From positions 44,033 through 108,032 of the forward strand of contig NZ_BLXY01000001.1 of assembly GCF_014193585.1 (NCBI RefSeq): DNA of 64,000 bases, read 5' to 3'. The notes below the pieces were generated by a model that had not been told where the DNA came from, ran no database searches, and worked only from the letters and a program-made list of their open reading frames with translations. Below, one piece after another: positions 1 through 64,000 of the stretch; within the stretch, counting starts at the first letter, position 1; each line of letters starts with the position of its first letter. The position numbers and the translations under genes were made by a program. This DNA is from Geomonas paludis. Its GTDB lineage: Bacteria > Desulfobacterota > Desulfuromonadia > Geobacterales > Geobacteraceae.

Positions 1-224
1 ACCTTAGAACATAGTTCGCATCAGTGCAAGCGGAAATCCGTGGTTCGAGACCATAATTGGAGACCCGGTCATGGCAGCCAGGGCGAATATCAACTTCTGG
101 AGCAAAGTTGGGATTCACTGCCGCAAGGAGCCCCCCGTCGGGGGGGGGGGGGACGGTTATGGCGTCCCCCACGGGACCCCCTGAAGAGCCGTGCACTCTG
201 CTTACAACCCTGCGTCCGTCGACT
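1..224 (+). ncRNA. 3' part of a rod-shaped structured RNA, probably 6S-like (5' end outside window)
   Basis: No convincing protein is encoded here, but the stretch folds as one long interrupted hairpin. Arms 18-28 and 192-201 pair (AGTGCA/TGCACT plus GCA/TGC). Arms 38-43 and 169-174 pair (CCGTGG/CCACGG). Arms 51-59 and 154-162 pair, with two G-U pairs. The apical arms 83-96 and 105-118 pair over about 12 positions. Internal loops separate the helices, and a strong terminator follows at 236-270. A rod with internal bubbles followed by a terminator is the architecture of 6S RNA, which binds sigma-70 RNA polymerase. The 3' flank TTACAACCCTGCG resembles the TTACAGCCTGCGGC end of the proteobacterial 6S as I remember it. 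The strand is taken from the terminator. The closing stem lies left of the window. It could be another structured RNA. Confidence 0.5.
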
Positions 225-235
225 GTTTTCATACA

Positions 236-270
236 AAAAATGGCCCCCCAGGTATTGGGAGGCCATTTTT
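236..270 (+). terminator. Rho-independent terminator after the structured RNA
   Basis: AAAAATGGCC (236-245) pairs with GGCCATTTTT (261-270), and the stem extends through CCCA/TGGG to a five-base loop. The U tract is part of the stem, so it could stop transcription in both directions. Confidence 0.75.
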
Positions 271-276
271 CATGTT

Positions 277-297
277 GTTTTCATACAGTATGAAAAC
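277..297. promoter_or_regulatory. Perfect palindrome, putative operator
   Basis: GTTTTCATAC (277-286) is followed by one A and then its exact reverse complement (288-297). The half-site GTTTTCATAC also occurs at 225-234, and TTTCATACA occurs at 340-348. Repeated half-sites plus one full palindrome look like binding sites for a dimeric repressor. The target gene and the regulator are not visible in the window. Confidence 0.4.
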
Positions 298-417
298 TTT
301 TGAATAGTTAAATTGTCGATCTAACTAACTAACGAATGATTTCATACAGTTTTTGCCCCCGTTATCGGGAAGGTGCGGAGGCTTTTGCTTTGCCTGTAGC
401 TCAACCTCAACCTGCCT

Positions 418-1203
418 CTACGCCAGGTACTGGGCGTAGTAACTTTTGACCCTGGCCAGATAAGTCCGGGTCTCGCGGGGAAGGGTGTCGGTTCCGTGAC
501 GGTCGACGTTGCCGGGACCCCAGTTGTACGCGGCCAAGGCTTCATCGACGTTGCCGTTGTAACGGCGCAGCATGTCCTTCAAAAACCTGGTGCCGGCCAT
601 GATGTTCTGCTCGGGGTCGAAGGAATCGGTGACGCCCAGCCCACGCGCGGTGGCGGGCATCAATTGCATCAACCCCTGGGCCCCGGCGGAACTGACGGCA
701 CGCGGGTTGAAATTGCTCTCGGCCTTGATGACGGCCCGGATCAAGCCGCTGTCCACGCCGTAACGCTGGCTCGCCCGCTGGATGATGGCGTCGGTACCGC
801 CGTCGTCGGCGACCCCGGGAACAACCGGCAATTGGCCGGCCTGAAAATTCGACTGCTGGGCCTGGAAGGCGGCCTCGGGCCCCTGCTCGGCGGCAACCTC
901 ATGGGTCCCGGCCACCGCGCTGCCGCCGGCGGGGAGCTGCTCGAGAAACCGGTTCAACAACCCCTGCACGTTGACGTTGGCAGTGGACGGGGCCGGCGCG
1001 GCCGCGTCACCGCCAATGGCCAGGGCGGAACTGAGCATCTTCAGCCTGAGCGCCTCGGCTGCGGCCTGCGGCGTCACCTGGATGCGCGCACCGCCTTTGT
1101 CCAGCATCTCCTGGAACGGTACTGCCGGCGCACCGGAGGCGGCGGTGGGCTTTTTAGCCCCTTCCACGTTCCCCGGAGCCGTGGTTATCGGATTGATCGA
1201 CAT
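418..1203 (-). CDS. Lytic transglycosylase, SLT domain, without signal peptide
   Basis: 261 aa. The C-terminal part (about 135-261) is a Slt70-type domain that cleaves the MurNAc-GlcNAc bond of peptidoglycan to give 1,6-anhydroMurNAc products. Catalytic Glu162 lies in AVIKAESNFNP, followed by GAQGLMQLMPATA and AAYNWGPGNV, all classical motif elements. The first 130 residues are Ala/Pro/Gln-rich, low in complexity and carry no signal peptide. This resembles transglycosylases exported with the flagellar rod, but that is inference. It starts 11 bp downstream of the sigma-54 response regulator gene, so the two are probably one transcript. The neighbouring chemotaxis operon supports a motility role. 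Confidence 0.88.
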   Translation of the reverse strand: MSINPITTAPGNVEGAKKPTAASGAPAVPFQEMLDKGGARIQVTPQAAAEALRLKMLSSALAIGGDAAAPAPSTANVNVQGLLNRFLEQLPAGGSAVAGTHEVAAEQGPEAAFQAQQSNFQAGQLPVVPGVADDGGTDAIIQRASQRYGVDSGLIRAVIKAESNFNPRAVSSAGAQGLMQLMPATARGLGVTDSFDPEQNIMAGTRFLKDMLRRYNGNVDEALAAYNWGPGNVDRHGTDTLPRETRTYLARVKSYYAQYLA

Positions 1204-1214
1204 ATGCTCCCCTC

Positions 1215-2621
1215 TTACGGGGAAAGCGTAGTCTCCCCGTAAACCAGTTTCTTCTTCTTCAACTTCTCGATCAGCGTGGTGCGCTTCAGGTTCAGGAGCT
1301 CGGCAGCCTCTTTCTTGTTGCCGCCGCTCTTCTCAAGGGCCTGCATGATCAACCGGTTCTCGAATTCCTCGACGGCGCTGTTCAGACAGAAACCGTCGTC
1401 GGGAAGGTTGATCATGTGCTCGCCGTGCACCACGGGGATGCTGCGGCCGCCGCGGTACTTCTCGGGGAGGTCGTGGATGTTGATCACGCCGGTCCCCTTG
1501 ATGATGACCAGGCGCTCCACCAGGTTCTCCAACTCGCGCACGTTGCCGGGCCAGTCGTAGCTCCCCAGGGTCTCCATGACCTGCTTGTCAAAACCCTGAA
1601 CCTTGCGCTGCTTGCTCCGGTTGAACTTCTCCAGGAAGCTGTTCAACAGAAGCGGGATGTCCGCCCCGCGCTCGCGCAGCGGCGGCAGCATGATCGGGAT
1701 CACGGAGAGCCGGTAGTAGAGATCCTCGCGGAACTCCTTGGAGGCCACCATGCCGTCCAGGTTCTGGTTGGTCGCGGCGATGATCCTGACGTCGACCTTC
1801 TTGGAGCGGGTGGAGCCCACCGGCTCCAGTTCCCGGCTCTGCAGCACGCGCAGAAGTTTCACCTGCAGGTTCGCCTTCATGTCCCCGATCTCGTCCAGGA
1901 ACAGGGTCCCCTTGTCGGCCATCTCGAAGCGCCCGACGCGGGTGGCTACGGCGCCGGTGAAGGAGCCCTTGACGTGGCCGAACAGCTCGCTCTCCAGAAG
2001 CTCGTCAGGAATGGCGGCACAGTTGAGCGCCACGAAGTTCTTGTCGGAGCGGTTGGAGAGGTCGTGGATGGCGCGCGCCACCAGTTCCTTGCCGGTCCCC
2101 GACTCGCCCTGGATCAGCACGGTGGAGTCGGAGGTGGCCACCTTCTCGATCATCTCGAAAAGCGAGAGCATTTTTTCGCTTTCCCCGATGATGTTGTTCA
2201 AGAGCGCCCTGTTCTTTATGCAAGGCTTGGACCGGAAACTCTTGCTCTGCAGCGCCTGGTGCTCCAGGCCGCGCTTGACGTGGGTCTCCAGCTCTTCGAG
2301 GTTGAAGGGCTTTTCCAGATAGAAAAACGCCCCCGCCTTGAGGAGATTGGCGGTCATCTCGTTGTTGGCGAAGGCGCTGTAGGCTATGGTGACTATCTCC
2401 GGGCGGAGCGACTTGAGCTGCCGGATGAACTCCAGACCGTTCACCCGCGGCATCATGATATCGGTGATGACCATCTGCACGTCGTGCATCTCGATCTTCT
2501 GCAGGGCGTCCTGCCCGTCGAAGGCCTGGTAGACCTGGTACCCTTTGTAGCTCAGGAAGGCGGCCACAAAGTCCCGCGTCTTCTTGTCATCATCTGCGAT
2601 CAGTATTTTCGGCGTTTCCAT
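1215..2621 (-). CDS. Sigma-54-dependent response regulator, NtrC/FlrC type
   Basis: 468 aa. There is an N-terminal receiver domain (about 1-120) with the acidic pair DD near residues 11-12, phospho-acceptor Asp54 in VITDIMMPR and lysine in YLEKPF. The central AAA+ domain (about 145-385) has Walker A GESGTGKE and the sigma-54 contact loop as GSFTGA, where GAFTGA is usual. The C-terminus has a Fis-type helix-turn-helix (KKEAAELLNLKRTTLIEKL). Such proteins remodel sigma-54 RNA polymerase after phosphorylation. The gene lies divergent from cheW, whose upstream region has a -24/-12 promoter, so it may control the che operon and its own downstream transglycosylase. The cognate kinase is not identified. 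FlrC/FleR-like function is inferred from context. Confidence 0.9.
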   Translation of the reverse strand: METPKILIADDDKKTRDFVAAFLSYKGYQVYQAFDGQDALQKIEMHDVQMVITDIMMPRVNGLEFIRQLKSLRPEIVTIAYSAFANNEMTANLLKAGAFFYLEKPFNLEELETHVKRGLEHQALQSKSFRSKPCIKNRALLNNIIGESEKMLSLFEMIEKVATSDSTVLIQGESGTGKELVARAIHDLSNRSDKNFVALNCAAIPDELLESELFGHVKGSFTGAVATRVGRFEMADKGTLFLDEIGDMKANLQVKLLRVLQSRELEPVGSTRSKKVDVRIIAATNQNLDGMVASKEFREDLYYRLSVIPIMLPPLRERGADIPLLLNSFLEKFNRSKQRKVQGFDKQVMETLGSYDWPGNVRELENLVERLVIIKGTGVINIHDLPEKYRGGRSIPVVHGEHMINLPDDGFCLNSAVEEFENRLIMQALEKSGGNKKEAAELLNLKRTTLIEKLKKKKLVYGETTLSP

Positions 2622-2822
2622 CGTTTCCCCGATTTCGGTTAAAGTTGCTGAGATTTAAGCCGATACAAAAACGGTCAACGTCCGAAACTATAGCGAGTTC
2701 TCGACGCAATGTCAATTAAATGACTTGGGCTAAATATCATGCCTGTCAATTTTTTGCCCGACACCTCGCAACGCCCCACGCCCCGGGGGCTTCAGCCGCC
2801 CTGGACGGGGGTTCGCGCCGCT

Positions 2823-2837
2823 GGCAGCGATCTTGCG
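2823..2837 (+). promoter_or_regulatory. Sigma-54 promoter of the chemotaxis operon
   Basis: TGGCAGC GATC TTGCG gives GG at 2823-2824 and GC at 2835-2836 with exactly ten bases between, matching the -24/-12 consensus TGGCAC-N5-TTGCW. Transcription would start near 2848, leaving about 90 nt of leader before cheW. The rest of the gap 2622-2939 shows no gene. Confidence 0.7.
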
Positions 2838-2939
2838 TTAGAGGAAAAAAATATTCAACCTTTGTCATACCCGGCCGATTAGGGTTCAGTAGGGCCGGCA
2901 CCGCGTGTCGGCCTCGATTACACCGTAGAGGGAGGGTCC

Positions 2940-3437
2940 ATGGAGACCGCACTCACCAAGGTAAAGAGCGAAGAGTACGGGGGGGAGTTGATCCAGTTGG
3001 TAAGCTTCAACCTCGAGAAAGAAGAGTACGGCATCAACGTCCTGATGGTGCGCGAGATCATCCGGATGCTCAACATCACCCGGGTGCCCAACACCCCCCA
3101 CTACGTCGAGGGGGTCATCAACCTGCGCGGCAAGGTCATCCCGATCATCAACCTGCGCAAGAAGTTCGACCTGATGGACAGCGACTACGACAAACGCACC
3201 CGCATCATGGTGATGGAAGTGGTGGGCGAGCTGATGGGGTTCATCGTGGACGAGGTCTCCGAGGTGATCCGCATCTCCGAGAAGGAGATCCAGCCGCCGC
3301 CCCCGGTGGTCTCCAGCGGCATCGAGCAGGAGTGCATGGCCGGCGTCATCAACCAGGCCGAGCGCCTGCTGGTCCTGCTCGACCTGGAGAAGATGTTCTC
3401 CGCCGACGAAAGAAGACTGTTCAGCAACGTAGCGTAA
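2940..3437 (+). CDS. cheW: Chemotaxis adaptor CheW
   Basis: 165 aa, a single CheW (SH3-like) domain that couples chemoreceptors to the CheA kinase in the cytoplasm. Recognisable blocks are LVSFNLEKEEYGINVLMVREI, ITRVPNTPHYVEGVINLRGKVIPIINLR and MGFIVDEVSEVIRI, covering almost the full length. The start ATG follows GAGGGAGG with good spacing. It is the first gene of cheW-cheA-cheR-HDOD-cheB behind the sigma-54 promoter. No receptor gene and no stand-alone cheY are in this operon, so those partners must come from elsewhere. The length is normal for the family. Confidence 0.96.
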   Translation: METALTKVKSEEYGGELIQLVSFNLEKEEYGINVLMVREIIRMLNITRVPNTPHYVEGVINLRGKVIPIINLRKKFDLMDSDYDKRTRIMVMEVVGELMGFIVDEVSEVIRISEKEIQPPPPVVSSGIEQECMAGVINQAERLLVLLDLEKMFSADERRLFSNVA

Positions 3438-3479
3438 GGCACCAACGGGGGGAAACGGTCCCCCTTTCCGGAGCACAAC

Positions 3480-5318
3480 ATGGCCATAGACTGCGAAGAT
3501 CAGGAGCTACTGGACGGCTTTTTAGCCGAGACCACCGAGCTCCTGGAAAAACTTGACGACGACCTGATCTCTCTCGAAAAGAGCCCGGAAGACGCCGACC
3601 TCATGAACCGGATCTTCCGGTCCATCCACACGGTCAAGGGGGCGTCCAGCTTCCTTGGGTTCGACATGCTCGTCAAGGTCACGCACAAGACCGAGGACGT
3701 CCTGAACCGGCTCAGGAAGCTGGAACTGACCCTCACCCCCGAGATCATGGACGTGATCCTGGAGGCGGTCGACCTCGTGAAGACCCTGGTGGCCGACATC
3801 AAGGGGGGCGACATCATCGAGAGGGACCTGGAGGGGACCATAGGCAAACTGATCCCCTTCCTCTCCGAGAACGCCGTGGAAGCGACCGTGCTGGCCCCCG
3901 TCTTCGCCCCCAAGGAAGAGAAGGCGGCCGCCCCTGCCGAAACACCGGCGCCGGCGGCAGAGCCCGAACCGACCGCAGCAGCGCAGGCCGCGCAGCCGGC
4001 CCCGCAGGAGCCCAAGGCGGAGGCCAAGGCCGAGCCGGCCGCGTCCCAGCAGGTGGCGCCCGCGCCGCAGCCCAAGCCCCAGCCGGTCAAGGAGCCCCAG
4101 AAGGCGCCCGCCAAGGGGGGCGGCGACGATCTCGCCGACAACTCGACGGTCAGGGTGGACGTGAAGCGTCTGGACGACCTGATGAACCAGGTGGGCGAAC
4201 TGGTGCTGGAGCGTAACCGCATGATCCAGCTGCACAGCGACTACCAGACCGGGCTCAACCCCGCCGAATTCGGCGACGATTTCGGCAAGCTCTCCAAGCG
4301 GCTCAACTTCGTCACCTCGGAACTGCAGATGCAGGTCCTCAAGATGCGCATGCTCCCGGTGGAGAAGGTCTTCAAGAAGTTCCCGCGCATCGTCCGCAAC
4401 CTGGCGCGCGACCTGGGCAAGGAGGTCGACCTGGTCATCTACGGCGAGGAGACCGAACTGGACCGCTCGGTGGTCGACGAGATCGGCGATCCTTTGATCC
4501 ACCTGATCAGGAACGCCCTGGACCACGGCCTGGAGACCCCGGAGCAGCGCCTGGCCGCCGGCAAGGAGCGCAACGGCACCGTGGTGCTCTCCGCCGCCCA
4601 CGAGGGGAACCAGATCGTCATCAGCATCAAGGACAACGGCCGGGGCATCGACCCCGACAAGATCGCGAAAAAGGCGCTGGACAAGGGGCTGGTCACCGAC
4701 GAGCAGGTCGCCGCCATGGGGACCCGCGAAATTCTCGACCTGATCTTCCTCCCCGGCTTCTCCACCAAGGAGCAGACCACCGACCTTTCCGGGCGCGGCG
4801 TCGGCATGGACGTGGTGCGCACCAACATCCGGAAGCTCAACGGCATCATCGAGATCAAGAACGAAGTGGGGCACGGCAGCGAGTTCATCCTGAAGCTGCC
4901 GCTCACGCTGGCCATCATCCAGTCCCTGCTGGTCGAGGTCGAGAAGGAGGTCTACTCGATCCCGCTCGCCTCGGTCATCGAGACCATGCGGGTCAGCAAG
5001 AAGGAATTCCACATGATCGGCGGGCAGGAGGTGCTGAAGCTCAGGGACTCGGTGCTCCCGCTGCTCCGGCTGCAGCAGACCTTCGGGTGCAACGAGGTCT
5101 ACACCGACCGGGACACCTGCTACGTGGTCATCGTGGGGGTCGCGGAGAAGAGGATCGGCCTGATCGTCACCAGGCTGTTGGGGCAACAGGAGGTTGCCAT
5201 CAAGTCGCTGGGCAAGTTCCTGTCCAATCTCCCGGGGATCGGTGGTTCGACCATCATGGGAGACGGCAGGGTGGCGTTAATTGTGGATCCGATCGGTCTG
5301 GTCGGTGGGGCAGCCTGA
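3480..5318 (+). CDS. cheA: Chemotaxis histidine kinase CheA
   Basis: 612 aa. It has an N-terminal Hpt domain with phospho-acceptor His50 (RIFRSIHTVKG), then an Ala/Pro/Lys-rich linker (about 150-215). The dimerisation helices follow (LNQVGELVLERN type), then a GHKL ATPase with HLIRNALDHGLE, DNGRGID and GRGVGMDVV, and a C-terminal CheW-like domain. It autophosphorylates in response to receptor signals and passes the phosphate to CheY and CheB. The linker is short and low in complexity, with no clear P2 CheY-binding domain. That is seen in many non-enteric CheA proteins but could also reflect a direct link to another response regulator. It lies 42 bp after cheW. Confidence 0.96.
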   Translation: MAIDCEDQELLDGFLAETTELLEKLDDDLISLEKSPEDADLMNRIFRSIHTVKGASSFLGFDMLVKVTHKTEDVLNRLRKLELTLTPEIMDVILEAVDLVKTLVADIKGGDIIERDLEGTIGKLIPFLSENAVEATVLAPVFAPKEEKAAAPAETPAPAAEPEPTAAAQAAQPAPQEPKAEAKAEPAASQQVAPAPQPKPQPVKEPQKAPAKGGGDDLADNSTVRVDVKRLDDLMNQVGELVLERNRMIQLHSDYQTGLNPAEFGDDFGKLSKRLNFVTSELQMQVLKMRMLPVEKVFKKFPRIVRNLARDLGKEVDLVIYGEETELDRSVVDEIGDPLIHLIRNALDHGLETPEQRLAAGKERNGTVVLSAAHEGNQIVISIKDNGRGIDPDKIAKKALDKGLVTDEQVAAMGTREILDLIFLPGFSTKEQTTDLSGRGVGMDVVRTNIRKLNGIIEIKNEVGHGSEFILKLPLTLAIIQSLLVEVEKEVYSIPLASVIETMRVSKKEFHMIGGQEVLKLRDSVLPLLRLQQTFGCNEVYTDRDTCYVVIVGVAEKRIGLIVTRLLGQQEVAIKSLGKFLSNLPGIGGSTIMGDGRVALIVDPIGLVGGAA

Positions 5319-5328
5319 GGGGGCGATA

Positions 5329-6201
5329 ATGGCATTAGACACGAAACCATTTGACGCTAAAAGCGCCCCGAAGATTTCCGACAAGGATTTCGAGCAGCTT
5401 CGGGATTACATATACAACGTCTGCGGCATCTACTTCCACAGCAGCAAGAAGTACTTCCTGGAAAGCCGGCTGGCGCGCAGGATGGAAGGGACCGGCTGCA
5501 AGACCCATGCGGACTACTACCAGTTCGTGCGCAGCCCGGCCACCGGCAGGAACGAACTGAGCAAGCTCCTCGACGAGATCACCACCAACGAGACCTGTTT
5601 CTTCAGGAACATGCCCCAGTTGAACGCGCTGGAGAACAAGTTCCTCCCGGAGATCATCGGCACCAAGGGGAAGATCGGGTTCAAGAAGCTGCGCATCTGG
5701 AGCGCCGGCTCCTCCTCCGGTGAGGAGGCCTACACCATGGCCATGATCCTCCTGGAAAAGCGCGCCACGCTCTTGAAGGACTGGATCATCGAGATCGTGG
5801 GGACCGACATCAACGAGACCGTGCTGGCCCAGGCGCGCGAGGGGGTCTACAACAGCTACTCGGTGCGCAACACGCCGGACTACTACCTGAAGAAGTATTT
5901 CAAGGAGGAAAGCCCGGGTCGGTTCGTGCTCTCCCCCGAGGTCAAGAAGCTGGCCACCTTCAGCCAGCTGAACCTCTACGACGACAACAAGATGCTCTTC
6001 ATGAAGAGCTTCGATTTCATCTTCTGCGCCAACGTGCTCATCTACTTCGATACCTCCTCGAAGAGCAAGGTAGTGCAGCACTTCTACAACAACCTGCAGC
6101 CGTATGGCTACTTCTTCGTGGGGCAGTCCGAGTCGCTGCACGGGGTGAACGACAAATTCAAGACCGTACACTTCCCGGGCGGGTTCACCTACAACAAGTG
6201 A
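5329..6201 (+). CDS. cheR: Chemoreceptor glutamate methyltransferase CheR
   Basis: 290 aa from the ATG at 5329, which follows GAGGGGG. An upstream in-frame TTG at 5281 lies inside cheA and is less likely. The N-terminal helical domain (DFEQLRDYIYNVCGIYF, SRLARRM) precedes a SAM-binding Rossmann fold with LRIWSAGSSSGEEAYTMAM, GTDINETVLAQAREGVY and DFIFCANVLIYFD. It methylates receptor glutamates and works against CheB, encoded two genes later. The gap to cheA is 10 bp, which supports co-translation in the operon. The length is typical. Confidence 0.96.
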   Translation: MALDTKPFDAKSAPKISDKDFEQLRDYIYNVCGIYFHSSKKYFLESRLARRMEGTGCKTHADYYQFVRSPATGRNELSKLLDEITTNETCFFRNMPQLNALENKFLPEIIGTKGKIGFKKLRIWSAGSSSGEEAYTMAMILLEKRATLLKDWIIEIVGTDINETVLAQAREGVYNSYSVRNTPDYYLKKYFKEESPGRFVLSPEVKKLATFSQLNLYDDNKMLFMKSFDFIFCANVLIYFDTSSKSKVVQHFYNNLQPYGYFFVGQSESLHGVNDKFKTVHFPGGFTYNK

Positions 6202-6211
6202 GGATGATGCA

Positions 6212-7123
6212 ATGGAAAAAGCAGCCATGATGCAGACTGCCGAGGAGATGGTCGAGAGCTTCGTTGACCTCCCCACCATCCCGCACGTGGCCACCCGGGT
6301 GATCGAGCTTCTGGACCGCCCCGGCGTCGAGCTGGACGAGGTCGCCGACATGATCCTGGCCGACCAGGTCCTGGCGGCCCGGGTCATCAAGATGGTCAAC
6401 TCGCCGCTGTACAAGCCCGCCAACGAGATAAAGTCGGTGAAAAGGGCCCTGATCTACCTGGGCTTCCGTCACATCCGCGAGCTGGCCTTCACCTGCTCCT
6501 TCGTCGACGTCTTCGAGGGGCGGGACGGCATCTTCGACGTGCGCAGTTTCTGGGAGCACTCCTTCGGCGTCGGCGTAGTTGCCAAGATCATCGCCCAGCG
6601 AGTGCGCTACCCCGATACCGAGAAGGCCTACCTGGTCGGCATCGTGCACGACATCGGCGAGGTGTTCCTCTCCTACTACCGCCAGGATGCCTTCCGCGCC
6701 CTGCTCGAGTCCGTGAAGGGGCAGCCCTTCCGCCTGGTCGAGAAGGAGGCGGAGTACCTGGGGACCTCACACAGCGAGATCGGCCTGTGCATCGCCAAGA
6801 AATGGAATTTCCCGGCTGACTACTGCGAGGTGATCGGACTGCACCACGACCCGGATCAGGCCGTGCTCGACCCGACCCTGTGCGCCATTGTCAACCTGGC
6901 CGACCTGTTCTGCTCCGTGCGCCAGCTCGACTACGGCGGGAGCTCCTGGGTCACCTTCAACCTCGCCGAGGAAAAGGCGTGGGCCATCCTCAAGTCCTAC
7001 GCGCCCAACCTCGCCGACCTCGACGTGGAGCGCTTCTGCTACGAACTGGACGACCGCGTCCCCGAGATCCAGGACATGGTCAAATCGATCTTCCAAGGCA
7101 TAGGAGCCAAAGAACCGTCATGA
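6212..7123 (+). CDS. HDOD-domain signalling protein
   Basis: 303 aa, an HDOD domain over most of its length (VDLPTIPHVATRVIELL, ADMILADQVLAARVIKMVNSPLY, then HSFGVGVVAKIIAQ, VGIVHDIGEVFLSYY and GLHHDP). HDOD proteins are HD-related, usually without proven phosphodiesterase activity, and act as regulatory scaffolds. Here HDIGE and HH are kept, so metal binding is conceivable. It lies between cheR (10 bp) and cheB (4-bp ATGA overlap), so it belongs to the chemotaxis operon. HDOD genes within che clusters are known, but their role is poorly defined. Confidence 0.9.
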   Translation: MEKAAMMQTAEEMVESFVDLPTIPHVATRVIELLDRPGVELDEVADMILADQVLAARVIKMVNSPLYKPANEIKSVKRALIYLGFRHIRELAFTCSFVDVFEGRDGIFDVRSFWEHSFGVGVVAKIIAQRVRYPDTEKAYLVGIVHDIGEVFLSYYRQDAFRALLESVKGQPFRLVEKEAEYLGTSHSEIGLCIAKKWNFPADYCEVIGLHHDPDQAVLDPTLCAIVNLADLFCSVRQLDYGGSSWVTFNLAEEKAWAILKSYAPNLADLDVERFCYELDDRVPEIQDMVKSIFQGIGAKEPS

Positions 7124-8190
7124 TCCCCGCAACTTCGAGCAAACTGAAGGTACTGATCGTCGACGACTCCTCCTTCATGAGGATGGCGATCCGCGGCATC
7201 CTCACCAAGGCCCCCGGCGTGGAGATCGTCGGCATCGCGGCCGACGGCATGGAAGGGGTGGAAAAGGCCCTGGCCCTGAAGCCGGACCTGATCACCATGG
7301 ACGTGGAGATGCCGCGCATGGACGGCATCGCGGCCCTGAAGCAGATCATGGCCAAGCAGCCCACCCGGGTGCTCATGGTCTCCACCCTGACCTGCGAAGG
7401 GGCGCGGGCCACCTTCGAGGCGCTCGAAGCGGGTGCCATCGACTACGTCCCCAAGAACGTCAGCGACTGCAAGGACGCCCAGGCCATGTTCCAGGCCGCG
7501 CTCCTGGAAAAGGTACGCGAGGCGGCGGTTTCAGCCATACCAAGGCGCGCCGGCATCGGCCTGGTACAGCGCGTGGCGCCGCCGGTACAGGTGCGCCCGT
7601 CCCAGTTCGCCAACCGCCGCGTCGGCTGCGTCGGCATCGGCGCCTCCACCGGCGGACCGGTCGCGCTTCAGGAGGTCATCTCCCGCATCCCGGTCAATTT
7701 CCCGCACGGCATCGTGGTCGCCATCCACATGCCCAAGGCCTTCACGGGCCCCTACGCGGAAAGGCTCAACGCCAAGTGTTCGTTGTCGATCAGGGAAGCG
7801 GTTGACGGCGACATCGTCAAGGGAGGCCAGGTGCTGATCGCCCCGGGTGGGATGCACACCAGCCTGGTCAAGCAGGGGAGCAACATCGTGGTGCGGACCC
7901 AGCCCACCAGCGACTTCCCGCAGTACATCTACATCCCTTCCGTGGACCAGATGATCACCTCCATGGCGGACGCCAGTAACGGCGCCATGCTGGGGGTTAT
8001 CCTGACCGGGATGGGGAACGACGGGTTCAAGGGGATGAAGCACCTGAAGGAAAAGGGGGGCATTACGCTGGTGCAGAACGAGGCGACCTCCACCATCTAC
8101 GGCATGCCGCGGGCCTGCATCGACGGCAAGGTGGCCGACGTGGTGCTTCCGCTGGACCAGATAGGCTTCGAGATCGGCAAGATAGGTTGA
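7120..8190 (+). CDS. cheB: Chemoreceptor methylesterase/deamidase CheB
   Basis: 356 aa from the ATG at 7120, which overlaps the preceding stop (ATGA). The N-terminal receiver domain has phospho-acceptor Asp61 (LITMDVEMPRMDG). The C-terminal methylesterase domain shows the catalytic serine in GIGASTGGPVAL, histidine in VAIHMPKAFTGPYAERL and aspartate in ILTGMGNDGFKGM. It removes methyl groups from receptors when phosphorylated by CheA. It is the last gene of the operon. An arginine- and proline-containing linker of about 30 residues joins the domains. Length and motifs are complete. Confidence 0.96.
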   Translation: MIPATSSKLKVLIVDDSSFMRMAIRGILTKAPGVEIVGIAADGMEGVEKALALKPDLITMDVEMPRMDGIAALKQIMAKQPTRVLMVSTLTCEGARATFEALEAGAIDYVPKNVSDCKDAQAMFQAALLEKVREAAVSAIPRRAGIGLVQRVAPPVQVRPSQFANRRVGCVGIGASTGGPVALQEVISRIPVNFPHGIVVAIHMPKAFTGPYAERLNAKCSLSIREAVDGDIVKGGQVLIAPGGMHTSLVKQGSNIVVRTQPTSDFPQYIYIPSVDQMITSMADASNGAMLGVILTGMGNDGFKGMKHLKEKGGITLVQNEATSTIYGMPRACIDGKVADVVLPLDQIGFEIGKIG

Positions 8191-8208
8191 CAACCGGCTC
8201 CTGGTCCG

Positions 8209-8496
8209 TCAGCGTTGCGCACGGATCAGGAGTCCCCCTTCACTCTCCTCCACGCTGCAGCGCGAAAACCCCTGCCGTTTCAATCTGAACAGGACCACTG
8301 ACGCCGCCAGCGGACGGCACTGCGGCACGAACAGCCGCAACTCACCCTTGCTATCCAGGTAGAGCCCCATTCCCCTCCCGATATCCTCCGGCTCGCAGGA
8401 CCTTACCTCGCCAGGCTGCGTCGGCTGTGGCGCGCCGCCACGGGGTGGCAGGACCGTGCGCCAGATGAGCTCCAGGGTTCTCAACGTTCTTTTCAT
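8209..8496 (-). CDS. Small protein of unknown function
   Basis: 95 aa beginning MKRTLRTLELIWR. Its ATG overlaps the stop of the upstream EamA transporter gene (ATGA), which is the main reason to accept it. The N-terminus is basic and amphipathic. The C-terminal half (GLYLDSKGELRLFVPQC, ASVVLFRLKRQGF) looks like a small beta-rich domain. I recognise no family. Translational coupling suggests co-expression with the transporter, but no function can be assigned. Confidence 0.6.
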   Translation of the reverse strand: MKRTLRTLELIWRTVLPPRGGAPQPTQPGEVRSCEPEDIGRGMGLYLDSKGELRLFVPQCRPLAASVVLFRLKRQGFSRCSVEESEGGLLIRAQR

Positions 8497-9491
8497 GCTT
8501 TCGCCTCGCCTTGCCCGGCGCCTGCCACGGTATTTCCCACACCGTCGCCCGGCACCCGCTGTGGATCCTTCCCGTCCGGCTGCACCTTGATTCGGCTCCC
8601 CAGGTAGACCCCGGCGACCACCAGCATGCCCCCCACGAGCTGCGGCAGCACCACCCTTTCCCCGAGAAAGAGCGCGGCCTGCAGCGCCCCGAAGAACGGC
8701 ACCAGGTTGACGAAGACGGCGGCGCGCGACGCACCGATCCGCCCGACTCCCTGGTACCACCAGACGAAACCCACCACCGTTCCGAGCAGTGCCAATTGCA
8801 GGATGGCGAGCCATCCCACCAGGGTGAAGGAAGGGATGGGGCCGCCGGCGACGGCGTGCTCAACCAGTGCCGCGGGCACCAGGAGCATGGTCCCGAACAG
8901 GGCGGCGTAGGCTGTGGCGGCCAGCGGCGTGAACGTCGCCAGCGCCTTCTTGCCGAGGATGGAATAGAGCGCCCAGCACAGCGGTGCGCCCAGCATGATG
9001 AGGTCCCCCTTGTTGAACGCGAAGTTGGCGAGGACGGCCCACGAGCCCTTGGAGATGACCACCGCGACCCCCAGGAGCGAGACCAGCAGGCCGACGGCTT
9101 GGGTAGGGGTGACCCGTTCCCTGAGCCAAAGCGCCGACAGTACGGCCGTGAGGAGGGGGTTGATGGCGACGATGAGCGCACCGCTGGTGGCGGTGGTCAG
9201 CTTGAGGCCGGTGAAAAAGACGGCGTTGTAGCAGAAGATGCCGGTAACGCCCAGGCTGAAGAGGAGGGCAAGCTCCCGCACATTCTTGGGCACCGGGAAG
9301 GGTTTCCCCTCTTTGGCGGCGTACCAGGCGGTGAGCGCGATCAGGCAGATTCCAGCTATGGAGAAGCGGCTGCTGGCGGAAAAGAAAGGAGGCGCCTCTT
9401 TTACCGCCAGACGCGCCGCGACGAAGGTGCCGCCCCAGAAAAAGGTGGTCAGCACCAGCTTCAGATATACCGATCTCAGATTGCCACTCAT
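8493..9491 (-). CDS. EamA/DMT family transporter
   Basis: 332 aa with about ten hydrophobic segments in two EamA repeats. The first begins VYLKLVLTTFFWGGTFVAARLAV and the second begins GDLIMLGAPLCWALYSILGKK. Conserved features include FWGGTF near the N-terminus and a proline/glycine-rich end of the second repeat. Members export small metabolites such as amino acids across the inner membrane; the substrate cannot be read from the sequence. GAGGTG lies 9 nt before the ATG. The last 40 residues (RIKVQPDGKDPQ onward) form a hydrophilic tail. Confidence 0.9.
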   Translation of the reverse strand: MSGNLRSVYLKLVLTTFFWGGTFVAARLAVKEAPPFFSASSRFSIAGICLIALTAWYAAKEGKPFPVPKNVRELALLFSLGVTGIFCYNAVFFTGLKLTTATSGALIVAINPLLTAVLSALWLRERVTPTQAVGLLVSLLGVAVVISKGSWAVLANFAFNKGDLIMLGAPLCWALYSILGKKALATFTPLAATAYAALFGTMLLVPAALVEHAVAGGPIPSFTLVGWLAILQLALLGTVVGFVWWYQGVGRIGASRAAVFVNLVPFFGALQAALFLGERVVLPQLVGGMLVVAGVYLGSRIKVQPDGKDPQRVPGDGVGNTVAGAGQGEAKA

Positions 9492-9583
9492 GCTGCAAGC
9501 ACCTCGCCGAGGCCTACGCGACGAAGCGCTGCACCTCTACCCAAACTTCTTCCCCTGCTCACTTCCCCTCCAACCGCGGTCCG

Positions 9584-10606
9584 TCAGAACCAGCGGATCA
9601 CTTCATGTTCCATGTCGATCTGGTAGCGGTACTTGCGCAGGAAATCCATCCCGAGCAGGCCGTCGTGCATGCCGGAGCTGCCGCTGTAGGAGATCAGTTC
9701 CACCTCCATCGGGCCGCGGGCACAGGGGCCAACGGTCACGGCGTCAACGCGGACGATCTTTGAGCGCACCACCCGGCCGTCGGCCAGCTCCGCCTGCGCA
9801 TTCGCGGCAGAGCGTAAATCAATGGGGAGCCTGTTGGCAACACTTTCGTGCAGTGCCGTCCTGGTGGCGCCGGTGTCGAGGATCAGTTCCAGCCGGACCG
9901 CCTGGCCGCCGTGCTTCACGGTCACTGGGACCAGCACCTGGTTGTCCACCACGCGCACCTTGGTGACGACATCGCCGGCGGGGGCAGCCGGCAGCGCGAC
10001 GGCCGACCGTTCCTGGCGCTGGGAGAGCTGTTCCCCCCTCCCCTTCTGCTCTCCTTCCCACTCCTGCTCCGCGGGCGCCGGCACGGCGCCCTGGGGCAGC
10101 GGCTGCCCCTTGGGCTCGACCTCGTCCGCGATCTGCTGCGCCTGGGCCAGCTGGGCCTGCTCGCTGGCGCCGTAGGGCCAGAGCAGGTAAAACATGAGCC
10201 CCGCCACCACCAAAAGCCCTGCCAACCCGGCCATGGTCCTGGCCGGCGATGCCTGCCCGTCACGGCCGGCCTGCCGTACGGCCAGTTCCCGCGCATAGCC
10301 GGCCAGCTTCCTGCCGATCAGGGCATCCGGGCACACCTCGGCAAGCTTGGCGACTGCGGCCCCGGCACGGCCATCCCCTTCCTTGATCAGGGGGATGGCT
10401 ATGGAACTGACCAGGTCCATGACCATATCCTGCAGGCGGCCATAGCCCTGCCCCCCCTCGGCCCGCCCCAAGGCTGGGAAAACGATGCGCTCCACATCAC
10501 AGAGCGCCGCGATCAGCAACTCGTGCCTGGTGGCGGCATCGCTGCTTTCCCGCAGTTCAAGCGCGACCCTTTCCTTTATCCCCCTGCACAGATGCTCGAG
10601 ATCCAT
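9584..10606 (-). CDS. Membrane-anchored retropepsin-like aspartic protease
   Basis: 340 aa from the ATG at 10606, which has GGGGAA about 7 nt upstream; an upstream ATG at 10642 lacks a ribosome site. The first 140 residues are helical and cytoplasmic. One transmembrane segment follows (MAGLAGLLVVAGLMFYLLW), then a Gln/Glu/Pro-rich linker. The C-terminal domain (about 230-340) is a single-domain clan AA protease with the catalytic motif LILDTGATRTAL and the second hydrophobic-Gly element DGLLGMDFL. Such domains work as dimers. The domain order predicts a periplasmic protease domain. The target is unknown. Confidence 0.82.
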   Translation of the reverse strand: MDLEHLCRGIKERVALELRESSDAATRHELLIAALCDVERIVFPALGRAEGGQGYGRLQDMVMDLVSSIAIPLIKEGDGRAGAAVAKLAEVCPDALIGRKLAGYARELAVRQAGRDGQASPARTMAGLAGLLVVAGLMFYLLWPYGASEQAQLAQAQQIADEVEPKGQPLPQGAVPAPAEQEWEGEQKGRGEQLSQRQERSAVALPAAPAGDVVTKVRVVDNQVLVPVTVKHGGQAVRLELILDTGATRTALHESVANRLPIDLRSAANAQAELADGRVVRSKIVRVDAVTVGPCARGPMEVELISYSGSSGMHDGLLGMDFLRKYRYQIDMEHEVIRWF

Positions 10607-10746
10607 AGCGATTCCCCACGGCAGCACGAGTCCGCGACGCATGGCAGCTGTTTGGCAACGACAGGAAATTCTAACGTATTATGGGCATCCCGTCTGCAGT
10701 TGTGGGTGAGGTAACGGAAAATTGCCGCGGCTCTCAGGTTTGAGGG

Positions 10747-12135
10747 TCAGCGGCTCTCCTCCCCCGCCTCCGGCACCACCGCGGCGGCGCCGTCCATGGT
10801 GGTGGCGAGACGCAGGACGTAGAGCAGGATGACGCAGGCGGCGCCCCAGGTCACCAGCAGGATGCCGCACCAGATGCCGGTAAGTCCCCAGCCGAGCAGG
10901 TCCGCCAGGAGGTAGAACACCGGGATCGGGAAAACGATCTGCCGAGCGAGGCCGATCACTAGCGGGAAGACCGGACGCTTGAGCCCCTGCAGCACGGAGA
11001 CGCTGGTGTAGAGGATGACGTAGGCGGTGAAGACGAATGCCTCGATGTGCAGGTAGTGCACCCCGATGTCGATGACCACGGGATCCTTGGTGAAGAACGA
11101 CATGAGTGGTCGTGCCGCGAGGAAGACGGCGGCGGTGCCGAAACTCATCAGGATCATGCCGGCCCGCAGCGAGGTGCGTATGGTCTGCACCACGCGCTCC
11201 ATCTGGCGCGCGCCCGCGTTTTGCGCCACCAGCGCCAGGGTGGCCACGTTCATCCCCATGACCGGCAGCAGGGCGATCTGCTCGATGCGGGTGCCGATGC
11301 CGTAGGCCGCGACCGCGTCGCTGCCGAAGCGGGCCACGAAGCGGGTGATGACGAAGATGCCGATGGCGACGGTCATCATGTTGAGGCTGGACGGGAAGCC
11401 CAGCTTGGCGAGCTGGAAGTAGGCGCGCCGGTCCGGAACCAGCTCGGGCAGGCGGAAGTGCCTGAGCATGCCGGACTGCCTGACCCGCATCAGCATGTAG
11501 CAGTTGCCGATGGCCTGGACCAACACGGTGGCCCAGGCGATGCCGGGCAGCCCCATGGCGGGAATGCCAAGACCGCCGTACATGAACCAGGGGTCGAAGG
11601 CGAGGTTCAGGAAGAAGCCGAGCACCAGGTAGTTGCGGAAGCTGCGGCTGTCGCCGGTGGCGTTGAGGATGGCGTTCAGGACGTAGTTGACCAGGAAGAA
11701 GACGCTGCCGGTGAAGATGCAGTCCATGTACTGCAGGGCCAGTTCCAGCACGGTGCCGTGGGCGCCCAACAGGCCGAATAGGAACCGGGCGCCGGCAAGG
11801 CCTATTGCGGTGAGCAGGAGCCCGTGCAGCAGACCGAACGAGAGGGTCTGGCCGGCAAGGTGGCGCGCCCCGTCGCGGTCTCCGGCGCCGAGGGCGTGCC
11901 CGATGAGCGAGGTGGCGCCCGTGGAGATGCCGGCGCCGATGGCGATGATGAGGAAGAAGACCGGGAACGAGAGGGACAGGGCAGCCAGGGCGTCCGTGGA
12001 GATGCGGCCGCCGTAAAAGGTGTCCACCACGTTGAACATGGTGTTGAAGAAGTAGCCCACGCTGGTCGGCAGCGCGATCTTGCGGATCAGGCCGGGGATG
12101 GGTTGGTTCAGCAGGTCGTGACCGCTTTGCGGCAT
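10747..12135 (-). CDS. MATE family multidrug/cation antiporter
   Basis: 462 aa from the ATG at 12135, preceded by GAGGAG. The frame stays open upstream through a 9-bp tandem repeat that would encode repeated Arg-Pro-Val, but that is unlikely to be translated. About twelve transmembrane segments make two MatE domains (PTSVGYFFNTMFNVVDTFYGG at the start of the first). MATE proteins export cationic compounds using Na+ or H+ gradients. It is a single gene with no evident operon partner. A second, unrelated MATE gene occurs at 43487. Confidence 0.9.
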   Translation of the reverse strand: MPQSGHDLLNQPIPGLIRKIALPTSVGYFFNTMFNVVDTFYGGRISTDALAALSLSFPVFFLIIAIGAGISTGATSLIGHALGAGDRDGARHLAGQTLSFGLLHGLLLTAIGLAGARFLFGLLGAHGTVLELALQYMDCIFTGSVFFLVNYVLNAILNATGDSRSFRNYLVLGFFLNLAFDPWFMYGGLGIPAMGLPGIAWATVLVQAIGNCYMLMRVRQSGMLRHFRLPELVPDRRAYFQLAKLGFPSSLNMMTVAIGIFVITRFVARFGSDAVAAYGIGTRIEQIALLPVMGMNVATLALVAQNAGARQMERVVQTIRTSLRAGMILMSFGTAAVFLAARPLMSFFTKDPVVIDIGVHYLHIEAFVFTAYVILYTSVSVLQGLKRPVFPLVIGLARQIVFPIPVFYLLADLLGWGLTGIWCGILLVTWGAACVILLYVLRLATTMDGAAAVVPEAGEESR

Positions 12136-12163
12136 GGGGCTCCTCGGTGATGCAACTGCGGCT

Positions 12164-12240
12164 GGTCTGACTAGTCTGACTAGTCGGAGTGGTCTGACGG
12201 GTCTGACGGGTCTGACGGGTCTGACGGGTCTGACGGGTCG
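12164..12240. repeat. 9-bp tandem repeat upstream of the MATE gene
   Basis: About eight to nine units of GGTCTGACG. Five are perfect (12191-12235) and three degenerate units precede them (12164-12190). The array lies between the atp operon terminator and the MATE start codon, inside the likely MATE leader. The unit is a multiple of three, so the upstream frame stays open whatever the copy number. Confidence 0.9.
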
Positions 12241-12280
12241 GTCCATTGTGGAAAGCCTTAAGCTTACACGCCCTCCGGGC

Positions 12281-12308
12281 AAAAAAAAAGAGCGGCGGGG
12301 CCGCTCTT
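12281..12308 (-). terminator. Terminator of the ATP synthase operon
   Basis: AAGAGCGGC (12288-12296) and GCCGCTCTT (12300-12308) form a 9-bp stem with a 3-nt loop. On the minus strand the stem is followed by nine Ts (12281-12289). It lies 25 bp after the atpC stop. Confidence 0.9.
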
Positions 12309-12332
12309 CTCATTTGTTTCTGTGTCGGACGC

Positions 12333-12749
12333 TTAGCGCCCGCCTGCCTTGCCGGCCACCTGCACCCTAATCAGGGCGCGCTCGAGAGCGGCCTGGTAGA
12401 TGCGGAAGTTCTTGTCTTCCGGGGTGAGCGACTTGAGCTCGGTCTCGGCACGCCCAAGGGCTGCCTTGGCACGCTCCAGGTCGATCTCGTCGGCCCTCTC
12501 GGCGGTCTCAACCAGTACGGTGACCTGGTCGTTCTCCACTTCGAAGTAGCCCCAGTTGAGCGCCAGGTGGTGCAGCACGCCGTCCTTCTTGTAGGCCAGC
12601 TCGCCGATCTTCAGCGAGGTGAGGAAGGGGGCGTGGCCCGGAAGGACGCCGAATTCGCCGAGTGCACCGGTGGCGGTGATCTCGTCCACTTCTTCGGACA
12701 TGACCTTCTTGTACGGCGTTACCAGTTCAACCTTCAGTTTTTCAGCCAT
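12333..12749 (-). CDS. atpC: ATP synthase epsilon subunit
   Basis: 138 aa from the ATG at 12749 (MAEKLKVELVTP), with AGAGG about 5 nt upstream. The N-terminal beta-sandwich contains the conserved TGALGEFGVLPGHAPFLTSLK. The C-terminal helical hairpin (RADEIDLERAKAALGRAE) is present and is the part that inhibits ATP hydrolysis. It is part of the F1 central stalk. It is the last gene of the atp operon, separated from atpD by 92 bp that contain a palindromic repeat (12781-12813). Confidence 0.95.
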   Translation of the reverse strand: MAEKLKVELVTPYKKVMSEEVDEITATGALGEFGVLPGHAPFLTSLKIGELAYKKDGVLHHLALNWGYFEVENDQVTVLVETAERADEIDLERAKAALGRAETELKSLTPEDKNFRIYQAALERALIRVQVAGKAGGR

Positions 12750-12780
12750 ATAAACCTCTTGAGGCAAAGGCGGTTGGAGA

Positions 12781-12813
12781 GGGGGACAGGCACCTGGCGG
12801 AGCCAGTCCCCTT
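12781..12813. repeat. REP-like palindromic repeat, copy 1 (between atpD and atpC)
   Basis: GGGGACAGGCACC TGGC GGAGCCAGTCCCC. It forms a hairpin with GGGGAC/GTCCCC and GGC/GCC arms separated by single mismatches. The same element occurs at seven other places in the window. It sits inside the atp transcript. Confidence 0.85.
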
Positions 12814-12841
12814 CCTTAGGCCTTTAGCCGTACCAGATTAA

Positions 12842-14296
<1,455 letters not shown>

Positions 14297-14305
14297 TTAT
14301 AAGTG

Positions 14306-15169
14306 TTAACCCTTGATCGATTCAGCACCGGAGATGATTTCCATCAGCTCGGTGGTAATGGCCGCCTGGCGTGCCCTGTTGTAGATCAGGGTCAGCTTGG
14401 CGATCATCTCGGTGGCGTTCTTGGAAGCCGCATCCATCGCCGTCATCCTGGCGCCGTGCTCGGAGGCCACCGACTCGAGGAGGGCCTTGAAGACCTGGAC
14501 CTCGATGTGCTTGGGGAGCAGTTCATCGAGCAGCGCGCCCTTGGACGGCTCGTAGATGTACTCGGTCCCGATTTCCTCTTCCGCACCGGCCTTCGGCGCG
14601 ATCGGCAGGAGCTGCTCCAGGGTGATGTCCTGGCTCATGACGGAGCGGAAGGCGTTGTAGATGATGAAGACTTCGTCGTATTCTTCCGCCAGGTACCCCT
14701 CGATCAGCTCGGCGGCAACGAGCGCCGCGGTCTGGTAGGAGAGGGTGGAGAAGATGTTGCCGTGATGTTTGCGGACCGTGTGACGGTTCCTCAGGAACTC
14801 GTAACCCTTGCGGCCGATGGTCATCAGGGTCATTTCCGAGAAGTCGCCCTTGCGCTCCTTCATGAAGCGGTCGGCGGCCTTGGAGAGGTTGGCGTTGAAG
14901 CCGCCGCACAGGCCGCGGTCCGAGGTCACCACCACGAGGAGGGCACGACCGCCGTCACGCTTGACCATGAGCGGATTGGCATCCGACTCCTGGGTCTTGG
15001 CGAGACGCTCAAGCACCTCCGCGAGCTTACCCGCGTAGGGGCGCGCCGCGACCACGTTCTCCTGGGCGCGACGCAGCTTGGCGGCCGAGACCATTTTCAT
15101 GGCCTTGGTGATCTGCCGGGTATTTTTTACGGATACGATCCGTTTCTTGATGCTCTTAAGGTTTGCCAT
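14306..15169 (-). CDS. atpG: ATP synthase gamma subunit
   Basis: 287 aa with the N-terminal helix [34 protein letters not shown] and the C-terminal helix [41 protein letters not shown]. These are the two halves of the rotating coiled coil. The central Rossmann-like domain has [13 protein letters not shown]. It transmits rotation from the c-ring to the beta subunits. It lies 20 bp after atpA. Normal length. Confidence 0.98.
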
Positions 15170-15189
15170 TCGCTAAGTCCGTCCTTGGT

Positions 15190-16698
<1,509 letters not shown>

Positions 16699-16707
16699 AG
16701 AACCGTC

Positions 16708-17250
16708 TCACCCCTTCTGTAATATATCCTGAATGTTAGCTAACTGAGTCCTTACCGATCCGTCGAATACCTTGTCGCCGATCTGCGTTACCACACCGCC
16801 GATGAGCGACGGATCAACCACAACCTTGAGTTCAACCTTTTTCCCGGTCGACTTGGCCAGGGCGCCCTTGATCTCCTCGACCTGGGCCGCGTCCAGCGGC
16901 AGCCCGGAGGAAAGGGTCGGCCTGATCACGCCGGAGAGCTCGTCGGCGAAGACGCCGTAGTTCTCCGCGATCTGCGGCAGCACCGAGAGGCGGCCGCGCT
17001 CGAGGAGGAGCATCATCAGGTTGGAGATCATCGGGGAGATGGAGAGTTTCGCCACCAGGTCCTTCAGGATCTCTTTCTTTTCTTCGATGCCGTAGGCAGG
17101 GTTGGCGAAGATAGCCGAAAGCTCGCGGCTGTCGGTCAGGACAGTGCTGAAGCGGGACAGTTCGCCGTTGAACCCTTCCACGCTCCCTGCTTCCGAGCCA
17201 ATCTGCACGAGTGCCTTGGCGTAACGTTTGGCAATAGCGTTAGTACTCAA
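16708..17250 (-). CDS. atpH: ATP synthase delta subunit
   Basis: 180 aa. It connects the F1 head to the peripheral b stalk. The N-terminal helical domain begins [15 protein letters not shown], and the C-terminus has [31 protein letters not shown]. Both are diagnostic for the OSCP/delta family. The start codon is TTG (17250-17248), overlapping the atpF stop in TTGA, so translation is probably coupled. AAGGTGG lies about 11 nt upstream. Confidence 0.95.
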
Positions 17251-17858
17251 TGTAGAGTCACCACCTTGGAGATATAGTCGCCCACCAGCTTGTCCTGGTC
17301 GCCTTTTGCAATGTTCTGCTTGATCTTCTGCTCGGCCAGCTCGACCGCGAGGCGTGCTGCCTCGGCGCGGAGCTCGTCTTTCGCCTTGAGGACTTCCTGG
17401 GCCGCTGCGGCCTCGGCCTGGGCCTTGATGCGGGCGGCGGCGTCCTTGGCTTCGGCGATGATGCGCTCCTTCTCGAGCTCACCCTCGCGCTTCATGTTGG
17501 CGGAAATCACCTCGATCTCCTGGTTGGCCTGGTCCAGGCGCTGGGAGTACTCGGCGAATTTCTTCTCGGCGGCTTCCTTGGCGGCGACCGCTTCCTGCAG
17601 GGTCTTCTCGATCCCTTCGCGGCGTGCGGCCAGGGTGCCTTTCACGTCGGCCTTCTTGAGGGCCCAGACGGCGATGGCGACCAGGGCGGCGAAGTCGATG
17701 CAGCGCCACATGAAGTCCTTCATCTGGGCTGCCTGGTGACCGCCCTCGTGCGCGGCGCCGGCGTGCTCGGCTGCTTCCTGGGCGAAGCCGAGGGAGGCCA
17801 GGGCGATGACCGCGCCTGCGGTGAGGAACGAAACGATGAGCTTCTTGTTCATATGCAT
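17247..17858 (-). CDS. atpF: ATP synthase b subunit with N-terminal signal-like extension
   Basis: 203 aa, longer than a standard b subunit (about 155). Residues 1-26 look like a cleavable signal peptide ([23 protein letters not shown]). They are followed by a His/Ala-rich stretch, then a second membrane segment ([21 protein letters not shown]) and a long charged coiled coil, the b stalk. It anchors the stator of the ATP synthase. It is paired with the b'-type gene upstream, so the peripheral stalk is probably a heterodimer. The start ATG at 17858 has GGGAGGAG 8 nt upstream. Confidence 0.92.
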
Positions 17859-17859
17859 G

Positions 17860-18285
17860 CTAGAGACTCCTCCCGAGAACTTTTTCGCAGATTTCGGAGG
17901 ACAGGGTCTCGGCGCTTGCGGTCAGCATGCGGCGCGCCTCTTCGGCCTCCTGGGCCACCTTGGCCTTGATGGCGGAAAGGGACTCGGTAGCTTCGGCACG
18001 CGCCTTGTCGAGGATGGCGGCCTCCTGCTGCTGGGCCTCCTTCTTCAGGGCACCACGCTCGTCGGCAGCGCCGGCGCGGATCTCGCGCATGCGTGCCTCG
18101 TAGCTGGCCAGCTTCTCCTGCACTTCCCTGTCGACTTCGGCGCTTTTCTGCTTCGCCCCGTTGACCTGGGCGGCGCGGTCGGCAAGCTGTTTCCTGATCG
18201 GCTTGTAGAGGAAGACGTTCAGGAGCAGTACCAGCACCAGGAAGTTCACCAGCTGGAATACAAATGCGATGTCTAAATTGATCAC
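17860..18285 (-). CDS. ATP synthase b'-type subunit
   Basis: About 141 aa. It has one N-terminal membrane helix (DIAFVFQLVNFLVLVLLLNVFLYKPI) followed by a charged coiled coil (ADRAAQVNGAKQKSAEVDREVQEKLASYEARMREI). This is the peripheral-stalk b/b' family (AtpF2/AtpX). The GTG at 18285 is chosen because AGAGG lies 7 nt before it; a TTG at 18288 is only 4 nt away. It is the first gene of the operon, two genes ahead of delta. The a and c subunits of Fo are absent here and must be encoded elsewhere. Confidence 0.93.
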   Translation of the reverse strand: MINLDIAFVFQLVNFLVLVLLLNVFLYKPIRKQLADRAAQVNGAKQKSAEVDREVQEKLASYEARMREIRAGAADERGALKKEAQQQEAAILDKARAEATESLSAIKAKVAQEAEEARRMLTASAETLSSEICEKVLGRSL

Positions 18286-18363
18286 CAAACCACCTCTATT
18301 CGAACATTTTTAAAGGCGTATACGCCTTCATACTGTGAATGGGTCCGCGCAAAACAGGTGATT

Positions 18364-18391
18364 GCTATCACATAAATGCTTTTTGTGTCAA
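18364..18391 (-). promoter_or_regulatory. Likely sigma-70 promoter of the atp operon
   Basis: On the minus strand TTGACA (18391-18386) is followed after 16 nt by GATAGC (18369-18364). The -35 box is perfect and the -10 box is weak. It would give about a 70-nt leader to the first atp gene. Confidence 0.5.
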
Positions 18392-18665
18392 GCGATTTAT
18401 CCGTTTGCGTGAAGAATTGTATACACTTACACAAGGCCTAACTTCGGTATTTTGAGGCGTCGAAGCTGTGCCAGTCGGGGTGCCGCGGAACTGTCACAAG
18501 GGCGTGAACCGAGTGTTAGCGCGGGTTTTGTAGACAGCATCGTGTATGACATTTGGAACGATGTTCGATTTGCTTTCCCTTGCGGGGGTGGATCTGAAAC
18601 AGGTGCGGCAGGTGGTGCTGAGGAAAAAGGAAGAAGCGTCGTCTCATTCCCCCTCCCCCGAAGGA

Positions 18666-18695
18666 GGGGACTGGCTCCGCCAGGTGCCTGTCCCC
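18666..18695. repeat. REP-like palindromic repeat, copy 2
   Basis: GGGGACTGGCTCC GCCA GGTGCCTGTCCCC. It is the reverse orientation of copies 1 and 3 and lies downstream of parB. Confidence 0.85.
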
Positions 18696-18742
18696 TTGGT
18701 GCTTGGGGAAGGTGGCTGAGCCGAAAGGAGCGTTCCGCGAGA

Positions 18743-18770
18743 GGGACAGGCACCTGACGGAGCCAGTCCC
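18743..18770. repeat. REP-like palindromic repeat, copy 3
   Basis: GGGACAGGCACC TGAC GGAGCCAGTCCC. It forms an inverted pair with copy 2, which lies 47 bp away. Confidence 0.85.
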
Positions 18771-18785
18771 TTCTGCCGCGCGCCC

Positions 18786-19625
18786 CTACAGGTTCAACAG
18801 CTCCACGATACGGGTCAGCTCCTTCATGTCGCCGAAGCTGATCTCCAGCTTGCCGCCGCGCCCGGAACGCTTCAGGGCGACCTTGGCGGCGAAGTGGCGC
18901 TGCATGCGGTCGACGAGGTCCTTCTGGTCCGGGTCGAGCGACGGCTTGGCGGCCTTCTTGGGCGGCCCCGCCTTCCTGCGCTTCACCAGCGCCTCGGTCT
19001 CGCGCACCGACAGGTGCCCCTTGACGATCTCGTCGCGCACCGCCTTCTGCTCCTCGACGTCCTCGAGGGTCAACAGGGCGCGGGCGTGCCCCATGGAGAT
19101 GCGGTCCTCGGCCACGTCGCGCTTGATCTCGGCGGGGAGGCGCAAAAGACGCAGCGCGTTGGCGATGGTGGAGCGCTCCTTGCCCACCCGCTTGGCGAGC
19201 TCCTCCTGGGACAGGGAGAAACGCTCCAGGAGCGCGTGGTAGGCCTCGGCCTCCTCGACCGCGTTCAGGTCCTCGCGCTGGATGTTCTCGATGAGCGCCA
19301 TCTCCAGGGCGGTCTCCTCGGAGACGTCCTGGATGACCACCGGCACTTCCCTGAGACCCGCTTTCTGGGCGGCGCGCCAGCGCCGCTCGCCGGCGATCAG
19401 CTCGTAGTGGCCGGCCTTCTTGACCACCACCAGGGGCTGGATGATCCCCTTCTCGCGGATGGAGGCCGCCAGCTCCTCGAGTTTCTCGTTGACGAAGGTC
19501 TTTCTGGGCTGTTCCTTGTTGGGCTTTATGTCTTCGATGGGGCAGGAGAAGTATTTCTTGCCGTGATCCTCCACGACCGGGAGCAGCGCCCCCATCCCCT
19601 TGCCCAGACCCATTTTCTTAACCAT
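18786..19625 (-). CDS. parB: Chromosome partitioning protein ParB
   Basis: 279 aa. There is a ParB/Sulfiredoxin N-terminal domain (ISPNKEQPRKTF-like block, then AASIREKGIIQPLVV and YELIAGERRWRAAQKAGL, the CTP-binding C-motif region). A helix-turn-helix follows (LSQEELAKRVGKERSTIANALRLLRLP), then a C-terminal dimerisation domain. It loads at parS near the origin and works with ParA in segregation. The ATG at 19625 (GAGGTG upstream) overlaps the parA stop by 8 nt. No parS consensus was spotted by eye in the window. Confidence 0.96.
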   Translation of the reverse strand: MVKKMGLGKGMGALLPVVEDHGKKYFSCPIEDIKPNKEQPRKTFVNEKLEELAASIREKGIIQPLVVVKKAGHYELIAGERRWRAAQKAGLREVPVVIQDVSEETALEMALIENIQREDLNAVEEAEAYHALLERFSLSQEELAKRVGKERSTIANALRLLRLPAEIKRDVAEDRISMGHARALLTLEDVEEQKAVRDEIVKGHLSVRETEALVKRRKAGPPKKAAKPSLDPDQKDLVDRMQRHFAAKVALKRSGRGGKLEISFGDMKELTRIVELLNL

Positions 19626-20391
19626 GCGACACCTCGCGCGCGATGAGTTCCTTGGCCAGATCCATGTAGCTGGTCGCCCCCTTGGAGGTGATGTCGTACA
19701 GGCAGATCGGCTTGCCGTGCGACGGCGCCTCGGACAGCCTCACGTTCCTCGGGATCACGGTCTGCAGGGTCTCCTTGGGGAAGTGGGCGCGCATCTCCTC
19801 GCCGACCTGGCGCGACAGGTTGTTCCTGGCGTCGAACATGGTGAGCAGGATCCCCTCGATGGAGAGCGACGTGTTCAGCCCCTGCTGGATCAGGTTGATG
19901 GTCTTCAGTATCTGCGAAAGCCCTTCCATGGCGTAGAATTCGCACTGCAGCGGAATGAGTACGGAATGCGCCGCGGTCATCGCGTTGATGGTCAGGAGGT
20001 TCAGCGAGGGAGGGCAGTCGATGAAGATGTAGTCGTAGGAGTCGGAGAGCGAGGTCAGGATCTTCTTCAGCTTCCGCTCGCGGTCGGTGACGCTCACCAG
20101 TTCCAGCTCGGCGCCGGCGAGATCGGACGTTGCCGGCAACAGGTGCAGGTAAGGGAGTTCCGTCTTGAGCACGATGCGCGACGCAGGTACGTCGTCGATC
20201 AGGGCGTCGTAGATGCTTTCTTCCAGGACATCCTTGTCGGCGCCCACGCCGCTCCCGGCGTTCCCCTGCGGATCCATGTCCACCAGGAGCACGCGGCGCT
20301 CGGCCACGGCCAGCGAGGCCGACAGGTTCACGGCCGTCGTGGTCTTGCCCACCCCACCCTTTTGATTCGCCACACAGATGATCTTAGCCAT
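19618..20391 (-). CDS. parA: Chromosome partitioning ATPase ParA (Soj)
   Basis: 257 aa, a deviant Walker-A ATPase: KGGVGKTTTAVNLSASLA at the N-terminus, VLLVDMDPQGNAGSGVG, and DYIFIDCPPSLNLLTINAM as Walker B. ATP-dependent DNA binding by ParA moves ParB-parS complexes. It is the first gene of the parA-parB pair. Full length. The 207-bp gap upstream, shared with the divergent cytochrome gene, must hold both promoters. Confidence 0.97.
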   Translation of the reverse strand: MAKIICVANQKGGVGKTTTAVNLSASLAVAERRVLLVDMDPQGNAGSGVGADKDVLEESIYDALIDDVPASRIVLKTELPYLHLLPATSDLAGAELELVSVTDRERKLKKILTSLSDSYDYIFIDCPPSLNLLTINAMTAAHSVLIPLQCEFYAMEGLSQILKTINLIQQGLNTSLSIEGILLTMFDARNNLSRQVGEEMRAHFPKETLQTVIPRNVRLSEAPSHGKPICLYDITSKGATSYMDLAKELIAREVSHG

Positions 20392-20598
20392 AGTTTCTTC
20401 TCGATTTGTGAATGATCCGAGTGTTGCCGAAAATGCAAAGCAGGGAAAATTACCATACTGCCGGAGCTATGAAAAGTGTTTTCTCAGAGAAGGGCGCAAC
20501 GCGTTCCTTGACTTTGGTCAAGGCGCCTCGACCAGCCGAGGTTTATGCTGGCGGCGCTGTTAAAGCCTGCAACCCGATATCGTGGAAGGAGTCTCCGC

Positions 20599-20847
20599 AT
20601 GAAGAAAACGCTTTTGGTCCTGTCGCTGCTGCTTGTCGCCCCCGCCGCCTATGGCTTCGAGTGCAACGTCTGTCATAGCAAGAACCCGGCGATGGTGAAG
20701 ATGCACAAGGCGCTGAAAGGAAGGAACTGCTTCGACTGCCACAGGATGGGCGAGAAGCTGATGGGCAAGGGGATCCCCAAAGACAAGGCCGCCCAGATCA
20801 AGCGGCGCGAGACGGAAGAGATCTGCTTCGAGTGCCACAAAAAATAG
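20599..20847 (+). CDS. Small periplasmic c-type cytochrome with three heme sites
   Basis: 82 aa from the ATG at 20599, preceded by GGAAGGAG. A signal peptide (MKKTLLVLSLLLVAPAAYG) is followed by about 63 residues with three CxxCH heme c motifs: CNVCH, CFDCH and CFECH. Extra histidines can serve as distal ligands. The size recalls the c7 triheme family (PpcA-like) that shuttles electrons through the periplasm, but the spacing differs, with a long heme-free stretch between motifs two and three. It is probably an electron carrier. No partner gene is adjacent, and the next gene downstream encodes a heme-c sensor. Confidence 0.85.
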   Translation: MKKTLLVLSLLLVAPAAYGFECNVCHSKNPAMVKMHKALKGRNCFDCHRMGEKLMGKGIPKDKAAQIKRRETEEICFECHKK

Positions 20848-20852
20848 AAGCC

Positions 20853-20910
20853 GTTCTACGTTCTACGTTCTACGTTCTACGTTCTACGTTCTACGTTCTA
20901 GGTTCTACGT
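20853..20910. repeat. 7-bp tandem repeat (CGTTCTA)
   Basis: About eight head-to-tail copies of CGTTCTA, one with a C-to-G change (AGGTTCTA) near the right end. It begins a few bases after the cytochrome stop codon. Confidence 0.9.
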
Positions 20911-20965
20911 TGGGGACGCCGCCGGGCACCTCTTTCCCGGCTGGCACGTCAACGCATCACGCACC

Positions 20966-21215
20966 GCCCTCACCCTCCCCTCTCCCAGAGGGAGAGGGTT
21001 TTTTATTGCCTTGGTCCCCCCTCCCCTTGCGGGAGGGGGTTAGGGGGTGGGGTAAGGTGCCATCACTGCCCACTTCTTGCGGCTTCACCCACCCCCCCGC
21101 CCCCTCCCGTCAAGGGAGGGGGAGAACGAAGGCTCCGAAACTTTGACCCGGCTTTTGCCGTCTCCCCCTCGCCCTCCGGGAGAGGGTCGGGGTGAGGGTG
21201 CCTTGCCCCACCCGC
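20966..21215. repeat. Cluster of GC-rich dispersed repeats (CCCTC/GAGGG family)
   Basis: Successive segments such as CTCCCCTCTCCCAGAGGGAG and CCCTCGCCCTCCGGGAGAG form short hairpins. The same family recurs at 23186-23300, 25223-25346, 34551-34597, 45945-46055 and 54800-54845, always between genes. Confidence 0.75.
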
Positions 21216-21294
21216 ATAACTCACCGATTCCCTTGCACCTTCTCCCTCCTCCGCTATAATTTCCCCTTCAGTGCTATGAATTCCAGGAGGATGC

Positions 21295-22497
21295 ATGACC
21301 CGCCCGGCAGATTTCTCCATCCGCACCAAGTTCTTCGGCCTGATGTCTTTGCTCCTGATCGCGCTCCTGCTCGCCTCCGGCATCTTCCTCTACCAGCGCC
21401 AGAAGGACTTTGTAATCCGCTTCGCCGTGGACAACGCCCGCAGCTTCGCGACACAGCTCATCGAGACCCGCGAGTACATGTCGTCGGTGGTGAAGAACGA
21501 GCCGGAAACGAACTACAACCTGGTGCCGCAGGTGGTGGCGACCCAGGTGGCCAAGCGCGTCACCCAGAACAGCAAGTTCTACGTGCGCCAGGTGTCGCTG
21601 CGCTACCGCAACCCGGAAAACCGCCCGGACGCATACGAGACCGCTCAACTGCAGAAATTCATCAAGGACCCCACCGCGGAAAGCTACGACATCGTACAAA
21701 ACGGCGACACCAGCTTCTTCCGCTACCTGCAGCCGATGCGCGCCACCCCTTCCTGCCTGGGGTGCCACGGCAGCTATCAGCACGCGCCGGACTTCGTCAA
21801 GAAGCGCTTCCCCCCCGGCCACTATTCCTACAACTACCAGGTCGGCGAGGTCATCGGCGCCGTTTCGGTGAGCATCCCGGTCAAGGACCTGTACGCCCAA
21901 CTGGGGGCGAACTTCAAACTCGACCTGCTGGCCCGCGGGCTGGTGTTCCTCATCGTCACCGTCGTGATGGGCATCATCATGAGCCGGCAGATCATCCAGC
22001 CGGTGAAGGCCCTCTCTGACCGGATCATCGATGTCACCCGGACCGGCAACTACCAGGAAAGACTGCCACAGAGAAGCCGCGACGAGATCGGCATGCTCAT
22101 CGCGGCCTTCAACGAGATGATGGAGGAACTCTCCCACCGCACGGTCCAGTCGCGCGAGGCGGACGAGCGCTACCGCCGCTTCATCGAGGTGGCCGCCTCG
22201 GCGGTGGTCACCTTCCTCAAGAACGGCAAGATGGTCATCGTCAACGAGAAGGCCGAGGCGCTCTTCGGCCGCAACCGGCAGATGCTGCTGGGTGAATCCA
22301 TCTTCGATTTCCTGGAAGCGGGGGAAGAACTGCGGCAGCGCATCGAGCAGCCAGGCGAGTTCAAGGAGGAGACCACGCGGCAGCGGGTGATCAGCGCGAC
22401 CGGAAAACCGGTCACCGTCGAAATGGTCGTTTCCGCCTCCAAGGCAGACCGGGAGCCGCTCTACACCGCCATCCTCCGGGAGCGTAACGGCGGCTAA
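21295..22497 (+). CDS. Heme-c periplasmic sensor with HAMP and PAS domains, no output domain
   Basis: 400 aa. It has an N-terminal membrane segment (about 16-38), then a periplasmic DUF3365/Tll0287-like domain containing one CxxCH heme motif (PSCLGCHGSYQHAPDFVKKR). A second membrane segment follows (about 205-225), then HAMP (QIIQPVKALSDRIIDVTRTGNYQERLPQRSRDEIGMLIAAFNEM) and a PAS domain to the C-terminus. Heme-c sensors of this type in Geobacter normally end in a kinase, chemoreceptor or GGDEF domain. Here the protein stops after PAS with no such domain. It is probably a redox or ligand sensor that signals through a protein partner. Confidence 0.85.
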   Translation: MTRPADFSIRTKFFGLMSLLLIALLLASGIFLYQRQKDFVIRFAVDNARSFATQLIETREYMSSVVKNEPETNYNLVPQVVATQVAKRVTQNSKFYVRQVSLRYRNPENRPDAYETAQLQKFIKDPTAESYDIVQNGDTSFFRYLQPMRATPSCLGCHGSYQHAPDFVKKRFPPGHYSYNYQVGEVIGAVSVSIPVKDLYAQLGANFKLDLLARGLVFLIVTVVMGIIMSRQIIQPVKALSDRIIDVTRTGNYQERLPQRSRDEIGMLIAAFNEMMEELSHRTVQSREADERYRRFIEVAASAVVTFLKNGKMVIVNEKAEALFGRNRQMLLGESIFDFLEAGEELRQRIEQPGEFKEETTRQRVISATGKPVTVEMVVSASKADREPLYTAILRERNGG

Positions 22498-22580
22498 GGC
22501 AGCGGAGAGAGAGAAAGTTTTGCCGTGCCGTCGCGTGTTGTGCTAGAGTGTGCCGACAAAATCAAGGAGAGTTAGATTCC

Positions 22581-23162
22581 ATGGCAAAAGCAGGTAAAGA
22601 ACTTTACGTAGGCAGCCTGTCCTACGATGTCACCGAATACGAGTTGCAGAAGCTGTTCGCCGTTTCCGGCACGGTCACCTCGATGCACCTGATCAGGGAT
22701 CCGGAAACCGGCCAGTTCAAGGGGTGCGGCTACGTCAGGATGTCCACCGAGGCCGAGGCGCGGGATGCCATCGACTCCCTGGACGGCGCCTGGCTCATCG
22801 ATAAGCACATCACCGTCTCCTACGCCAACCCGCAGAAGATGAAGGCGGGCGGTGGCGGCGCCAAGGGCGTCCCCAGGTGGCAGATTGAGGCCGCTGAGAA
22901 AAAGGCGGCGGCAAAGAAGGCAGCCGCGGCGGCAGCGGCAGCGCCTGCAAAGCCTGCATCAAAGCCGGCGGCTAAGCCCGCAGCCAAGTCATCGACAAGT
23001 CCCGCCGCCAAACCGGCCGGCACCAGACCCGCCGCAGCCAAGGCCGGGGCGGCCAAGGCCGGAGCGGCTCGACCGGCAGGGGCTGCCAAGCCTGCTGGTG
23101 CAAAACCGGGATCGCGTCCCGGCGGCGCCGCCAAGCCCGGCAGCAGAACCGGAAAACGTTAA
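22581..23162 (+). CDS. RRM RNA-binding protein with Ala/Lys/Pro-rich tail
   Basis: 193 aa from the ATG at 22581, with AAGGAG upstream. Residues 1-85 are one RRM domain with RNP2 (LYVGSLSY) and RNP1 (KGCGYVRM). Residues 100-193 are low complexity: Ala, Lys, Pro and Gly in repeats such as AAKPA and KAGAA, strongly basic. Small RRM proteins of this kind in bacteria are often cold-induced RNA chaperones. The basic disordered tail could add non-specific nucleic-acid binding. The target RNAs are unknown. Confidence 0.9.
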   Translation: MAKAGKELYVGSLSYDVTEYELQKLFAVSGTVTSMHLIRDPETGQFKGCGYVRMSTEAEARDAIDSLDGAWLIDKHITVSYANPQKMKAGGGGAKGVPRWQIEAAEKKAAAKKAAAAAAAAPAKPASKPAAKPAAKSSTSPAAKPAGTRPAAAKAGAAKAGAARPAGAAKPAGAKPGSRPGGAAKPGSRTGKR

Positions 23163-23185
23163 CAGCCCTATCCCTCTGACTCCTC

Positions 23186-23300
23186 CCTCTCCCTCCGGGA
23201 GAGGGCCGGGGTGAGGGCGTCACTACCAGGCAACATCTCACTCACAGGCAACGCCCTCACCCGGCCTTCGGCCACCCTCTCCCGCAGGGCGAGGGGAAAC
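23186..23300. repeat. GC-rich dispersed repeat pair upstream of uvrC
   Basis: Two inverted copies of the CCCTC/GAGGG family, at about 23186-23221 and 23256-23298. The second contains CCGGCCTTCGG, which folds back on itself. Confidence 0.75.
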
Positions 23301-23374
23301 ATCGCCAGCTTCACCCCGCTTCCTTAGCACGTCCCACCTTCCCTTCTAACCAGCAACCGTCTATACTACGCCTC

Positions 23375-25210
23375 ATGATAACCCAGGAGATGATCAAGAA
23401 CTTCCCCACCTCCCCCGGCGTCTACCTCATGAAGACTTCGGACGGCACCGTCATCTACGTCGGCAAGGCGCGCAACCTGAGAAACCGCGTGCGCGCCTAC
23501 GTCGGCGACACCCGGGACTCCCGCGTCCACATCCGGTTCATGGTGCAACTGGTCGAGTCGGTAGACTACCTGGTCACCGACACCGAGAAGGAAGCGCTGA
23601 TCCTCGAAAACACGCTGATCAAGCAGCACCGCCCCAAATACAACATCAACCTGCGTGACGACAAGACCTACTTCTCGCTGCGCATGGACATGAAGGAAGA
23701 GTTCCCGCGCCTGTCGCTGGTAAGAAAGATCCCGTCCGACGGCGCGCGCTACTTCGGCCCCTACTCCTCGGCCACCGCGGCGAAGGAGGTGCTGAAGCAG
23801 CTCTACAAGATGTTCCCGCTGCGCCACTACCCGCTGGCGACCTGCATGGCGCGCAAACGCCCCTGCCTCTATCACCAGATCAAGCAATGCTCGGCCCCCT
23901 GCTGCGGGCTGATCACCAAAGAGGAATACGCGGCCCTCGCCGAGGGAGCGGCGCTGTTCCTGGAAGGGAAGAACACCGAGATCGCCCGCCTCTACCGCGC
24001 CAAGATGAACCAGGCGTCCCAGGAGATGCGCTACGAGGACGCGGCCCGCTACCGCGACCTGGTGCGCGCCATCGAAGTCACCGTGGAGCGCCAGAAGATG
24101 GTGGCGCAAGGCGGCGACAGCGACGTGTTCGGAGTGCACCGCGAGGGGGACCAGATGCAGATCGCCCTGCTGCACATCCGCGGCGGCACTGTGACCGGCG
24201 GCCGGACCTTCCTGTTCGGTTGGGAACTGGAGACCGAGGAGGGGCTGGCCTCGTTCCTGAACGAGTACTACGACCTGGACGCCCCGCTCCCCCCCCAGGT
24301 GCTGATCCCGTTCCCCATCCCGGAGCCGGGTCCGCTCGAGGAGCTCTTATCCGAAAAGGCGGGCAAGAAAGTGCTCATCGCCGCACCGCAGCGCGGTCCC
24401 AAGCTGGAGATGGTGAAGCTGGCCCAGAAGAACGCGGAGACGGCGGCGCAGGAGCGGCTGGCCAAGGAGAGTTCGTCGGCAACGCTGTTGACCGAACTCG
24501 CCGAGAAGCTGCACCTGTCCCGCACCCCGCGAAGGATCGAGTGCTACGACATCTCCAACATTCAAGGGGAGATGGCGGTCGGGAGCCGGGTCGTCTTCAT
24601 CGACGGCAAGTCCGACAAGAACCTGTACCGGCGCTACCGGATCAAGGGGGTGCTCCAGTCCGACGACTTCGCCATGATGCGCGAGGTGCTGTCGCGCCGT
24701 TTCAAGGCGGAGACCACCGAGGAGCAGCCCGACCTGATCGTGGTCGACGGCGGCCTTGGGCAATTGGGAGTACTGAACGCGGTACTGGACGAGTTGGGAG
24801 TGACCGGGGTGGAGGCGGCGGGCCTCGCCAAGAGCCGCACCTTCAGGGACATGGAAAGCGAGGAGATCTCGAAGAGCGACGAGCGGGTGTTCCGCCCGGG
24901 GCGCAAGAACCCGATCACGCTTCGACAGAGTTCGGCGCCGCTGCTGCTGTTGGCGCGCATCAGGGACGAGGCGCACCGCTTCGCCGTCACCTACCACAAG
25001 GCCGTGCGCAGCAAGGTCCTCACCGGCTCCAGCCTGGACCAGGTCCCGGGGATCGGCGCCAAGAGGAAGAAGGCGCTGTTGAAGCACTTCGGGAGTTTGC
25101 GGGGGGTGCAGGGGGCGACGCTGGAGGAACTGAAAGCCGCACCGGGGATGACCGAGAGCGCGGCGAAGGCGTTGTGGGAACACCTGCACCAGGGGACAGA
25201 AGACGCCTAG
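23375..25210 (+). CDS. uvrC: Excinuclease ABC subunit C
   Basis: 611 aa. It has an N-terminal GIY-YIG nuclease (SPGVYLMKTSDGTVIYVGKARNLRNRV), a Cys-containing stretch (CMARKRPCLYHQIKQCSAPC), a UVR domain (YRAKMNQASQEMRYEDAARYRDLV), the RNase H-like nuclease with ECYDISNIQGEMAVGS and VVDGG, and C-terminal helix-hairpin-helix motifs (VPGIGAKRKKALLKHFGS). It makes both incisions in nucleotide excision repair with UvrA and UvrB. Full length. The start ATG follows a TATACT-like box, so the leader is short. Confidence 0.97.
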   Translation: MITQEMIKNFPTSPGVYLMKTSDGTVIYVGKARNLRNRVRAYVGDTRDSRVHIRFMVQLVESVDYLVTDTEKEALILENTLIKQHRPKYNINLRDDKTYFSLRMDMKEEFPRLSLVRKIPSDGARYFGPYSSATAAKEVLKQLYKMFPLRHYPLATCMARKRPCLYHQIKQCSAPCCGLITKEEYAALAEGAALFLEGKNTEIARLYRAKMNQASQEMRYEDAARYRDLVRAIEVTVERQKMVAQGGDSDVFGVHREGDQMQIALLHIRGGTVTGGRTFLFGWELETEEGLASFLNEYYDLDAPLPPQVLIPFPIPEPGPLEELLSEKAGKKVLIAAPQRGPKLEMVKLAQKNAETAAQERLAKESSSATLLTELAEKLHLSRTPRRIECYDISNIQGEMAVGSRVVFIDGKSDKNLYRRYRIKGVLQSDDFAMMREVLSRRFKAETTEEQPDLIVVDGGLGQLGVLNAVLDELGVTGVEAAGLAKSRTFRDMESEEISKSDERVFRPGRKNPITLRQSSAPLLLLARIRDEAHRFAVTYHKAVRSKVLTGSSLDQVPGIGAKRKKALLKHFGSLRGVQGATLEELKAAPGMTESAAKALWEHLHQGTEDA

Positions 25211-25222
25211 ATCACCTCTCTC

Positions 25223-25346
25223 CGCCGAGTGCCCTCTCCCCCCGGGAGAGGGTGGCCGAAGGCCGGGTGAGGGAGATGCCACGAAGGTAAGGTCCTGCCT
25301 GTGCCGCCGCCCTCACCCCCGCCCCTCTCCCGAAGGGCGAGGGGAG
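25223..25346. repeat. GC-rich dispersed repeats after uvrC
   Basis: Two copies of the CCCTC/GAGGG family, at about 25223-25274 and 25309-25346, in inverted orientation between the convergent uvrC and mglA genes. Confidence 0.75.
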
Positions 25347-25368
25347 ATAAGCAGAACACAAATACAAA

Positions 25369-25395
25369 GGGGGCGCCGGTTTATCCGGCGCCCCC
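25369..25395 (-). terminator. Terminator of the mglBA operon
   Basis: GGGGGCGCCGG (25369-25379) pairs with CCGGCGCCCCC (25385-25395) around a 5-nt loop. It lies between the convergent mglA and uvrC genes. Short T-rich flanks occur on both sides, so it may serve both. Confidence 0.8.
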
Positions 25396-25433
25396 TTCTC
25401 TTTATCTCGTCACCGCCGTACTGGCGGCGTATG

Positions 25434-26021
25434 CTATTTCCCTTTCTTCAGATCGAACAGGATCAGCTTGGCGATGGCCTTGAGGGTCTCGAAGACCCCT
25501 TCGCCGGTGGTGGCGCAGGCTTCGAAATCGGGAACATTGGTCGGGTTCAGCTCGCGACGCAGTTCGTCGACGCTGACCACGTTGGGGAGGTCGCGCTTGT
25601 TGTACTGGATCACGTACGGGATCTTGTCCAGGTCGTACCCCTGCTCGATCAGGTTGATGCGCAGGTTCTCGACGCTCTCGATGTTGGCGTCCATGCGCTC
25701 TTCCTGGGAGTCGGCCACGAAGACCACGCCGTCGACACCCTTCAGGATCAGCTTGCGGGAAGCGTCGTAGAAGACCTGTCCGGGGACGGTGTAGAGGTGG
25801 AAGCGCGTCTTGAAGCCGCGGATCTCGCCCAGGGCCAGCGGCAGGAAGTCGAAGAAAAGGGTGCGCTCGGTCTCGGTCGCGAGGCTGATCATCTTCCCTT
25901 TCGCGTCGGCCGCGGTCTTCTGGTAGACGTACTGAAGATTGGTAGTCTTGCCGCACAGACCCGGGCCGTAGTAGACGATCTTGCAGTTTATTTCACGGGA
26001 AGCGTAGTTGATGAAGGACAT
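25434..26021 (-). CDS. mglA: Ras-like GTPase MglA
   Basis: 195 aa, a small GTPase with P-loop [15 protein letters not shown], switch-2 region [21 protein letters not shown], and guanine-specificity motif NKRDLP. MglA sets cell polarity and the leading pole for type IV pili or gliding motility. In Myxococcus it is GTP-bound at one pole and regulated by its partner MglB. The gene lies 82 bp downstream of a Roadblock/LC7 gene, the usual partner. It is the last gene before a strong terminator. Confidence 0.95.
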
Positions 26022-26103
26022 CCTACATTACCTCTTATAAATTACTGCACCACAGGGTTTTCCGGGGCGCGCGCTGCCACCCCATCCCACCGAAGCATGC
26101 CGG

Positions 26104-26595
26104 TTAGCTGAACAGGTTGTCGATATCGTCGTCGGTGATTTCGGCAAAGGGGAACTCGCTGTCGCCGCTCTTCTCCTTCTCCTCGTTCTTCTGCAGCAGA
26201 CGGTTGAAGATGGCGGTGAGTTCCTCGGAGGCTTTCTTGACCCGCAGACGGACCAGCCCCAGCGAAGAGCGGGTGTCGAAGAGCACCACCAGGATGACGC
26301 GGCCGGCGACGATGGAGATGTGCAGGTTGTCCTTCTCGCCCTCGTGGAAGAGGATGGAGAATTCCTTCTCGCCGATCAGCTTGGCCAGACCGCCCGTGGC
26401 GGCGATGTTGCCGGCGGTGAGCGAAGCAAGCGAGGTGGTGTCGAAGCGCTCGGTCTCGCCGCAACCGGTGATCAGCTGGCCGTTTTTGTCCACCAGGAAG
26501 ATCACCTTCGCGTTAGCCTCGCGCAGCAGCTTCTCGAGCGCGACGTTTATCTGTTTGAATTCCTCATCGTACATAATCAACTGAGGATTCGACAT
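26104..26595 (-). CDS. mglB: Roadblock/LC7 protein, MglB-type partner
   Basis: 163 aa. The Roadblock/LC7 fold covers about 15-125 (EEFKQINVALEKLL, VIFLVDKNGQLITGCG, SLASLTAGNIAATGGLAKLIG, HISIVAGRVILVVLFD). Such homodimers act as GTPase-activating partners of MglA. A charged C-terminal tail (KNEEKEKSGDSEFPFAEITDDDIDNLF) extends past the domain. The ATG at 26595 has AAGGAG upstream. It is the first gene of mglB-mglA. Confidence 0.9.
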   Translation of the reverse strand: MSNPQLIMYDEEFKQINVALEKLLREANAKVIFLVDKNGQLITGCGETERFDTTSLASLTAGNIAATGGLAKLIGEKEFSILFHEGEKDNLHISIVAGRVILVVLFDTRSSLGLVRLRVKKASEELTAIFNRLLQKNEEKEKSGDSEFPFAEITDDDIDNLFS

Positions 26596-26694
26596 GAATG
26601 TCTCCTTGGTGGGGGGGTACTTTTGCTGCGAAGCTTATTCTATAACAGAAGCGTTACGCCATTTCAAGGTAATTGCCTGAGCGATAACCGCTCC

Positions 26695-28104
26695 TTACAC
26701 GCCCGCTATGCCACGCGCCGCCTTCAGGAGCAGGGCAACCTTCTCCGGATCACCCGCCTCGCTGTACAGTCTGAGCACCGGCTCAGTCCCCGAGGGACGT
26801 ATCAGAAGCCAGGCGCCGTCCTCGAAGATGAACTTGAAACCGTCGCTGAAATTGTGGCGCGCGACCGCGAAGCCGGCGATGCTGGTGATGCCCCCCTCCT
26901 GCATCCGCTCCAGCAGTTGCCGCTTCGCCTGCGGGTCGATGGGGAGGTCGATGCGGGAGTAGTGGAAGTGGCCGATCTCGTCCATGGTCTCTTCCAAGAG
27001 GGCCCGCAGCCCCTTGCCGCTCATGGCCATCGCCTCCAGGAGCAGGAGCCCCATCAGGATGCCGTCGCGCTCCGGGATGTGCCCCTTGACGCCGAGGCCG
27101 CCGGACTCCTCCCCCCCCATGAGGATGTCGTTTTCCAGCATCATCTCGCAGATGTGCTTGAAGCCGATCTGGGTCTCAAAGAGTTCCAGGCCGTACTTTT
27201 GCGCCAGGAGGTCGATCATCTGGGTGGTGGAGACGGTCTTGACCACGGCGCCGCGCACCCCTTTCCTCTCGTAGAGGTGGCGCAGCAGCACGGTGAAGAT
27301 GCGGTGCGAGGAGAAGAATTCGCCGGTCTCGTCGACGGCGCCGATGCGGTCGGCATCGCCGTCCAGGGCCAGCCCCACCTGGAAGTTCCCGGCCTCGACC
27401 AGCGCGGACAACTCGCCCAGGTGCTCGGCGATCGGCTCGGGGGGGTGGCCGCCGAAGGAAGGGTTCTCGGCACCGTGGATCTCCTCGAGGCCCGGGACCA
27501 GCAGCGGCAAAAGGCCGGATCCGGCACCGAACATCGGGTCCACCACCGCCTTGATGCCGGCGGAGCGGATCAACTCCAGGTCGACGTAGCGGCCCAGCTG
27601 GGCCAGGTAGGGAGCCGTGGCGTCGAAGAGCTCGACCTGCCCGGTCGCCTGCGCTTCGGCCAACTCCAGCGCCTGCACCGGGCGGGACGCGGCCTGGTTC
27701 TCGGCCACCATCTGCTCCAGCACCTTGGTGGTGGAAGGACGCGCGGAGCCGCCGAAGGATTCCTTGACCTTGAAGCCGTTGTAGCGCGGCGGGTTGTGGC
27801 TGGCCGTGATCATGACCCCGGCGCCGGCCTTTTTCTCGTGAACCGCCCAGGAAACGGCGGGGGTGGGTGCGTACTCCTGTGAGAGCCAGGTCTTGATGCC
27901 GTTGCCGGCCGCGATGGCGGCGACCCGCTCGGCGAACTCCTTGGAGAGGAAGCGTCGGTCGTAGCCGATCACCAGTCCTTTTTGCGCAAGACCCTGTTTG
28001 TGCAGATAATCCATGGTGGCCTGCGCCACCAGGGAGAGGTTTTCAAAGGTGAAGGTGTCCGCGATGACTCCGCGCCACCCGTCGGTACCGAATTGTATCT
28101 GCAA
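26695..28104 (-). CDS. Phosphohexomutase (phosphoglucomutase/phosphomannomutase)
   Basis: About 469 aa of the alpha-D-phosphohexomutase family. It shows the N-terminal FGTDGWRGVIAD, the catalytic phosphoserine in GVMITASHNPPRYNGFK, the Mg loop DGDADRIG, sugar-binding GGEESGGLGVKGHIPERDG and the C-terminal phosphate site RPSGTEP. It interconverts hexose-1- and hexose-6-phosphates for envelope sugars or glycogen; motifs alone do not settle the exact sugar. The start is read as TTG at 28104, 6 nt after GGAGGA. Another TTG at 28110 directly abuts the ribosome site. Confidence 0.93.
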   Translation of the reverse strand: MQIQFGTDGWRGVIADTFTFENLSLVAQATMDYLHKQGLAQKGLVIGYDRRFLSKEFAERVAAIAAGNGIKTWLSQEYAPTPAVSWAVHEKKAGAGVMITASHNPPRYNGFKVKESFGGSARPSTTKVLEQMVAENQAASRPVQALELAEAQATGQVELFDATAPYLAQLGRYVDLELIRSAGIKAVVDPMFGAGSGLLPLLVPGLEEIHGAENPSFGGHPPEPIAEHLGELSALVEAGNFQVGLALDGDADRIGAVDETGEFFSSHRIFTVLLRHLYERKGVRGAVVKTVSTTQMIDLLAQKYGLELFETQIGFKHICEMMLENDILMGGEESGGLGVKGHIPERDGILMGLLLLEAMAMSGKGLRALLEETMDEIGHFHYSRIDLPIDPQAKRQLLERMQEGGITSIAGFAVARHNFSDGFKFIFEDGAWLLIRPSGTEPVLRLYSEAGDPEKVALLLKAARGIAGV

Positions 28105-28195
28105 GAGCAATCCTCCATAAACGTTAATGATGGGGCATTTTCCACGGCGGCGCCTGATCTGTCAACCCTTACTTGCCCGAAAAGCTTTGAAGTGG

Positions 28196-28224
28196 TTGAC
28201 CGCAGCCGGGGATTGGCTTATAAG
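28196..28224 (+). promoter_or_regulatory. Sigma-70 promoter of the cyclophilin gene
   Basis: TTGACC (28196-28201), 17-bp spacer, TATAAG (28219-28224). It lies about 40 bp before the start codon of the peptidyl-prolyl isomerase gene. Confidence 0.7.
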
Positions 28225-28262
28225 GATGCAACGATTACCAATCCCAGAGGAGGTACGAAAAC

Positions 28263-28844
28263 ATGCTGAAGAGATTCATCTACGCTCTGATCCTGGGGCT
28301 CTTCCTGGCGGGCGGCGCAGTCGCCGCCGAGACGAAGAACCCGGTGGTGCTGATCGAGACCAACCAGGGCAACATCAAGGTCGAGTTGAACCAGGAAAAA
28401 GCGCCCATCTCGGTCAAGAACTTCCTCGACTATGCGAACAGCGGCTTCTACAACGGGACCATCTTCCACCGCGTCATCCCCAACTTCATGATCCAGGGTG
28501 GCGGCTTCGGGCAGGACCTGAATCCGAAAGCGACCAAGGCCCCGATCAAGAACGAGGCGGCCAACGGGCTGAAAAACGAGCGCGGCACCATCGCCATGGC
28601 CCGCACCATGGTGGTCGACTCCGCCACGGCGCAGTTCTTCATCAACACCGTGAACAACGACTTCCTGAACCACAGGCCGGGCGGTGGGCAGATGGGGTAC
28701 GGCTACGCCGTGTTCGGCAAGGTGCTGGAAGGGATGGACGTGGTCGACAAGATCGCGGCCACCAAGACCGGCAAGGGCGCCAACGGCATGCCGGACGTAC
28801 CGCAGACGCCGATGATCATCAAGAGCGTCAAAGTCCTCAAGTAA
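28263..28844 (+). CDS. Secreted cyclophilin-type peptidyl-prolyl isomerase
   Basis: 193 aa with a signal peptide (MLKRFIYALILGLFLAGGAVAA) and a complete small cyclophilin domain: PVVLIETNQGNIKVEL, FHRVIPNFMIQGGGF, TIAMARTMVVDSATAQFFINTVNNDFLNH and GYAVFGKVLEGMDVVDKIA. It catalyses proline cis-trans isomerisation, here probably in the periplasm. It is a single gene with its own promoter and terminator. Conserved Arg, Phe and Gln active-site positions are present (FHR, AQFFIN). Confidence 0.94.
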   Translation: MLKRFIYALILGLFLAGGAVAAETKNPVVLIETNQGNIKVELNQEKAPISVKNFLDYANSGFYNGTIFHRVIPNFMIQGGGFGQDLNPKATKAPIKNEAANGLKNERGTIAMARTMVVDSATAQFFINTVNNDFLNHRPGGGQMGYGYAVFGKVLEGMDVVDKIAATKTGKGANGMPDVPQTPMIIKSVKVLK

Positions 28845-28848
28845 GCAA

Positions 28849-28874
28849 AAAGGGGCGCCGCGAGGCGCCCCTTT
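28849..28874 (+). terminator. Terminator after the cyclophilin gene
   Basis: AAAGGGGCGCC (28849-28859) pairs with GGCGCCCCTTT (28864-28874) around GCGA. It ends just before the stop codon of the convergent ResB-like gene and may serve both. Confidence 0.88.
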
Positions 28875-28879
28875 CCTTT

Positions 28880-29557
28880 TCATCTCCCCTTGCGCTGCGC
28901 CAGCAGCATCAGGTTCCCCACCGTAAAGATCAACGCACCGATGAATGCCGTCAACGCACCCGGCTCCTTGTGCACTTCGAAGAGCGCCACCGGCACCGGG
29001 CTGAGCGCCACGTCCTTGACGTAGATGCCGTACCCCTTGTGAAAGAGCGGCTGGTTGGGCTGCACGGCGTGCAGGCCGTCCGAGAGACGGAGGTCGGCGC
29101 GGTAGCCGCTCATCATCCCCATGGGCCCCACCTGCCCCGTAATTCTTTCCACAACGACCCGCTCGCCGTCCGGGAAGCCGAAGGAGTCCCCCTGCGGCAA
29201 CTGCATCTGCTGTTTGAAGCCGCCGTAGGCGGAGAGGAGGTGCGCCAGGACGATGAGCAGGAAGCCCGCGTGCATCAGGTGCGGCGCCACGCTGCGCCCT
29301 TTGCGGCGCAGGGCGTCGATGGAGCAGACGAGGGCGTTGACGAAGAGGACCGCGATGCAGGCGACGCAGAGCCAGAGCCACCAGGAGTAGCCCAAGGGCG
29401 CGCGCTGCAGCCAGAAGAGGAGCGGCATGTCGTTGAGGCCGCCCTGCTCCGAGCTGGCGCTGGAGAAGGAGCCCAGGGCCAGGGTGACCATGACCCCGGT
29501 CATGAGCCAGAGGCCGAGGTTGAGGGAGGTTAGTCGAGAGTAGATGGCTTTCAGCAC
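28880..29557 (-). CDS. Short ResB-like cytochrome c assembly protein
   Basis: About 225 aa from GTG 29557, with GGAG 7 nt upstream. It has three or four membrane segments: LGLWLMTGVMVTLALGSF, WWLWLCVACIAVLFVNALV, HLMHAGFLLIVLAHLLSAYGG, and FIGALIFTVGNLMLLA near the C-terminus. A periplasmic loop with beta-rich sequence (GDSFGFPDGERVVVERITG) lies between the last two. This arrangement matches the N-terminal half of ResB/Ccs1 plus a shortened periplasmic domain; typical ResB is 400 aa or more. It would work with the CcsA-like protein upstream in heme delivery to apocytochromes. A GxxExxY gene separates the two. Confidence 0.75.
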   Translation of the reverse strand: MLKAIYSRLTSLNLGLWLMTGVMVTLALGSFSSASSEQGGLNDMPLLFWLQRAPLGYSWWLWLCVACIAVLFVNALVCSIDALRRKGRSVAPHLMHAGFLLIVLAHLLSAYGGFKQQMQLPQGDSFGFPDGERVVVERITGQVGPMGMMSGYRADLRLSDGLHAVQPNQPLFHKGYGIYVKDVALSPVPVALFEVHKEPGALTAFIGALIFTVGNLMLLAQRKGR

Positions 29558-29582
29558 TTTCACGCTCCATAAATCAAATGCA

Positions 29583-30143
29583 TCGCACACGGATTTCGCG
29601 GAAACCAAGGCAATAACTGCGGATAAATCTTATAGATGAACACCGCCTTTGAATTCGCCTTTGCGCAAAGCCTGCTTTACATCATTTGAGAAAATTATTC
29701 TCTTGAACTGCGGTTTTTTACCGAAGTTCAGGAGCAACCCTAGTTCCTTATCCGACGCTTTAAGATAATTCGTCAGTTGAGCGTAATGCTCGTCACGTAA
29801 TGCTTCTGCAGCTTTTAACTCGAGGATGACAACGTCTTGGACAACGACATCGGCGAAATACTCTCCTACGAGCAAGCCGTCGTAATAGACTGGAATTTTC
29901 GGTTGCTGATTAACCTCAAGCCCCAACTTAGCCAGCTCGATCACCAGAGCGTTTTCGTACACCTTCTCCAGAAATCCAAAGCCCAAAGTGTTATAAACTT
30001 TGAAAAACCCCTTCAGTATCCTGTCCGTTGTCTCTTCATGAATCATTTCAACCTCCCATGCCCGAGAAATTGAAAAGATTCTACCGTACGGAATCCGATT
30101 TTAATCCGCTCTAATCAGCTTACTCCGTATAATCCGTGTGCGA
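29583..30143. mobile_element. GxxExxY cassette bounded by inverted repeats
   Basis: TCGCACACGGATT (29583-29595) recurs as its exact reverse complement AATCCGTGTGCGA (30131-30143). Inside these, GCGGATAAATC (29619-29629) faces GATTTTAATCCGC (30097-30109). The 561-bp interval contains only the GxxExxY gene, is visibly less GC-rich than both sides, and separates two cytochrome-assembly genes. It looks like an inserted cassette, with no transposase of its own. Confidence 0.55.
29630..30046 (-). CDS. GxxExxY protein
   Basis: 138 aa of the GxxExxY family (PF13366 type). The signature is GFGFLEKVYENAL, preceded by HEETTDRILKGFFKVYNTLG. A PD-(D/E)xK-like core follows, YFADVVVQDVVILELKAAEALRDEHYAQLTNYLKA, with D..ELK as putative catalytic residues. 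The family is related to nucleases or helicase accessory domains, and its biological role is unclear. Codon use is more AT-rich than that of the neighbours. It sits between resB-like and ccsA-like genes inside an inverted-repeat-bounded cassette, which suggests acquisition rather than a part in cytochrome assembly. Confidence 0.85.
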   Translation of the reverse strand: MIHEETTDRILKGFFKVYNTLGFGFLEKVYENALVIELAKLGLEVNQQPKIPVYYDGLLVGEYFADVVVQDVVILELKAAEALRDEHYAQLTNYLKASDKELGLLLNFGKKPQFKRIIFSNDVKQALRKGEFKGGVHL

Positions 30144-30160
30144 CACCGTTGACTTTGCCT

Positions 30161-30877
30161 CTAGAAGCTGTGCGAGCTCCGCATCAGCATGCTGACGCCC
30201 AGGTAGGTGAACAGCGTCACCAGGAAGCCGACGATGCCCAGCCAGGCGAAGCCGCGCTCCCAGGCCTGCCCTTTCAGGCGCAGGTGCAGGTAGAGCGAGT
30301 AGAAGATCCAGAGGATGGAGGTCCAGAGTTCCTTCGCGGTCCAGAGCCAGTAGGTGCCCCAGGCGTAGTAGCCCCAGATGCCGCCGGAAACCATGGAAAG
30401 GGAGAAGAAGCTGTAGCCGACCAGCGCGGCGCGGTACTGCAGGTCGAGCGCCGGCTTGCCGCCGCCCTGCAGGAAGGCCACGCCCAGCAGCGCCGCGATG
30501 CCGAAGAGGGCATAGGCGAAGAAGGCCAGCGCCACGTGCAGCTCGAACCAGTAGGTGTCGAGGATGGGCGGCAGCGGCATGTTGATGGTCGGGAAGGGAA
30601 GCGCCAGGGCGGCGAAGAGGCCGGCCAGCGCGCCGCACCCCCAGCAGAACCAGCGCACGCCCCGGGTCTGGTGGCTATAGATGAAGGGGAGCGCCATCAG
30701 GCCGAGCGAGCCGGAGAAGAAGGCCAGGGTGTCCTGGGGGCCGATCAGGGGGAGCCGTCCCAGCCCCATGCCGCGCGAGGCGAGGTAGGCCAGGCTGCAG
30801 CCGAGCGCCGCCACGAAAATCGGCCGGCGGATGGAGGCGACGTAGAGCAGCGCGGATGTGATGAGAAGCCATTTCAT
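30161..30877 (-). CDS. CcsA/CcmC-type heme handling protein
   Basis: About 238 aa from the ATG at 30877 (MKWLLITSALLYVA), with some eight membrane segments. The tryptophan-rich WWD-type signature reads WGYYAWGTYWLWTAKELW, where the canonical end is WDPKE. External histidines occur at ELHVALAFFAYA and YSHQTRGV. CcsA holds heme b in the membrane and passes it to apocytochrome c with ResB. The paired ResB-like gene is downstream beyond the GxxExxY cassette. Its ribosome site is weak, and the region upstream carries repeated CACAGAG/CACGGAG words. Confidence 0.85.
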   Translation of the reverse strand: MKWLLITSALLYVASIRRPIFVAALGCSLAYLASRGMGLGRLPLIGPQDTLAFFSGSLGLMALPFIYSHQTRGVRWFCWGCGALAGLFAALALPFPTINMPLPPILDTYWFELHVALAFFAYALFGIAALLGVAFLQGGGKPALDLQYRAALVGYSFFSLSMVSGGIWGYYAWGTYWLWTAKELWTSILWIFYSLYLHLRLKGQAWERGFAWLGIVGFLVTLFTYLGVSMLMRSSHSF

Positions 30878-30892
30878 AGGGAACCCAGAAGC

Positions 30893-30940
30893 TTTACCAC
30901 AGAGGACACGGAGGTGCACAGAGGGCACAGAGAAAAACCA
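30893..30940. repeat. Short degenerate repeats (CACAGAG/CACGGAG) upstream of ccsA-like gene
   Basis: CCACAGAGGACACGGAGG is followed by TGCACAGAGGGCACAGAG. It is an array of related 7-mers. A reverse word, TTTCTCCGTGG, follows at about 30975. I recall similar strings flanking GxxExxY genes in related genomes, so it may be a remnant of the same insertion. Confidence 0.5.
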
Positions 30941-31002
30941 AAAATAAAGGTTTCAGGTTTTCTCAGATTTCCTCAGATTTTCTCCGTGGCCAATGGTTTG
31001 GT

Positions 31003-31509
31003 TTATTTGTAGCTTTTCCTGCGGAACAGGCCGGTCTTCAGCGAGGCGATGCGGTCCAGGAACAGGAAACCGTCCAGGTGGTCCATCTCGTGCTGGATGG
31101 CCACTGCCTCGAAGCCGGAGGCCTCGAACTCGCGCACGTTGCCGTCGGGCTCGGTGAAGCGCAGGGTGAGCTCGGTGGCGCGCTCGACGTCGCCGGTGTA
31201 GTCCGGCACGCTCATGCACCCCTCGCGCATCACGGCGCCGCCGCTCTTGGCCAGGATCTCCGGGTTGATCATCAGCAAGAGGCCATGGTTGTTCTCCTTG
31301 CCGTGACGGTTCTTAGAGACGTCGATGACGCAGACGCGGCGGGAGACGCCGATCTGCGGCGCGGCGACGCCGACGGAACCGGGGCCGGCGTGCATGGTAT
31401 CCACCAGGTCTTCGATCAGCTCTTTTATCTCATCGTCGATGGCCTGCACCGGGGCGCAGACCTGCTTCAATATCGGGTCGGGATAGACGACTATCGGTTT
31501 GACTGCCAT
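31003..31509 (-). CDS. def: Peptide deformylase
   Basis: 168 aa from the ATG at 31509 (MAVKPIVVYPDPIL). All three metal-binding motifs are present: GVAAPQIG (motif 1), EGCMSVP (motif 2 with the metal-binding Cys) and QHEMDHLDG (motif 3, HExxH). It removes the N-formyl group from nascent proteins. The gap to the upstream ACT-domain gene is 7 bp, so co-transcription is likely. The ribosome site is weak. Confidence 0.96.
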   Translation of the reverse strand: MAVKPIVVYPDPILKQVCAPVQAIDDEIKELIEDLVDTMHAGPGSVGVAAPQIGVSRRVCVIDVSKNRHGKENNHGLLLMINPEILAKSGGAVMREGCMSVPDYTGDVERATELTLRFTEPDGNVREFEASGFEAVAIQHEMDHLDGFLFLDRIASLKTGLFRRKSYK

Positions 31510-31516
31510 ATAGAAA

Positions 31517-32083
31517 TCAGAGGGAGACCGGCGTAATGAGTCGCACCGAAATCTCCACACTCAGCTCCTTTTTCAGTTTTTCCAGCAGGGCGGTGACATC
31601 ATCCACCGAGAGCCCCTGGGGCAGCGCGGCCTCGAGCACCAGCACGTACACCGGCTCGCTCGGCTTGCCGATCAGCTTGGTGTTGAGGTCGGCGATGCTG
31701 ACGCCGCGGTCGGCGAGCTCGCGGGTGACGCGGTAGACGATGCCCGGCTTATCGGAACCGTACACGGAGATCAGGCACAGTTCGCCTTCCGGCCCCTGAT
31801 AGCAGACCTCGTCGTCCTTCAGGGTCCTGACGAAGGCGGAAAGCCCGGTGCCGGCGGTCTTGGCGGCGAACTCCTCTTCCAGCTTCTTCTTGGAGAAGGG
31901 CTTCTCGTGGGAGACGATCAGGATCATGGCGAACTCGCCACCGAGCATGGTGCAGCTGGAATCCTCGACGTTGCAGCCGAGCTTGTAGAGCACCTCGGAG
32001 GTGTCCGCAACGATGCCGGTGCGGTCCTTGCCGATGATGGTGACGGCGAAATGAGCCAGGTTAGGCTTGCGACAAAGGTTCAT
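31517..32083 (-). CDS. Double-ACT-domain protein, GcvR-like regulator
   Basis: 188 aa from the ATG at 32083, which has AGGAGG. Two ACT domains are arranged in tandem: FAVTIIGKDRTGIVADTSEVLYKLGCNVEDSS and LISVYGSDKPGIVYRVTRELADRGVSIADLNTKLIG. ACT domains bind amino acids, and the two-ACT architecture without a catalytic domain matches the glycine cleavage repressor family GcvR. No gcv genes are nearby. It may sense glycine or another amino acid and act by protein contact. It lies upstream of def and downstream of ftsK, all on the minus strand. Confidence 0.85.
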   Translation of the reverse strand: MNLCRKPNLAHFAVTIIGKDRTGIVADTSEVLYKLGCNVEDSSCTMLGGEFAMILIVSHEKPFSKKKLEEEFAAKTAGTGLSAFVRTLKDDEVCYQGPEGELCLISVYGSDKPGIVYRVTRELADRGVSIADLNTKLIGKPSEPVYVLVLEAALPQGLSVDDVTALLEKLKKELSVEISVRLITPVSL

Positions 32084-32121
32084 TGGGCCTCCTTCTAAAG
32101 GTCCGTGGTAATTGGCGGTAA

Positions 32122-32153
32122 GGGGGACAGGCACCTGCGGAGCCAGTCCCCTT
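32122..32153. repeat. REP-like palindromic repeat, copy 4
   Basis: GGGGGACAGGCACC TGC GGAGCCAGTCCCCTT. It forms an inverted pair with copy 5 downstream of ftsK. Confidence 0.85.
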
Positions 32154-32164
32154 GAGCTGGTAAC

Positions 32165-32194
32165 GGGGACTGGCTCCGCCAGGTGCCTGTCCCC
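32165..32194. repeat. REP-like palindromic repeat, copy 5
   Basis: GGGGACTGGCTCC GCCA GGTGCCTGTCCCC. It ends five bases from the ftsK stop codon. Confidence 0.85.
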
Positions 32195-32198
32195 TTGC

Positions 32199-34526
32199 CT
32201 AGATCTTGTTGATAAACACTTCTCGGGGCTTGCTGGTGCCGTCGGAGGGGCCGATGACACCTTCCTGCTCCATCTTCTCGATGATGCGGGCGGCACGGTT
32301 GTAGCCGATCCTCAGGCGACGCTGGATCATGGAGATGGAGGCCATCTTCGCCTCGGCCACCAGGGCCAGGGCGTCGTCGTAGCGCTCGTCGACTTCTTCC
32401 TCCTCTTCGCCGCCTCCCTTCTCGTCGGAGGCCTTCATCTCCAGGATGGACTTCTCGTAGACCGGCTTCCCCTGCTTCTTCAGGAACTCGACCACGCGCT
32501 GCACCTCGGAGTCGGAGACGAAGGCGCCGTGGGCGCGCAGCATCTTCGAGGTTCCCGGCGGCAGGAAGAGCATGTCGCCCATGCCCAGGAGCGATTCGGC
32601 GCCGTTGCCGTCCAGGATGGTGCGCGAGTCGATCTTCGAGGAGACCTGGAAGGAGATCCTGGCCGGGAAGTTCGCCTTGATGAGACCGGTGATGACGTCG
32701 ACCGACGGGCGCTGGGTGGCGAGGATCAGGTGGATGCCCGCTGCACGCGCCATCTGGGCCAGGCGGGCGATGGATTCCTCGATCTCGCGACCGGCCACCA
32801 TCATCAGGTCGGCAAGCTCGTCCACGATGACCACGATGTACGGGAGGTGGCCGTGCTCCAGCTGCTCTTCCTTGGCGAGGAACGCCTGGATGGCAGCCTC
32901 GCGCGCCTCCATGTCATCCGGATCCTCTATCTCCTCGACATCCTCGATGATCTCGTCGACCACCACGGTCTCGCGGGCCAGGTTCTCGGCCTTCTCTTTC
33001 TCCTCCCGCTCCAGTTCGCGGTTGTAGGAGTCGATGTTCCTGACCCCCTTGTCCGACATGAGCCGGTAGCGCCGCCCCATCTCCTCGACCGCCCACTTGA
33101 GCGCGAGTGCCGCCTTTTTCGGGTTGGTGACGACCGGGAGCAGGAGGTGCGGGATCCCCTCGTAGACCGAGAGTTCCAGCATCTTCGGGTCGACCATGAT
33201 CACCCTGACGTCGGTCGGGGTGGAGGTGTACAGGAGCGACAGGATCATGGTGTTGATGGCGACGGACTTACCGGAACCGGTGGCGCCGGCGACCAGTAGG
33301 TGCGGCATCTTGGCGAGGTCGGTGACCAGCGGGTTGCCGGCGATGTCCTTGCCCAGCGCCATCGGGAGTTTCATCTTGCCGCGGTGGAACTGCTCGGTGG
33401 CGAAAATCTCGCGCAAGGAGACCATCTCGCGGTCGCGGTTGGGGAGCTCGATGCCGACCACGCCTTTGCCCGGGATCGGGGCCACGATGCGGATCGAGTG
33501 CGCCTGCAGCGCCATGGTCAGGTCGTCCTGCAGACCGGCGATGCGGCTTACCTTGATGCCGGGGCCCGGGGAGAACTCGTACATGGTGATGACCGGGCCG
33601 GGGCAGATTTCCACCACCTCCCCTTCCACACCGAAGTCCTTGAGTTTTTTCTCCATGAGCCTCGCGTTCATGGTGAGCGTTTCTTTGTCCTGGCGCTTGG
33701 CGCCCTCCGGAATCGGGTCGAGCAGGGACAGCGGCGGCGTCTTGAAGTCCCCCTCGGCCTTGATGAAGTCGAAGGCCTCCTGCACCGGGGCGGTCTTCTT
33801 GTCGTCCTTTTTCTTTTCCTTCTTGGCCACCGGCGCGGGGACCGGGGGCGGCACCACGGCCGGCTTGATGATCGGGGCCGCGTGCTGCCGGGGTTTCTCT
33901 TCCTTCTCCCCCTTCTCGGAGGCGAGCTCGCGCTGCAGGGCACGGCGCTGCTTGCTCTTCTCCCAGCTCTCCTTGAGGGCGGTCAGCCACCAGTTGGCGA
34001 ACAGGACGAAGGAGAAGCGCGACAGGAGCATGGCGCTCGCGGCCAGCATCGGGAGCAGGATCAGCAGCGCGCCGATCTTGCCGAAGGCGCGCTTGAGCAG
34101 TTCCGCACTCTGGTACCCGACGAAGCCGCCGGTCGGGACCCGCTGCCCGAGGAACTCGGTGAACTGCAGGTTGAAGGCGAACAGGCCGGAGATGGAAAGC
34201 ACCAGCAGGCCGAAGCCGACCAGCTTGTAGCGACGCCACCGGATGGGGTCGGAGCTGAAGGCGCGGTAGGTCAGGTAGATAAGGGTGCCGGGGAAGATGT
34301 AGGCGGCCAGGCCGAAGAGCTGCAGGAAGAGGTCGGCCAGCTGCGCGCCGAAGCGCCCGCCCAGGTTCCTGGTCTGGGCGAAGGTGGAGACGCTGTTGAA
34401 GGAGAGGTCCTCGCCGTGGAAGGAGGCGAGCGCAATGAACAGGAAGATGCCGGCTACGCCGAACGCCATCCCCTTCACTTCCTTGGTCACCTTTTCCTTT
34501 TTTTCTATCTTCTCTTCAGTCGTCAT
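32199..34526 (-). CDS. ftsK: DNA translocase FtsK/SpoIIIE
   Basis: 775 aa. Four N-terminal membrane helices (about 20-165) anchor it at the septum, followed by a charged, Pro/Lys-rich linker (about 180-260). The RecA-like motor has Walker A GATGSGKSVAINTMILSLLY and Walker B HLPYIVVIVDELADLMMV. The C-terminal gamma winged helix (ASISMIQRRLRIGYNRAARIIEKMEQEGVIGP) reads KOPS sites. It pumps chromosome DNA through the closing septum and activates XerCD at dif. The linker is short, giving a SpoIIIE-like size. Confidence 0.97.
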   Translation of the reverse strand: MTTEEKIEKKEKVTKEVKGMAFGVAGIFLFIALASFHGEDLSFNSVSTFAQTRNLGGRFGAQLADLFLQLFGLAAYIFPGTLIYLTYRAFSSDPIRWRRYKLVGFGLLVLSISGLFAFNLQFTEFLGQRVPTGGFVGYQSAELLKRAFGKIGALLILLPMLAASAMLLSRFSFVLFANWWLTALKESWEKSKQRRALQRELASEKGEKEEKPRQHAAPIIKPAVVPPPVPAPVAKKEKKKDDKKTAPVQEAFDFIKAEGDFKTPPLSLLDPIPEGAKRQDKETLTMNARLMEKKLKDFGVEGEVVEICPGPVITMYEFSPGPGIKVSRIAGLQDDLTMALQAHSIRIVAPIPGKGVVGIELPNRDREMVSLREIFATEQFHRGKMKLPMALGKDIAGNPLVTDLAKMPHLLVAGATGSGKSVAINTMILSLLYTSTPTDVRVIMVDPKMLELSVYEGIPHLLLPVVTNPKKAALALKWAVEEMGRRYRLMSDKGVRNIDSYNRELEREEKEKAENLARETVVVDEIIEDVEEIEDPDDMEAREAAIQAFLAKEEQLEHGHLPYIVVIVDELADLMMVAGREIEESIARLAQMARAAGIHLILATQRPSVDVITGLIKANFPARISFQVSSKIDSRTILDGNGAESLLGMGDMLFLPPGTSKMLRAHGAFVSDSEVQRVVEFLKKQGKPVYEKSILEMKASDEKGGGEEEEEVDERYDDALALVAEAKMASISMIQRRLRIGYNRAARIIEKMEQEGVIGPSDGTSKPREVFINKI

Positions 34527-34550
34527 TAAGCACCTGTGTTAGAACCAAAA

Positions 34551-34597
34551 GCTCCCTCACCCGGCCTGCGGCCACCCTCTCCCGGAGGGCGAGGGGG
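34551..34597. repeat. GC-rich dispersed repeat between rnj and ftsK
   Basis: CCCTCACCCGGCCTGCGGCC is followed by ACCCTCTCCCGGAGGGCGAGG, one copy of the CCCTC/GAGGG family. Confidence 0.75.
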
Positions 34598-34603
34598 GAA
34601 AAA

Positions 34604-36280
34604 CTACATTTCCAAAACCAGTGGCAATATCACCGGCCGGCGTTCGATGGTCTTGTTGAAGAAGCGGCGCAGCACCCGGCGCACCTCCAGCTTCACCTCG
34701 TTCCAGTCGGTCATGGCCTCGGTGCTGACCAGGGCCAGCGTGTCCAGCACCACCTTCTTCGCCTCGTCCAGGTACTGCTGGCTCTCGTCCTCGAAGATGA
34801 ACCCGCGCGTCACGATGTCGGGGCCGTAGATGATCTCGCCGCTCACCTGGTTGATGCCGACGATGACCACTACCATGCCGTCCTCGGACAGGTGCTTCCG
34901 GTCCTTCAGGACCACGTTGCCGACGTCGCCGACCCCCTTGCCGTCCACGAAGACGCGGCCGGTGTTGACCTGGTCCACGATGAGCGCCTCGTCGCCGGAG
35001 AAGAGCACCACGTCGCCGTTCACCGCCAGGATGCAGCGCTCCTCCGGAGTGCCGACCTTCTGGGCCAGTTGGGCGTGCTTCACCAGGTGACGGTACTCGC
35101 CGTGCACCGGGACGAAGAAGCGGGGCTTGACCAGGTTGTGCAAAAGCTTCAGCTCCTCCTGGCTGGCGTGACCGGAGACGTGCACCTCGGAGACCTTCTC
35201 GTGGATCACCTCGGCGCCGCGCCGGTACAGGTGGTTCATCAGGTCGGAGATGGTCTTCTCGTTGCCCGGGATGAACCGCGACGAGAGGATGACGGTATCG
35301 CCGCGCTCGAGCTTGATCTGCTTGTGGTCGTCCATCGCGATCCGGATCAGCGAGCTCCTCGGCTCACCCTGGCTGCCGGTGGTGATCATGCAGACCTGCT
35401 CCTTGGGGAGCCTGGGGAGCTCCTTCAGATCCATGAGGAGGTCGTCGGGGATGGTGAGGTAGCCGAGCTCGCGGGCGATCTGCACGTTGGCGATCATGGA
35501 GCGGCCGTTCAGAAGCACCTTCCTGCCGCTCTTCTGCGCCGCATGCACCACCTGCTGGACGCGATGGATGTTGCTGGAGAAAGCTGCGACGATGACCCTG
35601 CCGGGACAGTTCGGGAAGATCTCGTCGAACGCCTCGCCCACCACCCGTTCGGAAAGGGTGTACCCTTCGCGCTCGATGTTGGTGGAGTCGGCGAAGAGCG
35701 CCAGCACCCCCGCCTGGCCGTAGCGGGCGAAGGTGGGGAGGTCGGTGAGTTCGCCGTCCACCGGGGTCTGGTCGAGCTTGAAGTCGCCGGTGTGGATCAC
35801 CACGCCCTCGGGGCAGGTGAGTGCCAGGGCGCAGCCGTCCACGGTGGAGTGGGCCACGCGGATGAATTCGACGATGAAGTAGCCCAGTTCCACCACGTCC
35901 CGGGGCTTCACCACGCGCAGGTCGACCTTCTGGTCGAGTTCGAACTCCTTCAGCTTTTCCTTGACGAAGCCCAGGGTGAGGGCGGTGCCGTAGATGGGGG
36001 GATTGATGTCGCGCAGCACGTAGGGGAGCGCGCCGATGTGGTCCTCGTGCCCGTGGGTGAGCAGGATGGCGCGGATCCGGTCGGCACGTTCCATGAGGTA
36101 GCCGATGTCCGGGATCACCACGTCGATGCCCAGCATGTACGGTTCCGGGAACATCAGGCCGCAGTCGACGATGACGATGTCGTCGCCGTACTCGAAGGCC
36201 GCCATGTTGAGGCCGATCTCGCCCAGCCCGCCCAGGGCCACGAACTTCAGCCCGGTATTTTCAATGCTGCTTTCTTCCAA
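34604..36280 (-). CDS. rnj: Ribonuclease J
   Basis: 558 aa. It is a metallo-beta-lactamase/beta-CASP nuclease with the zinc motif LLTHGHEDHIGALPY, then HTGDFKLDQTP and STNIEREGYT, and the beta-CASP block SGHASQEELKLLHNLVKPRFFVPVHGEYRH. RNase J degrades and matures RNA by 5'-3' exonuclease and endonuclease action. The start is TTG at 36280 with AAAGGA 5 nt upstream. It belongs to the minus-strand run from plsC to ftsK. A palindromic repeat lies just upstream. Confidence 0.96.
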   Translation of the reverse strand: MEESSIENTGLKFVALGGLGEIGLNMAAFEYGDDIVIVDCGLMFPEPYMLGIDVVIPDIGYLMERADRIRAILLTHGHEDHIGALPYVLRDINPPIYGTALTLGFVKEKLKEFELDQKVDLRVVKPRDVVELGYFIVEFIRVAHSTVDGCALALTCPEGVVIHTGDFKLDQTPVDGELTDLPTFARYGQAGVLALFADSTNIEREGYTLSERVVGEAFDEIFPNCPGRVIVAAFSSNIHRVQQVVHAAQKSGRKVLLNGRSMIANVQIARELGYLTIPDDLLMDLKELPRLPKEQVCMITTGSQGEPRSSLIRIAMDDHKQIKLERGDTVILSSRFIPGNEKTISDLMNHLYRRGAEVIHEKVSEVHVSGHASQEELKLLHNLVKPRFFVPVHGEYRHLVKHAQLAQKVGTPEERCILAVNGDVVLFSGDEALIVDQVNTGRVFVDGKGVGDVGNVVLKDRKHLSEDGMVVVIVGINQVSGEIIYGPDIVTRGFIFEDESQQYLDEAKKVVLDTLALVSTEAMTDWNEVKLEVRRVLRRFFNKTIERRPVILPLVLEM

Positions 36281-36299
36281 GATAATCCTTTGCGGTTGC

Positions 36300-36329
36300 G
36301 GGGACTGGCTCCGACAGGTGCCTGTCCCC
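36300..36329. repeat. REP-like palindromic repeat, copy 6
   Basis: GGGGACTGGCTCC GACA GGTGCCTGTCCCC, with one base different from the other copies in the loop. It lies 20 bp upstream of the rnj start. Confidence 0.85.
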
Positions 36330-36367
36330 CTCTGATTTTCGGTTTGTGCCGCGGGCTCCCTTCCGCG

Positions 36368-36763
36368 CTACCGCCCCTGCTGCGCCACCAGTGCGGCGAT
36401 GCGGGCGTCGCAGCGCTGGATCCACTCCTGTCCGGGGGAGTAGATGCCGGCCACGGCATAGAACGAGCTCCTCAGGGCGCGGTACGCGATCAGCGCGCGC
36501 GCCGTGTCGTGGTTCGCCTCCGCCATCTGGCCGAGGTCCCACAGCTTCTGTGCGCTACGGGGAACGATGGAACTGCCCGGGGTGTACATGTGGATGGCGG
36601 CCTCGTAGCCGGCCACCGCCGCGGGGAAATCACCCGACGCGGTTCCCTTCTCGCCCTTTTCGAACTGCACGTACTGCCGGTACAACGCGTTGCCCCAGAA
36701 CAGGACGACGGAGATCAGCGCGATCGCCGCGACGTTTACCGCTATGGTTTTGACTTTTTCCAT
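36368..36763 (-). CDS. Small membrane protein with TPR-like helical domain
   Basis: 131 aa from the ATG at 36763, with AGGAAACAGAAAAG upstream. It has one N-terminal membrane helix (IAVNVAAIALISVVLFWGNALY), then a helical domain with TPR-like rhythm (GDFPAAVAGYEAAIHMYTPGS, AEANHDTARALIAYRALRSSF). This suggests a membrane-tethered protein-interaction module on the periplasmic side. I do not recognise a named family. Its place between a 60-aa membrane protein and RNase J hints at co-expression, not at function. Confidence 0.75.
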   Translation of the reverse strand: MEKVKTIAVNVAAIALISVVLFWGNALYRQYVQFEKGEKGTASGDFPAAVAGYEAAIHMYTPGSSIVPRSAQKLWDLGQMAEANHDTARALIAYRALRSSFYAVAGIYSPGQEWIQRCDARIAALVAQQGR

Positions 36764-36791
36764 GTCTTTTCTGTTTCCTGTGGCTTCAGGG

Positions 36792-36974
36792 TTACCCCTG
36801 GAAGAAATTGGGGGCGACGACGAGCAGCGTGCCGAGCAGGGCGAGCACCACCCCCAGAAGGACGGTCGCGGCCGCAACCACGTTGAACGGCGAGCGCAGC
36901 CGGTGCGCGGCGGGGAGCCCCCACGCGATCAGACCGACCCCGCCAAGGGCCAGCGCCAGGTAAACCATGACCAT
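36792..36974 (-). CDS. 60-residue two-helix membrane protein
   Basis: 60 aa with two hydrophobic segments: VYLALALGGVGLIAWGLPA and VVAAATVLLGVVLALLGTLLVVA. The ATG at 36974 directly follows the plsC stop codon (TAGATG), and GGAGG lies 13 nt upstream. Continuous coupling with plsC and with the TPR-like gene makes it a likely real gene. The family is unknown. Confidence 0.6.
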   Translation of the reverse strand: MVMVYLALALGGVGLIAWGLPAAHRLRSPFNVVAAATVLLGVVLALLGTLLVVAPNFFQG

Positions 36975-37670
36975 CTAACTAACCTCCAGGTTTGCTGCTA
37001 TCGCTGCACGTACCCGCTCCAGGAGCTCCGCCTCCGGAACCCCCGCGACGTCGATGGGCGCCCCGAAGGTGATCCTGATGGTCCCCGGCCGCAACTCGAT
37101 GCGGTTGCGCGGGTTGATGGCACGGCTGCCGTTAATGGTGAACGGGACTATGGGAACGCCGGCACGGGCCGCCAGCATGAAGGCGCCGCGTTTGAAGGGG
37201 AGCAGCGAGCCGTCCTTGGTGCGGGTCCCTTCCGGGAAGATGACCACGCTGGCGCCGGCCGCGATGCGCTGCGCAGCCTGGTTCATGCTCCGGAGCGCCT
37301 TCCTGCCGTCGCTGCGGTCGAGGGGGATGTAGCCCGCCCGACGCATGGCCGCGCCGAACACCGGCACCCGGAACAGCTCCTCCTTGGCGACCCAGGAGAA
37401 CAAGCGCGGGATGGCGCGGCTCAATGCCAGGATGTCAAAGTTGCCCTGGTGGTTCCCCATGTAGATGACCGGCCCCTCGGTCGGGACCTGTTCCAGCCCC
37501 TCCACCTGCAGCCTGATGCGGGCGGCCCAGAGCGAGCCGATGCCCCAGACCCTGGCGACGGCGTGACCCACCCTGCCGGAGGCGTCGAAAACTCCGCCGA
37601 TGACGGCGGCGAGGCTGCATAACAAGGTGTACGGAACGAAGAAAAGAAGGTAGATACGAGCTCTCAGCAT
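36975..37670 (-). CDS. plsC: 1-acyl-sn-glycerol-3-phosphate acyltransferase
   Basis: 231 aa. The acyltransferase motifs are complete: block I NHQGNFD (HX4D), block III FPEGTRTKDGSLLPFKRGAF, and block IV VPIVPFTINGSR. An N-terminal hydrophobic segment (IYLLFFVPYTLLCSLAAVIGGVF) anchors it in the inner membrane. It makes phosphatidic acid from lysophosphatidic acid for phospholipid synthesis. It is the first gene of the minus-strand run ending in ftsK. Confidence 0.94.
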   Translation of the reverse strand: MLRARIYLLFFVPYTLLCSLAAVIGGVFDASGRVGHAVARVWGIGSLWAARIRLQVEGLEQVPTEGPVIYMGNHQGNFDILALSRAIPRLFSWVAKEELFRVPVFGAAMRRAGYIPLDRSDGRKALRSMNQAAQRIAAGASVVIFPEGTRTKDGSLLPFKRGAFMLAARAGVPIVPFTINGSRAINPRNRIELRPGTIRITFGAPIDVAGVPEAELLERVRAAIAANLEVS

Positions 37671-37787
37671 GACCGGTTACGTTACTTTTTTTTCCGATGA
37701 GAGTCAAACAATATCGCTTGCCATGAGACCCCGATTTCTATACACTTCCCGGAATTCAAAACGCGACACGAACAAAGGAGAACCCCC

Positions 37788-38234
37788 ATGGCAAGTCTCA
37801 ACAAGGTGATGCTCATAGGCAACCTGGGCAAAGACCCCGAGGTGCGCTACACCGCCGGCGGTACCGCCGTAGCTTCCTTCTCCCTGGCCACCACCGACCG
37901 CATCAAGGGCAAGGACGGCAACTGGGAAGACAAGACCGAATGGCACAACATCACCCTCTGGGCGCGTCTGGCCGAGATCGCCGGCGAGTACCTTTCCAAG
38001 GGGAAGACCGTATATATCGAAGGACGTCTGCAGACCCGCAAGTGGACCGACAAGGACGGCAAAGACCGCTACACCACCGAGATCGTGGGCGAGAAGATGC
38101 AGATGCTCTCCGCCAAGGGTGAAGGCGGCCAGCGCCAGGGCGGCCAGGGCGGCGGCAGGCCCCAGCAGGATTACAACCAGGGCGGCGGTTACGAGGAGCC
38201 GACATTCAACCCGGACGACGAGATCCCGTTCTAA
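37788..38234 (+). CDS. ssb: Single-stranded DNA-binding protein
   Basis: 148 aa. The OB fold (about 1-105) begins [19 protein letters not shown] and contains the characteristic [38 protein letters not shown] Gly/Gln-rich flexible linker leads to the acidic tip DDEIPF, which binds DNA repair and replication partners. It is a single gene with AAGGAG before the ATG and a strong terminator behind. It is convergent with the downstream kinase gene. Confidence 0.97.
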
Positions 38235-38262
38235 CCACTCCAGTAGTTGCTGCTTCAAGCAC

Positions 38263-38297
38263 AAAAGCCGCGATTCGTTTCGAATCGCGGCTTTTTT
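38263..38297 (+). terminator. Terminator after ssb
   Basis: A 15-bp stem, AAAAGCCGCGATTCG (38263-38277) with CGAATCGCGGCTTTT (38281-38295), has a 3-nt loop and is followed by further Ts. It also serves the convergent kinase gene. Confidence 0.93.
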
Positions 38298-38340
38298 CGT
38301 GTCTTGTGCATCGTTTCTGGCCGCGACTGCGCCGGCTGGA

Positions 38341-40878
38341 TCAATATGCGGACGCAAGCCCCTCGGTGAAGTAGAAGGTCGCCCCGCTGCCGGGCTCGGA
38401 CTCGGCCCATACCTTGCCGCCATGCATCTCGATGACGCGTTGCACGGTGGCCAACCCGATGCCGGTGCCATCGAACTTGGCTGTGGCCTCCAGCCGCTCG
38501 AAGGGGAGGAATATCTTCTCGGCATAGGCCATGTCGAAACCGATGCCGTTGTCTCGAACATAAAAGACACTCTCGCTGCCTCTGCGCAAATGGCCGAACT
38601 CTATGCTGGCTGCGTCGATCCTGCTCGTGTATTTCCAGGCATTGCCCAGCAGGTTGTACAGTGCCAGCTTGGCTAGGGCCGGATCGAACTGCCCCCAGGT
38701 TGCATCGGCAATTGTTGTCTCCACCCGACGCTTCGGCTCCTGCGCCGCCAGTTCGTTGATGATCTCAGCGACGATCGCGGTGAGGTTGACGGTCTCCCGG
38801 ACCATCTCCCTGCGCGTCACCTTGGACAGCAGCAGGAGCCCCTCGACCAGGTGCCCCATCCGCGAGGCGCTCGCCGCTATCCGCTCCAGGTAATTCCGGC
38901 CCTCCCGGTCCATCCGTTCGCCATACTCCTCGAGGACGATCGAGCTGAAGCAGTTCATGCTCCTCAAGGGGCCGCCCAGTTCATGGGCGACTGAGTAGCA
39001 GAAGGATTCCAGCTCCTTGTTGATGGCTGTCAGTTTCACCGTCCGCTCCTGGACGCGCTGTTCCAGCTCCTGGTTCAACAGCAGCAGTGCGTCCTGGGCG
39101 TTCAACGCCTCCTGCCTGGACTCCTGCAGGTCCATTGCCTGTATGCGCAGCGCTTCCTCGGCGCGCAGGCGGCAGATCATGTCCGCGGTCTGCCGGGAGA
39201 GGAGATCGAGCCGGCGCAGCGTGGCTTCGTCGGGGCGAAAGGCACTCCGGTAATGGGTAGAGAACATGCCGACCAGCTGACCCGACCGGCTTAACAGGGG
39301 GGTCGACTGTACCGCCCGCACTCCTGCGCGCCGCTGGACCTCCAGGGCGTCGGTCCCGGCAAAGATGGGGCTTTGTTCGACGTCCTCCACGATGACGCGC
39401 CGACCCGTGGCTGCCGCCGCCCCACAGGTTCCTTTTCCATGCGCGGAAGGCTTCCAGTAATCGATCCACCATTGCGGGAATCCCTTTTGAGCCGCGATCA
39501 CCAGGTCGCCCGTTTCCGGCTCCACCAGCTGGATGGTGCCGAAATCGGCCCCTGCGATAGCGATGGCCGCTTCCACCACCTCCTCCAACACCGACTGCAG
39601 GTTGCCGTCGTGCACGAAGAGGGTGCTGAGTTTTTGAAGCCGGGTCACCGTATCGAACTCGCGGGCCAGCTGACGCTCCACCTCTTTGCGCTGGGTAATA
39701 TCCTCTATCAGCGCAACAGTCCAGCGCGGCGTCCCATCCGAGTCGCGCACCAGCGAGACACTCTTGCGCACCCAGATCGGCTCCCCCCCTTTGCGCAGGT
39801 AACGGTTCTCCACCGTGAAATCCGGCAACTCGCCGCCGAGCATGCGGCGGGCCAACTCCATGTTTTCTTCGCGGTCGTCCGGGTGGATCAATGGCGGCAG
39901 GCCCAGTTGCTGCAACTCGGGGAGCGAATAGCCGGTGAGTTCCGTAAAGGCGGGATTGATGTCGATGAAGTGACCTTTGACGGTCGCCATGGCAAAGCCG
40001 ATGGTAGCGTGGGCAAACGCGGTACGGATCTTTTCGTCCGCGCCGTTGAGCGCCAGCACCAGGACATCGTCCAAAGACTGACCTGACGATTGGGCGCTCC
40101 GCCCTGCGACCAGCAGTGCCGCCAGGAAGTACAGCTCGCCAAGATAGAGCGAGAACCGCCCCACCCACCCCACCGGGCTCCCCACGCTGTGCTGAAGGAA
40201 AAAACCGGCCATACCTGTGGCGGTCAGAGCAAGCGCCCCGGCATACCACAGCAGGAAAGGCTCCCGATTGCGCTGGTAGGTGGCCAGAAAGGCCGTGAAG
40301 GAAAACAGGTTCAGTACAATCCCGGAGCCAAGGACCACCTGCCGGATGAAGGTAGCCCCCGTTCCCTGCACGAAGAAGAGCGGAAGCACCCCCTTCAAGG
40401 TGCCCAGCATGAGCAGGGCAATGAAAACGATGACCAGGGTGTAGGAGCAGGCGAGCAGCAGCGGGCGCCGCCGGGGTGCTGTTTGCGGATGTAACCCCGC
40501 GGCGAGGATGAATGCTGCAATGGCATGCAGCAGCGCTCCCAGCAGGGCGGCGCAATTGTAAATGGTGACATTGAGATTGGCGCCGCCGGGGAGCCCGCGC
40601 ACGATACCGGCTACTGTGCCACTAAGCCCCACGGCCAACATAGCCGCGCCCAGCAGTAGCATCTTGATGCGCCCGGAAACCTGGTAGTTGCGGCCCGCTA
40701 TGACAGCGACCAGCAAACTGACGCAGCCGACAAAAAGGGTATTGGTGACAAACAGGAGCCATGGGGGATCGTAACAGAGGTGAGACGCCGTGCTATGCAG
40801 AATAAGCATCGGCAGTGGCAAAGCGAAGAAGGGCAGCAGAACATACCGGCGTCGCAACTGTAGTAGGAACGTCAGCAT
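38341..40878 (-). CDS. Membrane histidine kinase with PAS and GAF domains
   Basis: 845 aa. Seven or eight N-terminal membrane helices (about 10-255) resemble an integral-membrane sensor (MASE-like). A PAS/PAC domain follows (about 285-405, AFAHATIGFAMATVKGHFIDINPAFTELTGYS), then a GAF domain (about 425-580, GADFGTIQLVEPETGDLVIAAQKGFP). A coiled coil leads to HisKA with the phospho-acceptor His near residue 631 (SVAHELGGPLRSMN) and a HATPase with DNGIGFD and GTGIGLATVQRV. It is an orphan kinase with no response regulator adjacent. The input signal is unknown. Confidence 0.9.
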   Translation of the reverse strand: MLTFLLQLRRRYVLLPFFALPLPMLILHSTASHLCYDPPWLLFVTNTLFVGCVSLLVAVIAGRNYQVSGRIKMLLLGAAMLAVGLSGTVAGIVRGLPGGANLNVTIYNCAALLGALLHAIAAFILAAGLHPQTAPRRRPLLLACSYTLVIVFIALLMLGTLKGVLPLFFVQGTGATFIRQVVLGSGIVLNLFSFTAFLATYQRNREPFLLWYAGALALTATGMAGFFLQHSVGSPVGWVGRFSLYLGELYFLAALLVAGRSAQSSGQSLDDVLVLALNGADEKIRTAFAHATIGFAMATVKGHFIDINPAFTELTGYSLPELQQLGLPPLIHPDDREENMELARRMLGGELPDFTVENRYLRKGGEPIWVRKSVSLVRDSDGTPRWTVALIEDITQRKEVERQLAREFDTVTRLQKLSTLFVHDGNLQSVLEEVVEAAIAIAGADFGTIQLVEPETGDLVIAAQKGFPQWWIDYWKPSAHGKGTCGAAAATGRRVIVEDVEQSPIFAGTDALEVQRRAGVRAVQSTPLLSRSGQLVGMFSTHYRSAFRPDEATLRRLDLLSRQTADMICRLRAEEALRIQAMDLQESRQEALNAQDALLLLNQELEQRVQERTVKLTAINKELESFCYSVAHELGGPLRSMNCFSSIVLEEYGERMDREGRNYLERIAASASRMGHLVEGLLLLSKVTRREMVRETVNLTAIVAEIINELAAQEPKRRVETTIADATWGQFDPALAKLALYNLLGNAWKYTSRIDAASIEFGHLRRGSESVFYVRDNGIGFDMAYAEKIFLPFERLEATAKFDGTGIGLATVQRVIEMHGGKVWAESEPGSGATFYFTEGLASAY

Positions 40879-40997
40879 AAGCTTGGAGCCTTTCAGTTAT
40901 AATTGTAGTTAATTAGTGGGGGCGCAACATTAACACAGCGCGTTCAGCGTTTCAATACAATTCTTAGAACCAATTCACCTGCTCGACGAGGGAAAAT

Positions 40998-41035
40998 AAA
41001 AGCCGTGCGACCTTGTGACAGTCGCACGGCTTTTT
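40998..41035 (-). terminator. Terminator after the GAF kinase gene
   Basis: AAAAGCCGTGCGAC (40998-41011) pairs with GTCGCACGGCTTTT (41021-41034), a 14-bp stem with a 9-nt loop. The minus-strand side continues TTTTATTTT, so it serves the kinase ending at 41077. Confidence 0.9.
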
Positions 41036-41076
41036 ATGTCTGAACAGGGTGCCGGTTACAGTATCGGGGGATGCCG

Positions 41077-42414
41077 TCAGACCAGCACCCGGAACCTCGC
41101 GCCGCGGTCAAAGTTATCTGCGGTGAGCGAACCTGCCATGTTCCTCTCTATGATCATCTTGGCCATGTACAGCCCGATCCCGGTGGCCTGTGGCCCCCTG
41201 GTGGTGAAGTAGGGATCGAAGATCTTGTCGACAACTTCCGCCGGGATTCCCCCCGCGTTGTCCACGAGCGTCACCAGGGAGCGTCCATCCTCCTCCCCAA
41301 CCTCGATCCTGATGGTCGGGTGCTCTACCTTCCTGGCCACGAACGCGTCCTTGGCGTTGATCAGTATGTTGAGCAGAACCTGCGAGTAGTCCCCGGGATA
41401 ACCCTCGATCATGGGATCCGCCAAGGAGGAAACGGCTATATTGATGCTGACTTCGCGCAGGCTGGAATCGACGAGGGAAACGGTTTTTTGCACCGCCTCC
41501 AGCACACGGAAGCGGACCTTCTCCTGCCCCGGGCTGAAGAAGTTCCTGAAATTGTCGATGGTGCGGGACATCTGGGTGATGGCTTCCATCATCCTGCGCA
41601 CCTTGTCGTCCAGGTACCCCTCATCGAGCTCACCCAGGCGGAAGGTCATGGGGAGGTCCTGGGCCAGCAGGGCAAGCACGTTGAGCGGCTGGCGCCACTG
41701 GTGCGCGATGTTGCTGATCATTTCCCCCATTGCCGCCAAGCGCCCCTGCTGGATCAGCATCTGGTCCATCTGCCGCAACTGCTCCACGGTGCGCAGACGC
41801 TCCTCGCTTTCCCGCTTCAAATCCCGATGGGCCCGGCACAACGCCTCGTGTTTCTCGTGGATCCTGTTTTCCGCCAGGGTCCTGGTGCGGATCTCGGAGC
41901 GGAGATGGATCTCGGTCATAACCGAAGCCGCCAGGTCCTCGATCGCCGACACCTGCGCCGCAGTCCATTGCCTGGGCTTGGCATCGATGACACAGAAGGA
42001 GCCGAGGATGTAGCCGTCGGCGGTGGCGAGCGGGATACCGAGGTACGCGATCACGTGCAGGTCCCTGATGGCGGGGTTGTCCTTGAAGAACGGGTGGAGC
42101 CGGGCGTCCTCGATGAGCAGCGGCTGCTTCGCGATGCGGTTGTATTGACAGAAGGAGTGGCTGAGAGGGGTTTCCCGCCGGGACTGCCACGGCTCGGGCA
42201 GCCCGATGCAGCTCTTGAAGAACTGCCGGTCCGCGTCCACCAGGGTGACCAGCGAGACCGGCGCATCGACGAACTGGGTCGCCAGCCGGGTCAGGCGATC
42301 GAAGGCTTCTTCGGCCGGGGTATCGAGCAGGGCCACGGCGCGCAGCGCGGCAAGTCGGGTGGGATCGGCCACGTGGGCCGAGATGTCACTGAAGTCGTAA
42401 TGGTTCATTTGCAT
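41077..42414 (-). CDS. Soluble GAF-domain histidine kinase
   Basis: 445 aa with no membrane segments. The N-terminal GAF domain (about 15-170) has the common VSLVTLVDADRQFFKS and LSHSFCQY blocks. A coiled coil leads to HisKA with His near residue 238 (GEMISNIAHQWRQPLN) and a HATPase (NILINAKDAF, VDNAGGIP, GIGLYMAKMIIE). The C-terminus is complete. It is a cytoplasmic orphan kinase separated from the preceding kinase by a terminator. The ligand is unknown. Confidence 0.9.
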   Translation of the reverse strand: MQMNHYDFSDISAHVADPTRLAALRAVALLDTPAEEAFDRLTRLATQFVDAPVSLVTLVDADRQFFKSCIGLPEPWQSRRETPLSHSFCQYNRIAKQPLLIEDARLHPFFKDNPAIRDLHVIAYLGIPLATADGYILGSFCVIDAKPRQWTAAQVSAIEDLAASVMTEIHLRSEIRTRTLAENRIHEKHEALCRAHRDLKRESEERLRTVEQLRQMDQMLIQQGRLAAMGEMISNIAHQWRQPLNVLALLAQDLPMTFRLGELDEGYLDDKVRRMMEAITQMSRTIDNFRNFFSPGQEKVRFRVLEAVQKTVSLVDSSLREVSINIAVSSLADPMIEGYPGDYSQVLLNILINAKDAFVARKVEHPTIRIEVGEEDGRSLVTLVDNAGGIPAEVVDKIFDPYFTTRGPQATGIGLYMAKMIIERNMAGSLTADNFDRGARFRVLV

Positions 42415-42572
42415 TCCGTGGTAGTGGCCAGCAGCACAGCTGGAAAAGTATCAGGATTTTCTCGCGTTTCAAGCGACGGCGCACCTCCGGCAGGAGAATC
42501 GGGGCGGCGCTCCTGTGCCCCCCGCCGGGAGGTGCAGACACGGAGATGAAATTTTCCTCTCGGTTTTAGCTA

Positions 42573-42602
42573 TTTACACCGTTCCCGCAAATCAAATATG
42601 AT
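42573..42602 (+). promoter_or_regulatory. Likely sigma-70 promoter for the coiled-coil/selenoprotein genes
   Basis: TTTACA (42573-42578), 18-bp spacer, TATGAT (42597-42602). It lies about 50 bp before the 42652 start codon. No other promoter is obvious before the selenoprotein gene, so they may share it. Confidence 0.5.
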
Positions 42603-42651
42603 GTGGTGGTTTGCTGGATAAACCGCACCATTTGAACAAGCAGGAACAGGC

Positions 42652-43005
42652 ATGGCCAAGATCATTTCGTTGGAGAAGACGCGGCAGGCGATCAAAAAGA
42701 GAAGGGAGGCGGAGGCGCTATTGCGCGAAACCGAGGATGACATCACCGCCATCCTCAACGATTACTCCCTGACACCGGCCAACCGGCGCTGGAAGCTGGA
42801 GAACATGCTGATGGACGTCGATGAGCAGCTGGACCAGTACCGCAGGGAGCTCGAGGCCGCGGAGCGGAAGTTGAACGCGCTGGTGGCCAGCGCCGAAGGC
42901 GAGATCGTCCGTGCCTACGGCGAATTCGAGGCCAAGGTGCGCGGCATGACCATCGCGGTCAGGAAGCTCACCGGCTCCCCGCACGCCGATCCCATCACCG
43001 AATAG
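42652..43005 (+). CDS. Coiled-coil protein of unknown function
   Basis: 117 aa, almost entirely charged helix (SLEKTRQAIKKRREAEALLRETEDDITAILNDY, EQLDQYRRELEAAERKLNALVASAEGEIVRAYGEFEAKVRG). It has no signal peptide, cysteines or membrane segment. I recognise no family. It lies 124 bp upstream of the selenoprotein gene on the same strand; a shared transcript is possible. A function cannot be inferred. Confidence 0.7.
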   Translation: MAKIISLEKTRQAIKKRREAEALLRETEDDITAILNDYSLTPANRRWKLENMLMDVDEQLDQYRRELEAAERKLNALVASAEGEIVRAYGEFEAKVRGMTIAVRKLTGSPHADPITE

Positions 43006-43128
43006 CAAGCGGCGCCCCCTAACGGCGCCCTCCCCCGCCACCACAGCAGGTTAAGGTTTCCAGAGGCGCGCGTTTGTGCTAGTTATGTAGACGCTCGCCA
43101 GACAGCTCCCCCTGCAAGGAGGTGGACC

Positions 43129-43383
43129 ATGAAAATCCGCAAGAAGATTTTGGATTTCGAGTATGAGGAGGTTCTCGAGGTCAAGTACCGGGAACTGATC
43201 CGTGTCGCCTGCGCCGTGGCCGTCGGTTGTCCCGACTGACTGAAGAAGCACTTCGCGGTCGCGAAGGAAGCAGGCGCCACCGAAGCGGAACTCAACGAGG
43301 CCATGGCCTACGGCATCATCGCGCCGTCGGGACGGGCCAAGAACTTCGTGCGCAGCCAGGAAGAAATCTTAAAAGAACTGTAG
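43129..43383 (+). CDS. AhpD/CMD-like selenoprotein (UGA read as selenocysteine)
   Basis: 84 residues with an in-frame TGA at 43237-43239 (codon 37), so ordinary ORF calling misses it. The reading frame runs from ATG 43129, after AAGGAGG, to TAG 43381. The sequence around the UGA, VGCPDULKKHFAVAKEAGATEAELNEAM, matches the AhpD/carboxymuconolactone decarboxylase fold, whose redox motif is CxxCxxxH. Here the second Cys is replaced by Sec (CPDU) and the His is kept. A hairpin begins 11 nt after the UGA (43251-43266, stem CTTCGC/GCGAAG, loop GGTC), the layout of a bacterial SECIS. It is probably a small peroxidase or thiol-redox protein. AhpD-like selenoproteins are known in this group. Confidence 0.82.
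43251..43266 (+). promoter_or_regulatory. SECIS-like hairpin downstream of the UGA codon
   Basis: CTTCGC (43251-43256), loop GGTC (43257-43260), GCGAAG (43261-43266). There are eleven nucleotides between the UGA and the stem, as in E. coli fdhF. A G-containing apical loop is the SelB contact. The element lies inside the coding sequence. Confidence 0.7.
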
Positions 43384-43387
43384 TGCT

Positions 43388-43467
43388 AACAGGGATGAAG
43401 GGGATACAGGGGATAAGGCGGGGTTGTCGCTTGGTATTATCCCTTTAATCCCCTTCATCCCTGTTTG
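43388..43467. repeat. Long inverted repeat between selenoprotein and MATE genes
   Basis: AACAGGGATGAAGGGGAT (43388-43405) recurs as its reverse complement at the right end of the interval (about 43450-43467). Near-matching inner arms (AGGGGATAA/TTATCCCT) lie inside. The loop is about 25 nt. It could act as a terminator-like barrier or be a dispersed repeat. Confidence 0.8.
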
Positions 43468-43486
43468 TCTAAAGGTTGTCCATCTC

Positions 43487-44830
43487 TTGAAACGTCTCAC
43501 CTTCAACAAATCCACCAAGCGCGTCTCCATCCGTCGTAACGTCGCGGCGCTGTCGATGCCGGTGCTCCTTTCCTCGCTGTTCCAGCGCCTGGTCTCCATC
43601 GTGGACATCTTCATGGTGGGGGGGCTGGGGGCCGCGGCGATCGCCGCCACCGGCCTCGGCCAACTCCTCATCTTCGTCACCATGACGGTATTCTGGGGCT
43701 TCTCCACCGGCGCCAACGTAGTCATCGCCCATCTCTGGGGCGCCGGCCGGCGCCTGGAAGCGCGCAGGACCGCCTTCGCCTCGCTCCTCTTCTGCGCGCT
43801 CCTCGCCGTGGCGGCCACCCTGCTGGGAATGGGCTTCGGGAGGGACATCGCGGTCTTTCTCGGGGCGAGCCCGGACGTGCTCGCCTACGCCTCGGACTAC
43901 ATCCGCCTGGTCTTCCTGTATTTCGGCTTCACCGCCGGGCTCAACATCCTCTCCGCCATCATGCAGGGGACCGGCAACACCCGCACCCCGATGGAAGGGA
44001 TCCTGCTGGTGAACGTCCTGCACGTCGCCATCGCCTATCCCCTGATCTACGGCTACCTGGGTTTCCCGCGCTACGGCGTGCTCGGGGCGGCCTACGCCAT
44101 CAACTTCTCCGAGGCCGCCGGCTTCAGCTACCTGCTGATCCAGGCGCTCAGGAAGGGATACCTGAAGATCGGCCGCCCCGACCTGGCGCTATTGAAGAAG
44201 GTGATCGGCATCGGCTATCCCGTGGCGCTGGAGCGCGTGGCCCAGCAGTCGGGCCAGCTCTTCTACTCGAAGTTCATCATCGGTTTCGGCACCGCCGCCT
44301 ACGCCGCCCACCAGATCGGCCTCTCCATCGAATCGCTCTCTTTCATGCCTGGCGCCGGGATGGGGATCGCCGCGGCGACGCTCATGGGGCAGTCGATCGG
44401 CGCCAGGAAGCTCCGGCGCGCCCACATGAGCCACACGGAGGCCCTCCGGCTGGCGGTGCTGGTCATGGGGGCCATGGCCCTGCTCTTCTTCTTCCTGCCG
44501 CACCACCTGATCGCCCTGTTCACCCACGACCCGCAGGTGATCGAGAAGGGGAGCGTCTTCCTGCGGCTGGTCGCCTTCGCCCAGGTGCCGCTGGCGATCT
44601 CCTTCGTCTACGCCGGCAGCCTGCGCGGCACCGGCGACACCCACTACGTCTTCCTGGTCACCCTGGTGTCCATGTGGGGCATCCGGGTGCTCCTCTCCTA
44701 CATCGCCGCCGTCCCGCTGCAGCTTTCCCTTTACGCCGTCTGGGGCGTCTTCCTGATCGACTGGTTCTTCCGCGCCGGCGCCTTCTGGTGGCGCTACCAG
44801 CGTCGCGACCTGCACCAGGTCATCATCTGA
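43487..44830 (+). CDS. MATE family antiporter (second copy)
   Basis: About 447 aa, twelve membrane segments, two MatE domains (NVAALSMPVLLSSLFQRLVSIVDIFMVGGLG; ALERVAQQSGQLFYSKFIIGFG). It is distinct from the MATE protein at 10747. The start is read as TTG 43487, 11 nt after AAAGG. The frame is open further left, but that part lies within an inverted repeat and is unlikely to be coding. The downstream methyltransferase gene starts 2 bp after its stop. Substrate unknown. Confidence 0.85.
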   Translation: MKRLTFNKSTKRVSIRRNVAALSMPVLLSSLFQRLVSIVDIFMVGGLGAAAIAATGLGQLLIFVTMTVFWGFSTGANVVIAHLWGAGRRLEARRTAFASLLFCALLAVAATLLGMGFGRDIAVFLGASPDVLAYASDYIRLVFLYFGFTAGLNILSAIMQGTGNTRTPMEGILLVNVLHVAIAYPLIYGYLGFPRYGVLGAAYAINFSEAAGFSYLLIQALRKGYLKIGRPDLALLKKVIGIGYPVALERVAQQSGQLFYSKFIIGFGTAAYAAHQIGLSIESLSFMPGAGMGIAAATLMGQSIGARKLRRAHMSHTEALRLAVLVMGAMALLFFFLPHHLIALFTHDPQVIEKGSVFLRLVAFAQVPLAISFVYAGSLRGTGDTHYVFLVTLVSMWGIRVLLSYIAAVPLQLSLYAVWGVFLIDWFFRAGAFWWRYQRRDLHQVII

Positions 44831-44832
44831 CC

Positions 44833-45879
44833 ATGCAGCTTTCCTTCGTCCCGACCACCGACGCGAGCGAGATCCGGCTGCGGCTGGAACGGCTCCTGAT
44901 CCCCGGTTCCCTGCTCGACGCCGCCCTGGAGCGGCGCATCGAGCGGCTCTCGTCGGAGTTCGCCGGCTACGCCGCCAGCTACCCCCTTCCCCTGTGGGCC
45001 CCCGGCCTCGCTCTCAGCAACGAGATGCGGGGGCTCACCGAAGCCCTCTTCCCCCTGGCCCGCCCCCGTGCCCTGTTCGAGCTGATCCTGCGCCGTGGTT
45101 GTCGCTTCGTCCCCCTGCTCCCCGGGAGCTACCTGTACAGCTCGGCAAGCTGGCTCGACCTGCTCCAGAAACTCTCGCCGCGACTGCGGAGTCCCGATCC
45201 CGCTCCGATGCTGCGCCTGATCGCCGAGGACGGCGACGCGCGTGCGGCCTTTCTGTTCGCCCTGATGCTGCCACAGCACTTCGGCGGCGGCTTCGACCGC
45301 TACCGCGAGCAGTACCGGTGGCTGGCCGGGTGGCTGGGCGGGCAGGCGGGGCATTCAAAGGGGATCCGGGTCCTCGATGCCGCCTGCGGCAGCGGCGAGG
45401 GAACCTACCAGGCGGCGCAGCTCGTAGCGGAGGCGGGGCTTGGCGCCGCAAGCGTGGTGCACGGTTCGACACTGGAGCCGATCGAGCTCTTCGCCGCCGC
45501 TCATCTCCATTTCCCGCACGATCCCGAGCGGGAGCGCGAGTACCGGAACCGGGTCCAACCCGTGCTGGGCGTTGACGGCGGGCCGTCCCTGGAGTTCTAC
45601 CTGGACCGCGTCGACGCCGCGCCGGAGCGCGAGCCGTACCACCTGGTGCTCTGCAACGGGCTGCTGGGCGGGCCGATGCTGCACGAGCCGGTGCAGTTGG
45701 CGGCCGCCTTTGCCGGCCTTGCCGCCCGACTTGCCCCCGGCGGGCTCCTCCTTGCCGCGGACCGTTTCCATGCCGGCTGGCGCCTGCGCGTCCCGCGGGA
45801 GGCGCTCATCGCCAGCCTGCGCGCCGCGGGTCTCACACCGATCGAGGTTCCGGAGGGGATCGCAGCGATAAAGCCTTAA
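44833..45879 (+). CDS. SAM-dependent methyltransferase, CheR-like fold
   Basis: 348 aa from the ATG at 44833. The SAM site is VLDAACGSGEGTYQAAQLV (about 176-195), followed by a downstream block resembling the CheR/small-molecule methyltransferase core (HLVLCNGLLGGPM, ARLAPGGLLLAADRFH). The N-terminal 170 residues are helical and not recognised as the CheR receptor-binding domain. It starts 2 bp after the MATE gene, so it is probably co-translated. It may modify a product handled by the transporter, but that is speculation. Confidence 0.75.
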   Translation: MQLSFVPTTDASEIRLRLERLLIPGSLLDAALERRIERLSSEFAGYAASYPLPLWAPGLALSNEMRGLTEALFPLARPRALFELILRRGCRFVPLLPGSYLYSSASWLDLLQKLSPRLRSPDPAPMLRLIAEDGDARAAFLFALMLPQHFGGGFDRYREQYRWLAGWLGGQAGHSKGIRVLDAACGSGEGTYQAAQLVAEAGLGAASVVHGSTLEPIELFAAAHLHFPHDPEREREYRNRVQPVLGVDGGPSLEFYLDRVDAAPEREPYHLVLCNGLLGGPMLHEPVQLAAAFAGLAARLAPGGLLLAADRFHAGWRLRVPREALIASLRAAGLTPIEVPEGIAAIKP

Positions 45880-45944
45880 GAAAGGGAAAGGGAGCCCGAC
45901 ATTTTCCTGGTTCCCAAGGTGGACCTTGGGAACGAGATCAAAGT

Positions 45945-46055
45945 TCCCCTCGCCCTCCGGGAGAGGGTGGCCGAAGGCCGGGTGAGGGTGCTGCCATGGG
46001 CAAGTTAGTTGCCACTGCCGACGCCCTCACCCCGACCCTCTCCCAGAGGGAGAGG
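45945..46055. repeat. GC-rich dispersed repeats
   Basis: Two inverted copies of the CCCTC/GAGGG family (about 45947-45990 and 46021-46055) between convergent genes. No gene is seen in 45880-46167. Confidence 0.75.
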
Positions 46056-46080
46056 GAGTGTGAACAGCACCAACCCAAAA

Positions 46081-46115
46081 AAAAGGGGACGGTGCCGACA
46101 GGCCCGTCCCCTTTT
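46081..46115 (+). terminator. Bidirectional terminator between methyltransferase and fabH genes
   Basis: AAAAGGGGACGG (46081-46092) pairs with CCGTCCCCTTTT (46104-46115) around an 11-nt loop. A and T tracts flank both sides, so it serves both convergent genes. Confidence 0.9.
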
Positions 46116-46167
46116 GTCATCTCTGTTTTTCCTCAATCTTTATCTTAGTCTCAACCTCAATCTGCTT

Positions 46168-47148
46168 CTAAGCCCTGAACAGCACCCCTCCCCAGGAAAG
46201 CCCGCCGCCGAACCCCATCATCAGCACCAGTTCCCCCGGCTTGATCACGCCGTTTCTCCGGTTCTCGTCCAGGGCAAGCCCCACCGACCCGGCAGCCGTG
46301 TTGCCGTACCGGTCCAGGTTGAGCAGGAATTTCTCCTTGGGGATCCCCGTCTTTTTGGAGATGAAGTCGATGATGCGCACGTTGGCCTGGTGCGGGATGA
46401 TGTGGTCGATCTCCTCCGGTTTGACGCCCCCGCGCTCGGCAAGGTCGGTGATGATGCGCGGGATGACGTCGGTGGCGAAGGTGAACACGCTTTTGCCGGC
46501 CATCTTGAAGGTGTTCTCCTTGGCCGCGATGCTCTCGGCGCTGATCGGCTTCCTCGACCCGGACGAGGGGACCTGGATCAGTTCCCAGCCGTTGCCGTCA
46601 CTTTGCATCACGGAGTGCTGGATTCCCTTGCCCGACAGCCCCGCCCCCAGGATCACCGCGCCGGCACCATCGCCGAACAGCGGCGCAGTGGTTTTGTCCT
46701 CCATGTCGAGGATCTTGGAATAGGTGTCGGCGCCGATCAGGAGCACCTTGCGGTACTTTCCCGAACGGATCAGGTTGTCCGCCAGTTCCACGCCGTAGAT
46801 GAAGCTGCTGCAGACCGCGTTCATGTCGAAGGCGAACGCCTTTGCGGCGCCGATGTTCTTCTGCACCATGCAGGCGGTGGCGGGAAGGATCATGTCGGGG
46901 GTGGAAGTGGCGACGATGATGCAGTCGAGTTCGAGGGGATCGACGTCGGCATTTTCGAGGGCGAGGAGGGCGGCGCTGGTGGCGAGATCGGAAGTCGCTT
47001 CCTCCGCTGCCGCAAAGCGCCGTTCCCGGATGCCGGTCCGGGAGTGGATCCACTGGTCAGCGTCATCCACCAGGTAGTCGAAGTGAGCATTGGGGACGAC
47101 CCGCGCCGGAACGTAGCCGCCGGTCCCCAGGATTTCCGCACGTATCAT
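46168..47148 (-). CDS. fabH: Beta-ketoacyl-ACP synthase III
   Basis: 326 aa. The catalytic triad is visible: Cys in DMNAVCSSFIYGV, His in DHIIPHQANVRIID and Asn in RYGNTAAGSVGLAL. The C-terminal GFGGGLSWG is typical. FabH condenses acetyl-CoA or another acyl-CoA with malonyl-ACP to start fatty acid synthesis. It stands alone, away from a fab cluster, so it may be a second copy with different primer specificity; that is inference. GGGAGG lies 12 nt before the ATG. Confidence 0.95.
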   Translation of the reverse strand: MIRAEILGTGGYVPARVVPNAHFDYLVDDADQWIHSRTGIRERRFAAAEEATSDLATSAALLALENADVDPLELDCIIVATSTPDMILPATACMVQKNIGAAKAFAFDMNAVCSSFIYGVELADNLIRSGKYRKVLLIGADTYSKILDMEDKTTAPLFGDGAGAVILGAGLSGKGIQHSVMQSDGNGWELIQVPSSGSRKPISAESIAAKENTFKMAGKSVFTFATDVIPRIITDLAERGGVKPEEIDHIIPHQANVRIIDFISKKTGIPKEKFLLNLDRYGNTAAGSVGLALDENRRNGVIKPGELVLMMGFGGGLSWGGVLFRA

Positions 47149-47224
47149 GTAGAGAGCGCCTCCCTTGCTTCCCGCTTGGACCGCCGGGAAACGCTACCCT
47201 TATCTCACAATAAAATAGCGTTTG

Positions 47225-47536
47225 TCAATTATCTCCTTTGGAAAATGCCGCATCGACCACTCCGTAGGCCCACACGATCATGAATCCACCCAAAAGCCAT
47301 TTTACGTAAGGGGCATCCATTTGGATCGCCGCCAGCACCTGTTCCGGGGTGAGCCCCTGCCTGCCGGCCGCCATCAGCTTTCCCGCGCTCCTGAGCCCGA
47401 CGAAGAGCCCGCCCAGCAGGAAAATGTTGTCGAGCAGGAGCATGACGCCTCCCTTGACACGGCTCCCCCGGTACAGCTGTCCCAGCCCGGGGAGCACCAG
47501 GGCGGAAAGTGCGATGCATTTGATCCTGTTCGACAT
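47225..47536 (-). CDS. Small two- or three-helix membrane protein, TM2-like
   Basis: 103 aa. A hydrophobic N-terminus (IKCIALSALVLPGLGQLYRGSRVKGGVMLLL) carries the PGxGQxYxG pattern of TM2/DUF5683-type proteins. A second segment follows (NIFLLGGLFVGLRSAGKLM), then a C-terminal helix (VKWLLGGFMIVWAYGVVDAAF). AAGGAG lies 7 nt before the ATG. It is upstream of fabH on the same strand. Function unknown. Confidence 0.75.
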   Translation of the reverse strand: MSNRIKCIALSALVLPGLGQLYRGSRVKGGVMLLLDNIFLLGGLFVGLRSAGKLMAAGRQGLTPEQVLAAIQMDAPYVKWLLGGFMIVWAYGVVDAAFSKGDN

Positions 47537-47625
47537 CCATTATCTCCTTGTCACGCCCACTGCTGGGCGCGGATTGATTAAATTGTGTTGTGCGACGGGC
47601 GGAATTTTGTTAGTTATCAATCGCT

Positions 47626-48201
47626 ATGGACCATGCCGAACGCATCAAAAGGCGCGACGCCATCATCCCGCTGTTAAAGGACCCGGACCCGGAGGTGCGT
47701 CTGGCGGCCTCGACCGCCCTGGAGGCCCTGGAGGCTGCGGAGAGCCTGGAGGAGGTCTTCGACCGCCTGAAGCGAGGGGACCGGGCCACCAAGGTGGCCG
47801 CCATCTACGCGCTGGGGCGGATCGGCGACGACAAGGTGCTGCCGATCCTCTACTACTGCGCGGGAAGGCCCGAAGAAGACATCCGCTGCGCCGCGGTCAA
47901 GGTTCTCGGTGAACTGGCCCGCCCCGGTGCGCTCCCCACGCTGCTGGAAAAGCTGCAGGACCCTGCCGTCACCGTTCGGGCACTGGCCATCGAGGCCGTG
48001 TCACGCTACCGCAACCCCTCCCTGGCAGCCAAACTCGCCCCGTTCCTCGAAGCCGACGACGGCATCCTGGATGCCGAAGCCGCCCTCGCCCTGGGCCGCA
48101 TCGGGGGGAGCTCCCTCTCCGATGCCATCATCAAGCTCCTCTCCTCCCCCTTCGACAAGACCCGCGCCGCAGCAGCCACGGCCCTGGCGCAGCTTCCCTG
48201 A
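47626..48201 (+). CDS. HEAT-repeat protein
   Basis: 191 aa made of about five HEAT/PBS-lyase-like repeats (PDPEVRLAASTALEAL, DRATKVAAIYALGRIGD, EDIRCAAVKVLGEL, DPAVTVRALAIEAVSRY, DGILDAEAALALGRIGG, FDKTRAAAATALAQL). Such solenoids mediate protein contacts. No catalytic motif is seen. Its stop is 4 bp from that of the convergent HD-GYP gene. No clear ribosome site is seen. Confidence 0.8.
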   Translation: MDHAERIKRRDAIIPLLKDPDPEVRLAASTALEALEAAESLEEVFDRLKRGDRATKVAAIYALGRIGDDKVLPILYYCAGRPEEDIRCAAVKVLGELARPGALPTLLEKLQDPAVTVRALAIEAVSRYRNPSLAAKLAPFLEADDGILDAEAALALGRIGGSSLSDAIIKLLSSPFDKTRAAAATALAQLP

Positions 48202-48205
48202 TCAG

Positions 48206-48946
48206 TCAAACTCCCCCGTCGGTAAGCTCCAGGAACCCTTCCACTATGCTGCCGTCCAGCACGGTGCCGCGCGCCCTTCTGAGCGCCTCGACCGCCTCGT
48301 CCCGCAGCATCGGGCGCTGATACGTCCGCAGCGTCGTGGTCGCATCGTAGAAGTCCGCCACCGCGACTACGGCGCACGGGATTCCGAGGCAGAGGGTGCG
48401 CGCCGACTCCGGATAGCCGGTCCGGTCGAAACGCACGTGGTGCGCGAGCACCGCCTCGACCACGCTGGCCGGCACCCCTGCCATGCCGCGCACGATCTCG
48501 GCTCCGTACTCCGCGTGCTTCTGCATCTCCAGCACCTCGTCGCCGGACAGTTTCCCCGGCTTGTCCAGGATGCACAGATCGACCCTGGTCTTGCCGATGT
48601 CGTGGAGAAACCCCGCCAGCCCGCACTGCGCCACCTGTTCGGCGTCATGCCCAAGCGACGCCGCCAGCGCCAGGGCAAGGAACCCGACGCTCACGCTGTG
48701 GCGGAAGGTGTAGCCGTCGTCCTCCCGGGTGGGATCCAGCTGCAGCAGGGACGCCGGGTCCTTCAGGACGCCCCCCGCCAGGGCGCGCACCCGGTCCATG
48801 AGGGGTTCGGCAGGCGGGATGATGCCGTTGCCGATCTCCTGGAAAACCTCCCTCAGTGCACCCACTGCGTCGCGGCAGAGCGCGGACAAGCGGTCCAATT
48901 CACTGGGCGTGAGTGACGTCCCTCTTTTGTTGTCGGCAATCGCCAC
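48206..48946 (-). CDS. HD-GYP domain protein
   Basis: 246 aa from GTG 48946, preceded by AGGAGG. The HD-GYP phosphodiesterase fold has FRHSVSVGFLALAL, GFLHDIGKTRVD and AEYGAEIVRG. The GYP block reads HHVRFDRTGYP, where HHE-x-x-DG-x-GYP is usual, so Glu and the first Gly are replaced. HDIGK and HH are intact, so c-di-GMP hydrolysis is possible but uncertain. There is no receiver or sensor domain, only about 90 N-terminal helical residues. Confidence 0.85.
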   Translation of the reverse strand: MAIADNKRGTSLTPSELDRLSALCRDAVGALREVFQEIGNGIIPPAEPLMDRVRALAGGVLKDPASLLQLDPTREDDGYTFRHSVSVGFLALALAASLGHDAEQVAQCGLAGFLHDIGKTRVDLCILDKPGKLSGDEVLEMQKHAEYGAEIVRGMAGVPASVVEAVLAHHVRFDRTGYPESARTLCLGIPCAVVAVADFYDATTTLRTYQRPMLRDEAVEALRRARGTVLDGSIVEGFLELTDGGV

Positions 48947-49048
48947 CGGGCCTCCTGGTTCGGGCAAACCGTCAAAACGAAGCAGTGATTTTATCTTAGC
49001 CGGGGAAACGTTGTCAAACTGAATGGAGGTCGGGGCACGCCAGCGCGC

Positions 49049-49062
49049 CAGTGTTGACACTG
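49049..49062. promoter_or_regulatory. Palindrome over the radA -35 box, possible operator
   Basis: CAGTGT (49049-49054), TG, ACACTG (49057-49062). It covers the -35 hexamer of the radA promoter. The factor is unknown. Confidence 0.35.
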
Positions 49063-49082
49063 TTTACCAAAAAGCTTAGGAT
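49054..49082 (+). promoter_or_regulatory. Sigma-70 promoter of radA
   Basis: TTGACA (49054-49059), 17-bp spacer, TAGGAT (49077-49082), about 40 bp before the radA start. Confidence 0.7.
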
Positions 49083-49123
49083 TACGTAGTTTTTCACTCG
49101 CCCTCGGCGAGGCTTGGGGGGGT

Positions 49124-50485
49124 ATGGCAAAGGTAAAGGTGAAGACCGGGTACGTCTGCTCCGACTGTGGCGCGAACTATCCCAAATGGCAGGGGCACTG
49201 CAGCGCCTGCGACGCGTGGAGCACCATCAAGGAGGTGCGCCTGGGGGCCGAGCCCCGTGCCGGCCGGCGCGACGGTTTCGCCGGAGCCACCTCGGCGGTG
49301 ACCCTGCTGGGCGAGGTGAACTGCACCGAGGAAGCCCGCTTTTCCAGCGGCAGCGAAGAGTTCGACCGGGTCTTGGGGGGAGGTTTCGTCCCCGGCTCCG
49401 TGATCCTGATCGGCGGCGACCCCGGCGCCGGCAAGAGCACCATACTGCTGCAGACCATGTGTCACGCCGCGGCCAGCAAGGGGGTCCTTTACGTCTCGGG
49501 GGAGGAATCCCTGCAGCAGATCGCGGGGCGCGCCCGCAGGCTGCAGCTGCCGCTGGACCGGGTCAAGATGCTGGCCGAGAGCTCCGTGGAGCGGGTCCTG
49601 GAGGCAGCCGACAGCGTGCGCCCCGAGGTGGTGGTCATCGACTCGATCCAGGTGATGCAATCGGCTGGAATCGACGCGGCCCCGGGGGGAGTGTCCCAGG
49701 TGCGCGAGTCGGCAGCCGCCTTCACCTGCTACGCCAAGACCTCCGGGGTGGTCCTGATCATGGTCGGGCACGTCACCAAGGACCAGGCCCTGGCCGGCCC
49801 CATGACCCTGTCGCACATGGTCGACACCCAGGTGATGCTCTCCTCCACCGAGGACGCCCGCTACCGCCTCATGCGCACCACCAAGAACCGCTTCGGCCCG
49901 GTGAACGAGCTCGGCGTCTTCGCCATGACCGAGCGGGGGCTGCGCGAGGTGAAGAATCCTTCCGCCATCTTCCTGACGCGCACCGAGACGGAGGCGCCGG
50001 GGAGCCTGATCAGCGTGCTCTGGGAGGGGACCAGGCCGCTGCTGGTCGAGATCCAGTCGCTGGTGGTGTCGGCCCAGTACGGCTCGCCGCGCCGGCTCGG
50101 CATAGGCCTCGACCAGAACCGCATCGCCATGATCCTCGCCGTGATCACCAAGCACGGGGGGCTGGTGCTCTCCGACCAGGACGTCTTTGTCAACGTGGTG
50201 GGCGGTATCCGGGTGCTGGAGACCAGCGCCGACCTGGCCGTCGCGCTCGCCATCGTCTCCAGCTTCCGCAATTCGGTGCTTCCCCAGGACCTGCTGGTAT
50301 TCGGGGAGGTGGGGCTGTCCGGGGAGATCCGCCCGGTTTCCAACGGCGAGTCGCGGCTCAAGGAAGGGGTGAAGCACGGTTTCACCCGCGCCATCGTCCC
50401 CAAGGGAAACGCACCCAAGAAGGAGATCGCCGGTATGAAGGTGGTCGGGGTCGCCTCCCTCGCCGAGGCCCTCGACGCCATCTAG
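49124..50485 (+). CDS. radA: DNA repair protein RadA
   Basis: 453 aa. There is an N-terminal zinc finger (CSDCGANYPKWQGHCSAC), Walker A GGDPGAGKSTILLQ, the RadA-specific KNRFG motif (TTKNRFGPVNELGVF) and a C-terminal Lon-protease-like domain (DLAVALAIVSSFRN, GEVGLSGEIRPV). RadA is a hexameric DnaB-like helicase that drives branch migration in recombination. Its own promoter lies 42 bp upstream. Full length. Confidence 0.97.
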   Translation: MAKVKVKTGYVCSDCGANYPKWQGHCSACDAWSTIKEVRLGAEPRAGRRDGFAGATSAVTLLGEVNCTEEARFSSGSEEFDRVLGGGFVPGSVILIGGDPGAGKSTILLQTMCHAAASKGVLYVSGEESLQQIAGRARRLQLPLDRVKMLAESSVERVLEAADSVRPEVVVIDSIQVMQSAGIDAAPGGVSQVRESAAAFTCYAKTSGVVLIMVGHVTKDQALAGPMTLSHMVDTQVMLSSTEDARYRLMRTTKNRFGPVNELGVFAMTERGLREVKNPSAIFLTRTETEAPGSLISVLWEGTRPLLVEIQSLVVSAQYGSPRRLGIGLDQNRIAMILAVITKHGGLVLSDQDVFVNVVGGIRVLETSADLAVALAIVSSFRNSVLPQDLLVFGEVGLSGEIRPVSNGESRLKEGVKHGFTRAIVPKGNAPKKEIAGMKVVGVASLAEALDAI

Positions 50486-50611
50486 AGCCGCTTTGGGAGC
50501 CTGGGCAGCGCAGATTACGTTTTTCGCCGTCTTTCGTTAAGAGGAAAATTTCACTTTACTAATTTAGAAAAATCCTCTTTAATGTCGTACTGATTAGAAA
50601 GGGTAGGTGTC

Positions 50612-50968
50612 ATGAATTCCGAAAAGCTCGAGTACTTCAGAGGTATCCTGCAGGAAGAGAAACGATCGCTCTTGGAAGAGGCCGGCCGGACCGTCATGGA
50701 GATGAACTCCGACACGACCAACTTCCCTGACCCGACCGACCGTGCCACCCAGGAATCGGACCGCACCTTCGAACTGCGCATCCGGGACCGCGAGCGCAAG
50801 CTGATCGTCAAGATCCAGGAAGCGCTGAACCGCATCGATCAAGGCACCTTCGGCATCTGCGAGGTGTGCGAAGAGGACATCAGCGAAGCGCGCCTCAAGG
50901 CCCGCCCGGTGACCACCCTCTGCATCGACTGCAAGATGGAGCAGGAAAAGAAAGAAAGGTTCCGCTAG
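50612..50968 (+). CDS. dksA: DksA/TraR-type RNA polymerase-binding protein
   Basis: 118 aa. A coiled coil with the acidic loop region (FRGILQEEKRSLLEEAGRTVMEMNSDTTNFPDPTDRATQESDRTFELRIRDRERKLI) precedes a zinc finger with four Cys (CEVCEEDISEARLKARPVTTLCIDC). DksA binds the RNA polymerase secondary channel and works with ppGpp. The invariant DxxDxA tip reads DPTDRA. An inverted repeat (50537-50545 with 50573-50582) lies in the leader. Confidence 0.92.
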   Translation: MNSEKLEYFRGILQEEKRSLLEEAGRTVMEMNSDTTNFPDPTDRATQESDRTFELRIRDRERKLIVKIQEALNRIDQGTFGICEVCEEDISEARLKARPVTTLCIDCKMEQEKKERFR

Positions 50969-51008
50969 TTCTCCCCATCCCACGAGTTGTTGGTCCTTCG
51001 GAGTGCGC

Positions 51009-53312
51009 ATGGCTGCCCGGAAGGGAAATAACCTCCTGGAGCAAGCGTTACGTGTTGCCCAGTCATCCGGCCGCTCGCACCAGGGCCGGCTCCGCGGCCT
51101 GCTCCGTACGGCTGCCCGCGCCCCCGGTATTGCCTCCGCCTCACTGTTTCTTCCCGATTCTTCAGAACCCGCTCTCACGGAATGCTTCTCTTCCGTGCTT
51201 TCAGGAGCGAGCCGCAGCTGCCTGATCCCTTACGGGCAAGGGTGCGCCGGCCGCGCCGCCGCCGACCTGCGCGAGGTCTACGGCACCTCGGTCGATCTGC
51301 ACCCGGAAGAGCGCGGCAGCGGCGAGTCCGGCCAGTTTGCCGCCATCCCCATTCTGGACGGCACCGGGCTGACCGCGGTCCTGGCCCTGGCCTGCCCCGA
51401 CCCCGTGCTCCCCTCCGAAAGCGTGGCGCTTTGCCGGCAATTGGTCCCCATCTTCTCGCTCACCCTGTCCGGCCTGGCAGCCGAGCAGGAAGCCCACAAG
51501 GCCCGCCGCGACCTGGCGCTGATCTCGTCGCTGGGGCGGTTGATCGAGGCCCCCACCCCGGCAGCCACACTGCTGCCGCAGGTCGTCAAGCTCTGCACCG
51601 GGTCAGGGGTCGCCGGCTGTGCCGTGATCCGGCTGGCAGCCAAGGGACGGGTGCGGGGCCGGGTGTTCAAAGGGTGCCACAGTAGCGCGAGGAGAGAGCT
51701 CACCGCGCTGCTCGAATTCGAGCAGAGGCTCTCGGCGCGCACCCTTGCCGCCGGCGCCACCCGCACCGACAAGCTCGCCCTGCCGGGGGCGTGCCGCTAC
51801 GCCCTGTGCACCCCGCTCACCTGCAACGGCCAGGAGCTCGGCGCGCTCACGCTGTTCGGCGGCGCCGACCTGGTGAGCGCCGGGCAGGCTGACTTGGCCG
51901 AGACGGTGGCGCGGCTGGTGGCCGGTGCGCTCACCGAGGCGATCTGCGAGGAGCGGGTAGCCAGCTTCGACACCGAGAACGAGAAGAAGCTGAAGGAGTT
52001 GTCCCTCCTGTACCGGCTGAGCAACACCATGCTCTCCACCATCAAGCTGAACAAGCTGATCCACCTGACCCTTACCGCCCTGACCTCCGGCCCCACCCCC
52101 TTCTTCGACCGGGCCATGCTGTTCCTGGCCAACGAACGTTCCGGGTCGCTGGTGGGGATGCTGGGGGTCACCTCGGAGAACGCCCCGGTCCTGTCCATGC
52201 CGGCGGGGGGAGGCGACGACCTCCTCTCCAGCCGCTGGGACATCACCGAGGACGAGATGGCGGCCCAGCGGGAGTCCGAATTCTCCCGGCAGGTGCAGGG
52301 AAAGCGGCTCGAGCTGGACCCGACCCTGAACATCGCATCGCAGGCCGTGCTCGAGAGGCGGTTGATCTACATCCCCGAAGAGACGGGTATCGGCTCCGAC
52401 GCCTCCGCGGTATCACGCACCGCGCTGGCCGCCTCCCCCCTGATCGCCCACGGCCAGACCGTCGGCGTCGTGCTGGTGGACAACGCGCTCACCCTTTCTC
52501 CCATCACCCAGGAACACCTGCGTTTTTTGCAGCTTTTCACCAACCAGGCCGGCATGGCGATCGAGAACTCGATGCTCTACAACCGGATCGAGGACGCGCA
52601 CCGCCAGTTGAGCGAGGCCCAGGAGAACCTGCTCCAGAAGGAGCGGCTGGCCGCCATCGGCGAGATGGCTGCCGGCATCGCCCACGAGCTGAAGGGGCCG
52701 CTGGTCTCCATCGGCGGCTTTGCCGGCCGCCTGGCGCGCAAGCTCCCCGCCGAAAGCGACGAGTGGGCCAGCGCCGACCTGATCGTGCGCGAAGTGGTGC
52801 GCCTGGAAGGGATCCTTTCCGAGATCCTGCTCTTCTCCAAGAAGACCACCATCTGCTACACCCGCTGCAACATCGTGGACATCGTCAAGGAAAGTCTGGC
52901 CATCACCGCACCCACCGTCGAGGAAAAGCAGATCGAGATCAACGCCAGGTTTCCGCGTCAGCGCCAGGTCCTCCTGGGTGACTGCCAACAGTTGAAGCAG
53001 GTGTTTATCAACATCATCCAGAACTCCCTCGAGGCGATGGCGCCGGGGGGGCAGCTCTCGATCCAGGTGCACCCCGCTGAGCTGGACGGCAAGGATGCCA
53101 TCGCAGTCAAGATCGTCGACACCGGCGGCGGCATCCCGCTCGAGCAGCTGAACAACATCTTCACCCCGTTCTTCACCACCAAGGTGAGCGGAACCGGACT
53201 GGGCCTCCCCATCGCCAACCGGATCATCACCAACCACGGCGGCAAGATCCACGTCACCAACCACCCCGGCCTCGGCGCCGAGTTCCGCATCGTCCTGCCC
53301 AAGCACTGGTAA
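51009..53312 (+). CDS. Multi-GAF soluble histidine kinase
   Basis: 767 aa from ATG 51009 (GGAG 5 nt upstream); a GTG two codons earlier is less likely. It has up to three GAF-like regions (about 15-160, 165-310 and 335-530) and no membrane segments. A coiled coil leads to HisKA with His near residue 558 (AAGIAHELKGPLVSIGG) and a HATPase (NIIQNSLEAMAPGG, DTGGGIP, GTGLGLPIANRI). Cytoplasmic, orphan. Ligands unknown. Confidence 0.9.
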   Translation: MAARKGNNLLEQALRVAQSSGRSHQGRLRGLLRTAARAPGIASASLFLPDSSEPALTECFSSVLSGASRSCLIPYGQGCAGRAAADLREVYGTSVDLHPEERGSGESGQFAAIPILDGTGLTAVLALACPDPVLPSESVALCRQLVPIFSLTLSGLAAEQEAHKARRDLALISSLGRLIEAPTPAATLLPQVVKLCTGSGVAGCAVIRLAAKGRVRGRVFKGCHSSARRELTALLEFEQRLSARTLAAGATRTDKLALPGACRYALCTPLTCNGQELGALTLFGGADLVSAGQADLAETVARLVAGALTEAICEERVASFDTENEKKLKELSLLYRLSNTMLSTIKLNKLIHLTLTALTSGPTPFFDRAMLFLANERSGSLVGMLGVTSENAPVLSMPAGGGDDLLSSRWDITEDEMAAQRESEFSRQVQGKRLELDPTLNIASQAVLERRLIYIPEETGIGSDASAVSRTALAASPLIAHGQTVGVVLVDNALTLSPITQEHLRFLQLFTNQAGMAIENSMLYNRIEDAHRQLSEAQENLLQKERLAAIGEMAAGIAHELKGPLVSIGGFAGRLARKLPAESDEWASADLIVREVVRLEGILSEILLFSKKTTICYTRCNIVDIVKESLAITAPTVEEKQIEINARFPRQRQVLLGDCQQLKQVFINIIQNSLEAMAPGGQLSIQVHPAELDGKDAIAVKIVDTGGGIPLEQLNNIFTPFFTTKVSGTGLGLPIANRIITNHGGKIHVTNHPGLGAEFRIVLPKHW

Positions 53313-53463
53313 TTCGCTATCGCAGCAGCCTAAGGTATCACCACGGGTACTATGGCACTAAAAGGTTCGTACTTGTCACCAGCGCCCGTAAGTTCTATGC
53401 TCCCGAAAGCTCACCGTCCGCTGTGCGGCGCGGTGCTTAGAAATCTACGGACCAGGAGGCAAC

Positions 53464-54108
53464 GTGAAAGTTATCGGGATCAACGGCAGCCCCAGGAAAC
53501 AGTGGAACACGGCGCAGGTGCTGCAAAAGGCCCTGGACGGGGCGGCGGCCCAAGGGGCGGAGACGGAGCTGATCCATCTCTACGACGTCGACTTCAAGGG
53601 GTGCACCAGCTGCTTTGCCTGCAAGCTCAAGGGTGGCAAGAGCTACGGCAAGTGCGCCATGCGCGACGGCCTGACGCCGGTCCTCGAAAAGATCGCCCAG
53701 GCCGACGGGCTGGTGCTCGGGTCCCCGGTGTACTTCGGCCGCGCGACGGGGGAGATCTGCTCCTTCCTGGAACGGCTCCTGTTCCAGTACTTCGTCTACT
53801 CGCAGCCGCCGGCATCGTTGTTCGAGAGAAGGATCCGGACCGCGTTCATCTACACCATGAACGTGCCGGAAACCCTCATGCAGGAGGCCAACTACGCGGT
53901 CCACATGGGCGGCAACGAAAACTACCTGCGCCGGATCTTCGGCGAGTGCGAAACCCTCTGCTGCAACGAAACGGTCCAGTTCGACGACTACGACAAATAC
54001 GTCTTCAACTACTTCGATCCCCAGCAGCGCCGGGAAAGGCACAGCGTGCTCTTCCCGGAGAACTGCCGCAAGGCCTTCGAGCTCGGCCAACGCCTGGTTT
54101 CGCCCTAG
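53464..54108 (+). CDS. Flavodoxin-fold NAD(P)H reductase with a Cys-rich motif
   Basis: 214 aa. The flavodoxin-like FMN site is GINGSPRKQWNTAQVLQKAL and GSPVYFGRATGEICSFLERL. After the first strand it has a Cys cluster (GCTSCFACK followed by C ten residues later), like the compact cluster motif of iron-sulfur flavoproteins. It may bind [4Fe-4S] or use disulfide chemistry. A likely electron-transfer reductase. Partners are not visible. AGGAGG precedes the ATG, and a strong terminator follows. Confidence 0.88.
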   Translation: MKVIGINGSPRKQWNTAQVLQKALDGAAAQGAETELIHLYDVDFKGCTSCFACKLKGGKSYGKCAMRDGLTPVLEKIAQADGLVLGSPVYFGRATGEICSFLERLLFQYFVYSQPPASLFERRIRTAFIYTMNVPETLMQEANYAVHMGGNENYLRRIFGECETLCCNETVQFDDYDKYVFNYFDPQQRRERHSVLFPENCRKAFELGQRLVSP

Positions 54109-54138
54109 TCCTTCCCGAAGGAGCGGCACCCGCACCCA

Positions 54139-54174
54139 AAAAGGCGCCTGCATCTGTTGATGCAGGCGCCTTTT
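54139..54174 (+). terminator. Terminator after the flavodoxin-like gene
   Basis: AAAAGGCGCCTGCATC (54139-54154), loop TGTT, GATGCAGGCGCCTTTT (54159-54174): a 16-bp stem with T tract. Confidence 0.95.
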
Positions 54175-54276
54175 CCTTTGCCGTCAATCTCATAGGACTT
54201 TCAGCACGTCTGATTCAAGTTTCGCGGTCCCGGTACCGATAGTGATTCTATTACCATTGGATGGGGAGGGTGAACT

Positions 54277-54705
54277 ATGCCTATTGTGACTTGGGACGGC
54301 AGCCTGGCAGTTGGACACGAAATGATAGATCAGCACCATGAACACCTGGTGGAACTGCTCAACAAGACGTACGACGAGTTCTGTGACAGAAAGTCGAAGC
54401 AGAACCTGGAAGCGGTACTTGATGAGCTGATCGATTATGCCACCTACCACTTCGCCCAGGAAGAGCTGCTCATGGAGAAGGTTGCGTTTCCCGCAGCGGA
54501 GGAACACCTGGCAGAACATGCCTACTTCATCACGAGGATAGGCGAGATCCAGAAGGAGTTCCTGGCCGGCACCAGCGCCATCTCCCTGGAAATCATCACC
54601 TTCCTGAAGAACTGGCTGGTGAGGCACATCTCTCAGAAGGATCTCGAATTGGGCGCCTACGCCACCGCTCACGAAGGCAGGCCGGTGGTGATCGATCTGA
54701 ACTGA
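54277..54705 (+). CDS. Bacteriohemerythrin
   Basis: 142 aa. The diiron motif is complete: HEMIDQHHEHLVELLN, YATYHFAQEELLMEK, HLAEHAYF and WLVRHISQKDLELG. The pattern is that of class I bacterial hemerythrins, which bind O2 reversibly. In anaerobes it may deliver or sense oxygen. A stand-alone cytoplasmic domain without a fusion. AGGGTG (GGGGAGGGTG) lies 10 nt before the ATG. Confidence 0.95.
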   Translation: MPIVTWDGSLAVGHEMIDQHHEHLVELLNKTYDEFCDRKSKQNLEAVLDELIDYATYHFAQEELLMEKVAFPAAEEHLAEHAYFITRIGEIQKEFLAGTSAISLEIITFLKNWLVRHISQKDLELGAYATAHEGRPVVIDLN

Positions 54706-54799
54706 CCCCCCTGTCACTCCCTCTGTGCCCGCCACTTCTGGTCCTGCGCAGGCATGACCAGCCCCCCTTTACCGGGCCCTGCAGAGAATCCCGGAAACC

Positions 54800-54845
54800 T
54801 TTGCCCCCCTCCCCTTGCGGCGGTAGGGGGCCAGGGGGTGGGGAC
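54800..54845. repeat. GC-rich dispersed repeat upstream of the hybrid kinase
   Basis: CCCCCCTCCCCTTGCGGCGG is followed by a run ending CAGGGGGTGGGG. This is a divergent copy of the CCCTC/GAGGG family. The rest of 54706-54997 carries only a small perfect hairpin (54963-54979) before the start codon. Confidence 0.65.
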
Positions 54846-54997
54846 CGGAAAACCGCCGCCCGGCGCCCTGCCGGAAATGGTTCAAGTTCTCAAGCGCTGC
54901 TCCGATACGCTTGCAGTAGCTAGATGTGTGTGAAAATCCGGACGTCTTTGATTGCAGCAGAGGTGACCAGAATGGTCACTTTAGACGGGTAGAAGCC

Positions 54998-57838
<2,841 letters not shown>

Positions 57839-57840
57839 CC

Positions 57841-60006
57841 ATGGAGGAGATGACGGCGAAAATGGATGCCATGCTGAACGACGACGCAAACGAACTGCGC
57901 CCCGAGCTGGTGCTGGTGGTCGATGACGACGAGATGATACGGGCCCTGGCCGTGGCGGCCCTGGAGCAGGCGGGTTTTTTCGTGGCCGAGGCCGAGAACG
58001 GGGTCGTGGCCCTGGAGCAGTTCCGGCAGCTGCAGCCCGACATCGTCCTGCTCGACGTGATGATGCCGGAGATGGACGGCTTTGCCACCTGCCGCGCCCT
58101 GCGCGCCCTCGCCGCCGGCCGCGACGTACCGGTCCTCATGATGACCGGCCTGGACGACACCCGCGCCATCGAGCAGGCCTACCACGCCGGGGCCACCGAT
58201 TTCGCCACCAAGCCCATTCAGTGGGCCATCCTGCGGCAACGGGTCCGCTACATGCTCCGCTCCAGCAAGGCCATGCGCGACCTCAGGGTGAGCGAGGCGC
58301 GCCTGAGCAAGGCGCACCGCATCGCCCACATGGGGAGCTGGGAGTGGGACGTCCTCAACGACAAGTTCTACTGGTCCCAGGAGATCGCCAACATCTTCGC
58401 CGTCGACCCGAACGGGTTCGACTCCTCCTACGCGGCCTTTCTCAACATCATCCATCCGCTGGACAAGGAGCTCTTCAACAAGGCCTTCGAGGACGCCTGC
58501 GCCTTCCAGCGCCCGATCAGCCTGGACCACCAGATCGTGCTCCCGCGGGGCGACGAGCGCTACTGCCACACCGAGGGGGAGGTCGACACCGATGACAGCG
58601 GGCGCGTGGTCTACATCTCCGGCACCATCCAGGACATCACCGAGAGAAAGCGCATCGAGGACCAGGTGCGCTCCCTCGCCTACTACGACAGCATCACCGG
58701 GCTCCCCAACCGGGTCCTTTTCGGCGAACTGCTGGAGCGCGCCCTCACCTTCGCGCGCCGATACCGCAAGAAGGTGGCGGTCCTGTTCCTGGACCTGGAC
58801 CGTTTCAAGGAGATCAACGACACCCTGGGGCACGCAGTCGGGGACAACCTGCTCCGGGAAGTGTCCGAGCGCCTCAAGCACTGCATCCGCGGCTACGACT
58901 CGGTATGGCAGGGGATCGGGGCGACGGAGGGGACCCCGGTGGCCCGGCTGGGGGGGGACGAGTTCACCGTCATCATGGAGGACATCCAGGACAGCAACGG
59001 GGTGATCGCCGCCTCGCAGCGGATCCTGCAGCTCCTTTCGGACCCCTTCCTCCTGGACGAGGGAGAGATCTGCGTCTCCGCCAGCATCGGCATCAGCATC
59101 TTCCCCGACGACGGCGAGGACGCCATGACCCTGGTGCGCAACGCCGACACCGCCATGTACCACGCCAAGCGGGAGGGGCGCAACAACGCCCAGTTCTTCA
59201 TGCAGGCCTTGAACGACGCCGCCTGCGAGAGGCTGCAGCTGGAGCGGCAGCTCAGGAAGGGGCTGGCCAACGAGGAATTCGTGCTCTACTACCAGCCGCA
59301 GATCGATGCCGGCAGCGGCAGCATCGTGGGGCTGGAGGCGCTGATCCGCTGGCAGAGCCCGGAACTGGGCTTCGTCCCCCCCGCCAGCTTCATCCCCTTT
59401 GCCGAGGAGAGCGGCCAGATCATGCTGATCGACGAGTGGGTGGTCCATGCCGCCTGCCGCCAGGTCGCCGCCTGGCTCGCCCAGGGGATCGTCCCCCCCA
59501 GGGTCGCGGTCAACCTCTCCGGCTGCCACTTCCTCAAGAAGAGCCTGGTGGAGATGGTGGCCGAGTGCCTGCAGAACTTCGCCCTGGAGGGGCGTCACCT
59601 GGAGGTGGAGCTGACCGAAGGCGTGATCATGCGGGACGTGGAGCAGGCGACCGCCACGCTGACGGAGTTGAAGGCTATGGGGGTGACGGTCTCCATCGAC
59701 GACTTCGGCACCGGCTACTCTTCGCTGAGCTACCTCAGGCGCTTTCCCATCGACACCCTGAAGATAGACCGCTCCTTCATCACCGGCGTGACCAAGGATA
59801 CCGACGGCGCGGCCATCACCACCGCCATCATCTCCATGGCCACCAGCATGAGGCTGGAGATCATCGCCGAGGGGGTCGAGACCGCTGAGCAGATGAACTT
59901 CCTCCTGGAGCACGGCTGCCCCGTCATGCAGGGGTACCTGTTCTGCCGCCCGGTCCCCCCGGAGGAGATCACCCGCCTGCTGGTCGAGGGGCTCCCCATG
60001 CCGTAA
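57841..60006 (+). CDS. Response regulator with PAS, GGDEF and EAL domains
   Basis: 721 aa from ATG 57841. It has a receiver domain with Asp71 (VLLDVMMPEMDG), a PAS/PAC domain (about 150-280), a GGDEF domain with intact LGGDEF near residue 370, and an EAL domain with LEALIRW near 498, ELTEGVIM, DDFGTGYSS and IDRSFITG. Both synthesis and breakdown of c-di-GMP are possible, as all catalytic motifs are present. It is encoded 2 bp after the hybrid kinase, whose Hpt domain can phosphorylate it. A REP copy follows the stop. Confidence 0.93.
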   Translation: MEEMTAKMDAMLNDDANELRPELVLVVDDDEMIRALAVAALEQAGFFVAEAENGVVALEQFRQLQPDIVLLDVMMPEMDGFATCRALRALAAGRDVPVLMMTGLDDTRAIEQAYHAGATDFATKPIQWAILRQRVRYMLRSSKAMRDLRVSEARLSKAHRIAHMGSWEWDVLNDKFYWSQEIANIFAVDPNGFDSSYAAFLNIIHPLDKELFNKAFEDACAFQRPISLDHQIVLPRGDERYCHTEGEVDTDDSGRVVYISGTIQDITERKRIEDQVRSLAYYDSITGLPNRVLFGELLERALTFARRYRKKVAVLFLDLDRFKEINDTLGHAVGDNLLREVSERLKHCIRGYDSVWQGIGATEGTPVARLGGDEFTVIMEDIQDSNGVIAASQRILQLLSDPFLLDEGEICVSASIGISIFPDDGEDAMTLVRNADTAMYHAKREGRNNAQFFMQALNDAACERLQLERQLRKGLANEEFVLYYQPQIDAGSGSIVGLEALIRWQSPELGFVPPASFIPFAEESGQIMLIDEWVVHAACRQVAAWLAQGIVPPRVAVNLSGCHFLKKSLVEMVAECLQNFALEGRHLEVELTEGVIMRDVEQATATLTELKAMGVTVSIDDFGTGYSSLSYLRRFPIDTLKIDRSFITGVTKDTDGAAITTAIISMATSMRLEIIAEGVETAEQMNFLLEHGCPVMQGYLFCRPVPPEEITRLLVEGLPMP

Positions 60007-60007
60007 A

Positions 60008-60036
60008 GGGGACTGGCTCCGCAGGTGCCTGTCCCC
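60008..60036. repeat. REP-like palindromic repeat, copy 8
   Basis: GGGGACTGGCTCC GCA GGTGCCTGTCCCC. It begins one base after the EAL gene stop codon. Confidence 0.85.
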
Positions 60037-60196
60037 TTTCCATCTCCTGGTCCCCCCTCCCGTCAAAGAAGAACCTTCCCCAGCGGAGGCGCCCGGGCGC
60101 GCAGGTCTCCTCTGTATCAGGCAACAGTTGAACAGTTGCAATCCGCGGAAAATGTCTTACCCTTTCCCGAGAATTCAACCTGCAATAGGAGGAACT

Positions 60197-60700
60197 ATGC
60201 CTAAAGTTACTTTCAAGGGAAACCCGGTGACACTGGTGGGGCCGGAACTGAAGGTGGGGGATGCCGCTCCCAATTTCGCCGTGGTGGACAACTCTCTCAA
60301 CCAGGTGACCCTGGCCAACTATGAGGGAAAAGTGAAGATCATCAGCGCCGTTCCTTCACTGGACACGCCGGTCTGTGACACGGAGACGAGGCGCTTCAAC
60401 CAGGAAGCGGCCGGACTCCCCGGCAACGTGGTCGTCCTGACCATCAGCGCCGACCTCCCCTTCGCCCAGAAAAGGTGGTGCGGGGCCGCCGGGATCGACA
60501 AGGTGGTCACCCTCTCCGACTACCGCGACCGCTCCTTCGCCCTGGCCTACGGCGTGCTGATCGAGGAACTGAAGCTCTTGGCCCGCGCCGTGTTCGTCAT
60601 CGACCAGAAGAACGTGATCCGCCACATCCACTTCGTCCCCGAGGTGACCCAGGAACCGGACTACGCGGCCGTGCTGGCGGCGGCCAGGGAACTGGGCTAG
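60197..60700 (+). CDS. tpx: Thiol peroxidase Tpx
   Basis: 167 aa from ATG 60197 (GGAGGAACT). It is an atypical 2-Cys peroxiredoxin with peroxidatic Cys in SLDTPVCDTETRRFN (about residue 60) and resolving Cys in KRWCGAAGID (about residue 94). It reduces hydrogen and alkyl peroxides using thioredoxin. Full length. A terminator follows. No OxyR or PerR gene is adjacent. Confidence 0.95.
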   Translation: MPKVTFKGNPVTLVGPELKVGDAAPNFAVVDNSLNQVTLANYEGKVKIISAVPSLDTPVCDTETRRFNQEAAGLPGNVVVLTISADLPFAQKRWCGAAGIDKVVTLSDYRDRSFALAYGVLIEELKLLARAVFVIDQKNVIRHIHFVPEVTQEPDYAAVLAAARELG

Positions 60701-60723
60701 TCCGGAAGCGCTCCGTGAACGCC

Positions 60724-60757
60724 AAAGGCGCCCGCAGCCAATGCCGCGGGCGCCTTT
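60724..60757 (+). terminator. Terminator after tpx
   Basis: AAAGGCGCCCGC (60724-60735), 10-nt loop, GCGGGCGCCTTT (60746-60757), followed by more Ts. Confidence 0.9.
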
Positions 60758-60833
60758 TTTTGCCCTCGCGTCCCCCCGCCGCTTTCCTGATTTTTCTGGA
60801 CGGGGCGCACGCGTTGATAGTAAAAGGGTTGTC

Positions 60834-61838
60834 ATGGAAACCAGAACCATCCCCATCACGCTGCAGATCAGCTACGCGCTGGCGGTGCTCGCCGTCTTCA
60901 CGGTGCTGCACTTCCACCTGCTGCCGGCGGTTTTCGCCGGGCTGGCGGTGTACGCGCTCACGGCGAAGCTCGCGCTCAAGCTCCCGGTGCGCTGGGGGAC
61001 GCTGACCCAGAAGGTGGCGCTGGCGGGGATCATCCTGTTCGTCATCGGCCTGGTATCCGCGATCTGCCTGGGGCTTTGGTCCTTCCTGCGCGGGCACCAC
61101 GGCATGTCCAACCTGCTCGGGACGGCTGCGGAGACCCTGGACAACCTGAAGCGGAACCTCCCCGAGGAGATGACCGCGCTTTTGCCTGACACGGTGGACG
61201 AACTGCGCGAGCAGGTGGTCACCATGCTGCGCGAGCACGGCAAGAACATCTCCTCGGTCGGCATCTCCGGGGTGAAGACCTTCGCCCACCTGGTACTGGG
61301 CATGGTGGTGGGGAGCCTCGCGGTCCTGCATCGCTTCAACCGGGACGCCGGCTTTCCGCCGCTCGCCTCGCACCTGCACGACCGGCTCCTGAACCTGGCC
61401 AGCGCCTTCGACAAGGTGGTGTTCGCCCAGGTGAAGATCTCTCTTTTGAACACGGCCCTGACCGCGCTCTACCTGGCGGTGATTCTCCCCCTGTGCGGCG
61501 TCTACCTCCCCATGGTGACGCTCTTGATCCTGCTCACCTTCATCGCCGGGCTGCTGCCGGTGGTGGGAAACCTCATCTCCAACTTCACCATCGTGCTGAT
61601 CAGCCTCGGGGCCTCCCCCATGGTCGGCGTCGCCTCGCTCGCATTCCTGGTACTGATCCACAAGCTGGAGTACTTCACCAACGCCCGCATCGTGGGCAGC
61701 GAGGTGAAGGCGAGCGTCTGGGAGCTTCTGACCGCCATGCTGGTCATGGAAGCGATCTTCGGCGTGGCGGGGCTGGTCGCCGCCCCCGTGGTCTACGCCT
61801 GGCTCAAGGCGGAACTGAAGGCCTACCGGCTGGTGTGA
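60834..61838 (+). CDS. AI-2E family membrane permease
   Basis: 334 aa from ATG 60834 (AAAAGGG upstream). About eight membrane segments in the AI-2E/UPF0118 layout: two paired helices at the N-terminus, a soluble helical region (about 95-150), then four to five helices ending in a glycine-rich LTFIAGLLPVVGNLISNF. Members include the AI-2 exporter TqsA and Na+/H+ antiporters; the substrate is not inferable. Single gene. Confidence 0.88.
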   Translation: METRTIPITLQISYALAVLAVFTVLHFHLLPAVFAGLAVYALTAKLALKLPVRWGTLTQKVALAGIILFVIGLVSAICLGLWSFLRGHHGMSNLLGTAAETLDNLKRNLPEEMTALLPDTVDELREQVVTMLREHGKNISSVGISGVKTFAHLVLGMVVGSLAVLHRFNRDAGFPPLASHLHDRLLNLASAFDKVVFAQVKISLLNTALTALYLAVILPLCGVYLPMVTLLILLTFIAGLLPVVGNLISNFTIVLISLGASPMVGVASLAFLVLIHKLEYFTNARIVGSEVKASVWELLTAMLVMEAIFGVAGLVAAPVVYAWLKAELKAYRLV

Positions 61839-61883
61839 ACCGCACAGCTGGCCAAAGGGTGCGGGCATAGTATCATTGCCGGC

Positions 61884-63230
61884 ATGACCGCCGACCTGCA
61901 GACAAAGCGCCTCGCGGCACACCGCTTCGACTCGGGCGCCGGCGGGGCTTCGCGCCCCCGCCTCCTGCGCACCCGCACGCCGCGCCGTGTGCCCCTCTTT
62001 CCCTGGCACCTCGCCGCTATCCTGCTCCTGCTCCTGTTCTGCGTCGCCTCCAATTGTCTCGCCGCAACGCCCTCCCCGGCCGCCACCCTGTACTATTTCT
62101 GGGGCGAAGGGTGTCCGCATTGCGCCCAGGCGAAGCCGCTGCTGGAACAGCTGCAGCGCAAGTATCCCGAGCTTCGGGTGGAATCCTGGGAAGTGCTGCA
62201 GCACCGCGAGAATATCCCGCGTCTGATGCGGATGGCCAGGGAAAGGGGTCGGGAGGCGACCGGCGTCCCGGTCTTCATTATCGGGGCGCACTACTTCAGC
62301 GGGTTCTCCCGGCAGACCCCGGCACAGCTGGAAAGCGCCGTGAAGGAAGCCCTGCAGGATCGTGCGCAGCATGGCGTGCCACCCCGCGCCGCCACCCCCC
62401 GGGCCGCCGAACGGCTCGCGATTCCCGGGGTCGGAGAGCTCGATGCGCGCCGATCCCTCCCCTACTTGACCCTGGTGATCGCCGCTTTGGACAGCTTCAA
62501 CCCCTGCGCCTTCTTCGTGCTCTTTTTCCTTTTGAGCCTCTTGATCCACGTCCGATCGCGACCACGCATGATTCTCATCGGAGGCGTGTTCGTCGCCGTC
62601 TCGGGGCTTTTGTACTTCCTGTTCCTTGCGGCCTGGCTGAACCTGTTCCTGGTGGCCGGCACCCTTCCCGTCGTCACCACGGCCGCCGGGGTCCTGGCGC
62701 TGGTCATCGGCCTGGTCAACGTGAAGGACTTCTTCCTGTTCCGGCAGGGGATCACCCTCAGCATCCCCGAAGGGAAAAAGCCCGACCTTTTTGCACGCAT
62801 GAGACGGCTCCTGAAAGCGGAGTCGCTTCCGGCGCTTCTTGCCGGGACCGGCGTCCTCGCTGTGGCCGCCAACAGCTACGAGCTGCTGTGCACCGCTGGC
62901 TTCCCCATGGTCTTCACCCGTGCCCTGACGCTGCACCGGCTCCCGACGGCTGCGTACTACGGTTACCTCGCCCTGTACTGCCTGGTTTACGTACTACCGC
63001 TGGCCGCAATCGTGGCGATTTTCACGGCAACGCTGGGGGGGAAAAAACTGACCGAGTGGCAGGGGCGGGTGCTGAAGCTGGTATCGGGGCTGATGATGCT
63101 GGGGCTCGCGGGGGTGCTGCTGATACGCCCGGCGCTGTTGAACGACCCAGCGCTCTCCGGTCTTCTGCTCGCTGCGACCCTGGCGCTCGCCGCGGTGCTC
63201 GCGCTCTGCTTCCGACCAGGGCGCCGATGA
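61884..63230 (+). CDS. Thioredoxin-like domain fused to CcdA/DsbD-like membrane domain
   Basis: 448 aa. An N-terminal membrane segment (LAAILLLLLFCVASNC) precedes a thioredoxin/glutaredoxin domain with FWGEGCPHCAQAKP (CxxC). A six- or seven-helix membrane domain follows with Cys in DSFNPCAFFVLF and in NSYELLCTAGFP, the pair that moves electrons across the membrane in the CcdA/DsbD family. The domain order is the reverse of what a CcdA-TlpA fusion would show. Predicted role: delivering reducing power to periplasmic thiols. Confidence 0.88.
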   Translation: MTADLQTKRLAAHRFDSGAGGASRPRLLRTRTPRRVPLFPWHLAAILLLLLFCVASNCLAATPSPAATLYYFWGEGCPHCAQAKPLLEQLQRKYPELRVESWEVLQHRENIPRLMRMARERGREATGVPVFIIGAHYFSGFSRQTPAQLESAVKEALQDRAQHGVPPRAATPRAAERLAIPGVGELDARRSLPYLTLVIAALDSFNPCAFFVLFFLLSLLIHVRSRPRMILIGGVFVAVSGLLYFLFLAAWLNLFLVAGTLPVVTTAAGVLALVIGLVNVKDFFLFRQGITLSIPEGKKPDLFARMRRLLKAESLPALLAGTGVLAVAANSYELLCTAGFPMVFTRALTLHRLPTAAYYGYLALYCLVYVLPLAAIVAIFTATLGGKKLTEWQGRVLKLVSGLMMLGLAGVLLIRPALLNDPALSGLLLAATLALAAVLALCFRPGRR

Positions 63231-63248
63231 GGGGGACAGGATGGGGGG

Positions 63249-64000
63249 CTAGCCGGTAACGAAGCCCCCGGCCAGGGTGGTCCTGATCTTCTCCCCCAGG
63301 CTCGCCATGTCGAAGGGCTTCTGGATGAAGTTGGCCCGGCCGCGGTCCACCCCCTTGTCCAGCAGGGTTTCCGCATCGTACCCCGACATGTAGATGATCT
63401 TCACATCCGGGCGCAGGGCGAGGATGGTTTCCACCGCCTCCCTGCCGTTCGCCCCCGGCAGCATCACGTCCGAAAGCACCAGGTCGATGCCGTGGTCCGC
63501 CCGGCACAACTCCAGCGCCTCGCTCGAATTCCCGGCCAGCAGCACGCGATACCCCATGTGCTCCAGCATCTTGAGGGTCATTTTCCCCACGATCTCGTCG
63601 TCCTCGAGCACCAGCACCGTACCGGTCGCCTGCCCCGCCGGGACCGCCTTCAACTCCGGGACCCGTTCCCGGAAGCGAGGCAGGCAGACCTTGAAGGTGG
63701 TCCCCACCCCCCGCTGGCTCTCCACGGTCACGAAGCCGCCGTTCTGGGTCACCATGCCGTAGACGCTGGCAAGGCCGAGACCGCTCCCCTGGCCCACCTC
63801 GCGCGTGGTGAAGAAGGGATCGAAGACGCGCCGGCAGGTCTCGGGATCCATGCCGTGACCGGAATCGGAGATGGCGATCTCCAGGTACTCCCCCGGCGCC
63901 GCATCGATGTTGGCGCTGCAGACCTCCTCCCCTACCGTCACGTTCTCGGTGCCGATGACCAGATCCCCGCCGTCAGGCATGGCGGCACCGGCGTTACTGA
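63249..64000 (-). CDS. Hybrid histidine kinase, C-terminal part (gene continues past right edge)
   Basis: At least 250 aa, frame open to the window edge. It has the end of a HATPase (SNAGAAMPDGGDLVIG, SDSGHGMD, GSGLGLASVYGMV) followed by a receiver domain with Asp in DLVLSDVMLPGANG and Lys in FIQKPFD. The N-terminal sensor and HisKA domains lie right of the window. The apparent ATG at 63980 is internal, as the codons before it continue the family sequence. Confidence 0.9.
   Translation of the reverse strand, partial: SNAGAAMPDGGDLVIGTENVTVGEEVCSANIDAAPGEYLEIAISDSGHGMDPETCRRVFDPFFTTREVGQGSGLGLASVYGMVTQNGGFVTVESQRGVGTTFKVCLPRFRERVPELKAVPAGQATGTVLVLEDDEIVGKMTLKMLEHMGYRVLLAGNSSEALELCRADHGIDLVLSDVMLPGANGREAVETILALRPDVKIIYMSGYDAETLLDKGVDRGRANFIQKPFDMASLGEKIRTTLAGGFVTG

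Follow-up and report, generated by a model that had tools for sequence, protein, structure and literature searches.

The window analysed here is a stretch of 64,000 nucleotides from Geomonas paludis, whose genome (5,114,951 bases) is 99.99% complete. One selenoprotein-type gene lies on the forward strand at positions 43129-43383 and consists of 84 codons, the first of them ATG, followed by a TAG stop codon (43381-43383). A single in-frame TGA occupies codon 37 (43237-43239, forward strand) in the motif CPDU, where U denotes selenocysteine (Sec). A strong Shine-Dalgarno sequence, AAGGAGGT (43116-43123, forward strand), is located 5 nt upstream of the ATG. The preliminary description of this DNA had proposed an 84-codon frame with one internal TGA and a perfect ribosome site; the ribosome site was found, and the coordinates, the ATG, the TGA at codon 37 and the TAG were all exact. 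The list of open reading frames of at least 60 residues (translation table 11) contains none that spans the TGA in the frame of the gene. Among the matches listed, the nearest named relatives belong to six Geomonas species, with 95-96% protein identity.

Next on the forward strand comes a gene for an efflux transporter of the MATE family (43424-44830). The open reading frame was listed with a TTG start, the match to TIGR00797 (250 bits) covered 43487-44827, and the true start may lie downstream of the listed TTG. The gene is possibly co-transcribed with the selenoprotein gene. The two are separated by a palindromic sequence (43384-43472), distinct from the SECIS element, that has 66 matching rows in the genome, itself included, many of the places appearing on both strands as a palindrome. 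It was considered as part of the selenoprotein gene and rejected as a dispersed repeat. An Rfam search of 42000-44500 gave sub-threshold matches only, including two microRNA models on the palindrome (43384-43470). Upstream, also on the forward strand, a gene for a coiled-coil-like protein of 117 residues (42652-43005) matched no Pfam or NCBIfam family over the cut-off. This neighbour had been thought a noteworthy trait, yet all 15 loci in which it was found upstream belong to the own genus, which is represented by 19 genomes; the 84 remaining loci, two of them with less than 600 upstream bases, yielded no copy. Since it occurs in one genus only, it is not a feature of the family, and it was rejected as a functional partner.

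Family membership and conservation of the Sec codon

The read-through product matched the CMD domain PF02627 (1.3e-13, 51.2 bits, cut-off 23) and NF041047, the NCBIfam equivalog model designated "GSU3128 family (seleno)protein" (161.6 bits, 3.4e-48, cut-off 110). The latter alignment paired residues 1-78 of the 84 in the protein with positions 1-79 of the 84 in the model and spanned the TGA. The two matches show that the frame is not a product of chance; they establish it as a gene and give it a name. The AhpD/CMD core model TIGR00778 was also matched over its cut-off (37.5 bits, cut-off 27.8). The score against the AhpD subfamily model TIGR00777 was 14.6 bits, below the cut-off of 191.95, so the protein is AhpD-like rather than AhpD.

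The order to which the organism belongs was searched in 141 genomes, of which 91, its own included, had a match over the NF041047 cut-off, and all 91 of these genes have exactly one internal TGA, at the U of the CxxU motif. The other 50 genomes gave no match over the cut-off; in one of them a gene of the family begins but enters a run of Ns before codon 37. That gene gave the best row below the cut-off in the order (53.2 bits, query residues 1-32; the next scored 40.4 bits) and is uninformative on codon 37, since its sequence becomes Ns after the match to residue 32. In a sample of 395 genomes from the phylum, 16 had a match over the cut-off (9 of them already in the order set) and each of the 16 genes has one TGA, as does each of five relatives below the cut-off (E <= 1e-15; 65.6-71.1 bits). 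The 91 genes of the order, 7 further genes of the class and these five (L066-L070) were combined into a set of 103, all with different coding sequences; the five were left out of counts of members over the cut-off (98) and kept in counts of the full set.

The codon aligned with codon 37 is TGA in all 103 genes, the window's included, and never TAA or TAG. When contigs of named genomes were scanned with a pattern, the best 80 of 119 relatives gave the same result (TGA in 80/80); this group overlaps the 103-gene set. Four positions, Glu22, Cys34, codon 37 and His41, show no variation (103/103). Among the 98 members over the cut-off, 29 positions are invariant, 19 of them after the TGA; homology extends on both sides of the in-frame UGA, as expected of a bacterial selenoprotein. 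The residue preceding the Sec codon varies, being Asp36 in the window gene and Thr in 70 of the 103. The preliminary description had called for Cys or Sec at codon 37 in aligned homologues, and the Sec codon was the form found throughout. A Cys form was absent among the 98 members over the cut-off. The search for Cys forms covered the order at E <= 0.001, among the matches listed, and the phylum sample at E <= 1e-15, and weaker Cys relatives may exist elsewhere because of the threshold used for the phylum.

The five relatives below the cut-off are stand-alone CMD selenoproteins from other families of the phylum, with the motifs CSHU, CAHU or CPTU and 65.6-71.1 bits against the cut-off of 110. 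Four of them (L066, L067, L069 and L070) were scanned, and the generic AhpD core domain was the only NCBIfam model whose cut-off was reached; the five are possibly an unmodelled sister subfamily. Below the cut-off, the order has at least nine more weak matches of CMD/AhpD type, each containing an internal TGA (genomes G009, G010, G021, G024, G030, G049, G055, G101 and G125), and these are perhaps other AhpD-like selenoproteins of the same order.

Decoding of the UGA

The genes selA, selB, selC and selD, whose presence the preliminary description had proposed checking, are all found in the genome. Each protein model gave a single match over its cut-off: SelA with 603.8 bits (cut-off 267.9), SelB with 394.6 bits (cut-off 242.25) and SelD with 364.8 bits (cut-off 125). 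A single tRNA-Sec was found (74.9 bits, gathering threshold 47), with the anticodon TCA according to ARAGORN. The selD gene of this genome (L051, G000:C16:38667-39584) likewise has a TGA within its reading frame.

Bacterial SECIS elements typically have a G early in the loop. An "ideal SECIS hairpin" 11 nt after the UGA had been claimed for this gene, and the sequence CUUCGC[GGUC]GCGAAG (43251-43266, forward strand; loop in brackets; CTTCGC-GGTC-GCGAAG in the DNA) begins exactly 11 nt (43240-43250) past the TGA. The position, the 6-bp stem and the G in the loop were confirmed, but the folding was less than ideal: when the 54 nt from the UGA were folded alone, the hairpin was not the minimum-energy structure, and the stretch showed no greater stability than shuffled sequences (z +0.74; 155 of 200 shuffles were at least as stable). 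The 30 nt from +12 fold into the hairpin, with -9.0 kcal/mol. Synonymous recoding produced a hairpin of the same kind in 1678 of 20000 trials (8.4%), a rate presumably raised by the encoded peptide HFAVAK, and at that rate a hairpin in one gene is weak evidence. The single sequence thus lends weak support to a SECIS element, whereas comparison of the sequences argues strongly for one, and the weight lies in the conservation among relatives.

All six stem pairs are retained in the same place, with G-U allowed, in 99 of the 103 genes, the window's own included, and a loop starting with GG stands at the canonical place in 88 (GGUC in the window gene). The best 80 of the 119 named relatives have all six pairs at the canonical place in 79 cases and four pairs in one. 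In three close relatives (L038-L040), the first pair has changed from C-G to U-A through two synonymous substitutions (CAC to CAT and AAG to AAA), a compensatory change that probably arose once. The codons of the hairpin are nearly frozen: Phe42 is TTC in 99/99, Ala43 GCG in 88/103, Val44 GTC in 68/69, Ala45 GCG in 99/103 and Lys46 AAG in 100/103. Outside the hairpin, GCG is used for Ala50 in 5/103 and Ala60 in 11/103, the highest values in other Ala columns being 44/98 (Ala31) and 35/74 (Ala53), and Phe73 is TTC in 46/102.

A conserved downstream hairpin with a G early in the loop is present across the relatives, and one genus of 11 members (g27) deviates. None of its 11 members over the cut-off has a canonical loop starting with GG, and the four genes of the whole set with a broken canonical stem (L083, L085, L093 and L101) all belong to it. 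In these four, RNAfold of the 30 nt from +12 gave a new perfect hairpin, of 6 bp in three genes and 8 bp in L101, with the loop GGCA three bases (one codon) downstream of the loop position in the window gene. The other seven members keep the stem with the loops CCUG, CUUG or UCUG. Folding of four of these stem-keepers gave the canonical hairpin for L034 and another preferred structure for L041, L050 and L078, which have a CCUG or UCUG loop.

That the TGA is an ordinary stop, ending a 36-residue peptide with the downstream half decayed or separate, would agree with the lack of a listed open reading frame across it and with the 54-nt fold, but is scarcely credible given the 19 of 29 invariant positions that follow it, a codon that is TGA in every gene and never TAA or TAG, and the presence of selA, selB, selD and tRNA-Sec. 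The in-frame TGA very probably encodes Sec in a small redox protein, as judged from these sequence comparisons. SelB carrying Sec-tRNA would be recruited by the hairpin just 3' of UGA 37, resulting in the insertion of Sec.

Fold, relay residues and probable function

AlphaFold2, run with 35 family sequences and with Sec entered as Cys, predicted two short N-terminal strands followed by four helices (mean pLDDT 95.4). A sequence search of the PDB returned 3bey (2.9e-8), RclX (7y4r, 2.9e-7) and five further CMD/AhpD entries. The first solved structures matched by Foldseek were also of the CMD family, 3bey with TMq 0.68-0.70 and RclX 7y4r with TMq 0.72-0.73, at weak E-values of about 1e-3 to 1e-2. 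The product would be a small, mostly helical, stand-alone AhpD/CMD core of 84 residues.

In the available portion of PMC3141380, the proton relay of Mycobacterium tuberculosis AhpD is given as Glu118, Cys130, His132, Cys133 and His137 and that of PA0269 as Glu36, Cys48, Tyr50, Cys51 and His55, and the position of His132 is described as not absolutely conserved. The 12-3-4 spacing of Glu22, Cys34, Sec37 and His41 is that of the AhpD relay in this source, Sec occupying the position of Cys133, while the fifth relay residue, His132 in M. tuberculosis AhpD, is Asp36 in the window protein. The suggestion that the TGA replaces the second redox Cys, with a His four residues on, was borne out; His41 is invariant in all 103 genes. 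The window protein resembles M. tuberculosis AhpD (TIGR00777; 1gu9, 1knc) in its Glu-Cys-xx-Cys/Sec-His spacing and two-helix core but differs from it in being about half as long, in carrying Sec instead of Cys133, in lacking a counterpart of His132 and in scoring 14.6 bits against the required 191.95.

By analogy with AhpD, Glu22, Cys34-x-x-Sec37 and His41 would be arranged as a proton relay, and Cys34 and Sec37 would most likely cycle between the reduced thiol/selenol and a selenenylsulfide. A Cys-Sec redox center is the best-supported mechanism. The function is most likely that of a cytosolic AhpD-type thiol/selenol oxidoreductase, which may act as a weak peroxidase or as an adaptor that reduces a peroxiredoxin-like partner. 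Counted against a redox assignment is the varied function of CMD-family proteins, and no peroxide-related partner was recognised among the neighbour clusters listed, most of which are unannotated.

A further possibility is that Sec is inserted but that the role is not peroxide-related, being structural, transport-coupled or of another CMD type, for example serving the MATE transporter. Of the 98 loci over the cut-off, 39 have a MATE gene downstream in the same orientation, assigned by TIGR00797 in the window and by BLAST clustering with the window copy elsewhere. In the own family 29 of 33 loci have it, as do 10 of 10 loci in a second family of the order. Seven loci, spread over three genera, have a gap of 0-3 nt between the gene and the most upstream MATE start, which makes co-transcription likely there. 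However, it was found in 0 of 48 loci of a third family (2 of them searched over less than 1000 downstream bases) and 0 of 7 other class members (searched over 965-1494 bases), even though both groups conserve the protein together with its relay residues; MATE-less loci with short downstream sequence include L024 (462 bases), L122 (466), L093 (860) and L063 (965). A role unrelated to peroxide is accordingly considered quite improbable. As one explanation, a GSU3128-family selenoprotein with a SECIS-decoded UGA 37 and an AhpD-like Cys34/Sec37 redox role is given a probability of about 0.9.

Relation to known selenoproteins

The family, its CxxU motif and its lineage were already known, as the available portions of three papers indicate. 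A "distant AhpD homolog" was listed in 2006 among 25 known bacterial selenoprotein families, with two selenoprotein sequences, from Geobacter sulfurreducens and G. uraniumreducens, and one inferred Cys-to-Sec event (PMC1794560). A 2026 review equates the "Distant alkylhydroperoxidase (AhpD) homolog" with NF041047 and the motif CxxU (PMC13188914). A predicted selenoprotein of G. sulfurreducens resembling 4-carboxymuconolactone decarboxylase was reported in 2005 (PMC1242214), and we infer that it belongs to the GSU3128 family. The literature search returned no paper on GSU3128 by name or on Geomonas selenoproteins, and the portions of the literature available to it gave no experimental function for the family.

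The AhpD-like selenoprotein with CPDU and a SECIS element that had been proposed is supported by the Sec codon of its homologues and by the presence of selA, selB, selC and selD, but its novelty is not: the gene, though real, is a member, over the cut-off, of an existing equivalog family and nothing unusual among related bacteria. Nothing essential sets it apart from the GSU3128 family, whose named members come from the same bacterial group and share the CxxU motif and the length; the window gene has CPDU, where Thr precedes the Sec codon in most relatives, and the coiled-coil gene upstream. The small size, once regarded as unusual, is normal, the NF041047 model itself having 84 positions. The CMD part also matches two models of CMD selenoproteins with a fused methyltransferase, NF041537 (ArsM_AhpD_UU, 33.3 bits) and NF045649 (MduS, 32.7 bits). 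These models have 345 and 338 positions and cut-offs of 510 and 380 bits, respectively, whereas the window protein is stand-alone and far below both. NF041537 is listed with CxxU in the available text of PMC13188914.

It is possible, if rather doubtful, that the family never reverts to Cys, that its selenol carries out a reaction for which Cys cannot substitute, that it is coupled to a MATE exporter in part of the lineage and that in some members of one genus the SECIS element has migrated, a new hairpin with its loop one codon downstream having replaced the old one while the UGA stayed fixed.

The analysis illustrates that a real selenoprotein gene can be found by reading raw sequence alone. 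The useful additions to what was known of the family are 1) the strict conservation of the Sec codon, 2) the compensatory and shifted variants of the SECIS hairpin and 3) the MATE gene linkage seen in two of the order's families; together they make simple tests feasible in cultured Geobacter and Geomonas.
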